Shown here piece after piece: positions 1-64,000 of a stretch of DNA of 64,000 nt. The notes below the pieces were generated by a model. It ran no database searches. It saw only the letters and a program-made list of their open reading frames with translations, and was not told where the DNA came from. The first letter of the stretch is position 1. Each line of letters begins with the position of its first letter. This DNA comes from Saccharopolyspora shandongensis. GTDB lineage: Bacteria; Actinomycetota; Actinomycetes; Mycobacteriales; Pseudonocardiaceae. The stretch lies in the NCBI RefSeq assembly GCF_900106995.1, contig NZ_FNOK01000006.1:1-64000 (forward strand), in the 5' to 3' direction. The position numbers and the translations under genes were made by a program.

Positions 1-78
1 GTCCGGAGCCACGCCCACTGCGTGATGCTCGCCTTTCCCTACGTCCAGGCCGAGGAACACACCGAAATCGCTGCTCAT
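1..78 (-). CDS. IS110-family transposase, N-terminal end (runs off the left edge)
   Basis: On the minus strand an ATG at 78 opens a frame of 26 codons that continues past base 1. It reads MSSDFGVFLGLDVGKGEHHA and then VGVAPD. The 'FLGLDVGKGEHHA' stretch is the start of the RuvC-like DEDD catalytic domain of IS110 transposases, with Asp12 as the first acidic catalytic residue. A GGTGG ribosome site lies just upstream. The enzyme (about 350-400 residues in the family) moves the element by RNA-guided recombination through a circular intermediate. Only the start is visible, so intactness cannot be judged. The eroded genes next to it fit a site of past transposition. Confidence 0.85.
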   Translation of the reverse strand, partial: MSSDFGVFLGLDVGKGEHHAVGVAPD

Positions 79-300
79 CCACCGTGCCGTTCGTTTGTCT
101 CGGGTGGTCGCCGGTCGAGCATCGAGCGCCGGCACCCACGTTACGACGAGACCTGCCCAGCAGGCGGCCGTGTCCCTATCAGCGGTCGGTCGATGCCACC
201 AGGCCCGGTGACACCACCCCCCGGATCATGCCTACGACTGGGGGCGTCAGTCATGCCGGACCTGGCGACCACAACTCCTAGATCAGGAGCTACGAAAAAG
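79..300 (-). other. probable non-coding left end of the IS110 element (possible bridge RNA region)
   Basis: This stretch lies immediately 5' of the IS110 transposase start. In IS110-group elements the non-coding end upstream of the transposase encodes the bridge RNA. I see no convincing gene here. I do see potential stems: CTCCT/AGGAG at 275-289, and a CCCCC/GGGGG pair around 218-245. The exact element end cannot be fixed from one copy; it must lie before the promoter-like TATGCT at 324. Assignment as bridge RNA is inference from position and family. Confidence 0.4.
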
Positions 301-336
301 GTAACGGGGCCGCCGGTCCTGTCTATGCTCAGGCCC

Positions 337-690
337 ATGGCACTGGAATGGGAACAGATCATCGTCGACTCCGCCGACCCCGTCGCTCTCGGGCGCTGGT
401 GGGCCGAGGCTCTCGGCTGGGTAGTGGCCGACGAATCCGAGGAGATCATCGAGATCCGGCCTGAGCCGGACCAGATGCCGGGGCTGCTCTTCGTGCCTGT
501 CCCCGAGGGCAAGACGTCGAAGAACCGGCTCCACCCCGACTTCCGCCCCGACGACCAGGAGGCCGAGGTCGCCCGGCTGCTCTCCCTCGGTGCCCGGCGC
601 GCCGACACCGTGCAGGACGAGCAGCACTGGGTGACCCTCCTCGACCCGGAGGGCAACGAGTTCTGCGTCCTGAGTGAGCGGAAGAGCTGA
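337..690 (+). CDS. VOC-superfamily (glyoxalase-like) protein
   Basis: The product has 117 residues and a single glyoxalase-like fold. The start MALEWEQIIVDSADPVALG leads into the first beta-alpha unit; 'GRWWAEALGW' is the helix typical of this subfamily, and the C-terminus 'VTLLDPEGNEFCVL' carries the last metal-ligand-like Glu. Proteins of this size usually act as dimers, and function (dioxygenase-like, drug binding or none) cannot be told from sequence. The longer frame upstream runs through the IS110 flank and is not natural. I chose the ATG at 337; TATGCT at 324-329 is 7 bases before it, as in a leaderless promoter. An in-frame ATG at 325 is the alternative. Confidence 0.75.
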   Translation: MALEWEQIIVDSADPVALGRWWAEALGWVVADESEEIIEIRPEPDQMPGLLFVPVPEGKTSKNRLHPDFRPDDQEAEVARLLSLGARRADTVQDEQHWVTLLDPEGNEFCVLSERKS

Positions 691-745
691 GCGGAAGCAC
701 TGGCGGAAGCGCTGAGCGGAAGCACTGGCGGAAGCGCTGAGCGGA
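686..745. repeat. 25-bp tandem repeat, 2.4 copies
   Basis: The unit GCTGAGCGGAAGCACTGGCG plus GAAGC occurs at 686-710 and again at 711-735 without a mismatch, and its first ten bases recur at 736-745. The array starts over the stop codon of the VOC gene, so it can shift the 3' end of that gene. Slippage during replication is the simplest origin. Confidence 0.9.
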
Positions 746-979
746 GGCCGGGCAGTTGTCCGGGGCCCCGACGTCCCACACAGCAACACGGACAGAATTG
801 ACACGGAAGCCGGATGGCGATGGCGCGGCGCACCCGAGCGGGCCGGCACCGCCGGGTTCGTGCCGCGCGAGTTCCTGTTCTCCTGCCCGGACTGTCCTGC
901 GGTTCTCTGACCTACGCGGCACGACGTCGCGACGGCCTAGCCCAAGATCATCTCGTGGCGGGTTTGGAGCGTATCTGGG
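746..979. other. gene-free junction between the tandem repeat and the dppC remnant
   Basis: No frame here has a recognisable protein. The normal continuation of the dppC permease gene is absent, so this is unrelated sequence joined to its broken 3' end. Confidence 0.5.
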
Positions 980-1438
980 TCACACCCCGGCCAGGATCAT
1001 CGCGATGATCGCGCTCTTCAAACTCGGCCCCATCGCGGCGGCGAAGCCGAGAGCCACGACCATCCCGGGCAGCGCCAGCGCGATGTCGGTGACCCGCATC
1101 AGCACCTCGTCCAGCCACCGGCCGCCGACGGTGGCCAGCACCGCGACCAGGCAACCGATGGCCGAATAGCTGGCCACCACGAGCATCGCAGCCAGCAGCG
1201 TTTCGCGGGCCCCGGCCACCAGCCGCCAGAGCACGTCCCGGCCCTGGTCGTCGGTGCCGAACCAGTGCGCCGCGCTGGGCGGTTGCAGGGCTTCCAGCAC
1301 GTTGGAGCGGAACACCGACCCGGGCGCCAGCAGCGGCCCCAGCAACGCGGTGGCCACGACCACGCAGACCAGCGCGATCACGATCGCGTCGAGCGCGCTC
1401 CGCCGGGTCGACCTGATGAGTTGCGGCACGGTCCTCAC
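980..1438 (-). pseudogene. DppC-type ABC permease, C-terminal half missing
   Basis: The 152-residue product is the N-terminal half of an oligopeptide/nickel-type inner-membrane permease (family length about 280). A first membrane segment lies near residues 15-40. The conserved 'HWFGTDDQGRDVLWRL' motif follows, then two more membrane segments. The frame ends a few codons after 'AIIAMILAGV', before the cytoplasmic EAA loop that contacts the ATPase, so it cannot be functional. The GTG start overlaps the dppB stop by 4 bases (GTGA), which shows the original operon order. No ATPase or binding-protein gene is nearby. Confidence 0.85.
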
Positions 1439-2286
1439 CCGCCCATCCGGGTCGAGCGCAGCCGCGGATCCCGCACGAGCTGCACCACATCGGTCACGAG
1501 GTTGGCGAGCACGACCAGCACACCGATCGCCGTCACGGTGCCCAGCACCGCGAAGATGTCCCGCTGTTCCACCGCGTTCTGCAGGTAGGCGCCGACGCCG
1601 GACAGCCCGAAGATCGACTCGACCAGCACCGCGGAGCCGACCAGGATGCCGACCTCGATGCCGGTGAGCGTCAGCACCGGACCCATCGCGTTCGGCACCG
1701 CGTGCCCGCGCACCAACCGCCGCATCGGCACGCCCTTGGCCCTGGCGACGGTGATGTGCTCGCGGGCCAGCACGGTCAGCAATTCCGCGCGCAGCAACCG
1801 GAACAGCTGAGCAGCGACCGGGACGGCCAGCACCGACGCGGGCAGCACGAAGTGCTGGAGCGCGTCGTAGAACGCGTAGAGGTCACCGGCCAGCAACGCG
1901 TCGAGCATCGCCATGCCCGTGCGAGTCGGCACTTCGACGCCCGCCGAGAACCGGCCGGAGATCGGCAGCATCTCCAGCTTGGTGCCGAGCAGCCACTGCA
2001 GCAGCAGCCCCAGCCAGAAGGTCGGCAGCCCGGCGGTGATGACGACCAGGATCCGGCTGACCGCGTCGGTGGCCGCCCCGTGCCGCAGCGCCGCGAACGT
2101 CGCGGCTGGCAACGCCACCAGCAGCACCAACTCGGCCGTCGCGGGCAGCACCGCGAGCACATCGCCGAGCACCGGGTGCCGGGTCGCCGTGGAGGTGCCG
2201 AGATCGCCGTTCACGAGCCGGCCCAGGTAGCGGAAGTATTGCCGGTGCAATGGGTCGACGAGGTGCTTTACCGACCCGAAACGCGC
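1435..2286 (-). pseudogene. DppB-type ABC permease, N-terminus missing
   Basis: The frame encodes about 270 residues of a DppB/OppB-like permease. It picks up the family sequence at 'LVDPLHRQYFRYLGRLVNGD', which normally lies some 60-70 residues in. The first membrane helix is therefore lost, and no ATG or GTG start exists: the frame opens after a stop at 2287-2289, leaving only TTG at about 2250. The EAA loop ('ITVARAKGVPMRRLVRGHAV') and the last membrane helices are intact. Together with dppC this is one continuous operon piece cut at both ends, so both are best read as relics. Confidence 0.8.
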
Positions 2287-2381
2287 TCACCTCGCATTCA
2301 GGCAGCAGCGGGACATCGAATCGCGTCGCCGAATGCGGGGCAATGCGTTGACGGTCGTGGTCTGAGCAAAGATCTACGGGC

Positions 2382-3071
2382 ATGAACTACCAGGACCGCG
2401 TCCGCGCACACGTCGAGGAACTCCGCTCCACACCGGACGTCGTCATGCGCACCAGCGAGATCGGATCGGGCCCGCCCCGGGCGCTCTCAGCCGGCGATGT
2501 CGCGCTGATCGGCACCGCCTGGGGTGACGACGCCGTCGAGGGCGTCCAGGACTACCTGCTCAGCACCGATCACATCCACGTCACATGGCACTCCGACGAC
2601 CACTACATCTACGGGGAGTTCGCGCTCAAAGATCTCCGGAACTGCCTGTCCGACTACGGCCTGCCCTATGTGGACGAACGGCTGCCCCCGGAGCTGAAGA
2701 CGCTGGAGGAGGCACCCGGATCTGGCCGCCTCACCGCGTTGCGGGTGCCTTTCGGCGCCCAAAACCGGGAGCTGTGGCTCTACGACATGAACCGCGAGCG
2801 ACTGGAGCCGCTGGAACTCGACTACCAGTCCTACCTGGAGAACCTGCTCCTCATGAAGGGAGCCCCGTTCTGGCAGTACCTCTTCATGGATGTCGACCTC
2901 TGCGACGGGGAGTTCCAGACGATGGTCAGCCAGCTGGACAGGACGCTGGAGGCGTTCCCCATCCTCTTTCCCGACCACGACTACAGCCGCCTGCAGGAAC
3001 GCTACGAGGAGCGCTGTTCCAGGTCGCCGGTGTTTCGTCGGCACAAAGGTCCGTGGACGATCCAGTCCTAG
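2382..3071 (+). CDS. SMI1/KNR4 (SUKH)-like hypothetical protein
   Basis: This 229-residue acidic, aromatic-rich cytoplasmic protein has no signal peptide or membrane segment. Features such as 'LWLYDMNRERLEPLELDYQS' followed by 'YLENLLLMKGAPFWQYLFMD' resemble SUKH domains (SMI1/KNR4), many of which are immunity proteins against toxins; the match is weak and no toxin gene is adjacent. The ATG at 2382 follows an AAAGATCTACGGGC stretch without a strong ribosome site. It stands alone between a broken permease operon and a truncated VOC gene. Function is unknown. Confidence 0.6.
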   Translation: MNYQDRVRAHVEELRSTPDVVMRTSEIGSGPPRALSAGDVALIGTAWGDDAVEGVQDYLLSTDHIHVTWHSDDHYIYGEFALKDLRNCLSDYGLPYVDERLPPELKTLEEAPGSGRLTALRVPFGAQNRELWLYDMNRERLEPLELDYQSYLENLLLMKGAPFWQYLFMDVDLCDGEFQTMVSQLDRTLEAFPILFPDHDYSRLQERYEERCSRSPVFRRHKGPWTIQS

Positions 3072-3204
3072 CCCCGCCAAGCCGATCGCACCCCGGGCCG
3101 TGCGGTAGGAGGTCTCGGAGAAGAGGCTGCCGAGAATGGCCCGGCGGCTCCGACCCACGGGCAGATGCGGCCACCCCGGCCGTGCCGCACGAAGGAGACC
3201 GAGC

Positions 3205-3366
3205 ATGACGATCAAGCGGATGGATCACGTCGGCATCGTCGTCGACGACCTCAAGGCCGCCGCGGCGTTCTTCGCCGAACTCGGCATGGAGCTGGTGGGC
3301 GAGGCGCCGGTCGAGGGGTGTTGGGTGGACCGAGCAGATCGGGTGAACGACACAGCGCCGTACTGA
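3205..3366 (+). pseudogene. VOC-family gene, truncated after 53 codons
   Basis: A good ribosome site (GAAGGAG) precedes ATG 3205. The product starts MTIKRMDHVGIVVDDLKAAA, the classic first beta-alpha unit of a glyoxalase/bleomycin-resistance fold with the His metal ligand. It stops at residue 53 just after 'VEGCWVDR', whereas family members run to about 130-150 residues. The remaining sequence up to the nitroreductase gene does not continue the fold in another frame, so the 3' part was lost by deletion. Confidence 0.75.
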
Positions 3367-3430
3367 CGGTGCTCATGAACCGTTCGTCACCAGGATGCGA
3401 GGAGCGCAGGGGAGTGGTCCCGGACGAAGC

Positions 3431-4435
3431 TCAGCTCTCGAACGCTCCCGAAACATCGTCGACGAGCATGTCGCCCACGTTGCGTCGAGGCGAGGGCACC
3501 GACGGCGCACCGTGCCCGATTCGCAGGAGCGCTCGCGGAACCACGTTCCCACCGAGCATCCGCTGGAGCTCTTCACGTGTCTCCGGCACCTCGACGACCT
3601 CGGAGATCATCGAGGCGACCAGCCCCTGCGCCGTCGTGATCAGCCACAACCGCTGCAAAGCCTGCCCAGCCTGCAGGTCCGCCTCCCGGCCGCTGTGCCG
3701 GGTGCACAACACGACCAGCAGCGGATTGGACTCGAACTCCGTTCCCGGCGAGCGCTCGGTGTGCCCCGCGGTGAAATCGCGGTGCACCCACTGGTCCTTC
3801 GGCTCCGGCTTGGGGCCCGCCGCCGACACCGGCACACCCTCGGTGGTGTCATCGGTGCGCCCGATCCATGCGGCCATCTCGGTTCGGAAGCGGGCGTCGG
3901 CCATCTGCGCTCGATGCGCGCGATGCACCAAGCCCTCAAGCGTGCCCTGCTCACCTGGCTGGACGACATGCAGCCACGCTTGCTCCTCATGAGCGGCACG
4001 CATCAGCAAGTGCCGGTCCGCTGCGGACACCGGGATGTTCCGAAACGGCTGCCGATGGCTGTGCCGCTCGGTGATCGCCTCGTAGCACCGGAGGTTTTCC
4101 GGGCGCTGATCCACGTGGCCACCGCTACGCACCTCGGCCAACGCGGTGGCAGCCGCCAAGCGCGGAAGCAAGGTCACCACCGGCCGGATGCCCGCCTGCT
4201 CCAGGGCGAGCCGCAGGTTGAACAGCGCCGCCCCGCACGCCAACCGCAGCTCCCGGTCCTCCGGATCGGCGACCGGCAGGTGCCGCTTCGGATCGGCGTG
4301 CAGTTCGATCAGGTGAGGCAGGACCCGGAAGCGCCACGGCTGGCTGTTGTGCAGCGACGGAGCCATCCCGGCCAGCCGGACGACCTGCTCCGTCTGCCCA
4401 GATGTCAACCCGAAGGCCGCGGGGAACGTTCGCAT
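3431..4435 (-). CDS. Acg-like nitroreductase-family protein
   Basis: The 334-residue product belongs to the large nitroreductase-fold family that includes mycobacterial Acg (Rv2032). Near the N-terminus 'LAGMAPSLHNSQPWRF' is the conserved FMN-site region, and later parts such as 'ERHSHRQPFRNIPVS' and 'ALQRLWLITTAQGLVASMIS' follow the family order. Family members are two fused nitroreductase domains, and some have lost enzymatic activity and bind FMN as a store. I start at ATG 4435 (MRTFPAAFG); the long upstream frame overlaps the divergent stress gene. The gene is divergent from a tandem Usp gene 204 bases away, as in DosR-type dormancy regulons. A cytoplasmic role in redox or low-oxygen stress is inferred. 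Confidence 0.85.
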   Translation of the reverse strand: MRTFPAAFGLTSGQTEQVVRLAGMAPSLHNSQPWRFRVLPHLIELHADPKRHLPVADPEDRELRLACGAALFNLRLALEQAGIRPVVTLLPRLAAATALAEVRSGGHVDQRPENLRCYEAITERHSHRQPFRNIPVSAADRHLLMRAAHEEQAWLHVVQPGEQGTLEGLVHRAHRAQMADARFRTEMAAWIGRTDDTTEGVPVSAAGPKPEPKDQWVHRDFTAGHTERSPGTEFESNPLLVVLCTRHSGREADLQAGQALQRLWLITTAQGLVASMISEVVEVPETREELQRMLGGNVVPRALLRIGHGAPSVPSPRRNVGDMLVDDVSGAFES

Positions 4436-4639
4436 GCACGACTCCTCACCTTCGATGCTGCCACTGTGACCGCTCGAAGTCCGCCGGGTGAGAGTCCAAG
4501 TGCCTTCCAACAGCAGGTGACGAAGTGCCCTGATGCCCGTCGCCCGACCTACCGCGGTACGGGCACGGAGTCCTCCGGGAACGCCCGACTTGTGCGGTTC
4601 TGCCGCGGCTTTACGGTCGGTCTGGGGAAGGAGACGAGT

Positions 4640-5488
4640 ATGCGCAAGGCGAACATCGTGGGCGTCGACGGGTCCGAGTCGGCGCTGAACGCCGTCCGGT
4701 GGGCCACTGCCGACGCCGCGCTGCACCGCGTGCCGCTGCGGTTGATCTCAGTCGGAGCGGAGTCGCTACCGGACAAGGCGCGTGCGGCCGAGGAGTCCGC
4801 ACGACGCCGTTGGCTGGCCGTGGCCGCACAGCAGGTCGACGAGGTCGCACCAGGCGTCGAGACGACGTCGGAACTGCGCCGGGGCGCCCCGCACGCCGTT
4901 CTCGTCGAGGAGTCCGCACAGGGCCGCCGGGTGATCGTGGGGATCCGGGGCCTCGGTGAAGGCGGGGGCATGATGGTCGGGTCCACGGCCGAGACGGTCG
5001 CCATGCACGCCGAGTGCCCGGTGGTCGTCGTGCGTGCTCGCGACGTCGAACCGGCCGATCCGGGGCCGATCCTCGTCGGCGTCGACGGGTCCCGCGTCGG
5101 CGAGGCAGCCGTTGCCGCGGCCTTCGAGGAGGCTTCGGTGCGCCACGCGCCGCTGGTGGCCGTGCACGTCTGGATGGACGTCGAAGTCGAGCCCTGGCTC
5201 GCCCGCGACGACGACCGGGAATGGGAATCGATCGACGAAACCGAGCGAGCGGTGCTCGCCGAGCGCCTGGCCGGCTGGCGGGAGAAGTACCCGGACGTCG
5301 AGGTGCACCGCGTGGTGGAACGGGACCGGCCGGTCCGCTACCTCGTCGAACACGGCAGGCAGGCGCAGCTGATCGTCGTGGGCAGCAGGGGGAGAGGCGG
5401 CATGACCGGCATGCTGCTGGGCTCGACCAGCCGTGCCCTGCTGCACATGGCCCCGTGCCCGGTCCTGATCGCCCGCTCCACGACGTGA
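4640..5488 (+). CDS. universal stress protein, two UspA domains
   Basis: The 282-residue cytoplasmic protein has two UspA domains (about 1-140 and 148-282). Each ends with the ATP-binding loop: 'GIRGLGEGGGMMVGST' in the first and 'GSRGRGGMTGMLLGSTS' in the second, followed by 'AECPVVVVR' and 'APCPVLIAR'. The second loop is canonical and the first is slightly diverged. Tandem Usp proteins of actinomycetes are induced under hypoxia or stasis. ATG 4640 follows a strong GGGGAAGGAG ribosome site; the longer frame upstream lies antisense to the nitroreductase gene and is not real. I looked for a clear DosR-type palindrome in the 204-bp divergent gap and did not find a convincing one. Confidence 0.92.
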   Translation: MRKANIVGVDGSESALNAVRWATADAALHRVPLRLISVGAESLPDKARAAEESARRRWLAVAAQQVDEVAPGVETTSELRRGAPHAVLVEESAQGRRVIVGIRGLGEGGGMMVGSTAETVAMHAECPVVVVRARDVEPADPGPILVGVDGSRVGEAAVAAAFEEASVRHAPLVAVHVWMDVEVEPWLARDDDREWESIDETERAVLAERLAGWREKYPDVEVHRVVERDRPVRYLVEHGRQAQLIVVGSRGRGGMTGMLLGSTSRALLHMAPCPVLIARSTT

Positions 5489-5740
5489 CCTCCGTGGACG
5501 ACCGGGGGACGATGCGGCAGGGTAGGGCAGCCTACGTGCCGACCGCGCAGCCGCGCTCTGATGCATGGGGAGAGGGGACTGCGGCCTCGTAGGGGCGGAG
5601 GGGATGAGCCTTTCCTGCAGGTACAGGGGGAGCTTGCTGCCCGGAGTGATCGAGGAAGCGGCTTCCAGGAACGGATGTACGGGGGATTGGCGACGAGTCC
5701 GGGCGGCGCGAACAAGGACTTTCGGTATGCGCCTTACTTT

Positions 5741-5780
5741 CTCCATTTGATGGATAACGTTGATTATCCATCAAATGGAG
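5741..5780. promoter_or_regulatory. perfect 17-bp inverted repeat with a 6-base spacer
   Basis: The left arm is CTCCATTTGATGGATAA (5741-5757), the spacer CGTTGA, and the right arm its exact complement (5764-5780). The arms are AT-rich compared with the flanks. It lies 250 bases after the Usp gene and has no T-run, so a simple terminator is not the obvious reading. A large operator, a structured RNA or the end of a lost element are possible. Confidence 0.8.
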
Positions 5781-5795
5781 ACGTGGTGTGGTGAG

Positions 5796-5850
5796 AGAGC
5801 CGACCCCTTCCCGGGGGATCGATAATCGCTCGCCCGGGACGATCGGCTCT
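5796..5850. promoter_or_regulatory. nested inverted repeat (8-bp outer and 7-bp inner arms)
   Basis: Outer arms AGAGCCGA (5796-5803) and TCGGCTCT (5843-5850) enclose inner arms TCCCGGG (5809-5815) and CCCGGGA (5833-5839). The dyad begins 15 bases after the perfect hairpin at 5741-5780. TTTC follows the right arm, so a terminator is conceivable; a two-tier RNA fold is equally so. Confidence 0.6.
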
Positions 5851-6384
5851 TTCGCGGCCCACGCCACTCAACGGCTCCGCATCGGCACACCATGTGCTTT
5901 GCCGACAGGTCGAATCGTCGGCCGGGTCATTCCAGATGGCGCGCCAGGCGGATCCGGCTCAGCCCGCCGTGAATCATGTGGATCATGATCCGGCGGATTG
6001 AAGCGATGATGCTCCGCAAATGGATGCCCTGTCCCCGCCTACCTGATTTTGTCACTGTGACGTTAATAGGTGCGGCAACGGGACCCTGGTAGATCGAGCC
6101 GGATGGGCGACTGGAGGACCTTCGCCGGCCCCCGAGACCGCAGCTCGCCAAACTCGGCGCTCCGCAAGGCGGCTGTGGCGGCCAAGCCTCGCGACACCGT
6201 GCCGACCAACCGCCAACTCGGCGCACGACGCAATCCCGCGGCCGATGTCGCACTCAGCGCTCGACGCGACCTCGGCGCCGCCGCCGGATCACCAAGCGGC
6301 ATTGTCTGGCTCGGCGACATTTGGCGCGGAAGCTTGGTAAACAGGCCCTTCTGGCTGCCGTCTCCGCAGGTCGTTAAAACGCCG

Positions 6385-6398
6385 ATAATGTACATTAT
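6385..6398. promoter_or_regulatory. 14-bp AT-rich perfect palindrome
   Basis: ATAATGTACATTAT reads the same on both strands and is followed by GTTAAGTAACG. It is an unusually AT-rich island in this genome and sits about 550 bases before rppA. The form suits a dimeric repressor or activator site; no adjacent regulator gene exists to assign it to. Confidence 0.6.
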
Positions 6399-6945
6399 GT
6401 TAAGTAACGTGTTTGAGGCTCCGCCCGACCACTACCCCAGATCCTCGGGCTCCGACTACGGGCCGGTCGCGTCATCGCACGAACTGACGGCACGCCGAGT
6501 CCGCCACGTTCATCAACGCCCCTGCATCCCGAGCGACGGAAAGGCTGCTCGTGCCGTGACATGCGCGCTGCACACCTTGTCCGGCGCGCCAGGTTTTGCA
6601 TCGGCGAGGAATCTGCGTCTGATCACCGGAATCAGCCGCCTCTCCCCTTGCCGTCCCGTCCGAGATCAACACCGCGAAGAGGTAGACGCATCGCGATGTG
6701 TTGATGGCTTGCGCGACGGAGTCGCCCCACTCCCCTTGCTCTCAAAGATGAATCGTGCTGGCGTGCCCGGAATCTCATTGGGCATTCACGTGAGTTAGTC
6801 ACGCACCATGGCCGCGTCCTCCCATCAGTGGCTATGCCGGGGGAAACGGCCCTTCACGGACGACCCTTCCTCGCGCCGCACCGGATGATGAGTGCCGAAC
6901 CAATTCGGCTTCGCAGCAGGTTGGCTCGTACGTCTGGAGGCATTG

Positions 6946-8061
6946 GTGGCAGTTCTGTGCAGACCGGCGGTCGCCGTTCCCGAGCACGTCATCACCGTGG
7001 AGGAAACTCTTGAGCACGCCCGTCGAGTCCACGCCGATCACCCGCAACTCCCCCTCGCCCTGCGGTTGATCAGCAACACCGGGGTCCGCAAGCGCCACCT
7101 CATCCGGCCGATCTCCGAAACGTTGCAGCACCCGGGATTCGAGGTGCGCAACAGGATCTACGAGGAGCAGGCCAAGCTGCGTGTGCCGGCCGTCGTTTCT
7201 CGGGCGCTGGCCAATTCGGGGTTGCGCGCCGAGGACATCGACCTGCTGGTGTACGTCTCGTGCACCGGGTTCATGATGCCGTCGATGACGTCGTGGCTGA
7301 TCAACTCGATGGGGTTCCGCCACGACACGCGGCAGCTGCCGATCGCGCAGCTCGGGTGCGCTGCTGGTGGCGCGGCGATCAACCGCGCGCACGACTTCTG
7401 CACCGCCTACCCCGACTTGAACGCGCTGATCGTCGCCTGCGAGTTCTGCTCGCTGTGCTACCAGCCTGACGATCACGACATCGGTTCGTTGCTGTCGAAC
7501 GGGTTGTTCGGCGATGCCGTCGCGGCTGCCGTGGTGCGGGGTTCCGGTGGCAGCGGGGTCCTGCTGGAGCGCAATGCCGCGGCGATGATCCCGAACACCG
7601 AGGACTGGATCTCCTACCAGGTGAAGGCGACTGGCTTCCACTTCCGGTTGGACAAGCGGGTGCCGACGACGATGGAGCCGCTGGCGCCGGCGCTGCGTGC
7701 GTTGGCGGATCGGCATCGGTGGGATGTCGCGGGGCTGGACTTCTACATCGTCCACGCCGGTGGGCCGCGGATCCTCGACGATCTGACGAAGTTCTTGGGG
7801 GTGCCGCCGGTGGCGTTCCGGTACAGCCGGGCGACGCTCACGGAGTACGGGAACATCGCCAGTGGCGTTGTGCTCGATGCGTTGCTGCGGATGTTCGACG
7901 AGGGTTCGGTGCCGGATCGGGCGCGTGGGTTGATCGCCGGTTTCGGTCCGGGGATCAGCGCGGAGATGGCCGTCGGCCGTTGGGTTTCGGGGCCGGAGGC
8001 GACGATCGCGCGTCCCCGGGGTGAGCGGGTGGCGGTTGCGCGTCCGTTGGGAGGTCGCTGA
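6946..8061 (+). CDS. rppA: type III polyketide synthase, 1,3,6,8-tetrahydroxynaphthalene synthase
   Basis: The 371-residue enzyme condenses five malonyl-CoA into a pentaketide that cyclises to 1,3,6,8-tetrahydroxynaphthalene (THN). The Cys-His-Asn triad is visible: Cys in 'QLGCAAGGAAINRAHDF', His in 'FYIVHAGGPRI', Asn in 'LTEYGNIASG'. Length and sequence match RppA of Streptomyces griseus and S. coelicolor (about 372). I start at GTG 6946 (VAVLCRPAVAVPEHVIT), 5 bases after GGAGG at 6936-6940, because homologues begin here; an in-frame ATG at 6892 would add a poor extension. Its stop overlaps the start of the P450 gene by one base (TGATG), so the two are translationally coupled. Confidence 0.95.
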   Translation: MAVLCRPAVAVPEHVITVEETLEHARRVHADHPQLPLALRLISNTGVRKRHLIRPISETLQHPGFEVRNRIYEEQAKLRVPAVVSRALANSGLRAEDIDLLVYVSCTGFMMPSMTSWLINSMGFRHDTRQLPIAQLGCAAGGAAINRAHDFCTAYPDLNALIVACEFCSLCYQPDDHDIGSLLSNGLFGDAVAAAVVRGSGGSGVLLERNAAAMIPNTEDWISYQVKATGFHFRLDKRVPTTMEPLAPALRALADRHRWDVAGLDFYIVHAGGPRILDDLTKFLGVPPVAFRYSRATLTEYGNIASGVVLDALLRMFDEGSVPDRARGLIAGFGPGISAEMAVGRWVSGPEATIARPRGERVAVARPLGGR

Positions 8062-9269
8062 TGTCGGATCGGTGTCCGGTGCGGTGCTACGTGCCGCCGA
8101 ACATCGCCGGAGTGGGGTTCGATCCGGATCTGGCCGCGTTCTCGCGGGATGAGCCGGTGGCGCGGATCCGGATGCAGTTCGGGTCGGGTGAGGCGTGGCT
8201 GGTGACGCGGTACGAGGACGTCAAGTTCGTCACCTCGGATCCGAGGTTCAGCCGGGCGGCGATCGCGGGGCAGCCGTTTCCGCGGATGACGAAGCACATC
8301 ATCCCGTTGGACCGGGCGGTGAGCTATGCGGATCCGCCGGGGCATGCGCGGATTCGGCGGGTGGCGGCGAAGGTCTTCGCGCAGCGCAACGTCGAGCGGT
8401 TGCGGGCGCGTGCTGAGCAGGTGATGGCCGAGCGGATTGCGGCGTTGGTGCGCGCGGGGTCGCCGGCCGATCTGGTGGAGCACGTGGTGGCGCCCTTCCC
8501 GATGGCGATGATCGGTGACGTGGTGGGTGTTCCGGAGGCCGATCGGCCGTGGTTGATGTGGTGCGCGGAGACGTTGTTCAGCATGGCGCGCGACGAGTCG
8601 GAGGTGGCTCGCAACGGTCGGATCAAGGACGAGTTGTACGCGTACTTTCACAAGTTGGTGGCGCGGCGTCGCGGGTCGTCGGGTGATGATCTGCTGACGG
8701 TGCTGGGTGATGCGCGCGATCGTGGCGAGATCGATGACGAGGAGCTGGGCGCGCTGGTGGTGCTGGTGTCGCTGAACGGGTGGCACGCGGTTCGCTACAA
8801 CAGTTCGAACATGGTGTACGTGCTGTTGACGGAGCCGGGTTTGCGGGATCGGTTGGTGGCGGAGCCGGGGCTGGTTCCGCATGCGGTGGAGGAGCTGCTG
8901 CGTTTCATCCCGCACAAGCGCGGTGTCGGGCAGCCGCGGGTGGCCACGGAGGACGTGGTGATCCGGGGGGTGCGGATTCGGGCCGGGGACGTCGTGCACG
9001 TTTCGTACGTGACGGCGAATTGGGATCCGGAGGTCTTCCCGGATCCGGAGCGGTTCGATCTGGGGCGTGCGGAGATTCCGCATGTGGCGTTCGGGCATGG
9101 GCCGCATTACTGCGTGGGGCCGTTGTTGGCGCGGATGGAGTCGCAGGTGCTGCTGGGGGGTTTGGTGGAGCGTCTCCCCCGGCTTCGGTTGGCGGTGCCG
9201 CCGGAGGAGGTCCGGTGGCGGCAGGACGTGATGATCCGCGGTCCGGTTGATCTGCCGGTGGCCTGGTGA
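8061..9269 (+). CDS. cytochrome P450, CYP158-like (pigment polymerisation)
   Basis: The 402-residue soluble P450 shows the heme-binding loop 'FGHGPHYCVG' with the axial Cys, the K-helix 'EELLR' (ExxR) and the following 'PHKRG' region. In the I helix, where most P450s have A/GGxD/ET, this protein reads 'SLNGWHAVRYNSS' and lacks the acid-alcohol pair. CYP158A2 of S. coelicolor, which couples flaviolin units, also lacks the conserved Thr, so this fits the subfamily. It lies between rppA (1-base overlap) and a cupin (21-base gap), the order known for THN pigment clusters. Likely role: oxidative coupling of THN or flaviolin to a dark pigment; redox partners are encoded elsewhere. Confidence 0.92.
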   Translation: MSDRCPVRCYVPPNIAGVGFDPDLAAFSRDEPVARIRMQFGSGEAWLVTRYEDVKFVTSDPRFSRAAIAGQPFPRMTKHIIPLDRAVSYADPPGHARIRRVAAKVFAQRNVERLRARAEQVMAERIAALVRAGSPADLVEHVVAPFPMAMIGDVVGVPEADRPWLMWCAETLFSMARDESEVARNGRIKDELYAYFHKLVARRRGSSGDDLLTVLGDARDRGEIDDEELGALVVLVSLNGWHAVRYNSSNMVYVLLTEPGLRDRLVAEPGLVPHAVEELLRFIPHKRGVGQPRVATEDVVIRGVRIRAGDVVHVSYVTANWDPEVFPDPERFDLGRAEIPHVAFGHGPHYCVGPLLARMESQVLLGGLVERLPRLRLAVPPEEVRWRQDVMIRGPVDLPVAW

Positions 9270-9290
9270 TTCGGGGAAGGTTCAGCGCTG

Positions 9291-9806
9291 ATGCAGGGTT
9301 TGGTCGTTCCGCCTGGTCATGGGAAGCGGATCGTGACGGGTGCGCAGGACGTGACGTTCAAGGTCACGGGGGTGCATTCGATGGCGGCGTCGAGTTTCGA
9401 GGTCGTGGTGCCGCCGGGTTTCGACGTCGGTGCGCATGTGCATGCCCGCAGCGAGGAGTTGTTCTACGTGCTGGAGGGTGAGCTGGAGCTGCTGGCGTTC
9501 GAGCCGGTCGTGCGTGGTGGGGACAGCTGGTCGGAGTGGGAGGGCGATTCGGGGCAGCGGGTTTGTCGTGCTGGTCCGGGCAGTGTCATGTTCGTGCCGC
9601 CGGGGTGTCCGCATGCGTTCGCCAATCGTGGTGAGGTTGCGGCGCGGATGTTCTTCCAGTCGTCGCCGCCGTCGCATCACGAGCGGTACTTCGAGGAGTT
9701 GTTGGAGCTCTTGGAGGCTCCGGGTGGTGTGGATGATGCGGCGGTGGCGGAGTTGCGGCGGCGTCATGACATCGAGCAGTTGACGCCGTTGCGGTTCGAT
9801 GCGTGA
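9291..9806 (+). CDS. cupin-type quinone-forming monooxygenase, MomA-like
   Basis: The 171-residue protein is a single cupin. Motif 1 is 'GAHVHARSEELFYVLEGELELL' in two parts (G-AHVHARSEE and LFYVLEGELE) and motif 2 is 'PGSVMFVPPGCPHAFAN', giving the His, His, Glu and His metal ligands. Cupins of this type (MomA family) beside rppA oxidise THN to the quinone flaviolin. An AT-poor gap of 21 bases with GGGGAAGG separates it from the P450 gene, so it is the last gene of the operon. The ATG at 9291 gives the expected length. Confidence 0.88.
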   Translation: MQGLVVPPGHGKRIVTGAQDVTFKVTGVHSMAASSFEVVVPPGFDVGAHVHARSEELFYVLEGELELLAFEPVVRGGDSWSEWEGDSGQRVCRAGPGSVMFVPPGCPHAFANRGEVAARMFFQSSPPSHHERYFEELLELLEAPGGVDDAAVAELRRRHDIEQLTPLRFDA

Positions 9807-9813
9807 GGTGTTG

Positions 9814-10599
9814 TTAGGCGTCGGGTAGTGCTTCGCCGGTTTCCAGCAGGGTTTTGAGGCTGGAGAGCAGGGCGGGCCAGCCTTGGGTGATCATGCCGAG
9901 CACGGTGCTGTCGGGTTCGAAGCCGTCGTGGATCACGGTCAGTTTGACGATGTCGCTGAGGGGTTCGATTTCGAAGGTCACCTTGGAGCGGGGTTCGGCG
10001 GCGATGGTGGTGAGCGTGTCGTCGTCGATGCCGCTGCCTTCGGCCCATTGCGGGGTGAAGGTGTGCCAGGTGTAGGCGAGTTTGCGGTGGGGGTCGGCTT
10101 CGAGGACGAGCTGGGCGGGGTCGGTGATCGTGGTGCCGGGTACGTGCCAGGTCATGGTGGAGCCGGGTTGCCAGTCGGTGTCGATGGTCAGGCCCCAGTA
10201 GCGGCGGGTGAAGGCGGGGTCGGTGAGGGCTTGCCAGAGCTGTTGCGGTGTGGTGTTGATGTAGGTCGTGTAGACGAATTCCGGGTTGTTCACGGGTTGC
10301 TCCAGTGCGGTTTTGAGGTCTGCGAGTGCGCGGATGCGGTGTCGGTCGTACTGGTTGATCCAGCGTTCGGTGATGGCGTTGATCGGTTCGGCGTTGAGGT
10401 AGTGGAGCTTTTCGCGGCCGCGTCGCACGGTGGTGACGAGGTTGGCGGCTTCGAGCACTGCGAGGTGCTTGCTCACGGATTGCCGGGCCATGTCCAGGCC
10501 GCTGCACAGGTCGCGCAGGGTTTGGCCGTTGTGCGCGTTCAGGTTGTCGAGCAGTTGGCGACGGTGGGGGTCGGCCAGTGCTTTGAACACGTCGTCCAT
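9814..10599 (-). CDS. ArsR-type regulator fused to an SRPBCC (AHSA1) domain
   Basis: The 261-residue protein joins an N-terminal ArsR winged helix (about 1-90: 'MDDVFKALADPHRRQLLDNL', 'RQSVSKHLAVLEAANLV') to a C-terminal AHSA1/SRPBCC ligand-pocket domain (about 105-261: 'TTPQQLWQALTDPAFTRRYW'). In most genomes these are two adjacent genes, so the fusion couples ligand sensing and DNA binding in one chain. I start at ATG 10599 after GGTAGGTG; in-frame codons upstream run into the palindromes. It faces a hydrolase gene at 10688 across an 88-bp gap with two identical-looking palindromes, which it probably binds. Confidence 0.88.
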   Translation of the reverse strand: MDDVFKALADPHRRQLLDNLNAHNGQTLRDLCSGLDMARQSVSKHLAVLEAANLVTTVRRGREKLHYLNAEPINAITERWINQYDRHRIRALADLKTALEQPVNNPEFVYTTYINTTPQQLWQALTDPAFTRRYWGLTIDTDWQPGSTMTWHVPGTTITDPAQLVLEADPHRKLAYTWHTFTPQWAEGSGIDDDTLTTIAAEPRSKVTFEIEPLSDIVKLTVIHDGFEPDSTVLGMITQGWPALLSSLKTLLETGEALPDA

Positions 10600-10615
10600 G
10601 TCACCTACCAAAAGT

Positions 10616-10657
10616 GCAGCCGGTTGGCTGCCCGAATATAGGCAGCCGATCGGCTGC
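10616..10657. promoter_or_regulatory. two tandem 16-bp operator palindromes
   Basis: GCAGCC-GGTT-GGCTGC (10616-10631) and GCAGCC-GATC-GGCTGC (10642-10657) have identical 6-bp arms and centres 26 bp apart (about two and a half helical turns). They lie between the divergent ArsR-SRPBCC and hydrolase genes. The second overlaps the expected -35 region of a TAGGCT (-10) at 10676-10681 that stands 6 bases before the hydrolase ATG. Binding by the ArsR-SRPBCC protein is inferred. Confidence 0.8.
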
Positions 10658-10687
10658 ATGTCAAAAGATGCCGGTTAGGCTCCCGGC

Positions 10688-11377
10688 ATGGCGGTGGTGC
10701 TGGTGCACGGCAGCTTCCTGGGCCCTTGGTCGTGGCGTGATGTCGTCGCGGATCTGGAAGGCGTGGGGATCGCATGCTCGGTAGCGGATCTGCCCAGCGG
10801 GTTCGGTGGCATCCGCGATGCCGCCGGTGATCTGCACGACGATGCCGCCCTGGTGCGGGAGCTCCTGGACGCCGCGATCGAACCGGTGGTGTTGTGCGGG
10901 CACTCCTATGGCGGTGCGGTGATCACCGAGGCGGCGGCCGGGCATCCGGCGGTGCGGCGGCTGGTGTACCTCTGCGGCGCGATGCCCGATGCCGGGCAGA
11001 GCCTGACCGATCTCGCTCCCCCGCCCGCCGTTGAGCTCGGGGCGCGGGAGGCGGTGCGGTGGCGGGCGGACGGCTTGCTGGAGCTGACCGCGGATTCCGC
11101 ACGGGAGGCGTTGTTCCACGACTGTTCCGCGGCGCGGGCCGAGGAGGCGATTTCGTTGCTGCGGCCCAGCAATCCAGTGGTCAGCGGGCAGGGTGTGCAG
11201 GCGGCGGCGTGGCGGGAGGTACCGGCGACCTTCGTGCGGGGCGTGGCCGACCGGATGCCGGAGCTGGTGTCGGGCTCGGTCAGGTGGAACGCGGTCGAGG
11301 TCGTGGAGCTGCCGACCGGGCACTGCCCCCACTGGTCCCGTCCGGATCTGGTCGCCGCCCTGCTGGCCGAGCTGTGA
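10688..11377 (+). CDS. alpha/beta hydrolase
   Basis: The 229-residue cytoplasmic protein starts with 'MAVVLVHGSFLGPWSW' (oxyanion-hole HG) and has the nucleophile elbow 'LCGHSYGGAV' with Ser near residue 75; the final 'PTGHCPHWSRP' supplies the catalytic His. It resembles the small salicylate-esterase/lyase-like hydrolases of actinomycetes; the substrate is unknown. TAGGCT 6 bases before the ATG and no ribosome site suggest a leaderless message. It is divergent from, and probably controlled by, the ArsR-SRPBCC regulator. Confidence 0.85.
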   Translation: MAVVLVHGSFLGPWSWRDVVADLEGVGIACSVADLPSGFGGIRDAAGDLHDDAALVRELLDAAIEPVVLCGHSYGGAVITEAAAGHPAVRRLVYLCGAMPDAGQSLTDLAPPPAVELGAREAVRWRADGLLELTADSAREALFHDCSAARAEEAISLLRPSNPVVSGQGVQAAAWREVPATFVRGVADRMPELVSGSVRWNAVEVVELPTGHCPHWSRPDLVAALLAEL

Positions 11378-11383
11378 CGATGG

Positions 11384-11421
11384 CTGTGGTGTCGTGCGTG
11401 CCTGGACGCACGACACCACAG
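11384..11421. terminator. bidirectional hairpin terminator between convergent genes
   Basis: Arms CTGTGGTGTCGTGCGT (11384-11399) and its exact complement (11406-11421) flank a 6-base loop. It sits between the ends of the hydrolase gene and the ABM-domain gene, so it can stop transcription from both sides. No T-run is present, as is usual in high-GC actinomycetes. Confidence 0.85.
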
Positions 11422-11425
11422 CGGG

Positions 11426-11752
11426 TCAGTCCTGCACGGCCATCTCGCCGAGCAGCGACCAGTCCTGCTGGTCCACGGTCGCGTTGACGATTCGCGGGGT
11501 CTCGGCGAGGTGCGGCGGCAGGGTTTGCTGGGCCTGCTTGAAGTGCTCGGACTGGACGTGCGCGGCGCCGGCCTGGTCGTCGCGGAAGGCTTCGACCAGG
11601 ACGTACTCGTTCGGGTCGTCGAGGCTGCGGGACCAGTCGAACCACAGGCAGCCGGGCTCGGCGCGGGTCGCCTGGGTGAAGTCAGCTGCGATCTCCGGCC
11701 ACCGGTCGGCGTGTTCGGGCCGGATGCGGAACTTGGCGGTGATGAAGATCAT
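11426..11752 (-). CDS. antibiotic biosynthesis monooxygenase (ABM) domain protein
   Basis: The 108-residue protein is one ferredoxin-like ABM/YgiN domain: 'MIFITAKFRIRPEHADRWPE', then 'EPGCLWFDWSRSLDDPNEYV', then 'AHVQSEHFKQ'. Such dimers oxidise quinols without cofactors or only bind hydrophobic ligands. ATG 11752 follows GAAGGAG. It is transcribed alone toward the shared terminator. Role unassigned. Confidence 0.88.
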   Translation of the reverse strand: MIFITAKFRIRPEHADRWPEIAADFTQATRAEPGCLWFDWSRSLDDPNEYVLVEAFRDDQAGAAHVQSEHFKQAQQTLPPHLAETPRIVNATVDQQDWSLLGEMAVQD

Positions 11753-11851
11753 CGCGGGTACTCCTTCGGGCGTCGTGGGTGCTCGGCTTCCACCGGGCTC
11801 GATGATCCTAAGGAACCGCGCGCGGGGCGATTCGGGCTGGTCGGCTTCGAT

Positions 11852-12790
11852 TCAGCCCAGGCCGAGGCGTTGCGCGTAGTGCTCGCGCAGCTGCTCGGTG
11901 CGGTCGGCGGGCCAGGGGCAGCGGATGTCGCCGTGCAGGGTCGCGAACACGCTCTCGAAGTAGACCTGCCATGCCGCCAGGAGGGTGGCGCGTTCCGTAG
12001 CCTGTGCGGTGGGCAGGGTGTGGGTGAGTGTGAGGCGGGTGCCGATCGGGTGCTGGTCGCGCAGCTGGAACCGCACGGTGCCGCCTGGTTGCCAGGTGTA
12101 TTCCAGGGTGTTCGGAGCTTCGACGGCGGTGAGTGCGCCGGCCTCGCCGTAGCCGTGGGTGCTCTCCAGCGGTGGCTGGGCGCCTGTGGTGGGGTTGCTG
12201 TCGCCGGTGATCAGCGTCCAGACCTCGTGGGGGGGCTGGACGAAGTCGCGTTCGAAGCTGATCTCGTAGCCGTTGTCGGTCTCGTGGAGTTCGCCTTCGC
12301 CGAGCCCGAACTGCTCGATGTAGGCCTCGGCGCGTTCGAACCAGGTCTGCATGGAGAACTCGGCGGTCGTGCCGGTGAGCCCGGCCGCGAGGCTGTCGAG
12401 GCAGGCGTCCCAGCCGGCGGCGTGGCGGGCGATCGACGGGCGGTCGCTGTCGGGGCCGTGCAGCGCGTGGCTGAACACCAGCAGGCAGCCTTCGGGGCGC
12501 GGGAGCAGTTCGCAGCGGATGACGTCGGTGTCCCAGCGGAAGGCGAAGACCTTCGGCGGGTCGGCTTCGAGGATCTCCCCCTCGTCGGCGGCGTCGGAGC
12601 CGTCGAAGGTGAAGCGCATCTTGGCGCCCGGGACGGGCTGGTCGAAGTCGATGCGGGCCGGGAACCAGTGGGTCAGCTCGGCGGGGTCGGCGATGGCGCG
12701 CCACACCTTCTCCGGCGGGTGGTGCAGCAGGCGTTGCAGGCGCAGGACCGGGCGGTCGCCGATCATCGTGACAGACGTGTCGGTGTTCAT
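11852..12790 (-). CDS. double SRPBCC (AHSA1-like) protein
   Basis: The 312-residue protein has two SRPBCC domains: about 12-150 ('LLHHPPEKVWRAIADPAELT', 'HWFPARIDFD') and about 165-300 ('ERDFVQPPHEVWTLITG', 'TLEYTWQPGG'). Each is a hydrophobic-ligand pocket. Its ATG overlaps the stop of the upstream ArsR gene by 4 bases (ATGA), so the two form one operon and are made together. In such pairs the SRPBCC protein is a common partner of the repressor but its ligand is seldom known. Confidence 0.88.
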   Translation of the reverse strand: MNTDTSVTMIGDRPVLRLQRLLHHPPEKVWRAIADPAELTHWFPARIDFDQPVPGAKMRFTFDGSDAADEGEILEADPPKVFAFRWDTDVIRCELLPRPEGCLLVFSHALHGPDSDRPSIARHAAGWDACLDSLAAGLTGTTAEFSMQTWFERAEAYIEQFGLGEGELHETDNGYEISFERDFVQPPHEVWTLITGDSNPTTGAQPPLESTHGYGEAGALTAVEAPNTLEYTWQPGGTVRFQLRDQHPIGTRLTLTHTLPTAQATERATLLAAWQVYFESVFATLHGDIRCPWPADRTEQLREHYAQRLGLG

Positions 12791-13113
12791 GACTGGGTGT
12801 CCTCCGGGTCGGACATGGCGTCGAGGTGGCGTTGCAGGGCGTCGAGGCGTTCGTGCCACATCTGCCGGTAGGGCGCCAGCCAGGCGTCGATTTCGGCGAG
12901 TGGCTCGGGACGCAGCCGGTACCAGCGGCGTTGGGCGTCCTGGCGGACTTCGACCAGGCCTGCTTCGCGCAGCACCTTGAGGTGTTTGGACACCGTGGGC
13001 TGGCTCAGCGGGAGGTGGTCGACGAGGTCGCCGACGGCTCGTTCGCCGGTGCGCAGCAGGTCGAGGATGTCCCGGCGGTGCGGTTCGGCCAGGACTTCGA
13101 AGGTACTTGCCAC
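12787..13113 (-). CDS. ArsR-family repressor
   Basis: The 108-residue winged helix reads 'STFEVLAEPHRRDILDLLRT' and 'LSQPTVSKHLKVLREAGLVE', the recognition helix of ArsR/SmtB proteins without metal-binding Cys motifs. The GTG at 13113 is 6 bases downstream of TATATT (13120-13125 on the complementary strand), consistent with a leaderless message. A GCCGAGC / GCTCGTCGGC dyad at 13126-13153 lies just upstream and may be its operator. It is first in a two-gene operon with the SRPBCC protein. Confidence 0.9.
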   Translation of the reverse strand: MASTFEVLAEPHRRDILDLLRTGERAVGDLVDHLPLSQPTVSKHLKVLREAGLVEVRQDAQRRWYRLRPEPLAEIDAWLAPYRQMWHERLDALQRHLDAMSDPEDTQS

Positions 13114-13163
13114 CCCGTCAATATAGCCGAGCGGAAATATGCCTGCTCGTCGGCGGCGTGGGA

Positions 13164-13565
13164 TCAGGCCGAGAGCACGGCCTGGGTCTGGGTGGTGTGC
13201 CCGATGCGGCGCCCGTCGTCGTCCAGCAGCTCCGTCTGCACCGCGATGTTCGTGCGGCCCACGTGCAGCGGGCGGCTGACCGCGTGCAGCGCACCCTCGC
13301 GCAGCGCGCGGAAGAAGTTCGTCTTCGATTCGATCGTGGCGGTGTGCGCACCCTCGGGGAGGTTGAGGAACGCGCAGATCGCGCCGATCGAATCGGCCAG
13401 CGCCATGACCGCTCCCCCGTGCAGCACTCCTCCTGCCGTGCAGCGCTGCGGTGCCCAGTCCAGGTGCCCGCAGACCTCCTCGGTGCTCGCGGAGTCGATC
13501 TGCACGCCCAGCGACACCGCGAACGGCATGAGCCCGACGAGCTGCTGGTGGTCGACTGCGGTCAT
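13164..13565 (-). CDS. PaaI-like hotdog thioesterase
   Basis: The 133-residue protein has the hotdog-fold signature 'GGVLHGGAVMALADSIGA' with the conserved Gly/His and Asp, and 'TATIESKTNFFRAL'. Relatives hydrolyse acyl- or aryl-CoA esters in the cytoplasm. Its ATG overlaps the stop of the BKACE gene by 4 bases (ATGA), so the enzymes are coupled; removal of CoA from a product of the BKACE reaction is a reasonable inference. Confidence 0.88.
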   Translation of the reverse strand: MTAVDHQQLVGLMPFAVSLGVQIDSASTEEVCGHLDWAPQRCTAGGVLHGGAVMALADSIGAICAFLNLPEGAHTATIESKTNFFRALREGALHAVSRPLHVGRTNIAVQTELLDDDGRRIGHTTQTQAVLSA

Positions 13566-14284
13566 GAGCTCTCCTCGGCGATGATCCGGGTCGCGGCGGC
13601 GACCAGTTCGGCGTTGTCGGCGGCGACCTGCCCGTCGGGCAGCAGCAGGGTGTCCTCCAGGCCGATGCGGGTCGCGAGCCCGCGGCGGGCCGCGATGGTC
13701 AGCACCGGCCACGCGCCGGCCGCCTCGCCGTGCAGCAGGATCGGTGTCGCCGCCGGGCGCAGCCGCTCCAGCAGTGCTTCGGCCGTCGCCGGGGCGCCGC
13801 GCGCGGTCAGGTCGGTGACCTCGGCCAGCACCCGCAAGACCCGGCCGCGGTGCGGGGAGCGCAGGAACTGGTGGTCGCCGTCGGTGCCGGAGTAGATGCC
13901 CGCCTCGACACCGATACCGCGCTCCAGCAGCACGGCCGCGACGTCGTCCGCGCCGGGTTCGTGCCAGTTCACCGAGGCGTGATCGGGCAGCACCGTCCAC
14001 GCCCGGATGGCCCGGATCCGGTCGGCCGTGTCGGGCGCGGTCCAGGCTCCAGTGGTGACGCCGACCCCCACGCCGGGCGCGGCGGCCCGCACCGCGCGCA
14101 GCGCGGCGGCGACCGCGTGCGGGTCGAGGCTGTCGGCCCCATCGGGTGCCTTGGGATGCAGGTGGATGTCGGTGGCGCCGGCGGCGATGCTGTCCGCGGC
14201 GGCCTTGGCCAGTTCCTCCGGACGCACGGGCAGGTGGAAGTGCTCGCGCGGCGATCGCGCGCCGTTGAGGCAGACCTGCAACAT
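13562..14284 (-). CDS. BKACE-family (DUF849) beta-keto acid cleavage enzyme
   Basis: The 240-residue TIM-barrel protein carries the zinc motif 'DIHLHPKAPDG' (His-x-His) near residue 40, and near the end the family hallmark 'GLEDTLLLPDGQVAADNAEL' with the Glu ligand. BKACE enzymes condense a beta-keto acid with acetyl-CoA to give an acyl-CoA and acetoacetate. It is somewhat shorter than most members (270-310). The substrate is not predictable. It leads a two-gene operon with the PaaI-like thioesterase. Confidence 0.85.
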   Translation of the reverse strand: MLQVCLNGARSPREHFHLPVRPEELAKAAADSIAAGATDIHLHPKAPDGADSLDPHAVAAALRAVRAAAPGVGVGVTTGAWTAPDTADRIRAIRAWTVLPDHASVNWHEPGADDVAAVLLERGIGVEAGIYSGTDGDHQFLRSPHRGRVLRVLAEVTDLTARGAPATAEALLERLRPAATPILLHGEAAGAWPVLTIAARRGLATRIGLEDTLLLPDGQVAADNAELVAAATRIIAEESS

Positions 14285-14404
14285 GTCCCGATTCTCCCCT
14301 GTTCCGGCGGGCGCGCGGAAGCTGACGACCCCGTTTCGTGATCATCGTGGGCGCCACAATCCGCCCGGATCGGTGATTGCGGCACCTGTACTAGCGTGGT
14401 GGGC

Positions 14405-14980
14405 GTGGTGTTGAGCAACCGGATCCTGCGGGGCGTGGCCGCCGGCGAGATCACCCTGGCGTTCCAGCGCTGGCCCAGCCCGCTGGCGCGGGCCGGCTCG
14501 CGGTTGCACACCGCAGTCGGGGTGATCGGCGTCGACGAGGTCGCCGAGGTCGATCCAGCCCGGATCACCGATGCCGACGCCCACCGCGCCGGCTTCGCCT
14601 CCGCCGCCGGGCTCCGGTCCTCTTTGGACAAGCACGGCCGCGGCGCGGTCTACCGCCTCGCCCTCAGCTACGCGGGCCCCGCGCCCGAGCCGCCGCCGGA
14701 ACCGGTGGAGCTGCGTCCCCGCGAACGCGCCGAGATCGACCGGCGGCTGGCGCGGCTGGACGTCTCTTCCCCGCGCGGGCCGTGGACCAAGGCCGTCCTG
14801 GAAGTGCTGCGGCAGCGCCCCGGGCTCCGGCCCACCGAACTCGCCGCCGGCCTTGGGCGGCCGGCGTCCCGCTGCAAATCCGACGTGTGGCAGTTGCGCG
14901 AGCTCGGCCTCGTCGAGCCCCAGGAATCGGGCTTCCGGCTGTCCTCGCGCGGGCAGTCCTATCTCGACGGTCCCGCCTGA
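14405..14980 (+). CDS. ASCH-domain protein with a C-terminal winged-helix-like region
   Basis: The 191-residue product begins with an ASCH (PUA-like) RNA-binding fold: 'RILRGVAAGEITLAFQRWPS', 'TAVGVIGVDEVAEV', 'RITDADAHRAGFAS'. A proline-rich linker near 100 leads to a C-terminal part (about 125-191) with 'LRPTELAAGLGRPASRCKSD' and 'VWQLRELGLVEPQ', which looks like a winged helix. ASCH domains bind RNA or modified nucleosides. GTG 14396 is also possible; TACTAG lies just before it and GTG 14405 suits a near-leaderless start. The gene ends within the ribosome-site region of the next gene. Confidence 0.75.
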   Translation: MVLSNRILRGVAAGEITLAFQRWPSPLARAGSRLHTAVGVIGVDEVAEVDPARITDADAHRAGFASAAGLRSSLDKHGRGAVYRLALSYAGPAPEPPPEPVELRPRERAEIDRRLARLDVSSPRGPWTKAVLEVLRQRPGLRPTELAAGLGRPASRCKSDVWQLRELGLVEPQESGFRLSSRGQSYLDGPA

Positions 14981-14994
14981 ACGAGGAGCACATC

Positions 14995-15903
14995 CTGATC
15001 CACCAGACCCGCCCCGCAGACATCCTCACCGACGCCGAAACCGCGCTGTGCGCGGCGATCCGGGCCTACAGCAGCGGAGACGCCACCACTGCGCACTGCG
15101 CCGCCGAACAGGCCGGAGCGCTGGACCCGGACAGCGAACTGGCGCGACTGCTGGCCGTGATCACCGCTGGTGGCGATGCCGCGAGCGTTTACGACTCCCC
15201 CGCGGCATTCCGGGCGTTCATCCGCGGCGGCGGCAACATCGGCCTCTACGAGGCCACCTCCGGCGCGCTGCGCGAGCTCTACCGGCGGCACCGGCCTCAG
15301 CGGCTGCTCGACATCGGTACCGGCGACGGGATGGCGCTGCTGCCCGCGCTCACCGAGCACCGCCCCGCCGTCGGGGTCGTCGAGCCCAGTGCCGCGCTGC
15401 TGGCCGAGACCACCGCCGAGCTGACGCGACGCGGCATCCCGCACCTCGCGTGGCCGTGCACCGCCCAGGAGTTCACCGCCACCCACACCCGGCGCTGGGA
15501 CCTGGTGCAGTCCACCTTCGCGCTGCAATCCCTGCCGGAGGCCGACAAGGCCCGGGTGCTGCGCTGGATCGCCGCGCACACCGACCGGTTCGTGCTGGTT
15601 GAGTTCGACGTCCCGGAGGTCGCCTCGGTGTGGGAACCCGCGTGGTTCCGCGACTGCCTGGCCCGGCTGGAGCGCGGCCTGCGCGAGTACGACGGTGACC
15701 GCGATCTCGTCGGCGCCGGGTTCATCCTGCCGGTGATCCTCGGCAAGTTCGGCACCGCTGCGCCCACCAACTACGAGCTGGCCATCGACGCCTGGGAGGC
15801 GCTGCTGCGTGAGGCCGGGTTCGCCGGGATCGCCACCCGGCGGCTGGCCGACTACTGGTGGCGTCCGGCGTTCCTGGTCGAGGCGGTCACCGGGGCCGGA
15901 TGA
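14995..15903 (+). CDS. SAM-dependent methyltransferase
   Basis: About 300 residues. The SAM motif I 'RLLDIGTGDGMALLPAL' appears near residue 105, with 'VGVVEPSAALLAE' as motif II and a long C-terminal part ending 'LADYWWRPAFLVEAVTGA'. Small-molecule methylation is likely but the substrate is unknown. No ATG, GTG or TTG lies near the homologous start: GAGGAG at 14983-14988 is followed 6 bases later by CTG 14995, and CTG 14977 is another option, so a CTG start is implied. A GTG at 15156 would delete the N-terminal part. It overlaps the convergent response-regulator gene by 17 bases. Confidence 0.75.
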   Translation: MIHQTRPADILTDAETALCAAIRAYSSGDATTAHCAAEQAGALDPDSELARLLAVITAGGDAASVYDSPAAFRAFIRGGGNIGLYEATSGALRELYRRHRPQRLLDIGTGDGMALLPALTEHRPAVGVVEPSAALLAETTAELTRRGIPHLAWPCTAQEFTATHTRRWDLVQSTFALQSLPEADKARVLRWIAAHTDRFVLVEFDVPEVASVWEPAWFRDCLARLERGLREYDGDRDLVGAGFILPVILGKFGTAAPTNYELAIDAWEALLREAGFAGIATRRLADYWWRPAFLVEAVTGAG

Positions 15904-16519
15904 TGCCGCGCTGCAACGCCGTGGTGATCGCCGCGGTGCGGTTGTCCACGCCGAGTTTGTCGTAGATGTGCACCAGGTGCGTCTTCACGGTCGCCTCGCT
16001 GATGAACAGCGCCTTCGACAGCGCCCGGTTGGACAGGCCTTGGGCCAGCAGCTGCAGGATCTCGACCTCGCGCGGGCTCAACGCGGGCTGCGGGCGGCGC
16101 AGGTGACCGAGCAGCCGTGCCGCCACGCCGGGTGCCAGCGCCGTCTGGCCCGACGCAGCCAGCCACACCGCTTGGCACAGCTCCTCCGGTGGGGCGTCCT
16201 TGAGCATGTAGCCGGTGGCGCCGGCTTCCACGGCGGTGAGGATGTCGGCGTCGGAGTCGTAGGTGGTCAGCACCAGCACCGGCGGGCCGCCCTCCGCGGT
16301 GATGCGGCGGGTGGCGGTGACGCCGTCCATGCCGGTGGGCATCTGCAGGTCCATCAGCACGATGTCCACCTCGGTGCCGGCCAGCGCGTCCAGCGCGGCC
16401 TGCCCGTCGGCGGCCTCGGCCACCACCGTCATGTCCGGCCGGTCGTCGAACATCGCCCGCAGTCCGCGCCGGACCACCGGATGATCGTCGACGAGCAGGA
16501 TGCGCAACGCTTCGGCCAT
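15887..16519 (-). CDS. LuxR/NarL-family response regulator
   Basis: The 210-residue protein has a receiver domain (about 5-120): 'RILLVDDHPVVRRGL' with the acidic pair, phospho-acceptor Asp in 'VDIVLMDLQMP', Thr in 'VLVLTTYDSD' and Lys in 'GYMLKD'. The LuxR-type HTH follows (about 147-205): 'LSPREVEILQLLAQGLSNRA' and 'SEATVKTHLVHIYDKLGV'. Its ATG overlaps the kinase stop by one base. The pair is divergent from an ABC exporter operon at 17950, which it probably controls. Confidence 0.93.
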   Translation of the reverse strand: MAEALRILLVDDHPVVRRGLRAMFDDRPDMTVVAEAADGQAALDALAGTEVDIVLMDLQMPTGMDGVTATRRITAEGGPPVLVLTTYDSDADILTAVEAGATGYMLKDAPPEELCQAVWLAASGQTALAPGVAARLLGHLRRPQPALSPREVEILQLLAQGLSNRALSKALFISEATVKTHLVHIYDKLGVDNRTAAITTALQRGIIRPR

Positions 16520-17745
16520 CACCGGATCTCCTCGTCGGTCAGCGGCAGCCGGATGGCCACCGCGGTGCCGTCGCCGGGCGCGGACTCCACCGCGAGCCGC
16601 CCGCCCAGCGCGCCGATGCGTTCCCGCAGCGCGATCAGCCCATATCCGCTGCCATCCGGTGCGGGCCGGACCGCGGCCGGGTCGAAACCGGCACCGTCGT
16701 CGTAGATGTCGAGGGTGACCTCCGTGTCGAGGAACCCGAGCGTGACCACCGCGGTGTGGGCGTGGGCGTGGCGGACGACGTTGCCGAGGCTGGCCTGGGC
16801 CGCGCGCAGCAGCGCCACCTCGTAGCCGGACGGCAACTGCACGGGTACGCCGTCGGTCTGGAAGCGGCAGTGGATGCCCGATTCCCTCGCGGTGTCCTCG
16901 CACAACCTCTGCAGCGCCTGCGGCAGTCCCGCGCCGGTCAGCGACGGTGGGCGCAGGTCCCGCACGAAGCGGCGGGCCTCGTCGAGGTTGTCCGACGCGG
17001 TGCGCTGCGCCTCGGTGATGCGGGCGCGGGCCTTGTCCGCCTGCGGTGGCAGCGCCGTGTCCGCCGCGCGCAGCAGCAGCACGATGCTCGACAGGCCCTG
17101 GGCGAGGGTGTCGTGGATTTCCCTGGCCAGCCGTTCCCGCTCGGCGGCCACCCCGGCCTGGTGCTGCGAGGACGCCAGTTCCGCGCGGGTGCGGGTCAGG
17201 TCGTCGATGAGGGCTTGCCTGCGCTGGCTCTCGGCGTAGATCGCCGAGTAGCCCCAGGTGATCACCACCGCCACCCCGGCCCCGACGACCGGGCCCAGCA
17301 CCATGCCCACGCTCCAGGTCCCGGCGTGCCAGCCCTGGGCCGATACGACCAGGGCGGTGACCACCACGACCGCGACCAGCGCGTGCCGCCCGCGCAGCAG
17401 GTGCAGGTGCAGGAAGAACAGCGGGAACGCCAGCCACGAGAAGTCCGGGCTGATCACCAGCAGGCCCGCCCACACCGCGGTGACCGCCGCTAGCCATGCC
17501 ATCGCCAGCCACCGCCGGTGCAGGGCGTGGCGCACCGCCGCGCCCGCGGCGTACACGGCGGTCAGCAGCACCGCGCCGGCCACCGCCAGCCAGCCGGCCG
17601 GGCCGGCGGGGTGGGTGAGGAACACCCGCGTGGTGGCGATGCACAGCAGCAGCAGGAATCCCGCGTGGAACACCAGCCGCATCAACCGCAGGATCGCCAC
17701 CGGGCCGGGACCGGCGGGCAACGACGTTTCGGACACTGTGGACAC
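16519..17745 (-). CDS. NarL-type sensor histidine kinase
   Basis: The protein of about 408 residues has five or six N-terminal membrane helices (residues 15-170), a short linker, a HisKA_3 dimerisation domain with the phospho-acceptor in 'RLAREIHDTLAQGLSSIVLL', and an HATPase with N box 'SLGNVVRHAHAH', G1 'YDDGAGFDP' and G2 'GYGLIALRERIGALGG'. No large extracellular sensor is present, so it resembles intramembrane-sensing kinases of antibiotic-response modules. Start is uncertain: GTG 17745 (chosen) or ATG 17802, both without a strong ribosome site. It is translated before the response regulator (TGATG overlap). Confidence 0.88.
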   Translation of the reverse strand: MSTVSETSLPAGPGPVAILRLMRLVFHAGFLLLLCIATTRVFLTHPAGPAGWLAVAGAVLLTAVYAAGAAVRHALHRRWLAMAWLAAVTAVWAGLLVISPDFSWLAFPLFFLHLHLLRGRHALVAVVVVTALVVSAQGWHAGTWSVGMVLGPVVGAGVAVVITWGYSAIYAESQRRQALIDDLTRTRAELASSQHQAGVAAERERLAREIHDTLAQGLSSIVLLLRAADTALPPQADKARARITEAQRTASDNLDEARRFVRDLRPPSLTGAGLPQALQRLCEDTARESGIHCRFQTDGVPVQLPSGYEVALLRAAQASLGNVVRHAHAHTAVVTLGFLDTEVTLDIYDDGAGFDPAAVRPAPDGSGYGLIALRERIGALGGRLAVESAPGDGTAVAIRLPLTDEEIR

Positions 17746-17949
17746 CTTAAGGCCTGTGGGTGGACGGGGCGGACGGTGCTCGCCAGGGTCCTTTCTAGAC
17801 ATCGCAGCCGGGGCGCGGCATCGATCGTTCGGTTGAGATCGGGGTGCACCGCGCGGCAGCCGCGGAATCAATCCACGCGGCGATGGCAACAGGGCCGTTC
17901 GCGGCGAGGCTGGAAGCCGGAATCGACCACGACCGGAAAGCAGAACACC

Positions 17950-19020
17950 GTGTTCCTCGCCATCCGCGACATCCGCTTCGCCAAGGGGCGGTTCGCGCTC
18001 ATGGGCTCGGTGGTCGGGCTGATCACACTGTTGATCGTGCTGTTGTCGGGACTGACCGCGGGCCTGGCCCACCAGTCCACCTCGGCCATCACACAGCTGC
18101 CCACCACCCACATCGCCTTCGGCACGGCCAGTGCCGAAGCCCCCGAGCAGTCCTTCGCCGACTCCTCGGTCACCCAGGCCCAGCTCGACGCCTACCGCGC
18201 CGCGCCCGGCGTGCAGCGCGCCGCACCGCTGGGCATCACCCAGACCCGCCTGGAAACCGCCACCGGCGGCACGGCCGCCACCATCTTCGGCGTGCGCTCC
18301 GCCGACGGACTCGCGCCCGAGGCGGTCACGCCCGGCACGCTGGTGATCAGCCGCGAGCTCGCCGAGAACAACGACCTGGCCGTCGGGCAGAGCGTGCTGG
18401 CGGGCACGCAGCGGCTGACCATCAGCGGCATCGCCGACAACGCCTACTACAGCCACACGCCGGTGGCGTGGACGGCGCTGGAGACCTGGTCGGAGCTGCG
18501 GCCCCCGCGCGTCGACGCGCCGCTGGCCACCGTCATCGCCGCCGAGGTGACCACCGATCCGGCGCAGGCCGACGCCGCAGCGGGCACCACCACGGCGACC
18601 ACCGGCGGCAGCCTGTCGGCCATCGGCTCCTACTCCTCGGAGAACGGGTCGCTGCTGATGATGCAGGGCTTCCTGTACGCGATCTCCGCGCTGGTCATCG
18701 GCGCGTTCATGACCGTGTGGACCATCCAGCGCAGCGGCGACATCGCGATCCTCAAGGCCCTCGGCGGCGCCACCGGCTACCTGCTGCGGGATGCGCTGGC
18801 GCAGTCGGCGATCGTGCTGGTGCTCGGCGCCGGTGTCGGTGGTGCGGTCGGGGTCGGGCTGGGGGCGCTGGCGGTGCAGGCCGTGCCGTTCCAGCTCACC
18901 GCCGCCACGACGGTGCTGCCCATCATCGCCATGATCGTCCTGGGCATGGCTGGTGCCGTCCTGGCCGTCCGGCGCATCACTTCCGTCGACCCGCTGACCG
19001 CTTTGGGAGCAGCCCGATGA
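17950..19020 (+). CDS. FtsX/MacB-like ABC transporter permease
   Basis: The 356-residue permease has one N-terminal helix (about 18-40), a large extracytoplasmic domain (about 45-220), and three C-terminal helices in the FtsX domain ('GFLYAISALVIGAFMTVWTI', 'AIVLVLGAGVGGAVGVGLG', 'VLPIIAMIVLGMAGAVLAV'). This topology is of the type VII (MacB/LolC-like) mechanotransmission exporters. GTG 17950 follows GGAAAG. The next gene, its ATPase, starts inside the stop codon (ATGA). The operon is divergent from the kinase/regulator pair, an arrangement common in peptide-antibiotic defence. Confidence 0.9.
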   Translation: MFLAIRDIRFAKGRFALMGSVVGLITLLIVLLSGLTAGLAHQSTSAITQLPTTHIAFGTASAEAPEQSFADSSVTQAQLDAYRAAPGVQRAAPLGITQTRLETATGGTAATIFGVRSADGLAPEAVTPGTLVISRELAENNDLAVGQSVLAGTQRLTISGIADNAYYSHTPVAWTALETWSELRPPRVDAPLATVIAAEVTTDPAQADAAAGTTTATTGGSLSAIGSYSSENGSLLMMQGFLYAISALVIGAFMTVWTIQRSGDIAILKALGGATGYLLRDALAQSAIVLVLGAGVGGAVGVGLGALAVQAVPFQLTAATTVLPIIAMIVLGMAGAVLAVRRITSVDPLTALGAAR

Positions 19021-19706
19021 GCCTCACCCTGACCGATGTCCGCCTGACCTACCCCGACGGCGACCGCGTACTCACCGCTCTCGACGAGGTGTCGCTGCAG
19101 GTCGAGCCCGGCCAGGTGCTGGCCGTCGTCGGGCCCTCCGGCTCCGGCAAGTCGAGCCTGCTGGCCGTGGCCGCGACTCTGCTGCGCCCCGATTCCGGCC
19201 GCGTGGTCGTCGACGGCGTCGACGCCGTCGGTCTGTCCGCGGCGCAGCGGGCCCGGCTGCGGCTGGAGAAGATCGGCATCGTCTTCCAGCAGCCCAACCT
19301 GCTCGGTTCGCTGACCGCCGCCGAACAGCTGCTCGCCATCCAGCACATGCGCGGCGTTCCGGTGCGGCGGCAGCGCCGCGCGGCCGTCGAAGCGCTGGCC
19401 GCGGTCGGGCTCGACGGCAAGCAGCACCGGCGGCCGCACCAGCTCTCCGGTGGTGAGCGCCAGCGGGTCAACATCGCCCGCGCCCTCACCGGCAGGCCCG
19501 CGGTGCTGCTGGTGGACGAGCCGACCGCCGCGCTCGACCAGGAGCGCGGCGGCCAGATCGTCGAGCTGCTCGCCGAGGTCACCCGCCAGCACCAGGTCGC
19601 CACCGTCATGGTCACCCACGACACCGAGTACCTCGACCAGGTCGACGACGTGGCCGTGATGCGCGACGGGCAGCTGACCCGCTCAGTAGCGGGTGCCCAT
19701 CGCTGA
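19017..19706 (+). CDS. MacB/LolD-type ABC transporter ATPase
   Basis: The 229-residue ATPase has Walker A 'VGPSGSGKSSLL', Q-loop 'GIVFQQPNLLGSLTA', signature 'QLSGGERQRVNIARAL', Walker B 'AVLLVDEPTAALD' and switch His in 'VMVTHDTEY'. It powers the adjacent FtsX-like permease, overlapping its stop by 4 bases. The 3' end overlaps the convergent trpS gene by 24 bases. Confidence 0.95.
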   Translation: MSLTLTDVRLTYPDGDRVLTALDEVSLQVEPGQVLAVVGPSGSGKSSLLAVAATLLRPDSGRVVVDGVDAVGLSAAQRARLRLEKIGIVFQQPNLLGSLTAAEQLLAIQHMRGVPVRRQRRAAVEALAAVGLDGKQHRRPHQLSGGERQRVNIARALTGRPAVLLVDEPTAALDQERGGQIVELLAEVTRQHQVATVMVTHDTEYLDQVDDVAVMRDGQLTRSVAGAHR

Positions 19707-20735
19707 GCGCACCTCGGCGAGGGTCGCCTCGGCGATGGCGTTGGCGCGCTCGTTGCCCTCGCGCAGGATCCGGCGCAGATCGCCGCGATCCTGCGCGAAG
19801 GCGGCGCGTCGTTCCCGCATCGGCGCCAGGTACTCGTTGACCACCTCGGTCACGGTGCGCTTCAGCTCCGCCGCGCCACCCGAACCGATGTCCGCGGCGA
19901 CGTCGTGCGGATCGCGCCCCAGGCACAGGGCCGCGAGCAGCACCAGGCTGGAGACCTCCGGGCGCGACTGCGGGTCGTAGGTGATGTGGCGCTGCGCGTC
20001 GGTCTTCGCGCCACGGATCAGCCGCGCGGTCTCATCGGCGGTGGCCGATAGCGTGATCGCGTTGCCGCGGCTCTTGCTCATCTTGGTGCCGTCGGTGCCC
20101 AGCAGCAGCGGCGCCGGCGACAGCAGCGCGTCCGGCTCGGGCAGCAGCCGCCCGTAGCGGTCGTTGAAGCGGCGCGCGATCGTGCGGGTCAGCTCCAGGT
20201 GCGGCAGCTGGTCCTGGCCCACCGGCACCAGATTGGCCTTGCAGAACAGGATGTCGGCGGCCTGGTGCGCCGGGTAGGTGAACATCAGGCCGCTGACGGC
20301 CGCCTGCCGCGAGTGGTTGATCTCGTCCTTGACCGTGGGGTTGCGGCTGAGCTCCGAGACCGACACCAGGCTCAGGAACGGCAGGAGCAGCTGGTTGAGC
20401 GCCGCGACCGCGCTGTGGGTGAAGATCGTGGCGGTCCGCGGGTCGATCCCGGCGGCCAGGTAGTCCAGCATCAGGTTGTCCACGTGCTCGCCGAGGTGCT
20501 CGGCGACGTCGCGGTCGGTGAGCACCTGGTAGTCGGCGATGATCACCATCATCTCCACGCCCTGGCGCTGCAACCGGACGCGGTTGTGCAGGGTGCCGAA
20601 GTAGTGGCCCAGGTGCAGCAGCCCGGTCGGGCGGTCGCCGGTGAGCACTCGGAAGTCGTTGGGGCGCAAGGTGATCTGCTCTTCCAGCTCGGCGCTGCGG
20701 CGCGCGGCGGTGGACGTCTCGATCACGGTGGTCAT
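19683..20735 (-). CDS. trpS: tryptophanyl-tRNA synthetase (attenuator-controlled, auxiliary type)
   Basis: The 350-residue class I synthetase charges tRNA-Trp. It shows the HIGH-type motif in 'RPTGLLHLGHYFGTL' near residue 45, 'MVIIADYQVLTDRD', and 'GTDGTKMSKSRGNAI' (KMSKS) near 220. ATG 20735 follows GGAGAA. The 5' leader holds a Trp-rich leader peptide and an attenuator, so the gene responds to uncharged tRNA-Trp. In S. coelicolor an auxiliary, indolmycin-resistant TrpRS is controlled in the same way; by analogy this is probably a second TrpRS that is induced when the housekeeping enzyme is blocked. Whether it is the only trpS in the genome cannot be seen here. Confidence 0.93.
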   Translation of the reverse strand: MTTVIETSTAARRSAELEEQITLRPNDFRVLTGDRPTGLLHLGHYFGTLHNRVRLQRQGVEMMVIIADYQVLTDRDVAEHLGEHVDNLMLDYLAAGIDPRTATIFTHSAVAALNQLLLPFLSLVSVSELSRNPTVKDEINHSRQAAVSGLMFTYPAHQAADILFCKANLVPVGQDQLPHLELTRTIARRFNDRYGRLLPEPDALLSPAPLLLGTDGTKMSKSRGNAITLSATADETARLIRGAKTDAQRHITYDPQSRPEVSSLVLLAALCLGRDPHDVAADIGSGGAAELKRTVTEVVNEYLAPMRERRAAFAQDRGDLRRILREGNERANAIAEATLAEVRSAMGTRY

Positions 20736-20795
20736 GGTGTTCTCCTCGGTCTGGTGGCGGGGTCCGGCCGGGGCCCGCGACGCGTGGAGAACACG

Positions 20796-20822
20796 AAAAA
20801 GGGCCGTCCATCCGAACGGCCC
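20796..20822 (-). terminator. attenuator terminator in the trpS leader
   Basis: On the minus strand GGGCCGT (20822-20816), an 8-base loop and ACGGCCC (20807-20801) are followed by TTTTT (20800-20796). This is a textbook intrinsic terminator upstream of, not after, a gene. Confidence 0.9.
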
Positions 20823-20849
20823 GAGACGTGCGTGCTGAGATGGCCGCTC

Positions 20850-20891
20850 CTAACCGGAGCGCCACCACGCGAAGCACGAACTGCGAATCAC
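20850..20891 (-). CDS. trp leader peptide (13 residues, Trp-Trp)
   Basis: GTG 20891 to TAG 20850 encodes MIRSSCFAWWRSG. Two consecutive Trp codons (TGG TGG) in a 13-residue peptide are very unlikely by chance in a leader placed before a Trp-tRNA synthetase. The start lies 6 bases after TAGGAT, so the message may begin at the GTG itself. Confidence 0.85.
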   Translation of the reverse strand: MIRSSCFAWWRSG

Positions 20892-20977
20892 ACCGCCATC
20901 CTAACCCGCTCCGGCCGCACGCCGCCCGCGGTATGACCGAAGCCATCCCCGCGGCGGCGGCCGGTCCGGGGATGCGG

Positions 20978-21718
20978 TCACGGGACTTCCACGGTCATCG
21001 TCGTGTCGGTGACGGCGAACCCGAGCCGCTCGTACACGTGCTGCGCCGGGTTGCCGACCGTGACGGCCAAACCCACCTCATGCCGGCCCTGCGCGCTCAA
21101 CCATGCCATCGCGCGCCGCAGCAGCAGCCCGCCCAGGCCCGCGAATTCCGCCGCCGGACGGCGGAACACATCGCCCACCCACGGCACGCCATCGCGATCG
21201 TTGACCACCAGCCCGGCCGCGACCTGGTCGCCGGCGTCGACCACCAATGCGCTGCACCCCAGCACGGGCCCCAGCACCCGGCCGGCCAGCAGCGGCTGCA
21301 GCAGCTCCACCAGCACCTGCTGGTCGTCGCCGGAGCCCCGGTCGGGGTGATCCGGCGGGTACGCCTCACGCCACGGCGCCAGCAGTTCCGACGCCGGGCG
21401 ATCGCAGTCCACCAGCCGCAGCGGCGCCGCCGGGACCAGGTCCGCCCACTCGCGCGGTGGAGGGTCGGCCCGCAGATCCCGCCGCATCGCATGCGCGTGC
21501 CGCTTCAGCCGCGCACCTGCGCGCACCAGCACCTCGCCGTGCTCCGGCGTGGCGAACAGCTTCCACCCCGGCAACTCCGCGCGGAGCAGATCCAACGCGC
21601 CAGGTCCGTCGATTCCCAGCACCCGCGCGGTGCGCGGCATCCCGTTCGGGACGTAGGACACCGTCGTGGCGCCGTCCGACAGCACCGCGGTGTCGCCGGT
21701 GTGGTTCTGCTGCATCAT
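20978..21718 (-). CDS. GNAT-family acetyltransferase
   Basis: The 246-residue protein has a C-terminal GNAT domain: 'AALVVDAGDQVAAGLVV'-like strands, then 'FAGLGGLLLRRAMAWLSAQG' where the acetyl-CoA loop lies, 'VGLAVTVGNPAQHVYERLGF' and a final strand. The N-terminal 120 residues are an extra domain of unknown role. No partner gene points to a substrate. ATG 21718 is one of two adjacent Met codons. Confidence 0.78.
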   Translation of the reverse strand: MMQQNHTGDTAVLSDGATTVSYVPNGMPRTARVLGIDGPGALDLLRAELPGWKLFATPEHGEVLVRAGARLKRHAHAMRRDLRADPPPREWADLVPAAPLRLVDCDRPASELLAPWREAYPPDHPDRGSGDDQQVLVELLQPLLAGRVLGPVLGCSALVVDAGDQVAAGLVVNDRDGVPWVGDVFRRPAAEFAGLGGLLLRRAMAWLSAQGRHEVGLAVTVGNPAQHVYERLGFAVTDTTMTVEVP

Positions 21719-21841
21719 TGGACAAGCACTACACCCGAATCTTGCGGCGGGGCAACCGAATTAGCGGCGGTGCGGACAGCGTCGGGGGCCTGCTCCGCGT
21801 GGAGCAGGCCCCCGAACAGCTCGGCTACGGGCGAACCGGCG

Positions 21842-22051
21842 TCACTGGTTCCCGCTTTCGTCGGTCGCCACGGAGTGCGCCGTGCCGTCCTGGCCGTACC
21901 CGTCCTGCCCGTTGGAGTCGGCGCAGCTGCCGCTCTCGCACGCCGGGGCGGGCAGCGTGAAGTTCGACGGGTCGTCCTGGGCGTGGGCCAGGCCCGCGGT
22001 GGTGCCGGCGAAGGCGGCGGCGAGGACGGCGACGCTGAGGAATCGGCGCAT
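21842..22051 (-). CDS. small secreted protein
   Basis: The 69-residue product starts MRRFLSVAVLAAAFAGTTAG, a typical Sec signal peptide with a likely cut after 'LAHA'. The mature part of about 45 residues is acidic, has two Cys in 'ACESGSCADSNG' and is rich in Gly, Asp and Gln. No family is recognised. A disulphide-bonded exported peptide is likely; activity is unknown. It is transcribed away from the ABC-F gene. Confidence 0.65.
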   Translation of the reverse strand: MRRFLSVAVLAAAFAGTTAGLAHAQDDPSNFTLPAPACESGSCADSNGQDGYGQDGTAHSVATDESGNQ

Positions 22052-22197
22052 GATCACGTATCTCCTGAACTGCTCGGGCCCCCCGTGCGGGAGCCGATGG
22101 CCCCAGGCCAACATCGACCGGCACCGCTCGCCGACTGGATCACCACGACAGGCGAGCGGATCTACCCCGTCTGGCGGACGACGGCGCAGAAATTCCC

Positions 22198-22250
22198 TTG
22201 ACATCCGCGGCGGACTTGCCGCTAAGATCAACACCACTATGAAGAACTGA
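22198..22250 (+). promoter_or_regulatory. promoter and three-codon upstream ORF before the ABC-F gene
   Basis: TTGACA (22198-22203) and TAAGAT (22223-22228), 19 bases apart, form a good vegetative promoter in an AT-richer patch. Ten bases on, ATG AAG AAC TGA (22239-22250) is a minimal open frame, 106 bases before the ABC-F start. Imperfect hairpins follow (for example GCCCG/GGGC at about 22310-22321). Antibiotic-resistance ABC-F genes are often controlled by short upstream ORFs and attenuation; that this leader works so is inference. Confidence 0.5.
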
Positions 22251-22356
22251 CTTCGAGCTAGGCCCGCGTCCGAGGCTTCCGCGACCGCTTCCACCGGTTC
22301 GCGTCGAATCGTGCCCGGCGGGCGATTGTCATCGAGTCCCCCCGGTGTGACGCCCT

Positions 22357-23973
22357 GTGCCCCATGTTTCTGCCGCTTCGTCCTTCGTTCTGCGCGCACG
22401 TGACCTCGTCAAGTCCTATGCGGACCGGACCGTCCTCGCCGGGGTGTCGCTGACCGCCTCGCCCGGCCAGCGCATCGGCCTTGTCGGCGAGAACGGCGTC
22501 GGCAAGTCCACCCTGCTGCGCATCCTCGCCGGCGCGGAAGACCCCGACAGCGGCGAGCTCGCCCGCCCCGACGACCTCGGATTCCTGCACCAGGAACCAC
22601 CTTTCACCCCCGGCACGACGCTGGCGGCCGCGCTGGACGAGGCGCTGGCCGAACACCGCGCCGCACAAGCCCGCCTCGCCGAACTCGCCGACGCCCTCGG
22701 CGAGGCGCCCGCGGACCCCGGGATCCTCGCCGCCTACGGCGAAGTCCTCGACTGGGCCCAGCAGCACGACACCTGGAACGCCGACCACCGCGCCGAAGTC
22801 GTCCTCGACGGGCTCGGCCTGGGCGGCATCACCGGCGACCGGCGCATCGGCACGCTCTCCGGCGGCCAGCGCAGCAGGCTGGGCCTCGCAGTCCTGCTGC
22901 TGCGCCGGCCCCGCGCGCTGCTGCTGGACGAACCCACCAACCACCTCGACGAATCCGCCCTGACGTTCCTGCAGCAGCACCTCGCCGCGCTGCCCGGCGC
23001 CGTCGTGCTGGCCAGCCACGACCGCGTGTTCCTCGACGCGGTCTGCACCGACATCCTCGACCTCGACCCCGCCGTGGACGGCCCCACCCGCTACGGCGGC
23101 ACCTTCACCGACTACCTCGCCGCCAAACGCGCCGAACGCGCCCGCTGGGAACAGCGCTACACCGCCGAGCAGAACGAACTCGCCGCCCTGCGCCACGCCG
23201 TGGACGTCACCGCCCGCCAGGTCAGCCACCACGGCATGCGGCGCGACAACGCCAAGATGGCCTACGACTACTCCGGCGGCCGGGTCCAGAAGCAGATCTC
23301 CCGCCGGGTGCGCAACGCCCAGCAGCGCCTCGACGACCTCACCACCGCCCAAGTCCACGAACCGCCGAGCCCGCTGCGCTTCGCCGCGCCCCTCACCGGC
23401 CGCGAAACCACCACCGATGTGGTGCTGCAGATCAGGGAAGCCGGCGTGCGCGGACGGGTGTGGATCGACGAACTCGACGTCACCGGCACCGACAGGCTGC
23501 TGATCACCGGCGGCAACGGTGCAGGCAAGTCCACCCTGCTGCACCTCGCCGCCGGCCGGCTGGCGCCCGACACCGGCACCGTGCAGCGCCGCCACGACCT
23601 CCGCGTCGGCCTGCTCGAACAGGACGTCACCTTCGCCGCCCCCGGCAAGAGCCCCCGGCAGATCTACGCCACGCCCCACCGGCTCGACCTGCGCGAACTC
23701 GGCCTGCTCGCCCAGGCCGACCTCGACCGCCCCGTCGGCGCGCTCTCGGTCGGCCAGCGCCGCCGCCTGGCCCTGGCACTGCTGCTCGCCGATCCACCAC
23801 AGGTGTTGTTCCTGGACGAACCCACCAACCACCTGTCGCTGACCCTCGTCGGCGAACTCGAAGACGCCCTGCACGCCGCGCCCGGCGCCATCGTCGTCGC
23901 CAGCCACGACCGATGGCTGCGGCGACGCTGGAACGGGCCCACCCTGAACCTGCACGACGGCCGACGCGCTTGA
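22357..23973 (+). CDS. ABC-F ribosomal protection protein (antibiotic-resistance type)
   Basis: The 538-residue protein has two ABC domains and no membrane segment. Domain 1 (about 10-260): Walker A 'GENGVGKSTLL', signature 'LSGGQRSRLGLA', Walker B 'ALLLDEPTNHLD'. A charged interdomain linker (about 255-330, including 'HHGMRRDNAKMAYDYSGG') follows. Domain 2 (about 350-538): 'GGNGAGKSTLL', degenerate signature 'LSVGQRRRLALAL', 'VLFLDEPTNHLS'. Such proteins bind the ribosome E site and dislodge macrolides, lincosamides, streptogramin A or pleuromutilins. The GTG at 22357 has no clear ribosome site, which suits control by the leader. It is the first gene of an operon with a Vat acetyltransferase, 14 bases downstream. 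Confidence 0.9.
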   Translation: MPHVSAASSFVLRARDLVKSYADRTVLAGVSLTASPGQRIGLVGENGVGKSTLLRILAGAEDPDSGELARPDDLGFLHQEPPFTPGTTLAAALDEALAEHRAAQARLAELADALGEAPADPGILAAYGEVLDWAQQHDTWNADHRAEVVLDGLGLGGITGDRRIGTLSGGQRSRLGLAVLLLRRPRALLLDEPTNHLDESALTFLQQHLAALPGAVVLASHDRVFLDAVCTDILDLDPAVDGPTRYGGTFTDYLAAKRAERARWEQRYTAEQNELAALRHAVDVTARQVSHHGMRRDNAKMAYDYSGGRVQKQISRRVRNAQQRLDDLTTAQVHEPPSPLRFAAPLTGRETTTDVVLQIREAGVRGRVWIDELDVTGTDRLLITGGNGAGKSTLLHLAAGRLAPDTGTVQRRHDLRVGLLEQDVTFAAPGKSPRQIYATPHRLDLRELGLLAQADLDRPVGALSVGQRRRLALALLLADPPQVLFLDEPTNHLSLTLVGELEDALHAAPGAIVVASHDRWLRRRWNGPTLNLHDGRRA

Positions 23974-23987
23974 GGGGAGCCGCCACC

Positions 23988-24653
23988 ATGCCCGACACAC
24001 CCGACCCCACCCGGGTGCACCCCAGCACCCGGCCCGAGCTGACCAACGTGGCCTTCCTGTCCACAGTGGTCAGCTCCCCGCTGATCGAGATCGGCGAGTA
24101 CACCTACTACGACGACCCCGCAGGCGCCGCCGAATTCGAAACCCGCAACGTGCTCTACAACTACGGGCCCGCACGGCTGCGCATCGGCCGGTTCTGCGCG
24201 CTGGCCACCGGAGCGCGGTTCATCATGCCCGCCGCCAACCACCCCATGATCGGCTGCTCCACGTACCCGTTCACCATGTTCGGCGGCGACTGGGCCCAGG
24301 CAACCCTCGACCTCGCCACCAACCTGCCGACCAAGGGCGACACCGTCGTCGGCAACGACGTCTGGATCGGCCGCGACGCCACCGTCATGCCCGGCGTGCA
24401 CATCGGCGACGGCGCGATCATCGCCACCGGCGCGGTGGTCACCGGCGACATCCCCGCCTACGGCATCGCCGGCGGCAACCCGGCCCGGGTGATCCGCCGC
24501 CGCTTCTACGACGCCGACGTCGAACTGCTGCAGCGCATCGCCTGGTGGAACTGGCCCGTCCAGACCATCACCACCCACGTGCGGACCATCATGGCCGGCG
24601 ACCCCAAGGACCTCGCGGCCCTGGCCCGTCGAGAAGGGCTGCTCGATGACTGA
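23988..24653 (+). CDS. vat: Vat-family streptogramin A O-acetyltransferase
   Basis: The 221-residue left-handed beta-helix (hexapeptide repeat) enzyme shows the Vat landmarks in order: 'IEIGEYTYYDDP', 'IGRFCALATGARFIM', catalytic His in 'PAANHPMIGCSTYPF', 'FGGDWAQ', 'KGDTVVGNDVWIGRDATVMP', and 'GGNPARVIRRRF'. Vat enzymes acetylate the hydroxyl of group A streptogramins with acetyl-CoA and abolish ribosome binding. A strong GAGGGGAG site at 23971 precedes ATG 23988. Coupling to an ABC-F protein makes streptogramin A or a related drug the probable target. Other xenobiotic acetyltransferases share the fold, so the exact substrate needs a test. Confidence 0.85.
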   Translation: MPDTPDPTRVHPSTRPELTNVAFLSTVVSSPLIEIGEYTYYDDPAGAAEFETRNVLYNYGPARLRIGRFCALATGARFIMPAANHPMIGCSTYPFTMFGGDWAQATLDLATNLPTKGDTVVGNDVWIGRDATVMPGVHIGDGAIIATGAVVTGDIPAYGIAGGNPARVIRRRFYDADVELLQRIAWWNWPVQTITTHVRTIMAGDPKDLAALARREGLLDD

Positions 24654-25542
24654 ACTCCACATCACCACACCCGACGGCCTGCGGCTGTGGAGCGAATCCC
24701 GCGGCGACCCGGCGGACCCGCCGGTGCTGCTGATCATGGGCGCCAACACCAGCGCGCTGGGCTGGCCCGACGAGTTCGTCGACGCCCTCGTCGCGCACCA
24801 CCTGCACGTCGTGCGCTACGACCACCGCGACACCGGCCGCTCCACCCACCTGGACATCACCGACTACGCCCTGACCGACCTCGCCCGCGATGCCGTAGCC
24901 GTTCTCGACGGCCACGGCATCGCCACCGCCCACGTCGTCGGCCTGTCCATGGGCGGCACCCTCGGCCAGCTGCTCGCCCTGGACCACCGCGACCGGCTGC
25001 GCACCCTCACCCTGATGCTGACCGCCGCCCTCGACGTCGACTTCGCCGACTCGATGCGCCGCGCCGTCGAAGGCGAACCCACCGACCTGCCCACCCCGAC
25101 CCCGCGGATCGTCACCGCGATGGCCCACCGCGCCGACCCCGCACCCGACCGCGCCACCGCGCTGCACCGCCGGATCGACGAGTGGCGACTGCTCGCCGGC
25201 GAAGAAATCCCCTTCGACGCCGAGGAGTTCCGGCGCTGGGAGAACGCCGTCATCGACCACGCCGGCAGCTACCGGCAACCGTCCGCGCACGCCTTCGCCA
25301 CCCCGGTCCCCACCGAACGCGGCGCCGAACTGCGCCACGTCACCACGCCGACCCTGGTCATCCAGGGCCCGCAAGATCCCATCAACCCACCCCCGCACGG
25401 CCGGCACCTCGCCGACCTCATCCCCGGCGCCCGCTGCGCGACCATCCCCGGGCTCGGCCACGCCCTGCCCGGCGCGCTGCACCGCCAGATCACCACCACC
25501 ATCACCGACCACATCGGACACTTCGAGAGGACCACCGCGTGA
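24646..25542 (+). CDS. alpha/beta hydrolase in the resistance operon
   Basis: The 298-residue protein shows 'PPVLLIMGANTSALGWP' (oxyanion region), 'VVRYDHRDTGRSTH', nucleophile elbow 'VVGLSMGGTLGQ' with Ser near 102, and C-terminal 'IPGLGHALPG' with the His. It resembles the RdmC-like esterases. ATG 24646 lies 8 bases inside the vat gene, so it is co-translated with it. A detoxifying ester or lactone hydrolysis is a reasonable guess, not shown. Confidence 0.85.
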   Translation: MTELHITTPDGLRLWSESRGDPADPPVLLIMGANTSALGWPDEFVDALVAHHLHVVRYDHRDTGRSTHLDITDYALTDLARDAVAVLDGHGIATAHVVGLSMGGTLGQLLALDHRDRLRTLTLMLTAALDVDFADSMRRAVEGEPTDLPTPTPRIVTAMAHRADPAPDRATALHRRIDEWRLLAGEEIPFDAEEFRRWENAVIDHAGSYRQPSAHAFATPVPTERGAELRHVTTPTLVIQGPQDPINPPPHGRHLADLIPGARCATIPGLGHALPGALHRQITTTITDHIGHFERTTA

Positions 25543-26372
25543 TCGACCCCCGCCTGCGCGACCGCGTCGCCGTGATCACCGGTGCCAACAGCCCGCTGGG
25601 CATCGGCGCCGGCATCGCCCGCGCCCTGGCCCGCCAAGGCGTCAAAGTCGTGCTCGCCTCCCTGCCCGAAACACCCCCGACCCGCGATACCACCGGAGCC
25701 GACCACACCTACGGCACGGCGAAGTCCACCGACACCGATCACGTGCGCGACGCCCTGCGCGGCGACGGTGCCGACGCCGAATCGCTGGCCGTCGATCTCG
25801 CCGACCCCACCGTCGTCCCGGCGGTCTTCGACCACGCCGAAACCCACTTCGGGCCGGTGGAGATCCTCGTCAACAACGCCGCCCACTGCGTGCCCGACAC
25901 CTTCCGGACCGACCCCGCCCGCGGCGCCACCACCGTCGCCGCGGCGAGCCTGGACGCCCACCACGCCGTCAACACCCGCGCGCCCGCGCTGCTGATGGCC
26001 GAATTCCACCGCCGTCACCTGCGCCGCAAGGCCCGCTGGGGCCGCATCATCAACATCTCCACCGACGCCGCGCCCGGCGCGGCCGACCAGATCTCCTACT
26101 GGGCGACCAAGAACGCGCTGGAATCGCTGAGCCGTTCCGCGGCCATCGAACTCGGCGACGCCGGCATCACCGTCAACATCATCTCGCCGGGCCCGGTGCA
26201 GACCGGCTGGATCAGCGACGACATGAACACCCGCTTCGCGGAGTTCAGCCCGCTGGGCCGCGTCGGCCGCCCCGACGACATCGCCGACCTCACGGTCTTC
26301 CTCGCCTCCCACCAAGCCCGCTGGGTCACCGGCCAGACCATCTACGCCGGTGGCGGCAAACGCATGATCTAG
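25539..26372 (+). CDS. short-chain dehydrogenase/reductase
   Basis: The 277-residue SDR has the Rossmann motif 'VAVITGANSPLGIGAGIARA' (an atypical TGxxxxxGxG spacing with PLGIG), 'ILVNNAAHCVP', catalytic Ser in 'IINISTDAAPG' and Tyr-x-x-x-Lys in 'SYWATKNALE'. Relatives are 3-oxoacyl reductase-like. GTG 25539 overlaps the hydrolase stop by 4 bases (GTGA), making it the last of four coupled genes. The substrate is unknown. Confidence 0.88.
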   Translation: MIDPRLRDRVAVITGANSPLGIGAGIARALARQGVKVVLASLPETPPTRDTTGADHTYGTAKSTDTDHVRDALRGDGADAESLAVDLADPTVVPAVFDHAETHFGPVEILVNNAAHCVPDTFRTDPARGATTVAAASLDAHHAVNTRAPALLMAEFHRRHLRRKARWGRIINISTDAAPGAADQISYWATKNALESLSRSAAIELGDAGITVNIISPGPVQTGWISDDMNTRFAEFSPLGRVGRPDDIADLTVFLASHQARWVTGQTIYAGGGKRMI

Positions 26373-26428
26373 CACCAGCACGCCACCGCGGCCGGACTCG
26401 GCCTGCTCAACGCCGCGCGCTGGCCCCC

Positions 26429-27850
26429 TCACCCTTCCGCCACGCCGGCCGCCCGGAGCCCGTCTCCGGTGCGGCCTGACGAGAGCTTCAGGTTGTCCGG
26501 GCCACCGGAACGAGGTCCGCGCCCGGATGGGCTGGTGGCGAGGCTGCAGGCGATCGCCACCAGCCACAGCAGCACGCCGACCACTGCCAGCCGGTGCAGC
26601 CCAGCGGCGAAATCGGCGGGTGCGGCCGGAGAGCCCGCGATCGCGCCGAACACCGCGACGCCCAGCGCGGTCCCGGTCTGCCGCATGGTGTTGTTCACCC
26701 CGCTGGCCAGCCCCGAACGTCGCGGTCCGAGCGCGCCGACCGCGGCCGCCACCACCGGTGTGGTCAGCAATCCGGCACCGATCCCGCACGCGACGAGCAC
26801 CGGAACCACCTCGGCATAGCCACCACCCGGAGACGCCAGGGCCCAGCAGCCCGATCCCGCCGCGGCGATCACCGCGCCGCACACCATCGGCACCCGGGGC
26901 CCGAAGCGCGCCACCACGCGCCCGGCCACCGGCGCCAGCAGCACCAGCGGAATCGACATCGGCAACAGCAGCAAACCGGTGCGCGCCGGCGAGTTCCCGC
27001 CGAGGTTCTGCAGGTACAGCGACAGCACGAACAGCGTGCCGTTCATGCCGAGATTCATCAGCAGCGCCACCGAGTTCGCCGCCAGGAACGGCCGGTTGCC
27101 CAGCCACGAACGCGGCACCCGCCGCCCGGCCGCCCCCAGCGCGATCACCGCCACTCCCAGTGCCGCCACCACCGATGCCCCCAGTCCTGCCTGACCGGCC
27201 TCGATCACCGCGAACACCACCGCCGTCAACCCCACGACCGCACCTGCCAGCGCCCCGACGCGCACCCGCTGCCCACGATCGCCGGGCACAACCGGCACCA
27301 GTGTGCGAACTCCCACGACCGCGGCGATCACCACCGGCACGTTCAGCGCGAACACCGACTGCCAGCCGCCCCACTCCACGAGGAGGCCGCCCACCAGCGG
27401 ACCGGCCGGCAACGCCAGCGACGACACCGCCGCCCACACCCCCAAAGCCCGCGCCCGCTCCGCCGCATCCGGGTACACCCCGGCGATCACCGCCATGCTG
27501 CCCGGCAGCAGCAACGCCGCCCCCACACCCTGCACCGCGCGAGCGGCGACCAGCGCCCCGAGCCCCGGAGCCAGCGCGCACCCCAGCGACGCCGCGCCAA
27601 AGACCGCCAGCCCGGCGAGCACCACCCTGCGGTGCCCGAAGCGGTCGCCCAGCGCGCCGCCGACCAGCAACATCCCGGCGATGGCCAGCGCATATCCGTC
27701 GACCACCCACTGCGTTCCGGCCATCCCCGCACCCAGCGAGCCGCGGATGGCGGGCAGGGCCACGTTGACCACCGTGACATCCAGCAGCACCAGGAACATG
27801 CCCGCGCACATCACCGCGAGCACCAGCACAGGAGAACCTCGTCTCTTCAC
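26429..27850 (-). CDS. MFS drug exporter, DHA2 (14-helix) type
   Basis: The 473-residue membrane protein starts near 'SPVLVLAVMCAGMFLVLLD' and has 'LDVTVVNVALPAI' (motif D1 of 14-helix exporters), 'GGALGDRFGHRRVVLAG' (motif A) and 'ARAVQGVGAALLLPGSM' with motif C in 'LALPAGPLVGGLLVEWGGWQ'. It would export a drug by proton antiport. GTG 27850 or 27853 is the start; ATG 27804 would cut the first helix. The gene is divergent from an ArsR-type regulator (67-bp gap) and next to the ABC-F/vat operon, so an export role in the same resistance block is likely. Confidence 0.88.
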   Translation of the reverse strand: MKRRGSPVLVLAVMCAGMFLVLLDVTVVNVALPAIRGSLGAGMAGTQWVVDGYALAIAGMLLVGGALGDRFGHRRVVLAGLAVFGAASLGCALAPGLGALVAARAVQGVGAALLLPGSMAVIAGVYPDAAERARALGVWAAVSSLALPAGPLVGGLLVEWGGWQSVFALNVPVVIAAVVGVRTLVPVVPGDRGQRVRVGALAGAVVGLTAVVFAVIEAGQAGLGASVVAALGVAVIALGAAGRRVPRSWLGNRPFLAANSVALLMNLGMNGTLFVLSLYLQNLGGNSPARTGLLLLPMSIPLVLLAPVAGRVVARFGPRVPMVCGAVIAAAGSGCWALASPGGGYAEVVPVLVACGIGAGLLTTPVVAAAVGALGPRRSGLASGVNNTMRQTGTALGVAVFGAIAGSPAAPADFAAGLHRLAVVGVLLWLVAIACSLATSPSGRGPRSGGPDNLKLSSGRTGDGLRAAGVAEG

Positions 27851-27917
27851 CACGCACCGAGGCTGCACCCGCAACACTTCACGCCGGCCTGAAATGTCGT
27901 GGGAGCAGAATGGGTGC

Positions 27918-28727
27918 ATGGCAGTCCAGGGAGACAGCGACATCGCGCCGGTGGCCGCACTGTTCGCCGAACCCGGCCGCGCCAAGGTGCTGCAGGCGCT
28001 GGCCGACGGGCGGTCGCTACCCGCCTCGGTGCTGGCCGCGGAAGCCGGATTGTCGGCCAGCGCCGCCAGCGCGCACCTCGCCAAGCTCTGCGCCGGTGGC
28101 CTGATCGAGGCCGAACGCTCCGGGCGGCACCGCTATTTCCGGCTCGTCGACGGCCGGGTCGCCGCCGTGCTGGAAACCCTCGCCGCCATCGCACCGGCCG
28201 AACCGGTGCGCTCGCTGCGCCAGGGCACCCGCGCCGCCGCGGTGCGCGAAGCCCGCAGCTGCTACGACCACCTCGCCGGTCGGCTCGGCGTCACGGTCAC
28301 CGCGGCGCTGCTGGACCGAGGCGCGCTCGCCGCCGACGACGGCATCCGCGACACCCGCCGCCGCCCGCAGGATGGCCTGTCCGTGCAGCTCAGCGACCAT
28401 CCCTACCGGCTCGGTCCGCGGGCCGACGAGGTCTTCGCCGCGCTGGGTGTGGACCTGCACGCCATGCAGGCCGGGCCGTCGCGACGGCCGCTGCTGCGGT
28501 TCTGCGTGGACTGGAGCGAACAACGGCACCACCTCGCCGGCCGGCTCGGCGCGGCGCTGCTGACCGCGTTGCTCGACTCAGGCTGGCTGGCCCGCAAACC
28601 TCAGCAGCGGGCGCTGAAACTCACCGCGCACGGCGCCGACGGGCTGCAGGCCGCACTCGGCATCACGCCGGGCGAGCCCGGTCGGTCAGCAACCGCACCG
28701 CCAGCCCTGCCAGCACCGCGCCCATGA
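27918..28727 (+). CDS. ArsR-type regulator with an extended C-terminal domain
   Basis: The 269-residue protein has an N-terminal winged helix (about 8-85: 'VAALFAEPGRAKVLQALADG', 'LSASAASAHLAKLCAGGLIE') and a C-terminal part (about 105-250) with 'AREARSCYDHLAGRLGVTVT' and 'FCVDWSEQRHHLAGRLGAAL'; this two-part layout occurs in a family of ArsR-like regulators beside MFS pumps. ATG 27918 lies in a gap of 67 bp shared with the exporter, which it probably represses. The 3' end overlaps the convergent LysE gene by 65 bases. Confidence 0.85.
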   Translation: MAVQGDSDIAPVAALFAEPGRAKVLQALADGRSLPASVLAAEAGLSASAASAHLAKLCAGGLIEAERSGRHRYFRLVDGRVAAVLETLAAIAPAEPVRSLRQGTRAAAVREARSCYDHLAGRLGVTVTAALLDRGALAADDGIRDTRRRPQDGLSVQLSDHPYRLGPRADEVFAALGVDLHAMQAGPSRRPLLRFCVDWSEQRHHLAGRLGAALLTALLDSGWLARKPQQRALKLTAHGADGLQAALGITPGEPGRSATAPPALPAPRP

Positions 28728-29304
28728 AGTAGCGCTGCACCCGAAGCCACCCCGGGCGCCGGGCCAGCATGCCCGCCACCGACCCGGCCGTCACCACGAT
28801 CAGCGCGTTCACCGACAGCGCCACCAGGATCTGCACCAAGCTCAACGTCAGGCTCTGCAACGCCACACCGCCCCGCGCGGGGTCGATGAACTGCGGCAGC
28901 AGCGACACGTAGAGGACCGCGATCTTCGGGTTGAGCAGGTTGGTCACCAGCCCCATCGCGAACAGCCTTCCCGGCCCGTAGGCGGGGGTGGGCGCCGGCT
29001 CGAACGCCGACACCCCGCCCGGGCGCACCGCCTGCCACGCCAGCCACAGCAGATATGCCGCGCCGGCGATCTGCAACGCCGTGTACAGCGCGGGAACCAG
29101 CGCGAACACGGTGGCGATGCCCGCGGTGGCCGCCGCCGCGTACACCAGGAACCCCACCGCCACGCCCAGCAGGGACACCAGCCCCGCCCGGCGTCCCTGC
29201 GTCAGCGACCGCGACACCAGGTAGAACATGTTCGGTCCCGGCGTGAGCACCAGCCCCAGCGCCACCACCGCGATCCCCGCCACCGCCGGAAATTCGACCA
29301 CCAC
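28663..29304 (-). CDS. LysE/RhtB-family exporter
   Basis: The protein of about 213 residues has six membrane helices. Its N-terminal helix ends in the family signature 'LVLTPGPNMFYLVSRSLTQG' and a later 'GLVTNLLNPKIAVLYVSLLP' is also conserved. These carriers export amino acids or their derivatives. GTG 29304 or 29301 after GAGAAGG fits; an in-frame ATG at 29322 is possible. No regulator of the LysG type is adjacent. Confidence 0.88.
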   Translation of the reverse strand: MVVEFPAVAGIAVVALGLVLTPGPNMFYLVSRSLTQGRRAGLVSLLGVAVGFLVYAAAATAGIATVFALVPALYTALQIAGAAYLLWLAWQAVRPGGVSAFEPAPTPAYGPGRLFAMGLVTNLLNPKIAVLYVSLLPQFIDPARGGVALQSLTLSLVQILVALSVNALIVVTAGSVAGMLARRPGWLRVQRYFMGAVLAGLAVRLLTDRARPA

Positions 29305-29399
29305 GCCACCTTCTCGCCGCACTCAACCGTCCTGATCGGACACTAGGCGGCCGCGGCGGCGGCACCAACGGCCAATTCGGCGGTACTGGCCTCACCCGT

Positions 29400-30269
29400 C
29401 TAGGAGCCCAGCTTCGCGAGGTCACCGTTGTCGAGCCGCAACCCACCGGCGGCCACGTTCTCTTCCAGGTGCGCCACCGAACCGGTGCCCGGGATCGCCA
29501 ACGTCACCGGGGAAACCGCCAGCAACCAGGCCAGCGACACCTGCGCGACACTGGCGGAAAGCCGCTGCGCGACTGCCCGAACACCTGCCGCGTCCATTGG
29601 CGTGCTACCGCCGCCGAGCGGGAAGAACGGCACATAAGCAATCCCCGACCGCTCGCACTCGGCCAGCAACTGCCGGTCCTCGACGTGCTGCACGTGGAAG
29701 TGGTTCTGCACCGCCGTGACCGGGGCAACCGAGCGCGCTTCCGCGAGCTGCGCAGCGCCCACATTGCTCACGCCGAGGTGGCGGATCAGCCCGGCCTCAC
29801 GCAGCTCGGCCAGCACCGCGAACCGGTCCGCGACCGAAGACCCGTCCGGGCCGATACCGCCCGCCCGCAGATAGACCAGGTCCAGCCGCGACACGCCCAG
29901 CCGCCGCAGATCTTCCTCGACCAAGCCCCGCAACTCCGCCGCCGTTGCCTGTCCCCGGAACGTCCCGTCGGCGTCGCGCAGCGGGCCCACCTTCGTCGCG
30001 ATCACCACACCGTCGCGGTGCGGCCACAGCGCCCGCCGGATCAGTTCATGCGCACACGTGCCACCGAGGCGGTAGAAACCAGCGGTGTCGATGTGGTTGA
30101 CGCCCAGCTCCACGGCCCGCCGCAACACCGCCACACCGGTCGCCGGATCGCGCGGCGGCCCCTCCAGCGAATTGGCGACCAGCCGCATCGCACCGAAACC
30201 CAGCCGGTTGATCCGCAGATCACCGCCCAGCAAGAACTCGCCACCCACTGCGGCCGTCAGATTCGTCAT
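29400..30269 (-). CDS. aldo/keto reductase
   Basis: The 289-residue TIM barrel shows 'RLGFGAMRLVANS', 'VNHIDTAGFYRLGGTCAHEL' (catalytic Asp and Tyr), 'VVIATKVGPL' (Lys), and cofactor residues in 'AIPGTGSVAHLEENVAA'. The usual 'LHR'-type catalytic His position reads 'VYLRAGG', a change seen in some AKR subfamilies. It would reduce carbonyls with NADPH. It is divergent from a LuxR-type regulator (105-bp gap). ATG 30269 is chosen over the upstream frame. Confidence 0.88.
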   Translation of the reverse strand: MTNLTAAVGGEFLLGGDLRINRLGFGAMRLVANSLEGPPRDPATGVAVLRRAVELGVNHIDTAGFYRLGGTCAHELIRRALWPHRDGVVIATKVGPLRDADGTFRGQATAAELRGLVEEDLRRLGVSRLDLVYLRAGGIGPDGSSVADRFAVLAELREAGLIRHLGVSNVGAAQLAEARSVAPVTAVQNHFHVQHVEDRQLLAECERSGIAYVPFFPLGGGSTPMDAAGVRAVAQRLSASVAQVSLAWLLAVSPVTLAIPGTGSVAHLEENVAAGGLRLDNGDLAKLGS

Positions 30270-30374
30270 GCGCACCAGCCTCAGGGCCCACCCGGCCTGG
30301 CCACCAACGGCTGGCAGGTTGCTGCCAACGTACTTGCACCGTCCGCCTCGAACGTCTCCGTAGACTCGGTGGGC

Positions 30375-31022
30375 ATGGGTGACCACCAGGTGATCGCGGT
30401 GCGTGGCGAGGCAGATCTCATTCGCCGGGCAGGACACCTGTTCACCGATGCCCGCACCGAGTTCGTGTGCGCCGCCACCGACCTGCGCACCTGGTCATAC
30501 CCACGCCTCCGGCCCACCGGCGAACCCGCTCCGGACCTGCGGGTGCGCAAGCTGTTCACCTCGGCCGCGCTCTGCGATCCGCAACAACGGCAGCATTTGC
30601 TGCGGATCGCAGATGTGGGCGCGGAGGTGCGGATCTGCGCCGCCCCGCTGCCACACGAGACGATCATCATCGACCGGCGGGCGATGATCCTGGCCGGTGC
30701 CACCACCGCGGGCGAACGCGAATTCACCGCGACCACGGCGCCGACACTCATCAACGGCGTGCACGCCCTGTTCGACGCCACCTGGCACACGGCCATCCCA
30801 CTCGCCGACTACTTGCGTCAGGAACTTCCGCAGATCGACCAGGCCGGACGCAGCGTCCTGCAGGCGCTCAACGCCGGGCTCACCGACGAAGCCGCGGCCC
30901 GCCGCATCGGCGTCTCCCTCCGCACCTACCGGCGGCGCGTCGCCGAGCTGATGACCCTGCTGGACGCCAACTCCCGCTTCCAAGCCGGTGCCCGAGCCGG
31001 CGAACTCGGCCTCACCAGTTGA
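30375..31022 (+). CDS. TrmB-like/LuxR-type HTH regulator
   Basis: The 215-residue protein has a sensor-like N-terminal part (about 5-130) with 'IRRAGHLFTDARTEFVCAAT' and 'PLPHETIIIDRRAMILAG', similar to the PLD-like half of TrmB-type regulators, and a C-terminal LuxR-type HTH ('VLQALNAGLTDEAAARRIGV', 'SLRTYRRRVAELMTLL'). TAGACT at 30361-30366 lies 8 bases before ATG 30375. It may control the divergent aldo/keto reductase. Confidence 0.8.
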   Translation: MGDHQVIAVRGEADLIRRAGHLFTDARTEFVCAATDLRTWSYPRLRPTGEPAPDLRVRKLFTSAALCDPQQRQHLLRIADVGAEVRICAAPLPHETIIIDRRAMILAGATTAGEREFTATTAPTLINGVHALFDATWHTAIPLADYLRQELPQIDQAGRSVLQALNAGLTDEAAARRIGVSLRTYRRRVAELMTLLDANSRFQAGARAGELGLTS

Positions 31023-31032
31023 AACACCGTGG

Positions 31033-31200
31033 TCAGTACTCGTCGTGGTACTTCACCTGCGGGCTGCCCGCCGGGGCACCAAGGCCGGTGGCGCGGCCCT
31101 CGGGTTCCTCCCAGTCCTCCTGCCGCCCCAGGGCGGTCAGGTCCAGGAAACTCGTGGTGCTGCCCAGCACGTCCATACCGCGCCCGTAGGTCGAGTAGGT
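31033..31200 (-). pseudogene. DUF899-family protein, C-terminal 55 residues only
   Basis: On the minus strand the frame enters at 31200 as TYSTYGRGMDVLGSTTSFLD and runs 'LTALGRQEDWEEPEGRA' to a stop at 31033. This is the C-terminus of DUF899 (thioredoxin-like) proteins, which are about 230 residues. Everything upstream is replaced by the TnpB element at 31201. The fragment has no start and is not expected to be made. Confidence 0.8.
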
Positions 31201-31350
31201 TTGACATCCTCCCCTCTTGAGGGGATTCCAACACGCGCTACCAGAGCGAGAGTTGAGGTTCACGGACACTCTTCGACCCCACGCGGGGTGTTGTCCCTCC
31301 GGCACCAACCCGTACGAGTAGGGGACAACGGGTGTTGTCCTGTCCTGCCG
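31201..31350 (-). ncRNA. candidate omega RNA at the TnpB element's right end
   Basis: In IS200/IS605 elements the omega RNA overlaps the 3' end of tnpB, ends at the right end of the element and takes the next bases of flanking DNA as its guide. Here it would run leftward on the minus strand to 31201, closing with the 31211-31224 hairpin; the guide would start ACCTACTCGACCTACGGG (31200 downward), that is, the DUF899 remnant. Position and hairpin are seen; the RNA itself is inferred. Confidence 0.5.
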
Positions 31351-32512
31351 CGACGTTGTATGAAGCGTTTAGGTCCGCGTTGCAGGTGAAACCGCAGGCG
31401 TCACAGACGAACTCGGCTTGGCTCTTGCGCGAGTTCTTGTCGATCCACCCACAATCGCTACACCGCAGAGACGTGTAGGGGGCCGGGACCTCGTGGACTC
31501 GTCCCGGCGCTTTGTGTTCCGTACGTTGCCGAAGCAGGCCCCATCCTTGGGCGAGAATACTCCTGTTCAGCCCGGCCTTCTGGCGCACGTTCCGTCCGGG
31601 TTGCTCAACGGTTCCCCGTGCGGATCGGGTCATGTTCCGAATGTTGAGTTTTTCGAACCGGATGGTGTCAAAGGACTTGGCGAGCATCGTCGAGGTCTTC
31701 TCGCACCAGTCCTTGCGCCGGTTCGCCTCCCGCGCCTTGATGGCCGCGACCTTGGCGTACTCGGCCCGCTTGGTGTCGCTTCCCTTGGGTGCGCGGGCGG
31801 CGCGGTGTTCGTACTTGCGGAGCTTCGCTCGCTCCTTGCTGGACAGCTGGGGGCAGTTCAGCGACCGGCCGTCCGAGAGCTGGGCGGTGATGGTCACGCC
31901 CCGATCAATCCCCACCATTCGGCCGTTTCCAGGAGCATTGATCGGATCGGGTATGACGGCGAACGCGACGTGCCACTGACCGTTCCGGTAGGTCACTCGG
32001 AAAGTCTTCGCATCCGGCAACCGGCTGCGGGTGAGCCGGAATCGTACCCACCCGCAGCCCGGGACCTTGACCTGAGCCCAATTCTTGTTCAGCTTGTGCA
32101 CCACCACCGACCGGGACATCACCTGCTTGCCCTTGCGGTTCAGCACCGGGGTCCCATCGAGGTTGAGGGCGGGTACCCGATCGGTACCGATCGCCCGGAA
32201 CCCCTCATGACGGTACTTCTTCCGCCATGTCGGGGCCCCGAATCCGGAGCCGAACATGCGCGCACGCGCCTGGGCAAAGTCCTTTAGGGCCTGCTGCTGC
32301 ACATCAACATTGCCCTGCCGTAGCCACTCGTTGTCGACGCGGGCTTCGGTGAGCTGACGGCACTGTTCGGCGAACCCTGGTCCAGGTTGACGTCCTGGGT
32401 TCCAGTGCGAGTGCTGTTCGACGGCGAGGTTCCACACGTACCGCGCATGCGCGCAATGCGCGAGCATCACCTGCTCCTGCCGCGCACTGGGGTACATGCG
32501 GAACCTCGCCAT
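31238..32512 (-). CDS. tnpB: TnpB RNA-guided nuclease
   Basis: The 424-residue protein has an N-terminal helix-turn-helix/WED-like part ('ARFRMYPSARQEQVMLAHCA'), then the RuvC domain with catalytic Asp in 'MVGIDRGVTITAQL', Glu in 'TIRFEKLNIRNMTRSARG', and final Asp in 'CNADLNASYNVAAGQ'. Between the last two lies the zinc ribbon 'LRCSDCGWIDKN' and 'FVCDACG'. All three acidic residues are present, so the nuclease may be active. TnpB cuts DNA next to a transposon-adjacent motif using an omega RNA from the element's right end. ATG 32512 is chosen; longer frames read into the sigma-factor relic. Confidence 0.93.
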   Translation of the reverse strand: MARFRMYPSARQEQVMLAHCAHARYVWNLAVEQHSHWNPGRQPGPGFAEQCRQLTEARVDNEWLRQGNVDVQQQALKDFAQARARMFGSGFGAPTWRKKYRHEGFRAIGTDRVPALNLDGTPVLNRKGKQVMSRSVVVHKLNKNWAQVKVPGCGWVRFRLTRSRLPDAKTFRVTYRNGQWHVAFAVIPDPINAPGNGRMVGIDRGVTITAQLSDGRSLNCPQLSSKERAKLRKYEHRAARAPKGSDTKRAEYAKVAAIKAREANRRKDWCEKTSTMLAKSFDTIRFEKLNIRNMTRSARGTVEQPGRNVRQKAGLNRSILAQGWGLLRQRTEHKAPGRVHEVPAPYTSLRCSDCGWIDKNSRKSQAEFVCDACGFTCNADLNASYNVAAGQDNTRCPLLVRVGAGGTTPRVGSKSVREPQLSLW

Positions 32513-32536
32513 GATCACACACTGTACCGATACAGC

Positions 32537-33006
32537 TACGCGTAGCCGGTCCGGCGCCCGGTACGGGACCCCGGCAGCACGGATCTTGCCCTTGGCACGC
32601 ACCAGCCGCCCGCCGAGCAGCCGCAGCGTCAGCGCCACCTGCGCGCCGGTAGACAGCGCCGGGTGGCAGCACGTGAAGATCAGCCGCAACCGGTCGTCGT
32701 GCACGGGCCCCTCCTGCTCCGGCTCGTCGCGGGCGTGCAGGAGCGCGGCCTGCGCGTGCCGGTCCTCGCGGGAGGCTTCCCGGCGCAGCCGGTCGACCGC
32801 CCGGTTGCGCGCGTGGTGATGATCCAGCCCGCCGGACTCGGCGGCAGGCCCGCCGACGGCCACTTCGCCACGGCCGTGGCGAAGGCGTCCTGGACCGCTT
32901 CCTAGGCGATGTCGATGTCGCCGAAGACGCGGACCAAGACCGCCACCGCGCGGCCGTACTCCGCGCGGAAGACCCGCTCGACCTCCGCTACGCCGACGAC
33001 CGGCAC
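32537..33006 (-). pseudogene. ECF sigma factor (YCII-linked type), multiply broken
   Basis: Traces of a YCII-associated ECF sigma factor run from GTG 33006: 'AEVERVFRAEYGRAVAVLVR', then an in-frame TAG at 32903-32905 in place of a Glu codon ('DIDIA*EAVQDAFATAV'), then a one-base deletion in 'WIITT-ARNRAVDRLRREAS', then 'RLRLIFTCCHPALSTGAQVA' joined directly to 'RLVRAKGKIRAAGVPYRAP' with about 20 residues of region 4 missing. The TnpB element cuts it after 'DRLRVAV'. The product cannot work. The TAG and the frameshift point to decay before or independent of the insertion. Confidence 0.82.
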
Positions 33007-33359
33007 GTCTCGCCCTCGTCGTCCTGCAACGGCCGCACCTCGATGGGCAGGGTGATCGCCTTCGCCAGCTTGCGGCCCCACTCCAGCGCGGCGTCCAGAT
33101 CGGCCGCCCGGATGATGGTGAACCCGCCCAGGTGTTCCTTGCCCTCGGTGTACGGGCCGTCGGTGGTGAGCACGTCGGTGCCCTTCGCACGCAGCACGGT
33201 CGCGGTGGCCGGCGGATGCAGGCCGGCGGCGAACACCCACGCCCCGGCGGCCTGCATCTCGGCGTTCACCGCCTGCACGTCGCGCATGATCGGCTCCAGG
33301 ACCTCCGGCGGCGGCGTGGGCCCGTCGGGCTGGTAGATACTCAGCAGGTACTGCTTCAT
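32988..33359 (-). CDS. YCII-family protein
   Basis: The 123-residue protein has the YCII/DGPF fold: 'MKQYLLSIYQPDGPTPPPEV', 'AWVFAAGLHPPATATVL', the signature 'LTTDGPYTEGKEHLGGFTII', and 'ALEWGRKLAKAITLPIEVRP'. Such proteins normally sit directly before an ECF sigma factor and are made with it; here the partner is destroyed. The C-terminal 'DDEGETCRSSA' is read past the usual end. ATG 33359 follows GAGGAGAAC. Confidence 0.85.
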   Translation of the reverse strand: MKQYLLSIYQPDGPTPPPEVLEPIMRDVQAVNAEMQAAGAWVFAAGLHPPATATVLRAKGTDVLTTDGPYTEGKEHLGGFTIIRAADLDAALEWGRKLAKAITLPIEVRPLQDDEGETCRSSA

Positions 33360-33617
33360 CGCGTTCTCCTCGAGCTCGTGAAGCCGGCTCCGCCCCGGCT
33401 CCTCACCCACTACACGAACGGCTCCGCGCCGGATCGACACCACGGTGCGAAGAATTCCCGCGGGCCGCCACCCAGCACGTATCGGTGATCACGGGGCCGC
33501 CGGACTGTGGTCTGCCTCTCCCCGCCGGACGCGGCTGAATCGGTCCGGCGCGCGGTCCACTGTGATCCGTGGCGGGCACGCAACGGGACCGGCGCGCTGG
33601 GGATAGCATCCCGCTAG

Positions 33618-34637
<1,020 letters not shown>

Positions 34638-34645
34638 GCCACCCG

Positions 34646-34699
34646 CGCATAGACGAAGTGGGCCGCCCCGGTGACGGGGCGGCCCACTTCGTCTATGCG
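34646..34699 (+). terminator. long perfect hairpin terminator after mdh
   Basis: Two 24-bp arms (34646-34669 and 34676-34699) pair without a mismatch around the loop GGTGAC. The first arm begins CGCATAGACGAAGTGGG and starts 9 bases after the mdh stop. There is no T-run. The palindrome is symmetric and may stop transcription in both directions. Confidence 0.9.
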
Positions 34700-34752
34700 G
34701 ATCCGGTGATATTTGGTTGCCGAGATCGGCCGTGGGGCAGGACCATCGGCGC

Positions 34753-35304
34753 ATGGCCCATCCCCCGGAACTGATCACCCTCGAATCGGCGGTGTTGCGC
34801 CGATGGCGCGGTGACGATCTCGCCGAGATGCACCGAGTGGTCACCGAAGCGCTGCCGCACCTGCGGCCGTGGATGCCGTGGGCCGCCGGGGACTACTCGC
34901 TGGACACGGCCGTCGAATTCCTCGACCGCTGCGACCGCAACTGGCACACCGGCAGCGCTTACGCCTACGCCATCATCGTCGACGGCGCGATCGCCGGTTG
35001 CGTCGCCATGGAACGCCGCATCGGCTCCGGCGGCCTGGAGATCGGGTACTGGTTGCACCCCGACTACACCGGCCTGGGCCTGGCCACCGCCAGCACGGCC
35101 GCGCTGGTCGACGAGGCGTTCGCGCTGCCGGGCATCGACCGCGTGGAGATCTGGCACGACGCGGCGAACACCGCCAGCGGCCGCATCCCGCAGCGCCTCG
35201 GCTTCACCTGCGTCGACCAGCGCAGCCCCAGCCGCGACCCCCGGGCGGGCAGCGAAGAGGGAATCGACGTCATCTGGCGACTGACCCGCCCGGCCCAGCG
35301 GTGA
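34753..35304 (+). CDS. RimJ/RimL-type GNAT acetyltransferase
   Basis: The 183-residue protein has the GNAT core: 'LRRWRGDDLAEMHRVVTEAL', 'AYAIIVDGAIAGCVAMERR', 'GGLEIGYWLHPDYTGLGLAT' (acetyl-CoA loop) and 'RVEIWHDAANTASGRIPQRL'. This subgroup acetylates N-terminal or side-chain amino groups of proteins or small molecules. ATG 34753 is taken as start. The stop overlaps the GTG of the carboxylesterase gene by 4 bases, so both are in one operon. Confidence 0.88.
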   Translation: MAHPPELITLESAVLRRWRGDDLAEMHRVVTEALPHLRPWMPWAAGDYSLDTAVEFLDRCDRNWHTGSAYAYAIIVDGAIAGCVAMERRIGSGGLEIGYWLHPDYTGLGLATASTAALVDEAFALPGIDRVEIWHDAANTASGRIPQRLGFTCVDQRSPSRDPRAGSEEGIDVIWRLTRPAQR

Positions 35305-36695
35305 CGCCCGAGGTCACCACCGCCGCCGGCCGGATCCGCGGCCGTCACGGCGCGGTCCACACGTTCCTCGGAATCCCTTACGCCGCAGCACCGTTCGGAC
35401 CGAATCGGTTCCAGCCGCCCGGGCCACCAGCGGGCTGGACCGGGGTGCGCGACTGCGTGGCGTTCGGTCCCATCGCGCCTCAGGACGCGGAACTGCCCGG
35501 CGCGCCGACGTGGTCCGGTGCCGACGACGTGCTCACCCTCAACGTCTGGGCGCCTCCGGCCGCGCACCGGCTGCCGGTGCTGGTGTGGATCCACGGCGGT
35601 GCCTACACCTTCGGCTCCACCGCCCAGCCCGACTACGACGGCAGCGCCCTGGCCGCCACCGGGCTCATCGTGGTCACCGCCAACTACCGGCTGGGTTTCG
35701 AGGGGTTCGGGCACCTTGCCGGCCATCCCGACAACCGCGGCCTGCTGGACCAGATCGCCGCGCTGCGCTGGGTGCGGGAGAACATCGCGGCATTCGGCGG
35801 CGACCCGGGCAACGTGACGGTCGCCGGGCAGTCCGCCGGCGCCGGATCGGCGGCGTGCCTGCTGCTCATGCCGCAGGCACGCGGGCTGTTCCGCCGAGCC
35901 ATCCTGCACAGCGTCCCCGACTCCTACTTCACCACCGATGCCGCGGCGGCCATCACCGCCGAGATCACCACCCGACTCGGCACCGACCCGGCGACGGCCG
36001 CACCCCGCGACCTCGTCACCGCCGCGACCGCCGTCTCCGGCATCCCGCATTCCGGTTCCCGGCGACAGTACGACCCGGTCCTGTTCGGCCCCGTCGTCGA
36101 CGGCCGCACGCTGCCCGCGGCACCACTGTCCACAGTGCACGACACGACCGTCGGCCTGCTGGTGTGTCACACGACCGAGGAGTACTGGCTGTTCGACGCG
36201 CTGGACACCCTCAAGCGCGTCGACACCGATGCCCACCTGCGCGCTTTCGCCCACGCCATGGCCATCCCGGACGCGGTCGCCGAGCATTACCGCACCCTCA
36301 CGTCCTCGCCGCGCGAGGCCTATCTCGCCCTGTTCGGCGACGCGATCTTCGCGGCTCACAGCACGCGGCTGGCCGAGCACCACGCACGCCACGGCGGACG
36401 GGCGCACCTGGCCCGTTTCGCCCGCCGCCGCAGCGGAGTCCACGCCTGGCACGGCGCCGACGTGCCGTTGAACTTCGGCAACCTCGCCACGGCGGACTTC
36501 CTCCTCGGCGGCCCGCCCGACGACCACGACCAGGCCCTGTCCCGGCGCATGATGCGCGCCTGGCGCGACTTCGCCCGCACCGGCGACCCCGGCTGGCCGG
36601 CGGGCACACCCGCCGAAACCCCGGTGCACACCTGGGCGCTACCCGGCGACCGGCTCGACCGGGCCGGCGGCGAACCCTGGCGCGCGATGCGGTGA
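35301..36695 (+). CDS. type B carboxylesterase
   Basis: The 464-residue esterase shows 'TFLGIPYAAAPFGPNRFQPP', 'ADDVLTLNVWAP', 'LVWIHGGAYTFGST' (oxyanion hole) and the nucleophile 'NVTVAGQSAGAGSAACLL' with Ser near 178. A Glu and a His follow in the family order ('HAWHGADVPLNFGN'). It has no signal peptide, so it acts inside the cell on small esters. GTG 35301 overlaps the upstream acetyltransferase gene. Confidence 0.92.
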   Translation: MTPEVTTAAGRIRGRHGAVHTFLGIPYAAAPFGPNRFQPPGPPAGWTGVRDCVAFGPIAPQDAELPGAPTWSGADDVLTLNVWAPPAAHRLPVLVWIHGGAYTFGSTAQPDYDGSALAATGLIVVTANYRLGFEGFGHLAGHPDNRGLLDQIAALRWVRENIAAFGGDPGNVTVAGQSAGAGSAACLLLMPQARGLFRRAILHSVPDSYFTTDAAAAITAEITTRLGTDPATAAPRDLVTAATAVSGIPHSGSRRQYDPVLFGPVVDGRTLPAAPLSTVHDTTVGLLVCHTTEEYWLFDALDTLKRVDTDAHLRAFAHAMAIPDAVAEHYRTLTSSPREAYLALFGDAIFAAHSTRLAEHHARHGGRAHLARFARRRSGVHAWHGADVPLNFGNLATADFLLGGPPDDHDQALSRRMMRAWRDFARTGDPGWPAGTPAETPVHTWALPGDRLDRAGGEPWRAMR

Positions 36696-36701
36696 CCGGC
36701 G

Positions 36702-37088
36702 TCAGCCCGGCCGGTTCCCCATCGCCGAGGGCTGCAGCAGCGAGATCGGGTTGCCGTCGACATCGGTGAAGGTCGTCATCCGGCCCCACTGCATCTCCTG
36801 CGGATTCCCGGCCTCCACCCCGGCGGCGCGCAGCTCCGCGACGTCGGCGTCCAGGTCGTCGGTGTGGAACTGCAGGTGCACGGGCCCGCCGAACTCGCGC
36901 CCCTCGACGCTGAAGTCGACCAGCACCACACCGGTCTGCGCGCCGGGCGGGGCGACCATGACGAACTGGCCGTGCGGGCCGGCGATGTCCACGACCAGCT
37001 CGAAGCCGAGGACGTCGACGTAGAACTCGCGGGCCTTGACGTGGTCGGCCACCGGCACCGACACGAACTGCAGACGTGAGATTCGCAT
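36702..37088 (-). CDS. VOC-superfamily (glyoxalase-like) protein
   Basis: The 128-residue protein starts 'MRISRLQFVSVPVADHVKAR' and has 'REFYVDVLGFELVVDIAGPH', 'GGPVHLQFHTDDLDADVAEL' with a His ligand and 'MTTFTDVDGNPISLLQ' near the end, a complete two-module VOC fold. Likely a dimeric enzyme or binding protein of unknown substrate. It ends 6 bases from the convergent carboxylesterase stop. Confidence 0.88.
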   Translation of the reverse strand: MRISRLQFVSVPVADHVKAREFYVDVLGFELVVDIAGPHGQFVMVAPPGAQTGVVLVDFSVEGREFGGPVHLQFHTDDLDADVAELRAAGVEAGNPQEMQWGRMTTFTDVDGNPISLLQPSAMGNRPG

Positions 37089-37108
37089 GTCGACACGGTA
37101 GGTGCCGC

Positions 37109-37567
37109 CTACTGTTCGAGCACCAGATGCGGCCGGGACCACGTGATCGCACCCTCCGCGGGAACCGTCCCCACGCGCCTCGCTCCGACCGACAGGTAGA
37201 AGCCCTCCGACGGCGGGTGCGACACCACGTGCACCCGCCGCAAACCCCGGGCGCGGGCCTGCGCGCGGGCGTCGTCGATGAGCAACCGGCCCACACCCCG
37301 GCCCTGCGCGGCGTCGTCGACGAACATGTAGTCGAGCTCGCCTTCGCCGGCGCCGCCACGCCCCGGGACGATCACCGTGTAGAAGCCCAGCGGCCGACCG
37401 GCCTCGTCTCGGGCGACCCGCACCAGGTGCGCCGCCAGGTACTCGGCGTCGATGCCCAGATCGGCCACCATCACCCGGTAGTGCCCGTCGTAGGCGCTGC
37501 TGGTCCGCACGATCCGCGTCAGCCGTTCGGCGTCGGCGATCGTCGCATCGTCGATCTTGATTGCCAT
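37109..37567 (-). CDS. GNAT-family acetyltransferase
   Basis: The 152-residue protein has 'IADAERLTRIVRTSSAYDGH', 'GFYTVIVPGRGGAGEGELDY', 'MFVDDAAQGRGVGRLLIDDA' (the Q/RxxGxG/A acetyl-CoA loop) and 'GFYLSVGARRVGTVP'. It lies 20 bases upstream of, and in line with, the VOC gene, so the two are probably one transcript. Substrate unknown. Confidence 0.88.
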   Translation of the reverse strand: MAIKIDDATIADAERLTRIVRTSSAYDGHYRVMVADLGIDAEYLAAHLVRVARDEAGRPLGFYTVIVPGRGGAGEGELDYMFVDDAAQGRGVGRLLIDDARAQARARGLRRVHVVSHPPSEGFYLSVGARRVGTVPAEGAITWSRPHLVLEQ

Positions 37568-37628
37568 GGCAACCAGTCAATACCAACCCCACGACACCCG
37601 GCGCACCCCGCCGCACCGGAAGCGCGGT

Positions 37629-38711
37629 TCACCACGCAGACTCGATGGCTTCCTCCAGCGCCATCATCCGGTGCGGTCCGGCGAGGTGCCGGGTCACGAA
37701 AGCACAGGAATAGCCGTGCTTCCGCGACACCCACGCCGTGGAGCCGCCCAGGCCGCCCATGGCCAGATCGCCGTCGTAGTGCTGCAGGCCCAGCGTCCAC
37801 GTCACGTCGAAGCCGAGGAACAGGTCCCACCCGCTGACCTGCGGCCGGATGAACTCCCCGTGCAGTTCCCCGCCCAGCAGCCGCGCCACCGGCCCATCTG
37901 CGTCGGCCAGCCCGGCGAAGAACCCGCACAACGCCCGCGCGGTGGTGTGCATGCCGATAGCCGGGAACTCGGCGCGCCGCCAACGTTCGGAGTTGTGCAG
38001 CGCCACGTCCAGCGCACCGGGAGGTACCGCCAGCGCGCGGTGCGTCAGATCGCCCGGCTCGCCGAACTTCCAGGATTCCGGGTCTGCGACCTCCAGCTCC
38101 GCGACCCGGTGCAGGTCGGCGTCGGGAACCCCGAAGTGCGCATCCAGCCCCAGCGGCCGCGCAATGTCCTCCCGGAACACCGTCCCCAGCGAGCGCCCGG
38201 TGACCGACCGGACGACACCGTCGAGCAGATGGCCGTAGGTCAGGCCGTGTTCGGCCACCGCCGTGCCCGGTGGCCACTCCGGCGCGGCCGCCGCCAACTG
38301 TGCGCGCAGCCCGGCGTCGTCGAACAGATCCCCGGCCGTGGCGGGAAAGACAGGCTGCCCGGCCTGGTGGCTGAGCGCCTGGCGCAGCGTGGTCGCCGAC
38401 TTGCCGGCCGCAGCGTAGTCCGGCCACAGCGCGGCAACCGGGGTGTCCAGCGCGATCCCGGCGTCGGCGAGGACCTTCAGCAGGGTCAGCGCGGCGAACG
38501 CCTTGCTGACCGAGTAGACGTGCACGAGCGTGTCCTCGCGCCAAGGGCTGGTGCGCGCGGCATCGGCCCACCCGCCGGAGAGCCGCACGACCTCCTCGCC
38601 GCCGTAGCGCACCACCAGCCCGGCACCGGTCTCGCGGCCGTCGGCCAGCAGCTGCGCGAACACCTCGGCCACCTTGGCGAACCGGTCGTCCACCACGCCC
38701 CGCGGCTCCAT
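37629..38711 (-). CDS. serine beta-lactamase-fold esterase (EstB/class C-like)
   Basis: The 360-residue protein has the active-site Ser in 'LVHVYSVSKAFAALTLLKVL' (SxxK), the general-base Tyr in 'AEHGLTYGHLLDGVV', and 'GGLGGSTAWVSRKHGYS' in place of the KTG box. No signal peptide is present, unlike true beta-lactamases. This points to a cytoplasmic esterase or peptidase. ATG 38711 follows GGGAGGACG. Confidence 0.88.
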   Translation of the reverse strand: MEPRGVVDDRFAKVAEVFAQLLADGRETGAGLVVRYGGEEVVRLSGGWADAARTSPWREDTLVHVYSVSKAFAALTLLKVLADAGIALDTPVAALWPDYAAAGKSATTLRQALSHQAGQPVFPATAGDLFDDAGLRAQLAAAAPEWPPGTAVAEHGLTYGHLLDGVVRSVTGRSLGTVFREDIARPLGLDAHFGVPDADLHRVAELEVADPESWKFGEPGDLTHRALAVPPGALDVALHNSERWRRAEFPAIGMHTTARALCGFFAGLADADGPVARLLGGELHGEFIRPQVSGWDLFLGFDVTWTLGLQHYDGDLAMGGLGGSTAWVSRKHGYSCAFVTRHLAGPHRMMALEEAIESAW

Positions 38712-38863
38712 CGTCCTCCCAGTCCTTTCGATGTCCACTGTGGAACAGAATTCGGCGCCCCCAGCTCGCCGACCACCCACTGACAACCAGACTATTCGGA
38801 CGATCAACTCTTTTTCACAGTGAGCGAAAGCCTCATCGCGACGCCCGCCGGTAGGCTGACGTT

Positions 38864-39271
38864 ATGCCCGATACGGTCCGCTTGGTCCGCAGCGGAAGTC
38901 TGTCCGATGTGGCCGAATACGCCTACGGCGCGGTCGTGCGCCCCGACGCGCAGCTCGTCTTCGCCGCCGGAGCCTGCCCCCTCGATGAGTCCGGCGCGAC
39001 CGTGGCCGTCGGCGACTACGCCGCACAGGCGCGCCAGATGATGCGCAACCTCGAAACCGCCCTGGCCGACTCCGGGGCCCGACTGTCCGATGTGGTCAAG
39101 ACGACCGTCTACGTGGCCGCCACGCGGCAGGCCGACCTGGTCGCGACGTGGGAAGTGGTGCGCGACCACTTCGGCGACCACGACCCGCCGAGCACGCTGC
39201 TGGGTGTCACGGTCCTCGGCTACGACGACCAGCTGGTCGAGATCGACGCGCTGGCCGCCGTGAACCCCTGA
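38864..39271 (+). CDS. RidA/YjgF-family protein lacking the catalytic Arg
   Basis: The 135-residue protein reads 'AYGAVVRPDAQLVFAAGACP', 'QARQMMRNLETALADSGARL', 'DVVKTTVYVA' and ends 'DDQLVEIDALAAVNP'. True RidA deaminases have an Arg in the segment before the last strands; here that segment reads 'PPSTLLGVTVLGYDD' with no Arg, so imine hydrolysis of the RidA kind is unlikely and it belongs to another Rid subgroup. TAGGCT at 38852-38857 is 6 bases before ATG 38864: probably leaderless. Confidence 0.88.
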   Translation: MPDTVRLVRSGSLSDVAEYAYGAVVRPDAQLVFAAGACPLDESGATVAVGDYAAQARQMMRNLETALADSGARLSDVVKTTVYVAATRQADLVATWEVVRDHFGDHDPPSTLLGVTVLGYDDQLVEIDALAAVNP

Positions 39272-39338
39272 GCCGGGGCCGCGGCCGCGGCCGGAAAACC
39301 AGGTGCGGATCGGGAACGCACTTGACAGGCTGGTGGTC

Positions 39339-40547
39339 ATGGACCACCAGCACGACGCCGCCAAGCCCGGGCCGCAGGCTCGGGTCACCACCCCCATCAC
39401 CGCGGATCTCCTTCGCGGCGCGCTCGACCTGGAACGCACCGAGCACGGGTTGCTGCCGCACCGGCTGCCCGCCTGGGCACGAGCGCAGTACACCGATGGG
39501 CAGCTGGCCATGGCGGAGTCGCAGCCCTCCGGCGTGCGGCTGGTCGTCCGCACCCGGGCCACGGTCGTCGAGCTGGACGTCCTCGCCACCAAGACCGTCT
39601 ACCAGGGCCTCCCGCCTCGCCCCGGCAGCGTCTACGACCTGCTCATCGACGGCCGCCTGACCGATCAGGCGAGCGCGCCGGGCGGCAACGTCGTGGCCGT
39701 GGACGTCGCCACCGGCTCCACCGAGACCCAGCCCGGCCCGGTCGGCACCATCCGGTTCGCCGGGCTGCCCGACCGTGCCAAGGAGGTCGAGATCTGGCTG
39801 CCGCACAACGAGCTCACGCAGCTGGTCGCGCTGCGCACCGACGCTCCCGTGGAGCCGGTGCCGACCGGGCGGCGGGTGTGGCTGCACCACGGCAGCTCGA
39901 TCAGCCACGGCTCCAACGCGGCCAGTCCCAGCACGATCTGGCCCGCGCTGGCCGCCGCCCTCGGCGACGTGGACCTGATCAACCTTGGCTTCAGCGGCAG
40001 CGCGTTGCTCGACCCGTTCACCGCCCGCACCCTGCGCGACACCCCGGCGGACCTGATCAGCGTCAAGATCGGCATCAACATCGTCAACGCCGACCTGATG
40101 CGCCTGCGCGCCTTCACCCCGGCGGTGCACGGCTTCCTCGACACCATCCGCGAAGGCCATCCCACGACGCCGCTGCTGGTCGTCTCGCCGATCCTGTGCC
40201 CCATCCACGAGGACACCCCCGGCCCCGGCGCGTTCGACGTCGACGCGCTCCAAGCCGGACAGGTGCAGTTCCGGGCCACCGGCGACCCCGCGGAGCGCGC
40301 GGCCGGGAAGCTGACGCTGAGCGTCATCCGGGACGAGCTTGCCCGCATCGTGAAGCAGCGCGCGGCCGACGACCCGAACCTGCACCACCTCGACGGCCTC
40401 GAGCTCTACGGCGAGGCGGACTTCGCCGAGTTGCCGCTGCCCGACCGGCTCCACCCGGACGCCGCCGCCCACCACCGCATCGGCGAACGCTTCGCCGAAC
40501 TGGCCTTCCGCCCAGGCGGACCGTTCACCGCCGAACGAGCCCGCTGA
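39339..40547 (+). CDS. SGNH/GDSL-type esterase with an N-terminal beta domain
   Basis: The 402-residue protein has an N-terminal domain (about 20-175) with 'GVRLVVRTRATVVELDVLAT' and a C-terminal SGNH hydrolase: block I 'WLHHGSSISHGSNAASP' (Ser), 'LINLGFSGSALLDPF' (Gly), 'KIGINIVNADLM' (Asn) and 'LPLPDRLHPDAAAHH' (Asp, His). It resembles GDSL-like lipases or carbohydrate esterases of actinomycetes. No signal peptide is visible. ATG 39339 is chosen; GTG 39303 would be the longer form. Confidence 0.87.
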   Translation: MDHQHDAAKPGPQARVTTPITADLLRGALDLERTEHGLLPHRLPAWARAQYTDGQLAMAESQPSGVRLVVRTRATVVELDVLATKTVYQGLPPRPGSVYDLLIDGRLTDQASAPGGNVVAVDVATGSTETQPGPVGTIRFAGLPDRAKEVEIWLPHNELTQLVALRTDAPVEPVPTGRRVWLHHGSSISHGSNAASPSTIWPALAAALGDVDLINLGFSGSALLDPFTARTLRDTPADLISVKIGINIVNADLMRLRAFTPAVHGFLDTIREGHPTTPLLVVSPILCPIHEDTPGPGAFDVDALQAGQVQFRATGDPAERAAGKLTLSVIRDELARIVKQRAADDPNLHHLDGLELYGEADFAELPLPDRLHPDAAAHHRIGERFAELAFRPGGPFTAERAR

Positions 40548-40647
40548 CCAGGCGCCACCGCCGCGCCCGACGTCGCGTTGTCGCCAGGTCTCCTGGCAGA
40601 CGCTGACCCCGTCCAGACCGGTGCCCGCAGGCACCGAATCCGGGAGG

Positions 40648-41850
40648 TCACGGTCGGCTCGCTTTCTGCGGGTCGCTCAGGGGCAGGTGCGGTTCGGTCG
40701 CCACGCGGCGGCTGGATGCCCAGACCACAAGCGCGCAGGCCGCGAAGGCCGCACCGAGGACGCTGGAGCCGGCCCATCCGGCACCGGCGAACACGGTGGT
40801 CGTGGCGGTGGCGCCGAGAGCGGAGCCGAGCGAGTAGAAGACCATGTAGCCGCCGATGACGCTGCTGGTGCGGTGCGGGTGGGTCATGGTGAGCAGGTGC
40901 TGGTTGCTCACGTGCACGGCTTGGACGGCGAAATCGAGCACGACCACGCCGATGACGACGAGCCACAGCGACCACGACGCTTGCCCGATGGCCAGCCACG
41001 AGGCGGCGAGGAGGACGAGCGCCCCGCCGCTGACGGAGCCGGCGAATCCGGCGTCGGCCCAGCGTCCTGCCCGGGCGGCGCCGAGAGCGCCGACCAGCCC
41101 GGCAAGGCCGAACAAGCCGATCTGCGCCGTGCTCAGATGCCACGGGGCGACCGCGAGCGGTAGCGCCAGGCCGCTCCACAGCGCGCCGAAGGAAGCGAAC
41201 AGGAAGAACGCGATCAGCCCGCGCGAGAGGAACAGGCGCTCGCGGAACAGTCCGCCCAGCGACGTCAGCACCTGCGGATACGTGGCGTGGTCGGCGCGAG
41301 CGTCCGGCGGCACAGTCGTCAGGACGAGGCACGCCAGCGCCACCAGGAGCACGGCGAGCGCGACGTACACGCTCCGCCAGCCCCACACCGCGGCCAGGGC
41401 GCCGGCCGCGACACGTGCTCCGAGAATGCCGATGACGACACCGGACGTCACCGCGCCGAGGTTTCGGCCGCGTTCCTCGGGCGTGGACAGGGCCGCGGCG
41501 TAGGCGACCGTCGTCTGGACGACGACCGCGAACAGGCCCGCGACCACCATCCCGACGAGCAGCACCCAGGTCCGAGTGGCGGTCGCGGCCAGTACCGCAC
41601 CCACCGCGGTCAGCAGAAGGTGCCCCGCCATGAGCTTGCGCCGGTCGATCATGTCGCCCAGCGGGACGAGAACAGCCAGTCCTGCCAGGTAGCCGAGCTG
41701 CCCGGCGGCGACGATCCATCCCAGGTCGGCATCCGGTACGCCAAGGTCGGAACCGATCTGGGCGAGAACCGGCTGGGCGGCGTAGATGCTCGCGACGGCG
41801 ACCGCGCAGATCACGGCGAACAACGTCCTTCGGCCAATGGTCAGGCCCAT
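40648..41850 (-). CDS. MFS transporter (12-helix), HxlR-linked
   Basis: The 400-residue protein has about 12 membrane helices. It starts 'MGLTIGRRTLFAVICAVAVA' and shows motif A in 'VLVPLGDMIDRRKLMAGH' and a second-half 'ARAGRWADAG'. It belongs to a group related to YnfM/AraJ-type exporters. A GAGGAG site lies 6 bases before ATG 41850. It is divergent from an HxlR regulator with a dyad in between; export of a toxic small molecule is inferred. Confidence 0.88.
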   Translation of the reverse strand: MGLTIGRRTLFAVICAVAVASIYAAQPVLAQIGSDLGVPDADLGWIVAAGQLGYLAGLAVLVPLGDMIDRRKLMAGHLLLTAVGAVLAATATRTWVLLVGMVVAGLFAVVVQTTVAYAAALSTPEERGRNLGAVTSGVVIGILGARVAAGALAAVWGWRSVYVALAVLLVALACLVLTTVPPDARADHATYPQVLTSLGGLFRERLFLSRGLIAFFLFASFGALWSGLALPLAVAPWHLSTAQIGLFGLAGLVGALGAARAGRWADAGFAGSVSGGALVLLAASWLAIGQASWSLWLVVIGVVVLDFAVQAVHVSNQHLLTMTHPHRTSSVIGGYMVFYSLGSALGATATTTVFAGAGWAGSSVLGAAFAACALVVWASSRRVATEPHLPLSDPQKASRP

Positions 41851-41861
41851 CCGCACTCCTC

Positions 41862-41886
41862 AATCAGTAGCAAAGTGCAACTGATT
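41862..41886. promoter_or_regulatory. HxlR operator candidate
   Basis: AATCAGT (41862-41868) and ACTGATT (41880-41886) are perfect 7-bp arms 11 bases apart, in the 84-bp gap between the divergent MFS and HxlR genes. A further ATCAG half-site occurs at about 41911. Confidence 0.7.
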
Positions 41887-41934
41887 CGACGGTACGGCAG
41901 AATGGTTTCAATCAGCAACTCTTCGGGAGACGTG

Positions 41935-42393
41935 ATGAACCAGACCGAGATCCGCGCCGAGGATGTGGCCTGGACCGACCCGGGCTGCCCAGTGGCGCGA
42001 ACCCTCGACCTGATCGGCGACCGCTGGAGCCTGCTCATCGTCCGCGACGCCATGGACGGCGCACGCGCGTTCACCGACTTCCAGCAGCGCACCGGCATCG
42101 CGCGCAACATCCTCACCGACCGGCTCCGCCGGCTGGTCGAGCGAGGCGTCCTCGACCGGCGGACCGCGCCATCGGGCAGGCGGCAGCTCTACACGCTCAC
42201 CACTGCCGGACGCGACCTGTTCACCGTCGTCGTGGCCCTGCGCCAGTGGGGCGAACGCCACGCCTTCGCCCCCGACGAGACCCACTCCGTCCTCGTCGAC
42301 GAACTCGGCGTCCCGCTTCCAGAGCTTCGGCCGATCGACTCGAGCGGCAATTCCGCCGACGTCGGCACAACCTCCGTGCGAAAAGATCGCTGA
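41935..42393 (+). CDS. HxlR-family regulator
   Basis: The 152-residue winged-helix protein reads 'DPGCPVARTLDLIGDRWSLL' with the conserved Cys of redox- or electrophile-sensing HxlR/HypR proteins, 'IVRDAMDGARAFTDFQQRTG', and 'NILTDRLRRLVERGVLDRR'. It is divergent from, and probably represses, the MFS gene at 40648. ATG 41935 follows GGGAGACGTG. The last 25 residues are not conserved in the family. Confidence 0.93.
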   Translation: MNQTEIRAEDVAWTDPGCPVARTLDLIGDRWSLLIVRDAMDGARAFTDFQQRTGIARNILTDRLRRLVERGVLDRRTAPSGRRQLYTLTTAGRDLFTVVVALRQWGERHAFAPDETHSVLVDELGVPLPELRPIDSSGNSADVGTTSVRKDR

Positions 42394-42524
42394 CGTCGGC
42401 CCGAACGCGGCACACGACGTCCACCAGAGCGGCCGACTCCCGATGACCGGTTCATGCCGGCCAGTCCACCGCTGCCGTCGCCGACCTGGCCGAACAAGCG
42501 CTACAGGTCGTCAATCGTGTTGAT

Positions 42525-42544
42525 GCGCAACGGAATCGTTGCGC
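42525..42544. terminator. short hairpin GCGCAACG-GAAT-CGTTGCGC
   Basis: A perfect 8-bp stem with a 4-base loop lies between the HxlR gene and the convergent coiled-coil gene. It probably ends transcription of one or both. Confidence 0.5.
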
Positions 42545-42588
42545 TCCAGCATTGCCGCAAAGGCGGGGGTGAGTAGCTTCCTCGCCGG

Positions 42589-43722
42589 CTAAGCCGGCTC
42601 CACCGACTCCGCGGGCGGCTTCGCCACCGCTGCCCGCAGTGCACGCAGCTCCTCCGTCGCTGCATCGAGCTGCCGTTCGGCGCGCTCCGCGCGTGCCAGC
42701 GATTGCTCCCGCGCGTCCTGCACCGCCGCCACCCGCTGCGCGGCAGCGGTGCGCTCGGCCTCCATCCGCTCCGCGGTCTCCGTCCGCAGCCGCTGGAGTT
42801 CCGCCGCCTGCTGCTCGCGCAGCGTCGCGAGGTCGTCGCGCTGGCGCTGCACTTCCGCGCGCGCTTCGTCGGCTGCGCGCTTGAGCTCGTCCAGCTGTCC
42901 CTGCGCGGTTTCCGCTGCTTGTTCGGCGCGCGCCGCCCGTTCCACCGCCGCCGCCTGCTGCTGTGTCGCGGCATCCATTTGCCGTCGTGCTTCCTCTTGC
43001 GCCGCTTGGATTTCCGCGGCCGCGTTCGCCTTCGCCTGCTCGATGGCGTTGCGCGCGTCGGTGATCTGCCGCTCGGCGTCGCGCCGGGCCGCCGCGGTGG
43101 CGACCTCGGCTTCGTTGCGCGCGGCCTCGATGTCCTGCCGCGCCCGCTGCTCGGCTTGATTCGCCCGTTCCACGGCATCATCCCGTTCTTTGCGGGCGCT
43201 TTCGGTGTCCTGCCCAGCGGCTTCCGCGGCCGCGGTGGCGTCCTCGGCCGCCGCCTCGGCGGCGCTGCGCGCCTGCTCGGCGTCGCGACGCTGCTGCTGC
43301 GCGGTGGCCAGGGCTTTCTCCGCCTGCGCGATGCGGTGCGCGGCTTCGGCTTGGGCCGCCTGGATCTGCGCCTCGGCCGCGCTGGGATCAGCGATCGTAC
43401 CGAGTTCGGCGATGCCGGCGCGCAGATTCCGGGTCAATTGCTCCGACAGGAGCCGGTACTGCCGCAGCAGCTCCTCGGCCCGCAGTCGCGCGCTGTCGTA
43501 CTCGACGGCCGCCACCGGCGAGACCTCGGCCTGTTCCTGCACGGCTTGCAGGCGCTGCCGTTCCTTCCAGGCGCGCCAGCGGGTGTGCTCGGGAAGGTCG
43601 CAGTACTCCGAGGGGCGTCCCGGGCCGCCGGTGCGCACGATCTCCCGCGAGCATCCGGGAAATCGGCACACCCCTTCGGCCTGCTCCTCGGACGTCGCCT
43701 CGCGCACCTGCTGCTCACCCAT
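42589..43722 (-). CDS. long coiled-coil protein with an N-terminal zinc-finger-like motif
   Basis: The 377-residue protein begins with a Cys/His cluster (residues 18-46: 'GVCRFPGCSREIV', 'PSEYCDLPEHTRWRAWKERQ'; spacing C-x4-C-x17-C-x4-H) and then forms an almost unbroken Ala/Glu/Gln/Arg-rich coiled coil from about 95 to the end. Overall it recalls KfrA-like plasmid proteins (DNA-binding head, long coiled-coil tail) and DivIVA-like scaffolds, but the head is different. It may bind DNA and oligomerise. It is divergent from the pentapeptide gene at 43884. Confidence 0.8.
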   Translation of the reverse strand: MGEQQVREATSEEQAEGVCRFPGCSREIVRTGGPGRPSEYCDLPEHTRWRAWKERQRLQAVQEQAEVSPVAAVEYDSARLRAEELLRQYRLLSEQLTRNLRAGIAELGTIADPSAAEAQIQAAQAEAAHRIAQAEKALATAQQQRRDAEQARSAAEAAAEDATAAAEAAGQDTESARKERDDAVERANQAEQRARQDIEAARNEAEVATAAARRDAERQITDARNAIEQAKANAAAEIQAAQEEARRQMDAATQQQAAAVERAARAEQAAETAQGQLDELKRAADEARAEVQRQRDDLATLREQQAAELQRLRTETAERMEAERTAAAQRVAAVQDAREQSLARAERAERQLDAATEELRALRAAVAKPPAESVEPA

Positions 43723-43883
43723 GCCGCGGACGTTATCAACCGCGACCGGCGGCACGTCGGACCTGCTTGCGGGGCACGCCGCCGCTCCTGTGGCTCGCTC
43801 CGGCGTCGCGACCTGCGTCCGGACCGCCGCATCTGGTCGGGGAGAATGCGGGGAGAACACCTCGCGGCAGGAGATCACGCACG

Positions 43884-44708
43884 TTGTCCGACCAACACCA
43901 AGCCCCACCCGCCGATGGCGGTCTGCACGCCGACTGCGCGAACTGCTTCGGACTGTGCTGCGTGGCACTGCCCTTCGCCGCCTCGGCCGACTTCGCCGTG
44001 AACAAGGACGCCGGGACGCCCTGCACCAACCTGCTGGACGACTTCCGCTGCGGCATCCACTCGCAGCTGCGCGAACGGGGATTTCCCGGCTGCACCGTCT
44101 TCGACTGCTTCGGCGCCGGGCAGAAGGTCTCGCAGATCACCTTCGGCGGCACGGACTGGCGGCAGGCCCCGGGCAGCGCCGGGAAGATGTTCGCGGTGTT
44201 CCCGGTGATGCGCCAGCTCCACGAGCTGCTCTGGTACCTCACCGAAGCCCTGACTCTCCCGGCGGCCGCGCCCGTGCACGCCGGTCTCCGCAAGGCACTG
44301 GCGGACACCGAAGCTTTGACCCGCGGCAGCGCCGATGAGCTCACCGGTGTTGATGTCGCGGCGCTGCGCCACGACATCAACACCTTGCTGCTGCGTACCA
44401 GCGAGCTCGTGCGGGCCGAGGTTCCGGGCCGCAAGAAGAACCACCGGGGCGCCGACCTCATCGGAGCCAAGCTGCGCGGCGCCGACCTGCGAGGCGCCAA
44501 CCTCCGCGGCGCCTACCTCATCGCGGCCGACATGCGCGGTGCCGATCTGCGCTCGGCCGACGTGATCGGCGCGGACTTCCGCGACACGAACCTGCGCGGA
44601 GCCGACCTCACCGGCGCCATCTTCCTCACCCAGGCCCAGCTCAACGCCGCCAAGGGCGACGCCGCCACGAAGCTGCCCCCGGCACTTTCCCGTCCCGCGC
44701 ACTGGTGA
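43884..44708 (+). CDS. pentapeptide-repeat protein with a Cys-rich N-terminal domain
   Basis: The 274-residue protein has an N-terminal Cys-rich part (about 15-75: 'CANCFGLCCVALPFAASADF', 'PCTNLLDDFRCGIHSQLR', 'GFPGCTVFDCFGAG'), like the metal- or Fe-S-binding YkgJ group, a helical middle, and about eleven A(D/N)LxG pentapeptides at 195-255 that form a right-handed beta-helix ending near 'TGAIFLTQAQLNAAKGD'. TTG 43884 is the best start (CAGGAG 11 bases upstream); no ATG or GTG fits. Some pentapeptide proteins mimic DNA and protect gyrase; that role is not shown here. Confidence 0.8.
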   Translation: MSDQHQAPPADGGLHADCANCFGLCCVALPFAASADFAVNKDAGTPCTNLLDDFRCGIHSQLRERGFPGCTVFDCFGAGQKVSQITFGGTDWRQAPGSAGKMFAVFPVMRQLHELLWYLTEALTLPAAAPVHAGLRKALADTEALTRGSADELTGVDVAALRHDINTLLLRTSELVRAEVPGRKKNHRGADLIGAKLRGADLRGANLRGAYLIAADMRGADLRSADVIGADFRDTNLRGADLTGAIFLTQAQLNAAKGDAATKLPPALSRPAHW

Positions 44709-44712
44709 CCGC

Positions 44713-45261
44713 TCAGCCGCCGGAGACGACGACGGAACGCGCGTGGCCGGCTTGCAGCGCGACCGGCTGGCCGTCGTCGACCCGCTGGGAGCCGTAGACC
44801 ACCAGGGACCACAGCAGGCAGATGAATGCCGCGGTGTGCACGAGGGCGCGGACGATGTTCCAGGTGCCCCAGGTCTTCTCGAACGCGCTGCGCGCCGCGG
44901 CGAAGTCGGTGGTGGCCGTGGCGAGCCGGTCGTTGAGGGGAACGTTGAAAGCGGCTGTGATGGCGAACGCGGCCAGGTAGAGCACCAGCCCGGCGATCAG
45001 CCACGGCAGCGCCGGGCGCCCGTGTCCCTGCCAGGCCAGGAACACCGCCAGGGCGAGGAGCGGGATCGCGCCTATGAAGGGCACCAGGAAGGCCGGGTTG
45101 AGGATGGCCTTGTTGATGTTCTGCATGGCCTCGACCAGGGTGCGGTCGGAGGAGCGCCCGAGGCCGGGCATGACCGCGTAGGCGAAGCCGGCGAACAGCC
45201 CGGCCATCAGCGCGCAAGCGATCGTGGCGGACAGCATCGTGGCGATTTGCAGGAATTTCAA
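44713..45261 (-). CDS. DUF1772 (anthrone oxygenase-like) membrane protein
   Basis: The 182-residue protein has four membrane helices. It starts 'MKFLQIATMLSATIACALMA', has 'GFAYAVMPGLGRSSDRTLVE' and 'NPAFLVPFIGAIPLLALAVF', and the conserved 'FNVPLNDRL' loop followed by 'WGTWNIVRALVHTAAFICLL' typical of DUF1772. Function in bacteria is unclear. It is divergent from a TetR gene, which likely controls it. Confidence 0.9.
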   Translation of the reverse strand: MKFLQIATMLSATIACALMAGLFAGFAYAVMPGLGRSSDRTLVEAMQNINKAILNPAFLVPFIGAIPLLALAVFLAWQGHGRPALPWLIAGLVLYLAAFAITAAFNVPLNDRLATATTDFAAARSAFEKTWGTWNIVRALVHTAAFICLLWSLVVYGSQRVDDGQPVALQAGHARSVVVSGG

Positions 45262-45443
45262 CGTTGATCTCTCGTTCGGTCGTGGGCCGCTGGACGGCAG
45301 GGGTGCGCGTTACCGCCGGGTGCCGGGCTTGGGCAGCGGCCGGGGGCGGGGCACCGAGCGCGGCAACGGGGCCTGCGGGCGGTGCTGGCGCTTCGGGTGA
45401 ACTCGCATCTTGGGCCCTCACCTTTAACTTCAATTGATGTACT

Positions 45444-45474
45444 CTGCATGCAGTGGTTAGAACGTAGTACTGCA
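45444..45474. promoter_or_regulatory. TetR operator candidate
   Basis: TGCAGT (45449-45454) and ACTGCA (45469-45474) are inverted 14 bases apart; the left one is inside the palindrome CTGCATGCAG (45444-45453). They lie in the 248-bp gap between the DUF1772 gene and the TetR gene, in an AT-richer patch. Confidence 0.6.
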
Positions 45475-45509
45475 TCCGCAGTGGCGTCAACGAGTTTCGG
45501 GAGATCGAC

Positions 45510-46085
45510 ATGCGACAGAACCCAGCCCGCCGCACAGCGCTGCTGGATGCCGCGATCGAGGTCCTCGCGCGGGACGGGTCGCGCGGGCTAACGCTGCGTT
45601 CCGTGGACAAGGAAGCGGGCGTACCCACGGGCACGACGACCAACTACTTCGCCAACCGCGCCGAACTGCTCCGCCAGATCATGGCCCGCACCCACGAACG
45701 CCTCACCCCGGACCCGGTCCAGATGGCCGAGACGATGAAGGCCGCGCCCAGCCGAGAGCTCACCGCCACGCTGCTGCGCCAGCTCGTCGAGCGGATGCGC
45801 GGCGACCGCAGCAGCCACCTCGCCATGCTGGAACTGCGCCTGGAAGCCACCCGCCGACCGGAGCTGCAGGCGGACCTGACCACCACCTTCGCCGACATGC
45901 TCAAGAGCAACATCGACTGGCACCTCGAAGTCGGCCTGCCTGGCGACCGCGCCACCGTGCTGCAGCTCTACCTGGCCATGCTCGGCGTCATCGTGGACGA
46001 CCTCACCGTGCCCGGGCTGCTGCAGCCGTACGGCATCGACAAGATCGTCGACGACCTGGTGGACCGGAGCCTGCCGGAGAGCTGA
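45510..46085 (+). CDS. TetR-family regulator
   Basis: The 191-residue protein has the HTH at about 8-50: 'RRTALLDAAIEVLARDGSRG', 'TLRSVDKEAGVPTGTTTNYF'. The C-terminal helices ('LLRQLVERMRGDRSSHLAML') form the ligand and dimer part. It is divergent from the DUF1772 gene; autoregulation through the dyads at 45444-45474 is likely. A terminator follows at 46101. Confidence 0.93.
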   Translation: MRQNPARRTALLDAAIEVLARDGSRGLTLRSVDKEAGVPTGTTTNYFANRAELLRQIMARTHERLTPDPVQMAETMKAAPSRELTATLLRQLVERMRGDRSSHLAMLELRLEATRRPELQADLTTTFADMLKSNIDWHLEVGLPGDRATVLQLYLAMLGVIVDDLTVPGLLQPYGIDKIVDDLVDRSLPES

Positions 46086-46100
46086 CCGACGTGGGGCCGG

Positions 46101-46135
46101 GCCCCCGGTGATCTTTTGGCAAGATCGCCGGGGGC
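46101..46135 (+). terminator. intrinsic terminator after the TetR gene
   Basis: GCCCCCGGTGATCTT (46101-46115) pairs with AAGATCGCCGGGGGC (46121-46135), one G-T pair apart from perfect, around a 5-base loop. Confidence 0.85.
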
Positions 46136-46207
46136 ACTTCTACGCCGATCTGCACCACCCGGCCTGGTTCGCGCACCTGCGCGAGGTTGGGCTAACGCCA
46201 ATCCCCA

Positions 46208-46384
46208 GTGGAGCAGCAGAGGCTGGTCCGGCTCGACGGTGGTCAACGTGCTCGGGCAGAAGCGATCGGCGACCTGCTCGCCCAACTCCATCCCGGCAAG
46301 ACCGCAACCGGGTATCGCCTCACCTGCCCCGGCTGCCGGTCGGCCTGGTTGATCATGGCGGCGAACGCAATCACGGGCTACTAG
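46208..46384 (+). CDS. small hypothetical protein with a CxxC motif
   Basis: GTG 46208 to TAG 46384 encodes 58 residues starting VEQQRLVRLDGGQRARAEAI and containing 'GYRLTCPGCRSAWLIMAANA'. The CPGC motif suggests a single zinc knuckle half or a redox pair. An overlapping frame from 46108 also looks partly natural ('VIFWQDRRGHFYADLHHPAW'), so this may be a frameshifted remnant of one gene. No ribosome site is clear. Confidence 0.35.
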   Translation: MEQQRLVRLDGGQRARAEAIGDLLAQLHPGKTATGYRLTCPGCRSAWLIMAANAITGY

Positions 46385-46699
46385 CTAGCCGCCGTGGCGG
46401 TGTCCGCGAGCGTCCAATATCTCCGCGGTAGTTGCACTGCAGTTCTACCTGCCTTCGTGAATAACCCTCACTCCATGGCCATGCACCACCAGCCGCATAT
46501 CCGAGCAGTTCGGCATGCTTGCTGAGGCGACAACTGGGTCTTGTTCGATCTCAGTCTCTTTGTGACCACAATGGACTTTTCGCCCCGGTGACCAGCTCAA
46601 ACAATCACTACCGTCCAATCCTGGCCGCTTCTTTCTCCTGACCCTGCGCCCAGGGCAGCGGCCATCGTGCCGAACCGCTGGCCAGCACTGCCCGGGTGG
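46385..46699. other. gene-free interval, somewhat AT-richer
   Basis: I see no gene, repeat or strong hairpin here. It separates the small CxxC frame from the winged-helix gene that ends at 46700. Confidence 0.5.
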
Positions 46700-47782
46700 T
46701 CAAGCCATTTCCACCCGAAGTTTCCCGGATACTACGAAGACCCCCAGGCGCTGCGCCTCCTGCTCCACGGCCACCCGATCAGTCGCGGACAACGGACGGA
46801 ACGCGGTGAGGCGCACGGTGTCGCCGTCGAGCGACCAGCTTCCGTGGACCCGGCCGTCCACGAGGAAGGTGGGCAGTACCCGCGCCTGGCCGGGCATCAC
46901 GCGCTTCCGGTCCTCCTGGCTGATGATGCGGGTCCGGTCGGTGTGGCCGAGCAGGGCGTTGTCGAAGGCGGGCAGCAGGCGTACGGGGGCGGGCGTGTCG
47001 GGGTCGGGCAGTTCCGCGTCGGCCAGGTCGATGAGTTCTCTGCCGTCGGGATCGCGGTAGTGGCGCAGCTCGGCGCGCATGTCGGAGACGATCTCGCCGA
47101 GCCGGGTCAGTCCGGACCAGGCCTGCACGTCCTTGACGCCGGCCGGGCCGAACGCCGCCAGGTAGCGGCGGACGAGGTCCTTGACGGTCGCCGGGGCCAT
47201 GGGCTGGCCGAGCCAGGTCTCGGCGGGCGTGACGGACACCGCCGAGCGGGTACCCCAGGAGCCCCATGCGCCGGTGGCCGGGCCGTGGACGAGGGGGGCT
47301 CTGAGCTCGACCTCGCCGGCGAGGATGCGCCCGTCGCGGCCCGGGTGGAGTTCGGCCAGCCGCCGGGCCAGCTCCTTCCGCGGCGTCGTACCGGCCGCCA
47401 GCAGCTCCAGCCCGGTGGCGACCAGCGAGGCGGTGTCCAGGCCCGCGCTGTTGCGGCCAAAGTAGGCCGAGCGGGCGGTGCGGTCGAGCACGGGCTGCAG
47501 CAGCGGGCGCAGTCGGCGGAAGTCGTCGGCCGCGGCGAGGTGCTGGGTACTGCGGAGCAGGCCGGAGCGGACCACCGTCCGGTCCTCCAACAACGCGGTG
47601 AGCTGGGCGTGAGTGAAGCCGCGGATCCTGCTCCACAGCCCGACGTACGGCCAGTTGGGCTCCTGTGCCTGCAGCGCGACGAGGCGCCCGATCACCTCCA
47701 GCGGGGTGCGATCGGTACGAGCCAGCAGGTACTGGCGGCTCAGCAGGGCCCGGTTCAGGACCGTCTTCGAGAGCGTCGTCAT
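46700..47782 (-). CDS. winged-helix DNA-binding domain protein (HTH_42/AlkX-like)
   Basis: The 360-residue protein matches the HTH_42 family: 'LNRALLSRQYLLARTDRTPL', 'LVALQAQEPNWPYVGLWSRI', 'RSTQHLAAADDFRRLRPLLQ' and 'AWSGLTRLGEIVSDM', ending with 'LPTFLVDGRVHGSWSLDGD'. Members have tandem winged helices and resemble the DNA glycosylase AlkX/YcaQ, so nucleic-acid repair is possible. Its ATG overlaps the stop of the upstream oxidoreductase by 4 bases (ATGA). Confidence 0.88.
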   Translation of the reverse strand: MTTLSKTVLNRALLSRQYLLARTDRTPLEVIGRLVALQAQEPNWPYVGLWSRIRGFTHAQLTALLEDRTVVRSGLLRSTQHLAAADDFRRLRPLLQPVLDRTARSAYFGRNSAGLDTASLVATGLELLAAGTTPRKELARRLAELHPGRDGRILAGEVELRAPLVHGPATGAWGSWGTRSAVSVTPAETWLGQPMAPATVKDLVRRYLAAFGPAGVKDVQAWSGLTRLGEIVSDMRAELRHYRDPDGRELIDLADAELPDPDTPAPVRLLPAFDNALLGHTDRTRIISQEDRKRVMPGQARVLPTFLVDGRVHGSWSLDGDTVRLTAFRPLSATDRVAVEQEAQRLGVFVVSGKLRVEMA

Positions 47783-48759
47783 GACAGCCGCACCGAGACG
47801 TTGCCCCGGTAGGAGCCCTGGAGCAGGGACAGGAACGCCGCCGGCACGTCCTCGACCCCGCCCTTGACGACGGTCTGCGGGTAGACGAAGCGGCCCTCGC
47901 CCAGCCAGGTGGTGAAGTGTTCCCGCCAGGCGGCGACCTGGTCGGGGGTGTGGTGGCAGGAGAACGGCAGCAGCTCGACACCCCTGGCCCGGGCCGCGGC
48001 GTGGTCGGGCACGGGGAAGCGCTCCGCCGCGTCGCCGAGCTGGCTGGACAGCGAGCCGCACAGCGCGAAGCGGGCGCCGGGCCTGGCAGCCTGCAGCGCG
48101 GCCTGATACTGCTCGCCGCCCACGACGTCGAAGAACACCGAGATGCCGTCGGGGGCGAGCTCCCGGAGCCGGTCGAACGAGCCGTCGTGATAGTCGAACG
48201 CGGCGTCGAAGCCGAGCTCGTTCACCAGGTAGTCGACCTTGGCGGGGCTGCCGGCGCTGCCGATCACCTGCGCCGCGCCCAGGCACCTGGCGATCTGCCC
48301 GGCCAGCGAGCCCACCCCGCCCGCCGCGCCGGACACGAACACCACGTCGCCCTCGCCGACACCGGCCACGTCGGCCATCCCGTAGTAGGCGGTCGGCCCC
48401 TGACCGAGGTAACAGCCGGGATCCGCGACGGGATCGAGCCTGGTGTACTGGGTGGCCGGGCCCGCCGAGTACTCGCTCCAGCCGGTCATCGACTGGACCA
48501 GGTCACCGACCGCAAGCTCGGGGCTGTCGGACCGGACGACGGTACCGATCGCGGCCACGCCCACCCGCTGACCGGGCTGCCAGGCCGGTACCGGGATGGT
48601 GCAGTCCGCGCGCATCAGCTCCAGGTACGTCGCGGCGAGCCCGATCTGGTCGGTCCGCACCAGGACCTCGCCGTCCACCTCGGTCGTGGCGACCGTGAAG
48701 TTGTCGAGTGTCGGCGCGCCAACGACCTGCGTGGCCAGTCGGATCTCGCGGTTGATCAT
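47779..48759 (-). CDS. MDR-family NADP-dependent oxidoreductase (YfmJ/PTGR-like)
   Basis: The 326-residue enzyme has 'REIRLATQVVGAPTLDNFTV', a cofactor motif 'GDVVFVSGAAGGVGSLAGQI' (AAxGxxG), 'CLGAAQVIGSAGSPAKVDYL', 'FFDVVGGEQYQAAL' and a C-terminal 'FVYPQTVVKGGVEDVPAAFL'. It lacks zinc ligands and reduces activated double bonds or quinones. It leads a two-gene operon and is divergent from a WYL regulator, with a perfect dyad between. Confidence 0.9.
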   Translation of the reverse strand: MINREIRLATQVVGAPTLDNFTVATTEVDGEVLVRTDQIGLAATYLELMRADCTIPVPAWQPGQRVGVAAIGTVVRSDSPELAVGDLVQSMTGWSEYSAGPATQYTRLDPVADPGCYLGQGPTAYYGMADVAGVGEGDVVFVSGAAGGVGSLAGQIARCLGAAQVIGSAGSPAKVDYLVNELGFDAAFDYHDGSFDRLRELAPDGISVFFDVVGGEQYQAALQAARPGARFALCGSLSSQLGDAAERFPVPDHAAARARGVELLPFSCHHTPDQVAAWREHFTTWLGEGRFVYPQTVVKGGVEDVPAAFLSLLQGSYRGNVSVRLS

Positions 48760-48806
48760 GTCGTGCTCCCAACGTTGGTACGGCCTTCGACGTCGACACT
48801 AGAGAT

Positions 48807-48833
48807 ACTTCCGGCCACTTTCTGGCCGGAAGT
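48807..48833. promoter_or_regulatory. perfect 11-bp inverted repeat, WYL-regulator operator candidate
   Basis: ACTTCCGGCCA (48807-48817) and TGGCCGGAAGT (48823-48833) flank CTTTC in the 90-bp gap between the divergent oxidoreductase and WYL genes. It ends 16 bases before the WYL start and would overlap both promoters. Confidence 0.82.
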
Positions 48834-48849
48834 AGGCGAGGATGGTGGC

Positions 48850-49821
48850 ATGGCCAACACCAGCTCACGAGCCCTCAGGCTGCTCTCGCTGCTGCAGACC
48901 CACCGCCACTGGCCCGGTACGGAACTCGCCGAGCGGCTCGCGGTGTCCGAGCGGACCCTGCGCCGCGACGTCGACCGGCTGCGCGAGCTCGGCTACCCGG
49001 TCCGCGCGTCCCGGGGCACCGACGGCGGATACCAGCTCGCGCCCGGCGCCGTCCTGCCGCCGCTGCTGCTGGACGACGAGGAGGCGGTCGCCCTCGCGGT
49101 GGGCATCGGCGACGCGGCGCAGAGCGGGATCGCCGGGATGCGGGAGGCGTCGCTGCGCGCGCTCACCAAGGTTGTCCAGGTCCTGCCGCCCCGACTGCGC
49201 ACAAGGGTGGACACGCTGCGGAAGATGACGTACTCCGTCTCCGCGTCCGGGCCGGTCGTCGCCGCAGGAGTACTCACCACGGTCGCCCAGACCTGCCGGG
49301 ACCAGGAGCGGCTCCGCTTCCACTACACCGCCCGAGGCGCCGCCCCCACCGAACGCGAGGTCGAACCGCACCGCATGGTCGCCCTCGGCGGACGCTGGTA
49401 CCTGGTCGCCTACGACCTGACCCGGCACGACTGGCGCAGCTTCCGCCTCGACCGGCTGACCGGCCCGGCCGCGACCGGCACGCGCTTCCGGCCGCGTTCA
49501 CTCCCCGCCGAGGACGCCGCGGCCTTCGTCCAGGCGACCAGCAGAGCCCCCGCCCCTTACACGGTCGAGGCCCTCGTCCACGCCCCTGCGGCCCGGGTAC
49601 GGCAGGTGGTCGGCCAGTGGGCCACCGTCGAACCGCTCGACGACGACACCTGCCGGATCACCATGACCTCGACCTCCCTCGACTGGCCCACCCAGGCGCT
49701 GGGCAACGTGGGCGCCGAGTTCGAGGTGCTCGGCCCGCCGGAGTTCGCCGCGCACGTCCACGAATGGGGAGCCCGCTTCATCCGGGCCACCAGCGCGCCG
49801 GAGAGACCGTCCCTGCCGTAG
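48850..49821 (+). CDS. WYL-domain transcriptional regulator (DeoR-type HTH)
   Basis: The 323-residue protein has an N-terminal HTH ('RALRLLSLLQTHRHWPGTEL', 'SERTLRRDVDRLRELGYPV'), a linker region, the WYL domain (about 140-205: 'DQERLRFHYTARG', 'VEPHRMVALGGRWYLVAYDL') and a WCX C-terminal part ending 'HVHEWGARFIRATSA'. WYL regulators sense nucleotides or nucleic acids. It is divergent from the oxidoreductase/winged-helix operon and probably controls it. Confidence 0.92.
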   Translation: MANTSSRALRLLSLLQTHRHWPGTELAERLAVSERTLRRDVDRLRELGYPVRASRGTDGGYQLAPGAVLPPLLLDDEEAVALAVGIGDAAQSGIAGMREASLRALTKVVQVLPPRLRTRVDTLRKMTYSVSASGPVVAAGVLTTVAQTCRDQERLRFHYTARGAAPTEREVEPHRMVALGGRWYLVAYDLTRHDWRSFRLDRLTGPAATGTRFRPRSLPAEDAAAFVQATSRAPAPYTVEALVHAPAARVRQVVGQWATVEPLDDDTCRITMTSTSLDWPTQALGNVGAEFEVLGPPEFAAHVHEWGARFIRATSAPERPSLP

Positions 49822-49867
49822 CCAGATCGCGACGATGCCGAAGCGCCCGCAGCAGCCCGAGACGATG

Positions 49868-49935
49868 CTCTGCTACAGCGGTTATGACTCAGGCAAAACC
49901 CGGGATCTGCTCGACGAACAAGGCTGGCGGTACTC
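49868..49935 (+). pseudogene. scrap of an IS5-family transposase
   Basis: The plus-strand frame reads 'LCYSGYDSGKTRDLLDEQGW' then 'RYS'. 'GYDSGKTRDLLD' is the sequence around the second catalytic Asp in IS5-group DDE transposases. No other part of such a gene is visible on either side. Confidence 0.55.
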
Positions 49936-50027
49936 GGCAGCCTCCGGGACAAGCGGGAGGTCGAGTACCTGGCGCACCAGTTCGTGCCGCGGCTCGAAAA
50001 CAACCACGGGGCATCGGACAAGCTGGC

Positions 50028-50198
50028 GTCCGCGCCCAGGACCACCTCTACCTCATCGGTGCGGCACGGCGAACGGCCCACGGCAGCGCCCAGGACCGGC
50101 AGCCGTCACCGTTCCTGTCCACCCTCGGCGACACCACCACACAGGCCGCAACCACGGCACCGCGCCGCCCGCGTCCCGCGCAGCTGACGCTGATGTGA
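50028..50198 (+). pseudogene. C-terminal tail of a UvrD-like helicase
   Basis: The frame contains 'QDHLYLIGAARRTAHGSAQD' and 'RQPSPFLSTLGDTTTQA' and ends at a TGA after 'RPRPAQLTLM'. 'RDHLYLIGAARR' with 'PSPFL' is typical of the end of UvrD/PcrA-type superfamily 1 helicases. The motor domains are missing; only about 50 residues remain, joined to the IS5 scrap. Confidence 0.5.
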
Positions 50199-50215
50199 CC
50201 CGTAGCCCGCCTCGG

Positions 50216-50770
50216 TCAGGCGAGGCGAGCGCGGGCTTCGCCCAACGCGAAGCCCAGCAGGTTCAGCCTTCGCCACTGCTCGGGGTTCTCGCAGCGCGGA
50301 TCGTCGGCGGCTAGGCCGATGCCCCAGATCGAGTCGACCGGACTGGCCTCCACCAGGACGCGGTTGCCGGCGCCCAACAGGAATTCCCGCAGGTCCGGGT
50401 TCTGGCGGAACTTCTCGACGCAGGCCGTCAGCACGATCTCGTAGCGGCTCTCCTCCCAGCGGCGCTGGTCGAATCCGCGCACGCCACGCCCCAACTGTTT
50501 GGCCTGCCGCGGATGGGACGCCCGCAGGATCTCCGCCGCGCTGCCGGTGTCGCCGAACAGCACTGCCTTGCGCCACATCATGTCGTGCTCGGCGGTGGCG
50601 AACCTCCGGCCGTCCACCTCGAACGGCGCGGGCCACCACTGGCTCAGGCAACCGCGTCCGACGCGGCCATCGCGCTCGGGCCGGTGGCCCCAGAAGAACA
50701 GGAACTTCACGCGCTGACCTCGCCGCACCCGGCTGATCACCTCGCCGACGTCCGCTGGGCTGGTGTCCAT
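50216..50770 (-). CDS. NADAR (YbiA/RibX-like) family protein
   Basis: The 184-residue protein has the NADAR signature: 'FLFFWGHRPERDGRVGRGCL', 'SQWWPAPFEVDGRRFATAEH' with conserved Trp/Phe and Glu, 'DMMWRKAVLFGD', 'VDSIWGIGLAADDP' and 'GFALGEARARL'. NADAR proteins hydrolyse N-glycosidic bonds of reactive riboflavin precursors or remove ADP-ribose; some act with phage-defence systems. No macrodomain or toxin partner is adjacent. The start GTG/ATG at 50770 reads MDTSPADVG. Confidence 0.9.
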   Translation of the reverse strand: MDTSPADVGEVISRVRRGQRVKFLFFWGHRPERDGRVGRGCLSQWWPAPFEVDGRRFATAEHDMMWRKAVLFGDTGSAAEILRASHPRQAKQLGRGVRGFDQRRWEESRYEIVLTACVEKFRQNPDLREFLLGAGNRVLVEASPVDSIWGIGLAADDPRCENPEQWRRLNLLGFALGEARARLA

Positions 50771-50864
50771 GTGGGACAGTCTTCCCGCTCAGGTCCGCTG
50801 CGAGCCAACGAATTCACGCACGGCCCTCGACGAGGCCGACACCGGCGAATGTCATGATCGGCGC

Positions 50865-51614
50865 ATGAGTCGCCCCATCACGATCATCACCGGCGCCAGC
50901 CGCGGCATCGGCGCGGCCACGGCGTCGTGGCTGGCCCGAGCCGGCCACGACCTCGTGCTCGCATACCGCGACAACGACAGCGGCGCCGAGCGCGTCGCCG
51001 CCGAGGCCCGCGGGCACGGCGCCCGGTGCGTGCTGGTGCGTGTGGACGTCAGCCGCGAGGCCGATGTGGACCGGTTGTTCGCCGAAGCCGCGCACCAGCT
51101 GGGCCCGGTCACGGGGCTGGTCAACAACGCCGGGCTCACCGCGCACATCGGCGATCTGGCCGACACGCCGGTCGAGGTGATCCGCCAGGTCATCGACGTC
51201 AACTTCCTCGGCACGGTGCTCTGCTCGCGCCGCGCCGCCCAGGTCATGTCCACTCGCCGCAGCGGCGGTGGCGGGGCCATCGTCAACGTCTCCTCCAGCG
51301 CCGCGACACTCGGCTCGCCGCACGAGTACGTCCACTACGCCGGCGCCAAAGCCGCCGTGGACGCGCTGACGGTGGGCTTGGCGAAGGAACTCGCCGGCGA
51401 GGGCGTGCGCGTCAACGCCGTCGCTCCCGGCCTGGTGCGCACCGACATCCACGCCAGTGCGGGAGCGCCGGAACGCATCGACACGGCGGTGGCACGCGTG
51501 CCGTTCGGCCGCGCCGGGGAACCCGACGAGATCGCCCCGGCGATCGGCTGGCTGCTCGGCCCGGAATCGGCCTACACCAGCGGAGCGGTGCTGCGCGTCG
51601 CGGGCGGGCTGTAG
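50865..51614 (+). CDS. short-chain dehydrogenase/reductase
   Basis: The 249-residue SDR has 'ITIITGASRGIGAATASWLA' (TGxxxGIG), 'GLVNNAGLTAHIGDLA', Ser in 'AIVNVSSSAATLGSP', YxxxK in 'VHYAGAKAAVDALT' and 'AGLVRTDIHASAG'-like loop. It resembles glucose dehydrogenase or 3-oxoacyl reductase types. ATG 50865 is 6-7 bases after a GATCGG stretch. Substrate unknown. Confidence 0.9.
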   Translation: MSRPITIITGASRGIGAATASWLARAGHDLVLAYRDNDSGAERVAAEARGHGARCVLVRVDVSREADVDRLFAEAAHQLGPVTGLVNNAGLTAHIGDLADTPVEVIRQVIDVNFLGTVLCSRRAAQVMSTRRSGGGGAIVNVSSSAATLGSPHEYVHYAGAKAAVDALTVGLAKELAGEGVRVNAVAPGLVRTDIHASAGAPERIDTAVARVPFGRAGEPDEIAPAIGWLLGPESAYTSGAVLRVAGGL

Positions 51615-51653
51615 CGGCGAAAACCTGTTGCCCGCGACCGTAGTGTCGACCTC

Positions 51654-52787
51654 GTGCAACGTGAATCGGTGCTCGTCAACTTCGTCTACTGCCATCCCGT
51701 CGGGCACGCGGTGGAGGCGCTGCAGTACTGCCTGGGATATCGCCGTGCCAACCCGGATCGCCGGATCGCGGTGGTGCTCAACTCCGCCACCGCCCTCGAC
51801 CTGGCCGCCTGGTGCGACGCGATCGACGAGGTGTACACGGTGGACATCGACGTGTTCGAGCCGCCGACGGCCGACGTCCTCGCGCACATCCCGGCCGAGT
51901 GGGACTGGGTCGTCGACGATCCGCGCGGCCACCAGAAGTGGCAGCACGACTTCTTCCCCGGCCTGCAGCGCTACTACGAGCTGTCCGCCGAGCACTTCCG
52001 CACCACCGGCGGGCACACGCAGGTCGGCGCGCCCGAACCGGCCTACCAGCCGCGCAACCCGCTGCGGCTGAACCTGCCCGCCGCGGCGCGCGACTGGGCC
52101 GCCGAGCTGTTGCCGCAGCACGACGCGCCGACCATCGCGGTGCTGCCCGGCGGCAGCGCCGAACGATGGCGCTACCCGTCGCTGGCGTCGTGGCAGCGGA
52201 TCCTCGGTGCCATCACCGACCGCTGGCCGCGGGCGCGGATGTGCTTCACCGGCAAGCTCGCCGACGACGGCCGCACCAGCACCGGCTTCACGCGCGCGGA
52301 GTTCGACGCGCTGGCCGCGACCGTCCCGAACGCGGTGTGGGCGCTGGACGTGTCGCTGGACCGGCAGCTGGCCGCGATGCAGCGCTGCGACATGCTGCTC
52401 TCGCCGCACACCGGGTTCGCGTTCGCCGCGTTGGCCGTGGGCACCCCGTGGCTGGCGCTGGCCGGGAATGACTGGGCGGAGTACTACTTCAACCCGGGCG
52501 TGCCGTTCTACTCGGTGCTGCCGGACCTGGAACGCTTCCCCTGCTACGTCATGCTGGGCAACACGCCCGAGCCCGTCGACGACGACGGCCCGCGTTCGCC
52601 CAGCATGTCCGCGGCCCGCATCGACGCCGACCTCCCCGAGCTCGTCGACGGCGTGGCCCGCCTCTACGACGGTGCCGCGGACTTCGACGCCGCGATGCGC
52701 GATCACGCCGCCCGCCTGCGCGAGCTCTTCGGCGGCCGCACCGAACTGATGTACTCGGTGGACAACTTGCTGGCCGCCCACCTCTGA
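51654..52787 (+). CDS. GT9-like (heptosyltransferase-fold) protein
   Basis: The 377-residue protein has 'VLVNFVYCHPVGHAVEALQY', a mid-part 'PTIAVLPGGSAERWRYPSLA' that matches the nucleotide-sugar loop of GT9 enzymes, and 'MQRCDMLLSPHTGFAFAALA' with 'VGTPWLALAGNDWAEYYFNP'. The fold is GT-B without a signal peptide or membrane helix. The sugar and acceptor are unknown and no cluster surrounds it. TAGTGT (51641-51646) is 7 bases before GTG 51654: probably leaderless. Confidence 0.78.
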   Translation: MQRESVLVNFVYCHPVGHAVEALQYCLGYRRANPDRRIAVVLNSATALDLAAWCDAIDEVYTVDIDVFEPPTADVLAHIPAEWDWVVDDPRGHQKWQHDFFPGLQRYYELSAEHFRTTGGHTQVGAPEPAYQPRNPLRLNLPAAARDWAAELLPQHDAPTIAVLPGGSAERWRYPSLASWQRILGAITDRWPRARMCFTGKLADDGRTSTGFTRAEFDALAATVPNAVWALDVSLDRQLAAMQRCDMLLSPHTGFAFAALAVGTPWLALAGNDWAEYYFNPGVPFYSVLPDLERFPCYVMLGNTPEPVDDDGPRSPSMSAARIDADLPELVDGVARLYDGAADFDAAMRDHAARLRELFGGRTELMYSVDNLLAAHL

Positions 52788-53060
52788 CGAGCGCCAGGGC
52801 CGGTCCGAGAGCCGCGCAGTACCCCCTGCAACCGAATGCGCGACCTCGGACACGGCCCCGGTCTTGGAGACACCTCCGGCCGGCAAGCGCCTCCGATGGT
52901 TGGACCGCGCCGGGCCGCAAAACTCATCGCGACCGCTAAGATCTGGTGCCAGGCCTGCTCCAGTGGCCGTTCGCGCCGCGTTCACCCCGGCGTTCCCGCC
53001 GCATCCGACGACGACAATCACCGCACTTTCCGTTGCCAGGGTTCGATGGTGGAGGTCGGC

Positions 53061-53618
53061 ATGTCGGCAGCAGATTTCGTCGTGATCACCGGTGGTCCCG
53101 GGGCGGGCAAGACGACGCTCGTCGAGCGGCTGGCCGCCGCCGGATACGCCTGCTCGCCGGAGGCGGGCCGCGGCGTCATCGCAGACCAGCTGGCCACCGG
53201 CGGCAGCGGCCTGCCCTGGGCGGACCGGGAGTTATTCGCCGAGCTGATGCTCCAGCGGGACCTGCGTTCCCACCGGCAAGCCCGCCACCGGCGCGGACCG
53301 GTGATCTTCGACCGCGGGCTGCCCGACATCGTCGGCTACCTGCGGCTGAGCGGCCTGCCGGTGCCCGCGCACGTGGATGCCGCCGCGCGGCGGTTCCGGT
53401 ACCGCAACCGGGTGCTGATCGCCCCGTTCTGGCCGGAGATCTACCGGCGGGACGGCGAACGCAAGCAGACCCCGGCAGAAGCCGAACGCACCTATGAGCA
53501 GATGGTCGCCGCCTACACCGACTACGGCTACGAACTCGTCCACCTACCACGAACAACGGTCGCCCAGCGCATGCGATTCGTCCTCGATGAGCTCTCCGGC
53601 GCCGAACGCCGCCGGTAG
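53061..53618 (+). CDS. AAA-family P-loop ATPase/kinase
   Basis: The 185-residue protein has Walker A 'VVITGGPGAGKTTLVERLAA', a conserved 'CSPEAGRGVIADQL', Walker-B-like 'GPVIFDRGLPDIVGYL' and 'RNRVLIAPFWPEIYRRDGER', the layout of the AAA_28 (NadR kinase-like) family. It probably phosphorylates or transfers phosphate to a small molecule. ATG 53061 is chosen because GGAGG (53051-53055) is 5 bases upstream; ATG 53046 is the alternative. Confidence 0.88.
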   Translation: MSAADFVVITGGPGAGKTTLVERLAAAGYACSPEAGRGVIADQLATGGSGLPWADRELFAELMLQRDLRSHRQARHRRGPVIFDRGLPDIVGYLRLSGLPVPAHVDAAARRFRYRNRVLIAPFWPEIYRRDGERKQTPAEAERTYEQMVAAYTDYGYELVHLPRTTVAQRMRFVLDELSGAERRR

Positions 53619-53635
53619 GCGGCCGGCGGGCGAGG

Positions 53636-53944
53636 TCAGGTGCTCATGTAGGTGTTGAGGTGGTCGACAAGGTCCCGGTCGAGGTCGTTGATCTCCCGTG
53701 CGACAGCACTCAGCTCGCTGGTCAATCCGGGCGAGTCGAGAATCACCTGCCGCAGGTCCCGGCGGCCGATCAGCGCCCGCACGAGATCGGTGTGGGTGTG
53801 GTAGTCGCGGTTCTGCTGCTTGGCGCCGAACTGCGGACGGGATTTGGCGCCACGCGCGCCGGGTATGCCGGCGGCCCATTTGTTTTTCCCGGGAATGTCC
53901 GAAAGGGCACGACTACGCCCCGTACGGCATGGCCGTGCGGACAT
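53636..53944 (-). CDS. small hypothetical protein
   Basis: A frame of up to 102 residues ends with 'QVILDSPGLTSELSAVAREI' and 'NDLDRDLVDHLNTYMST', a natural-looking helical, acidic tail. The N-terminal part is basic and start is unclear. It is convergent with the AAA gene (17-base gap). It may be a real small gene or the tail of a decayed one. Confidence 0.35.
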   Translation of the reverse strand: MSARPCRTGRSRALSDIPGKNKWAAGIPGARGAKSRPQFGAKQQNRDYHTHTDLVRALIGRRDLRQVILDSPGLTSELSAVAREINDLDRDLVDHLNTYMST

Positions 53945-54002
53945 CGGCAGGCGGGCAACGACCGCGGATCGGCGCCGGGGTGAGCAGCCGGAAACCGCTT
54001 CC

Positions 54003-54860
54003 CTAGCGCTGGGTCCGGTAGAGGTCGGTGAGCAGGGCGACAGCGGCTTGCGCGGCCGGGTGCGGGTCGTCGCGCCACCAGATCAGGCGGACCGCGATGG
54101 GCGCGGCGTCGCGCAGCGGGCGGAAGACCACGCCGGGGCGCGGGTACTGGTCGACGGTGCTCTCCGCGGTGATGCCGACGCTGCCACCGGTGGCGATGGT
54201 GGTGAGCCAGTCGTCGAGCTCGTGGGTGTACTCGACGGCAGGCCGGTTCTCCGGCGGCCACAGCTCGGTGGTCGTGGTGCCGGTTCGGCGGTCGATCAGG
54301 AGCGTGCGTTCGCTGATCTCGGCCAGCCGGATGGAACGGCGTCGGGCCCACGGATCGTCGGACGCCACCGCGCAGAACCGGCGTTCCAGACCGACGATGA
54401 CGCCGTCGAAGCGCCGCTGGTCGGGTTCGGTGCGCACCACGGCGACGTCGCAGGCGCCTTCGGCGAGCCCGCCGGTGGCGGAGTTGGTGCGCACCAGACT
54501 TAGTTCGACGTCCGGGCGCAGCGCGGGCCACCGGCGCTGGAAGTCCACCGTGTGGCGGCCCATGGCCGACCAGGCGTAGCCGATGCGCAGCCGGGTGTGC
54601 CCGGAGGTGGCGTCGCGCACCAAGTCGCCGGCCTCGGCCAGCAGCCGCCGGGCGCGGGCGATGACCTGCGTGCCGACGGCGGTGGGCACGACCTCGCGGC
54701 TGGTGCGACGCAGCAGTCGGACGCCGAGGGCGGATTCCAGCGAGGCCAGCGTGCGGGAGACGGCCGCCTGCGAGACGCCCAGTTCGATGGCGGCGTCGGT
54801 GAAGGTGCCCTCGTCGGCGATCGCGACCAGGCAGCGCAGCTGCCGCAGCTCCACATCCAT
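54003..54860 (-). CDS. LysR-family regulator
   Basis: The 285-residue protein has the LysR HTH at 1-60 ('LRQLRCLVAIADEGTFTDAA', 'GVSQAAVSRTLASLESALGV') and a co-inducer domain (about 88-285: 'RLRIGYAWSAMGRHTVDFQR', 'RWPALRPDVELSLVRTNSA'). ATG 54860 is the family start; the long frame upstream is antisense to the EamA gene. It is divergent from the exporter at 54930 (69-bp gap) and likely activates it. Confidence 0.93.
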   Translation of the reverse strand: MDVELRQLRCLVAIADEGTFTDAAIELGVSQAAVSRTLASLESALGVRLLRRTSREVVPTAVGTQVIARARRLLAEAGDLVRDATSGHTRLRIGYAWSAMGRHTVDFQRRWPALRPDVELSLVRTNSATGGLAEGACDVAVVRTEPDQRRFDGVIVGLERRFCAVASDDPWARRRSIRLAEISERTLLIDRRTGTTTTELWPPENRPAVEYTHELDDWLTTIATGGSVGITAESTVDQYPRPGVVFRPLRDAAPIAVRLIWWRDDPHPAAQAAVALLTDLYRTQR

Positions 54861-54929
54861 AACCCAAGCGTATAGCTGGCACGTCGGATGCATTTTGCGG
54901 AACCATCGCGGCGGCGCAGGCTCTGTGCC

Positions 54930-55820
54930 ATGCAGACGACAGCGCAGGCGCGGCAGCCCGTGGCCCTCCCGGTGCCCACCGCGGAAAACGGCGGCCGCTA
55001 CGCGGGAATCGCGATGATGTTCGGCAGCGGGCTGTCCAATCAGGTCGGCGCGGCGATCGGGTCGCTGGCGTTCCCGGTGATCGGGCCGGCCGGTGTCGTG
55101 GCGGTGCGGCAGTGGATCGCCGCCGTCGCGCTGTTGGCGGTGGGGCGCCCTCGGCTGCGGGCGTTCACCAGGCGCCAGTGGCAGCCGGTGCTGCTGCTGG
55201 CGGCGGTGTTCGCGACGATGAACCTGTCGCTGTACAGCGCGATCGACCGCATCGGCCTCGGACTTGCGGTGACGCTGGAGTTCCTCGGCCCGCTGGCGGT
55301 CGCGCTGGCCGCGTCGCGACGCGTGGTGGACCTGGGCTGCGCGGTGGCCGCCGCCGCGGGCGTGGTGGCGCTGACCCGGCCGCAGCCGACCACGGACTAC
55401 GTCGGCATCGGCCTGGCACTGCTGGCCGCGGTGTGCTGGGCGTCCTACATCCTGCTCAACCGCTCGGTGGGCCGCAGGTTGCCCGGCGCCGAGGGCACTG
55501 CCGCCTCGGCCGGGCTGTCGGGTCTGCTGTTCGTGCCGATCGGCATCGTGGTGCTCATCCAGCATCCGCCGACGCCGGCGGCGCTGGGCTGTGCGGCCGC
55601 TGCGGGCATCCTCTCCTCCGCCGTGCCGTTCCTGATCGACATGCTGGCGCTGCGGCGGGTTCCGGCGCACTTCTTCGGGATCTTCATGAGCATCAACCCG
55701 GTTCTGGCGGCCGTCGTGGGGCTGGTGTTCCTCGGCCAGAACCTGCAGGTGCTGGAGTGGCTGAGCATCGCGGCGATCGTCGCCGCCAACGTGGTCAGCG
55801 TCGTCACCGCGCGCCGGTAG
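54930..55820 (+). CDS. EamA-family exporter (RhtA-like)
   Basis: The 296-residue protein has ten membrane helices in two EamA repeats, with 'GRYAGIAMMFGSGLSNQVGA', 'YSAIDRIGLGLAVTLEFLGP' and 'FIDMLALRRVPAHFFGIFMS'-like segments (here 'FLIDMLALRRVPAHFFGIF'). RhtA-like carriers export threonine, homoserine or related metabolites. It faces a LysR gene that probably controls it. Confidence 0.9.
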   Translation: MQTTAQARQPVALPVPTAENGGRYAGIAMMFGSGLSNQVGAAIGSLAFPVIGPAGVVAVRQWIAAVALLAVGRPRLRAFTRRQWQPVLLLAAVFATMNLSLYSAIDRIGLGLAVTLEFLGPLAVALAASRRVVDLGCAVAAAAGVVALTRPQPTTDYVGIGLALLAAVCWASYILLNRSVGRRLPGAEGTAASAGLSGLLFVPIGIVVLIQHPPTPAALGCAAAAGILSSAVPFLIDMLALRRVPAHFFGIFMSINPVLAAVVGLVFLGQNLQVLEWLSIAAIVAANVVSVVTARR

Positions 55821-55971
55821 CGGCGCGCTCGTCTGGCGAAAGTGCGGGATCAGGTGCGTGGGCGCCGGGGTTCTCGCGGCGCTGGGCAGCGAGGGATTCG
55901 CTGCCCAGCGCGCTTCGGGCGCCGGCGTAGGGCTGCTATGACACATATCCGGCCGCTGGCTTTCGCTATAT

Positions 55972-55983
55972 CTCATATGTGAG
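55972..55983. promoter_or_regulatory. near-palindrome CTCATATGTGAG upstream of the XRE gene
   Basis: The 12-bp dyad lies 15 bases before the XRE-cupin start in an AT-rich patch; ACACATAT at 55940 and CGAATATGAG near 55993 repeat its half-site. It may be the regulator's own operator. Confidence 0.5.
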
Positions 55984-55997
55984 CTAATCTCCCGAAT

Positions 55998-56564
55998 ATG
56001 AGAAACAGCTCTGGGATGGATGCCCGGTTGGCGGGTCGGCTCGCGGAGCTGCGGGTGGAGCGCGGCTGGCCGCTGGAGGAGTTGGCGCGGCGCACCGAGA
56101 TCAGCCGCTCGACGCTGTCGCGACTGGAACGGGCCGAGATCAGCCCGACCGCGGCGCTGCTGAACAAGCTGTGCGCGGCCTACGGGCGGACCATGTCGCA
56201 GCTGCTGGCCGAGGTGGAATCGGAGCCGCCGCAGCTGGTTCGCGCCGACCGGCAGGAGGTGTGGCGGGACGAGACCTCGGGCTTCACCCGGCGCTCGGTG
56301 TCCCCACCACACCCAGGACTGCGCGGCGAGGTCGTCGAAGGCGTGCTGGAACCGGGCGCGGACATCTCCTACGACGGCCCGGCCGTGCCGGGCCTGGAAC
56401 AGCACATCTGGGTGCTGGCGGGAGTACTGGAGATCACCGCGGGCGACCACGTGCACGAGGTGCGCGCCGGGGACTGCCTGCGGTTCCGGCTGTGGGGCCG
56501 GTCGCGCTTCCGCTGCCCTGGCCCAGAACCGGTCCGCTACGCCCTGCTGATCGTCCTGCCCTGA
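55998..56564 (+). CDS. XRE-type regulator with a C-terminal cupin
   Basis: The 188-residue protein has an HTH_3 domain (about 10-65: 'RLAELRVERGWPLEELARRT', 'SRSTLSRLERAEISPTAALL') and a cupin_2 sensor (about 105-188: 'EGVLEPGADISYDGPAVPGL', 'EQHIWVLAGVLEITAGDHVH'). Such regulators often control an adjacent GNAT or metabolic gene; the next gene here is a broken GNAT, 20 bases downstream and probably in the same transcript. Confidence 0.9.
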   Translation: MRNSSGMDARLAGRLAELRVERGWPLEELARRTEISRSTLSRLERAEISPTAALLNKLCAAYGRTMSQLLAEVESEPPQLVRADRQEVWRDETSGFTRRSVSPPHPGLRGEVVEGVLEPGADISYDGPAVPGLEQHIWVLAGVLEITAGDHVHEVRAGDCLRFRLWGRSRFRCPGPEPVRYALLIVLP

Positions 56565-56584
56565 TCACCCGGAGGGATCCTGCC

Positions 56585-57002
56585 ATGCCGACCATCACCC
56601 GGCTGTCCGCCGCCGATTTCCGCGACAGCGTGAAGGAACTGGCCGATCTCCTCGTCGGCGTCGTCGACGACGGCTTCTCGCTCGGGTTCCTCGAACCCTT
56701 CGACCAGGCCGCGGCCGTGACTTGGTGGGAGGCCCGGGAAGCCGCAGTCGCCGACGGCGGCCTGGTCGTCTGGGCTGCCCACGGCCCGGATGGCATCGTC
56801 GGCACAGTCAGCCTCGCGTTGGAAGCCAAGCCCAACGGCCGGCACCGCGCCGAGATCGTCAAGCTCATGGTGCACCGCGACGCCCGCGGCCAGGGGCTGG
56901 GCCGGGAACTCCTCGCCACCGCCGAACATCGTGCCCGGCTACGCCGCCGACCCGGCCGGCCGCCTCGAGGACGGCAGCTTCTTCTACAAGCAACTCGCCT
57001 GA
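56585..57002 (+). pseudogene. GNAT acetyltransferase with an internal deletion
   Basis: ATG 56585 after GGAGGGATC opens a normal GNAT: 'TITRLSAADFRDSVKELADL', 'VKLMVHRDARGQGLGRELLA'. After 'ATAEH' the frame shifts: the true C-terminus, 'NIVPGYAADPAGRLEDGSFF' plus 'YKQLA', continues in the next frame to TGA 57002. About 30 residues between (the last acetyl-CoA strand and helix) are missing. A single out-of-frame deletion near 56928 explains both. As read, the protein ends in an unrelated Arg-rich tail. Confidence 0.75.
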
Positions 57003-57015
57003 CAAAATAATGAAG

Positions 57016-57037
57016 TCGACTCCAATATTGGAGTCGA
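57016..57037. promoter_or_regulatory. perfect 22-bp palindrome, TetR operator
   Basis: Each half-site reads TCGACTCCAAT; the full site is its own complement. It ends 3 bases before TAAACT (57040-57045), a -10-like hexamer 6 bases from the TetR start, so a bound repressor would cover the promoter. Autorepression is inferred. Confidence 0.88.
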
Positions 57038-57051
57038 GTTAAACTTGCGGC

Positions 57052-57705
57052 ATGACCGAGGGGCTGCGGGAGCGCAAGAAGCGCCGGACACGGCAGCGGA
57101 TCACCGAGGCGGCCATGGGACTGTTCGTCGAGCGCGGCTTCGAGCACGTCACGATCACGGAGGTCGCCGAGGCCGCCGAGGTGTCGGCGAACACCGTCTA
57201 CAACTACTTCCCGACCAAGGAAGACCTCGTCCTGCCGCCCGACGAAGCGTCGCCGCAACGGCTCGCCGACATGGTGCGGCAACGCCGCGCCGGCGAGTCC
57301 GCTGCGGACGCGATCCTGCGCGAGCTCCGCGAGGAGGTGCACCGCCGCGACCGCAAGGTGGGGTTGACCGCGGGTTTCGGCCGCGTCTTCGACATGATGC
57401 GGGCCGCGCCCACGCTCCTCGCCCGGCTCGAGTCCCTCGGCCAGCAGATGACCGAGGAGCTCGCCGCCGTTCTCGCCGAGGAGACCGGTGCTACAGCGGA
57501 CGACCCGCTGCCCCGGGTGATCGCACACCAGCTGGGCTGCTGCCACTCCCTGGTGTTCGCCGAGATCGGCAAGCGCGTCGCGGCCGGCGAGAGCCCCGAC
57601 GCGATCGCCGAAGCCGCGCTGGATCTGCTGACCACCTTCGAGGACGTGCTCGGCGACCGCGTTCTCACCTGCGCCATGCGAAAGGACCAACCGTGTTCCG
57701 AGTGA
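57052..57705 (+). CDS. TetR-family regulator
   Basis: The 217-residue protein has the HTH at about 10-55: 'KKRRTRQRITEAAMGLFVER', 'TITEVAEAAEVSANTVYNYF'. The C-terminal region has 'VIAHQLGCCHSLVFAEIGKR'. It appears leaderless (TAAACT 6 bases upstream). Its stop lies 13 bases inside the next gene, so both are co-expressed under the palindrome at 57016-57037. Confidence 0.94.
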   Translation: MTEGLRERKKRRTRQRITEAAMGLFVERGFEHVTITEVAEAAEVSANTVYNYFPTKEDLVLPPDEASPQRLADMVRQRRAGESAADAILRELREEVHRRDRKVGLTAGFGRVFDMMRAAPTLLARLESLGQQMTEELAAVLAEETGATADDPLPRVIAHQLGCCHSLVFAEIGKRVAAGESPDAIAEAALDLLTTFEDVLGDRVLTCAMRKDQPCSE

Positions 57706-57992
57706 CGATCCGAGGCAAGTTCGACGGGCTCAGCGAGGCCGGGCGCGCCGCTGTTCTGGCGGCCACCGACACCGCCTTCACCGAGACCGGCACGTTCACC
57801 CACGACGGCACCGTTTCGGCGTTCACCTTCCGCTGCCAGGTTCCGGCCGAACGCGACGACGACGGCGAGCGGGAGGCGACCCAGCGCGCGCTGGCGGCGC
57901 TGGACGCCCACGGCCACCCGTACCAGGTCCTGCGCACGGCGGTGACCGACATGCGCCAGATCAAGATCCGCCGGAAGGGCCGCAAGCCCTGA
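57693..57992 (+). CDS. DUF6204-like small protein
   Basis: GTG 57693 opens a 99-residue protein, 'VFRVTIRGKFDGLSEAGRAA', 'TETGTFTHDGTVSAFTFRCQ', ending 'TDMRQIKIRRKGRKP'. Small proteins of this type commonly follow a TetR gene in actinomycetes; the function is unknown. It overlaps the TetR gene by 13 bases. Confidence 0.75.
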   Translation: MFRVTIRGKFDGLSEAGRAAVLAATDTAFTETGTFTHDGTVSAFTFRCQVPAERDDDGEREATQRALAALDAHGHPYQVLRTAVTDMRQIKIRRKGRKP

Positions 57993-58116
57993 CCCCACCG
58001 AGCCGGACCACTCGTCGATATCCAGAGCGCTACGCGATGCCCTGGGGCACCGGGTAGCGCCGCTCCGGCGGCAGATCAGATTCGCGCCGATGCTGTGCAA
58101 CTGCGCAGGAAACGGC

Positions 58117-59010
58117 TCAGACGACCACGACCCGGCGCCCGCGCGTGTGACCGGCATGGCTGTCGATGTGCGCCGCCGCGGCCTCGGCGAGCGTGTACGA
58201 CTTCTCGACCGGGATGTGGAGCTTTCCCCGCGAGATGAGATCGACGGCCTCGGCGAGCGCTTCCGGCACGCTCCCGGCCACGCCGGAGAAGCGGACACCG
58301 AGCTCCGGCGCACCGAGATCGGCGATGGAGATCACCTTCTGCGGATCCCCGGTCAGCTCGACGAGCTCGCGGATCACGCCCGAGCCGGCCAGATCGAGAG
58401 CTGCATCGACATCGCCGAGCTGCCTCACTCGCTCGACCCAGCCCTCGCCGTACGTCGTGGCGACGGCCCCCAGGCTACGCAGATAGTCCTGGTTCGCGGC
58501 CCCAGCTGTGCCGATCACCGTGATGCCGCGGTCGCGGGCGATCTGCAGCACCGCCGATCCGACTCCGCCGGAAGCACCGCTGACCAGCAGCGTCTGCCCG
58601 GACTGCACACCGACCTGGCGGATGATGCGCAGCGCGGTCTCCACCACGGAGGCGTACCCAGCCGCCTCTTCGAACGTCAGCCCCGCGGGCATACGGGCCC
58701 AGGCCGACAGCACGGCGAACTCGGCATAGGTGCTCGAGCCTTCGCCGAACACGTGGTCGCCGACCTCGACCCCTTCGACGCCCTCACCGACCTCGTCCAC
58801 CACCCCGGAGGCGTCCAGCCCGACTCCGGCGGGCAACTCGATCGGATGGGACCCCTGGAACTGGCCTTCACGGACCCTCCAGTCGTGGGCGTTCACGCCC
58901 GCCGCCCGCACGGCGATGCGTACCTGCCCGGGGCCCGCGTGGGGCTCCTCGGCGTCTACGAGTTGCAGAACGTCCGGACCGCCGAACTCGGCGAAGCTCA
59001 CTTTCTTCAT
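58117..59010 (-). CDS. MDR-family quinone oxidoreductase-like protein
   Basis: The 297-residue zinc-free enzyme has 'MKKVSFAEFGGPDVLQLVDA', 'IAVRAAGVNAHDWRVREGQF', 'QTLLVSGASGGVGSAVLQIA' (cofactor loop) and ends 'HIDSHAGHTRGRRVVVV', a typical ADH_zinc_N_2 C-terminus. It would reduce quinones or enones with NADPH. It is divergent from a TetR gene (71-bp gap) with a dyad between. Confidence 0.92.
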   Translation of the reverse strand: MKKVSFAEFGGPDVLQLVDAEEPHAGPGQVRIAVRAAGVNAHDWRVREGQFQGSHPIELPAGVGLDASGVVDEVGEGVEGVEVGDHVFGEGSSTYAEFAVLSAWARMPAGLTFEEAAGYASVVETALRIIRQVGVQSGQTLLVSGASGGVGSAVLQIARDRGITVIGTAGAANQDYLRSLGAVATTYGEGWVERVRQLGDVDAALDLAGSGVIRELVELTGDPQKVISIADLGAPELGVRFSGVAGSVPEALAEAVDLISRGKLHIPVEKSYTLAEAAAAHIDSHAGHTRGRRVVVV

Positions 59011-59024
59011 GCGTTCGACCGTAG

Positions 59025-59039
59025 CACTAACGGTTAGTG
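59025..59039. promoter_or_regulatory. TetR operator CACTAAC-G-GTTAGTG
   Basis: A perfect 7-bp inverted repeat with one central base lies between the divergent oxidoreductase (start 59010) and TetR (start 59082) genes. TTTAGCAC at 59040-59047 repeats part of a half-site. Confidence 0.8.
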
Positions 59040-59081
59040 TTTAGCACTTGTTACGTCTTTGCATCTGATAGTGTTAGGAGT

Positions 59082-59678
59082 ATGACTGTGCCGCCTGGAC
59101 GCCGTGCGCGCAAGAAGGCCGCGACCCGCCAGAAGATCGCTGACACCGCCCTGCGGCTCTTCCTGGAACACGGGTACGACGCGGTGGGCATCCGTGACGT
59201 GGCCGCTGAGGCCGACGTGGCCGTCACCACGCTCTTCTCCCACTTCGCCTCGAAAGAGGCTCTGGTGTTCGAACAGGACGACGACTTCGAGCAACGCCTC
59301 ACGCAGGCGGTCGCCGGCAGGGAGCCGCACGAGCCGCTCATCCCTGCGCTGCGCCGCGAGACCCAGGCGCTGGTGCGACATTGCACGGCGGACAGCGCCA
59401 CCCCGATCTGGCACATGATCGACGAATCACCTGCCTTGCGGGAGTACGAGGAGTCGATGAGGCTGCGTCATGCAGAGTCGCTGGCAACGGCCATCGCTGC
59501 CGATCTCGACCTGCCGCAGACCACAACGGCCTGCCGGACGATCGCGAGGTTCGTGGTCGACGCCCATTCGCTGGCCCGTCAGGCGGCCGATCCGGAGGCC
59601 GCGGTGGACGAGATCTTCCGGATGATCGAGGCGGCCTGGGAGGTCACGTCAGTGCGTCCGGGCCGCCGGTCCTCGTGA
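59082..59678 (+). CDS. TetR-family regulator
   Basis: The 198-residue protein has the HTH at about 12-58: 'KKAATRQKIADTALRLFLEH', 'GIRDVAAEADVAVTTLFSHF'. The C-terminal region with 'ARFVVDAHSLARQAADPEAA' is the ligand domain. ATG 59082 follows TAGGAG. It probably represses the divergent quinone oxidoreductase gene and itself. Confidence 0.94.
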   Translation: MTVPPGRRARKKAATRQKIADTALRLFLEHGYDAVGIRDVAAEADVAVTTLFSHFASKEALVFEQDDDFEQRLTQAVAGREPHEPLIPALRRETQALVRHCTADSATPIWHMIDESPALREYEESMRLRHAESLATAIAADLDLPQTTTACRTIARFVVDAHSLARQAADPEAAVDEIFRMIEAAWEVTSVRPGRRSS

Positions 59679-59774
59679 CCAATGATGGAACTCCGAACTC
59701 TGTCAGCAGGATGTTCCTTCCAGCCACCGGTTATTCGGTGGCTGCGCGCATGGCGGGCTGGGATGATCGGCTGC

Positions 59775-60539
59775 ATGTCGACGCGTTTGTTCGAGGATCT
59801 GGTGGCCGAGGCGTCGGCCGCACCGGTCGATGGGTGGGATTTTTCCTGGTTGGACGGTCGCGCGACCGAGCAGCGCCCGTCGTGGGGTTACCAGCGGCTG
59901 CTGGGCGATCGGCTGGGCGCCGCGTCGGCCGCGCTGGACGTGCAGACCGGCGGCGGCGAGGTGCTGGCCGGTGCCGGGAACTTCCCCGCCGCGATGGTTG
60001 CGACGGAGTCCTGGCCGCCGAACGTCGCCAGGGCCACCGAGCTGCTGCACCCGTTGGGCGCGGTGGTCGTGGCAGCCCGGGACGAGCCGCCGCTGCCGTT
60101 CGCCGACGCGGCGTTCGACCTGGTCACCAGCCGTCATCCGGCGACCGTGTGGTGGGCTGAGCTCGCCCGGGTCCTGCGGCCCGGGGGAACCTACTTCGCC
60201 CAGCACGTGGGCCCGGAGACCGTGTTCGAGCTCGTCGAGTTCTTCCTCGGGCCGCTGTCCGAGGACATCCGCCGCAAGCGCCACCCCGACGTCGAGAGCG
60301 CCGAGGCCGTGGCAGCCGGACTGGACGTCGTCGACGCGCGCCTGGAGCGGTTGCGGATGGAGTTCTTCGACGTCGGCGCCGTCATCTACTTCTTGCGCAA
60401 GGTGATCTGGACGGTTCCGGACTTCACCGTCGACCGCTACCGGGACCGGCTGCGCGAATTGCACGAGCGGATCCAGCGCGAGGGCCCGTTCATCGCCCAC
60501 TCGACCCGGGTTCTCGTGGAGGCCCGCAAACCGGCCTGA
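59775..60539 (+). CDS. SAM-dependent methyltransferase
   Basis: The 254-residue protein is a class I methyltransferase with an altered SAM motif: 'AALDVQTGGGEVLAGAG' where most have DxGxGxG, then 'PLPFADAAFDLVTSRHPATV' and 'ELARVLRPGGTYFAQHVGPE'. The family (Methyltransf_11-like) modifies small molecules. ATG 59775 is chosen; the substrate is unknown and no partner gene is nearby. Confidence 0.85.
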   Translation: MSTRLFEDLVAEASAAPVDGWDFSWLDGRATEQRPSWGYQRLLGDRLGAASAALDVQTGGGEVLAGAGNFPAAMVATESWPPNVARATELLHPLGAVVVAARDEPPLPFADAAFDLVTSRHPATVWWAELARVLRPGGTYFAQHVGPETVFELVEFFLGPLSEDIRRKRHPDVESAEAVAAGLDVVDARLERLRMEFFDVGAVIYFLRKVIWTVPDFTVDRYRDRLRELHERIQREGPFIAHSTRVLVEARKPA

Positions 60540-60666
60540 ATTTCGTCACCGTGACTCAAAGTTCCCGGCTCGCTGCACTCGGGAATCGTGGTCGTTCGGG
60601 CGAACCCGAGCGGTTCGGAGATGACTTCCATCGGCAGCGGTTGTCCACCTCTTCAAGGAGGTTCAC

Positions 60667-61220
60667 ATGCGCAAGCTGGTAGTCACCGAGAACAGCACGG
60701 TCGACGGCGTGATCGACATGGCAGGCGGCTGGTTCGATCCCCGGGACAACGAGGTCGACCGGTCCGACATCACTGCGGCGCTCACCGAACAACGCGAAGC
60801 GGCCGACGCCCTGCTGGTCGGCCGCAACACCTTCGTGGATTTCCGGGACTTCTGGCGGAAGCAGACCGACGACACCACCGGCGTCTCCGACTACCTGAAC
60901 GCGGTGGACAAGTACGTCGTGTCGAGCACGTTGACCGAACCCGGGTGGCAGAACTCCACGGTGCTGCGCGGACCGCTGGTCGACGAGGTCGAGGCGCTGA
61001 AAGCGGCACCGGCCGGGACATCGTCACAACGGGCAGCATCCGGCTCGTCCACGCGTTGATCGCGGCGAACCTGGTCGACGAGTTCCGATTGTTCGTCTTC
61101 CCGGTAGCCGTTGGTCGCGGAGCCCGTCTGTTCGACTCGACCCGTGAAGATCTCGCGCTGCTGGAGACGCGCCCGTTCACCTCGGGCGTCGTGCTCCTGC
61201 GCTACGCGCCGAAACGCTAG
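60667..61220 (+). pseudogene. dihydrofolate reductase/RibD C-terminal family gene, frameshifted
   Basis: ATG 60667 after AAGGAGG starts 'MRKLVVTENSTVDGVIDMAG' and runs 'ADALLVGRNTFVDFRDFWRK' to about residue 116. There the frame is lost near 61014 ('ALKAAPAGTSS'), and the family continuation 'GRDIVTTGSIRLVHALIAAN', 'FRLFVFPVAVGRGARLFDST' and 'FTSGVVLLRYA' proceeds in the next frame to 61220. One base missing in a C/G run explains it. Without the shift it would be an intact reductase of about 184 residues. A sequencing error cannot be excluded. Confidence 0.8.
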
Positions 61221-61226
61221 CCGCGA

Positions 61227-61269
61227 CCCCTTGATCATTTACGTCACCGTGACGTAAATGATCAAGGGG
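61227..61269. terminator. 43-bp perfect palindrome between convergent genes
   Basis: Two 21-bp arms (61227-61247 and 61249-61269) pair exactly around a single C. The outer arm starts CCCCTTGATCATTTACG and the centre is GTCACCGTGAC. It lies just after the RibD-like gene and covers the last codons of the integrase. It should act as a terminator in both directions. Confidence 0.85.
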
Positions 61270-62302
61270 AATGTTCGGGCGAATTCGGGGCTGTTTCGCG
61301 GGTTTCGCTGGTCGCTACCGCGACGAGGTGGGCCGGGTCGCGGGTCAGCGACACCGCGACGTGGTCGTAGAGCTGGGTGACGGCCGCCGAGGAGTGCCCG
61401 AGCGCGTCGCGGCGGTCTTCCAGCGCCGCTCCCCTTTCCCGGGCGATCGTGTTAAAGGTGTGCCGCATCGAGTGCGGCGTGATCCGCTGCGGCATCGGCA
61501 CGCCGGCTTCGGCGGCCATCGTCTGCACCAGCCGGAAGATCTGGTGGCGGTTGATGCGCTCGCCATGCCGGGTCACCACCAGGGCTCCGGTGTCGGCGTC
61601 CGGCCGCTGCGCCAGATAGGCGTCAAGGACCGGGACCAGTGGCGCCGGGATGGGCCGGGTGCGGACCTTGCCGCCCTTCATGCGCACGGTCAGCACCCGG
61701 AGTCCGTCGCGCTGACCGAGGTCGGCTAGGTCGGCGTGGCACAGCTCCGAGACGCGGATGCCCAGATCGATCAGCAGCATCATCACCAGCGCGACCGCCT
61801 CGGGCGGGAGGCTGCGGTGCCGGTAGTCCCGGCTGGCGGTCAGCATCTGCGCGGCCTGTCGCTCGGAGACGCTGGCGGTCGGCGAATGCTGCCTGTCGTA
61901 ACGGGGCCGCGCGGCGTCGCGAGCCGGGTTGGCGTCGATCGCCCCGGCACGCACGAGGAAGGTGTACCAGCTGGAGACGGCGGCGATCTTCCGGGCCCGG
62001 GTGCTGGCCGCGAACGCGCGCCCGGTGCGCGGATTGGTCGCCGCGGCGAGCTCGGCGGCATACATCTGCACCTCCGGGAGCCGCACGCCGAGCGGATCGA
62101 GTTCCCGGCGCGTGCACCACTCCACGTACTCGCGGAGATCCCGCGCATAGGCGGCGCGGGTGGCTCCGGAGTCCGCGAACGAGCCCAGCCACGCCGCGAT
62201 CAACGCGGCCACGGTGTGTCCCGTGCGCGTGGGCGTGGCCAGGAGTTCCGTTTGCGCCTCTCGGCCGACTACCGACGCCCGCGCTTCCCCGATGATGCTC
62301 AC
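61262..62302 (-). CDS. tyrosine recombinase/integrase (XerC/D-like)
   Basis: The 346-residue protein has an N-terminal core-binding SAM-like domain (about 25-125: 'AALIAAWLGSFADSGATRAA', 'YARDLREYVEWCTRRELDPL') and a catalytic domain with Arg in 'LLIDLGIRVSELCHADL', Lys in 'RMKGGKVRTRPIP', 'TPHSMRHTFNTIARE' (HxxR), His in 'ALGHSSAAVTQLYDH' and the nucleophile Tyr in the same motif. All catalytic residues are present. I prefer GTG 62302; GTG 62329 gives a longer form whose extra codons (CGG TAT GCT twice) look like tandem TATGCT -10 boxes. No prophage genes or tRNA lie next to it. Confidence 0.88.
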   Translation of the reverse strand: MSIIGEARASVVGREAQTELLATPTRTGHTVAALIAAWLGSFADSGATRAAYARDLREYVEWCTRRELDPLGVRLPEVQMYAAELAAATNPRTGRAFAASTRARKIAAVSSWYTFLVRAGAIDANPARDAARPRYDRQHSPTASVSERQAAQMLTASRDYRHRSLPPEAVALVMMLLIDLGIRVSELCHADLADLGQRDGLRVLTVRMKGGKVRTRPIPAPLVPVLDAYLAQRPDADTGALVVTRHGERINRHQIFRLVQTMAAEAGVPMPQRITPHSMRHTFNTIARERGAALEDRRDALGHSSAAVTQLYDHVAVSLTRDPAHLVAVATSETRETAPNSPEHSP

Positions 62303-62369
62303 CGAACTAGCATACCGAGCATACCGCACATAAGCGCGATTATGCGCGGTGCCTCCGGCGGTGTTTCTC

Positions 62370-62435
62370 GAATCAAAATTCTGTTTCGTTTGGCTAGTAA
62401 CGTTATTTCAATTGGTGTTACGTAATTCTGGATGG
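62370..62435. other. AT-rich block upstream of the integrase
   Basis: About 65 bases are much more AT-rich than anything around. GTAAC (62395) and GTTAC (62416) are inverted here, and ACGTTATT/ACGTAATT are near repeats. The block sits between the divergent integrase and Mug genes and could be a recombinase core site or simply a promoter region. Confidence 0.45.
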
Positions 62436-62535
62436 AGGTGCCGCCGGAAACCGGTGGCCGGAGACCGGACCCGCTTCGGGACGCCGTGGCCGCCGGTTAA
62501 GGTCCGGTGTTGGTTGCGGGAACCGGAGGTGCGAG

Positions 62536-63126
62536 TTGGCGGGGAACCGGCCGAGCGCGGAGGAGTTGGCCGCGGCGGAGGGGGCGAGGATTGCGGACGT
62601 GCTCTCCCCCGGTTTGCGGGTGCTGTTCTGCGGGATCAATCCGGGCCTGTGGTCGGGAGCCACCGGCCACCACTTCGCGCGGCCGGGCAACCGGTTCTGG
62701 CCCGCGTTGCACGCATCGGGATTCACGCCGCGCCTGCTGCAGCCGCACGAGCAGAGCGAGCTGCCCGCGTTGGGGCTGGGGATCACGAACTTCGTCGCGC
62801 GGGCCAGCGCGCGAGCGGCCGAGCTCACCGACGAGGAGTTGCAGGCCGGCGGGCAGGTGCTGGTGGACAAGGTGCGCCGGTTCCAGCCCGCTTGGGTGGC
62901 GGTGGTGGGGATCACTGCGTACCGGACGGCGTTCGGCGAGCGGCGGGCGACGGTGGGGCCGCAGGACCGGCGGATCGAGGGCGCGCGGGTGTGGGTGCTG
63001 CCGAATCCCAGCGGCCTCAACGCGCACTGGACCGCGGGCACGCTCGCTGCGGAGTTCCGCCAGTTGCAGCAGGTCGCGATGCTCGGCGAGTCGCCGCAAT
63101 CGGATTCGGGCGCCCCGCAGGGCTGA
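62536..63126 (+). CDS. mug: G/U mismatch-specific DNA glycosylase
   Basis: The 196-residue enzyme has the Mug motif 'VLFCGINPGLWSGATGHHFA' with catalytic Asn, 'RPGNRFWPALHASGFTPRLL', and 'VWVLPNPSGLNAHW' (the intercalating loop). It removes uracil or thymine opposite G. TTG 62536 is 5 bases after GGAGGT (62525-62530) and is the family start. The last 15 residues are variable. Confidence 0.93.
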   Translation: MAGNRPSAEELAAAEGARIADVLSPGLRVLFCGINPGLWSGATGHHFARPGNRFWPALHASGFTPRLLQPHEQSELPALGLGITNFVARASARAAELTDEELQAGGQVLVDKVRRFQPAWVAVVGITAYRTAFGERRATVGPQDRRIEGARVWVLPNPSGLNAHWTAGTLAAEFRQLQQVAMLGESPQSDSGAPQG

Positions 63127-63369
63127 GCTCGTGCCCGGGCCGCCCCGGAGGGGCCGCTAACGACGGCGGGACCGATGGGTTTCGCCGTCGCTCGGCGGAT
63201 CTTGATTACGCCGGATGGCCGCTTCGGGACTCCCCGTGATCACGCGGCGAGACATAGGGAACACGGGGGTGTGCTTTATCTGTCCGTTACCGGTAGGGTC
63301 TGACCCGCCGGTGAGGGAAGCCCCTGATCCGGTGACATTGGCCCCTTGCCCCCCGCAGAGTCGATACGG

Positions 63370-63822
63370 ATGACTATTCAAGACGACCTTGCTCGACCGT
63401 GGTTCCAGCCCGTGCTCCAGTCGGAAGCGCAGCAGCCGCGACTGGACTCGGGACCGCCGACTACCCGCATCGTGGGCCAGCTGCCCTTGGACGAGGTGGT
63501 CGTCCCGGCCCGCCCGGTGGCTTCGCCGCCGCCGATGGCCGACGCCCCATCCCGGGTGGAGGTCACCCAGCCCTACATTCCCGCGATCCGCGACGAGCAG
63601 CCGGAGTTCGCCAAACTGCTCAATCCCGACCCGCTGGCGCCGGCCGCGGGGATGATGGGTCCGCAGTCGCAGGCGTCGGTGGCGGCGCCGACCGAGCGGG
63701 TCAAGCCGGTGGCACCGGCTCCGCCCGCCCCGGTGAAGAAGCGCAGCCTGGTTCGCCGGGTGGTGCGCCGGATCATCGGCCCTGATCTGCTGCGCAAGGA
63801 TCCGCCGAAGAAGAAGCGGTAA
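63370..63822 (+). CDS. proline-rich, probably disordered protein
   Basis: The 150-residue protein is low in hydrophobic residues and high in Pro, Ala and Gln. 'TQPYIPAIRDEQPEFAKLLN' is the only ordered-looking part, and the C-terminus is strongly basic ('KKRSLVRRVVRRIIGPDLLR' then 'KDPPKKKR'), which could form an amphipathic membrane- or nucleic-acid-binding helix. No family is recognised. A strong terminator follows. The 243-bp gap upstream has no gene. Confidence 0.7.
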   Translation: MTIQDDLARPWFQPVLQSEAQQPRLDSGPPTTRIVGQLPLDEVVVPARPVASPPPMADAPSRVEVTQPYIPAIRDEQPEFAKLLNPDPLAPAAGMMGPQSQASVAAPTERVKPVAPAPPAPVKKRSLVRRVVRRIIGPDLLRKDPPKKKR

Positions 63823-63837
63823 GAGCAGCGCGAGGCG

Positions 63838-63897
63838 GTGGCCTTGGCGCTGGCGCAGACCTGCATCCTGCGCCGGCGCCAAGGCCACTATTGTTTT
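63838..63897 (+). terminator. strong intrinsic terminator with a T-run
   Basis: Arms of 21 bases (63838-63858 and 63868-63888), with one G-T pair, close a 9-base loop and are followed by TATTGTTTTT. This is the only plus-strand hairpin in the window with a clear T-tract and may also serve the convergent gene at 63908. Confidence 0.9.
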
Positions 63898-63907
63898 TCG
63901 GGCCGCC

Positions 63908-64000
63908 CTAGCTCGCTTTCGCGAGGTGGCGGCGAAACCACGCAGTCAGGCCGGCGTCGACTTCGCTAGCGGGCGGCAGTTGCGGCGCGGGCTCGATGCC
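63908..64000 (-). CDS. C-terminal end of a hydrolase-like protein (runs off the right edge)
   Basis: Thirty residues are visible on the minus strand, 'GIEPAPQLPPASEVDAGLTA' and 'WFRRHLAKAS', then TAG. 'LTAWFRRHLA' is a common C-terminal helix of alpha/beta hydrolases. The identification is tentative because the catalytic part lies outside the window. Confidence 0.5.
   Translation of the reverse strand, partial: GIEPAPQLPPASEVDAGLTAWFRRHLAKAS

Follow-up and report, generated by a model that had tools for sequence, protein, structure and literature searches.

The 64,000-nt stretch of Saccharopolyspora shandongensis DNA analysed here (hereafter the window) carries on its minus strand a trpS gene (19683..20735, ATG at 20735) for a putative auxiliary tryptophanyl-tRNA synthetase (TrpRS) of 350 aa, which was identified through TIGR00233, PF00579 and comparison with PDB structures and is preceded by an RBS-like GAGGAG (20742..20747). 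Its 3' end overlaps by 24 bp (19683-19706) the 3' end of a convergent plus-strand ORF, which ends at 19706 and looks by eye like the ATPase of an ABC transporter.

Upstream of trpS, on the same strand, lies a compact leader that spans 96 nt from its GTG to the end of its T run. A -10-like TAGGAT (20898..20903) is followed 6 nt downstream by the GTG (20891) of a 13-codon ORF (20850..20891; peptide MIRSSCFAWWRSG), which closes with TAG (20852-20850) and includes two adjacent TGG codons (20862..20867) as the presumptive sensor. These codons fall within segment 1 (TGGTGGCGCTCC, 20856..20867), the 5' arm of a pause hairpin whose 3' arm, segment 2 (GGAGCGGCCA, 20841..20850), doubles as the 5' arm of an antiterminator. 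Segment 3 (20814..20822) can serve as the 3' arm of the antiterminator or the 5' arm of a terminator, and segment 4 (20801..20809) as the 3' arm of the latter. The antiterminator is an 8-bp 2:3 helix (20849-20842 with 20821-20814), and the terminator stem (20822-20801) is followed by TTTTT (20796..20800). A terminator scan, which recovered segment 4 and the T run, found one terminator-like site in 20500-21300, where shuffled sequences average 0.2; no -35-like hexamer was seen, and a promoter scan around the leader returned 0 promoter-like sites. The first-pass annotation had described a full set of attenuator parts before trpS, comprising the box, a 13-residue leader with adjacent TGG codons, an antiterminator segment and a terminator with five T, and a fresh reading of the minus strand found all of them in place.

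Relatives of the window enzyme are encoded by 381 stretches in named genomes; the best 80 of these 381 were kept and, together with the window, gave 81 trpS loci. The closest orthologue among the named genomes is that of Saccharopolyspora elongata (97% identity); Streptomyces copies share about 75% identity with the window protein. A leader was present at 77 of the 81 loci, with two adjacent Trp codons (WW) in 75 and RW in two (L047 and L052). The six loci that lack an intact WW leader are these two, L027, which keeps the hairpin and terminator with the Trp codon absent, and L043, L049 and L075, where no leader was found within 600-700 nt; the last four, having no alignable Trp leader, were left out of the alignment (A1, 77 leaders). 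Leader peptides were exactly 13 residues long in 74 of the 77, starting with ATG (67) or GTG (10) and ending with TAG (76) or TAA (1). Seventy leaders had at least four T among the 8 nt after the stem, and six of the 77 terminators had fewer than three there. Because 77 of 81 homologous loci carry the leader, 75 with adjacent Trp codons, it is, judged by this comparison, a real conserved element rather than a chance arrangement. Loss of the WW codons and terminator from orthologous leaders had been named in advance as an observation that would count against an attenuator; both proved to be conserved.

The leaders also share the layout of their 5' end. All 77 leaders have a TAnnnT box ahead of the start codon (6 nt away in 66, 7 nt in 11), a count that is somewhat favoured because our script, where several in-frame starts were available, chose one with such a box; the starts of L038, L052 and L079 were placed by hand. 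As background, 103 of 17,217 ATG/GTG triplets in the same loci (0.6%) have TAnnnT at such spacing. So constant a length of 13 residues speaks for the starts having been chosen correctly. With the -10 box so close to the start codon (6-7 nt) there is no room for a Shine-Dalgarno site in any of the 77, and the leader peptide is probably translated from the very 5' end of the RNA without one, as had been proposed for the window and is now supported by the comparison. If truly leaderless, this family offers a compact natural case of attenuation from a start codon at the extreme 5' end of the RNA.

Pairing within the leader is nearly complete across the alignment, in which one duplicate row was merged for pair counts (76 distinct of 77). 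The pause helix (1:2) is paired in 99.4% of 683 cells, with changes on both sides in two pairs (five cells); the antiterminator (2:3) in 98.5% of 605 cells, with changes on both sides in two of its eight pairs (four cells); and the terminator (3:4) in 99.6% of 681 cells, with such a change in one pair (one cell). The compensatory changes in the antiterminator replace A-U with G-C in three leaders and G-C with A-U in one. Covariation is thin because the bases are strongly conserved. In a control of 500 shuffles, which ignores the kinship of the sequences, none reached the paired percentage, the number of double-change cells or the covariation score of the antiterminator, one reached its number of double-change pairs and 144 its number of pair types; the single double-change cell of the terminator was reached by 18 of 500. 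When the antiterminator partner was slid by 1-3 columns, pairing fell to 17-70%; the one-column slide had a covariation score of 0.040 versus 0.037 for the antiterminator itself, yet paired only 70% of cells.

The same segments were examined by folding. The 168-nt stretch at the window locus folds better than its dinucleotide shuffles (z -3.2; 1 of 200 equally good), as does a 119-nt stretch (z -3.5; 0 of 200). Since segment 2 pairs with 1 or 3 and segment 3 with 2 or 4, the overlapping helices are mutually exclusive. We modelled the ribosome by folding sub-sequences whose first free base was placed 13 nt past the start of the A-site codon. When the ribosome occupied the first Trp codon and segment 4 was still unmade, 2:3 was dominant in all 77 leaders; when it occupied the stop codon, 3:4 was dominant, again in 77 of 77; and in free RNA 1:2 and 3:4 were dominant in every leader. 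If folding is taken to full equilibrium, however, 3:4 prevails over 2:3 in 76 of 77 even behind a stalled ribosome, and any antitermination must therefore be kinetic.

The first-pass annotation had also predicted a second trpS, whose absence from the genome would have weakened its proposal, and two further TrpRS genes were found. The genome (10.15 Mb in 134 contigs) has PF00579 matches at six places, three of which are TrpRS: the window copy (contig C61), a copy of a third type with its own WW leader (C24) and a housekeeping copy (C76). Elsewhere in the genome (C55:9500-14000, L007), a TyrRS-like gene adjoins a second class-I synthetase-like ORF (PF00579, 50 bits).

The best PDB matches of the window enzyme are to Deinococcus radiodurans TrpRS II (1yi8, 1.3e-70; 2a4m, 1.9e-70), and its scores (241 bits to both of these versus 159 to 1i6k) mark it as TrpRS II-type. 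The C24 copy shows the reverse (77 versus 252 bits) and matches standard bacterial TrpRS. Its leader (MRAMLNMWWAVRGRPSIVVH, L008:1135-1263) has TAACAT 6 nt before a GTG, again a leaderless layout, and a WW leader precedes the C24-type gene in six of six genomes (our own, four other Saccharopolyspora and Labedaea; L008, L123-L127). The 3' hairpin of this leader has no clear T run in our own genome and the four Saccharopolyspora, and in Labedaea TTTTT follows shortly after it. No WW leader was found in any of 13 regions upstream of housekeeping trpS genes (450 nt in 12, 700 nt in our own genome). Less expected is that one genome has two auxiliary trpS genes which are unrelated to each other and each have a WW leader of their own. 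We consider it somewhat more probable than its opposite that these are two separately built leaderless Trp-codon attenuators before two unrelated auxiliary TrpRSs (one TrpRS II-type, one Bst-like), with none on the housekeeping trpS, and that they form a layered inhibitor-sensing back-up in which the TrpRS II-type attenuator has travelled with its gene across several actinobacterial families. The WW leader, which here precedes both auxiliary copies and not the housekeeping one, also offers a sequence marker by which auxiliary TrpRSs that are probably tolerant of inhibitors can be recognised.

Tolerance to inhibitors is suggested by two pocket positions and by an apparent link to a characterized enzyme. 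At Q9 and H43 (numbering that we take to be that of Bst TrpRS), all 81 window-type sequences carry R and Q, those of the C24 type T and H (6/6) and those of the Streptomyces lividans type K and H (2/2). The housekeeping type has Q and H in all 11 usable copies, two of 13 rows (L112 and L113) having been dropped for bad extraction that left 2 residues each. Three species, which we presume to be S. griseus-like, encode just two TrpRSs each, one housekeeping and one of the window type that follows a MTSVPCRNWWRSS-type leader. S. griseus itself is described as having two TrpRSs, of which SGR_3809 is an indolmycin-resistant auxiliary (Vecchione and Sello 2009, as summarized in a review, PMC6804068); since the S. 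griseus-like species pair one housekeeping with one window-type enzyme, SGR_3809 probably belongs to the window lineage. In Staphylococcus aureus TrpRS, Q9 and H43 appear in a table of contributions to chuangxinmycin binding (PMC12093056). The R and Q residues of the window type support lower inhibitor binding, and from these two residues and the probable link to SGR_3809 we predict that the window enzyme would be resistant to indolmycin. A literature query returned nothing on H43N together with indolmycin, and nothing that paired a trpS leader with the term leaderless.

Taken together, these data argue strongly (with a probability of about 0.9) that the window leader is a ribosome-mediated attenuator of transcription for an auxiliary TrpRS, which is probably tolerant of inhibitors; attenuation, leaderless translation and the auxiliary role of trpS are each supported by sequence comparison. 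Transcription would start at or near the GTG, where a ribosome would begin translation without a Shine-Dalgarno leader. When charged tRNA for tryptophan is plentiful, the ribosome would reach the TAG and cover segment 2, leaving 3:4 to form the terminator. When it is scarce, which we take to be the signal, whether because tryptophan is lacking or because the housekeeping TrpRS is inhibited, the ribosome would stall on the two TGG codons and cover segment 1, so that 2:3 could pair before segment 4 exists and the polymerase would read through into trpS. If no ribosome were loaded, 1:2 and 3:4 would form and transcription would end.

Other forms of control are far less probable. Were the leader untranslated, the terminator alone would give constant low expression of trpS and the ORF would be a by-product of the pause hairpin; the WW-RS codons do lie within segment 1, where RNA pairing alone could fix their bases, and in L027 hairpin and terminator are present although Trp codons are absent. 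What makes this reading very improbable is that the start position 6-7 nt from TAnnnT, the 13-codon length (74/77) and the TAG are kept despite variable codons upstream of segment 1, and that the leader of C24-type trpS places WW in a different peptide with different flanks. That a T-box binding tRNA, a riboswitch or a TRAP-like RNA-binding protein exerts the control instead of a ribosome is scarcely credible: at 96 nt, T run included, the leader is too short for a T-box, an Rfam scan of the whole window returned no family at the gathering threshold, and each of these regulators would leave the WW ORF in 75 of 77 leaders unexplained.

A further alternative concerns what the attenuator is for. 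The chief task of the auxiliary TrpRS under its control might be tryptophan nitration linked to nitric oxide (NO), as proposed for Deinococcus TrpRS II, or rescue from starvation, rather than resistance to inhibitors, and the nearest solved structures to the window enzyme are indeed those of D. radiodurans TrpRS II, for which an interaction with NO synthase (NOS) is reported (PMC9437257). Our own genome has two NO synthase genes (C43:270454-271518 and C58:339173-340072; L121, L122); these lie on other contigs than trpS (C61). Of the 22 species of the genus, 21 have NOS genes, and two of these (G237 and G260) lack window-type trpS, so their presence does not discriminate, and we regard such a main role as unlikely. 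An attenuator that senses scarcity of charged tRNA, in front of a probably inhibitor-tolerant enzyme, remains the reading that we prefer.

Neither the mechanism class nor leaderless trpS leaders are new; both are already published. The window shares the four-segment logic and tandem Trp codons of the E. coli trp-type attenuator, from which it differs in having a leader peptide that is probably leaderless and in controlling a gene for an aminoacyl-tRNA synthetase. Vecchione and Sello are said to have reported in 2010 an attenuator of an auxiliary antibiotic-resistant trpS, the S. coelicolor gene. Seliverstov et al. (2005; PMC1262725) predicted attenuators before S. avermitilis trpS2 and actinobacterial trp operons, and the cases set out in that text resemble ours in having a Trp-codon leader, an antiterminator and a GC-rich terminator with poly-U; their conserved triple gGCC-rGCy-GGCC also resembles window segments 3, 2 and 4. 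One trpS case is named in the relevant part of that paper, whereas the window family comprises 77 loci with pair counts. Our data extend a sparsely documented arrangement, an aminoacyl-tRNA synthetase gene under ribosome-mediated attenuation, to 77 aligned cases of TrpRS II-type.

A close published counterpart in layout is TrpL2 (MMTRTCTQLWRAA) of S. lividans TK24, described in PMC8079986 as a leaderless peptide with one Trp codon before trpS. Like TrpL2, the window has a short, probably leaderless Trp leader and hairpins before trpS; unlike TrpL2, for which the sections of PMC8079986 on this leader record one Trp codon and no U-rich tract, it has WW and TTTTT. The TrpL2-leader pattern matches in two of 246 Streptomyces genomes. 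There the enzyme that follows shares about 33% identity with the window enzyme, 51% with that of C24 and 50% with that of C76. Because the enzymes are 33% identical, the window trpS is, on sequence grounds, a parallel case to the TrpL2-type trpS and not its orthologue. The suggestion that the locus is a parallel case with a leaderless peptide accordingly stands as to parallelism and falls as to leaderless translation as its distinguishing trait, TrpL2 as described in PMC8079986 being leaderless too.

Within the genus, window-type trpS is present in 19 of 22 species, and an attenuator model (R1) matches exactly the same 19, with both absent from the other three; a housekeeping-like match (33-37% identity) occurs in all 22. 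One of the three species without the gene (G260) retains a match of only 44 residues near a contig start (C49:266-397). In G124 (L165, C1:1206226-1207316), the match to trpS is broken into two pieces that overlap and lie in different frames, and no terminator separates the leader and first hairpin from this split gene. Unless they reflect assembly faults, these two cases point to local loss of the gene. In our own genome, only the window site was a convincing match to the R1 model (E 4.1e-22). The five others (E 0.15-8.9) were the opposite strand of that site and four weak places, of which the two viewed by eye were set aside, one lying before a release factor 2-like ORF and one at a tRNA-like stretch. 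Upstream of our own trpE, the 800 nt before the Pfam domain start contained no short ORF with WW or WxW.

More broadly, the model matches 46 of 297 genomes in the family sample (51 matches, E up to 1e-3). Fifty of these matches were viewed (29 search loci, 20 fetched and the window; one in G093 was left out): 32 stand before window-type trpS, four before C24-type trpS and six before an anthranilate-synthase-like gene, and eight are seemingly unrelated. Eight weak matches among the 20 fetched (E 2.5e-4 to 9.1e-4) were rejected as plain terminators, with no TrpRS by tblastn and no Trp leader seen. The anthranilate-synthase-like genes, one of the six confirmed by Pfam (Chorismate_bind and GATase) and the others assigned by eye, follow R1-like NWWP leaders such as MSARQNMNWWPAW in six family genomes (L166-L170, L172). 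In a phylum sample, 4 of 396 genomes matched (E up to 1e-5): our own, one with window-type trpS and two with WWPAS leaders without TrpRS behind them. Among Streptomyces, 33 of 199 genomes matched, counted by model match regardless of the gene behind. So patchy a distribution over these samples suits a dispensable gene. One Streptomyces genome (G476) carries two equal-scoring copies of the attenuator on a single contig (C40:212266-212387 and 220022-220143), 7.8 kb apart.
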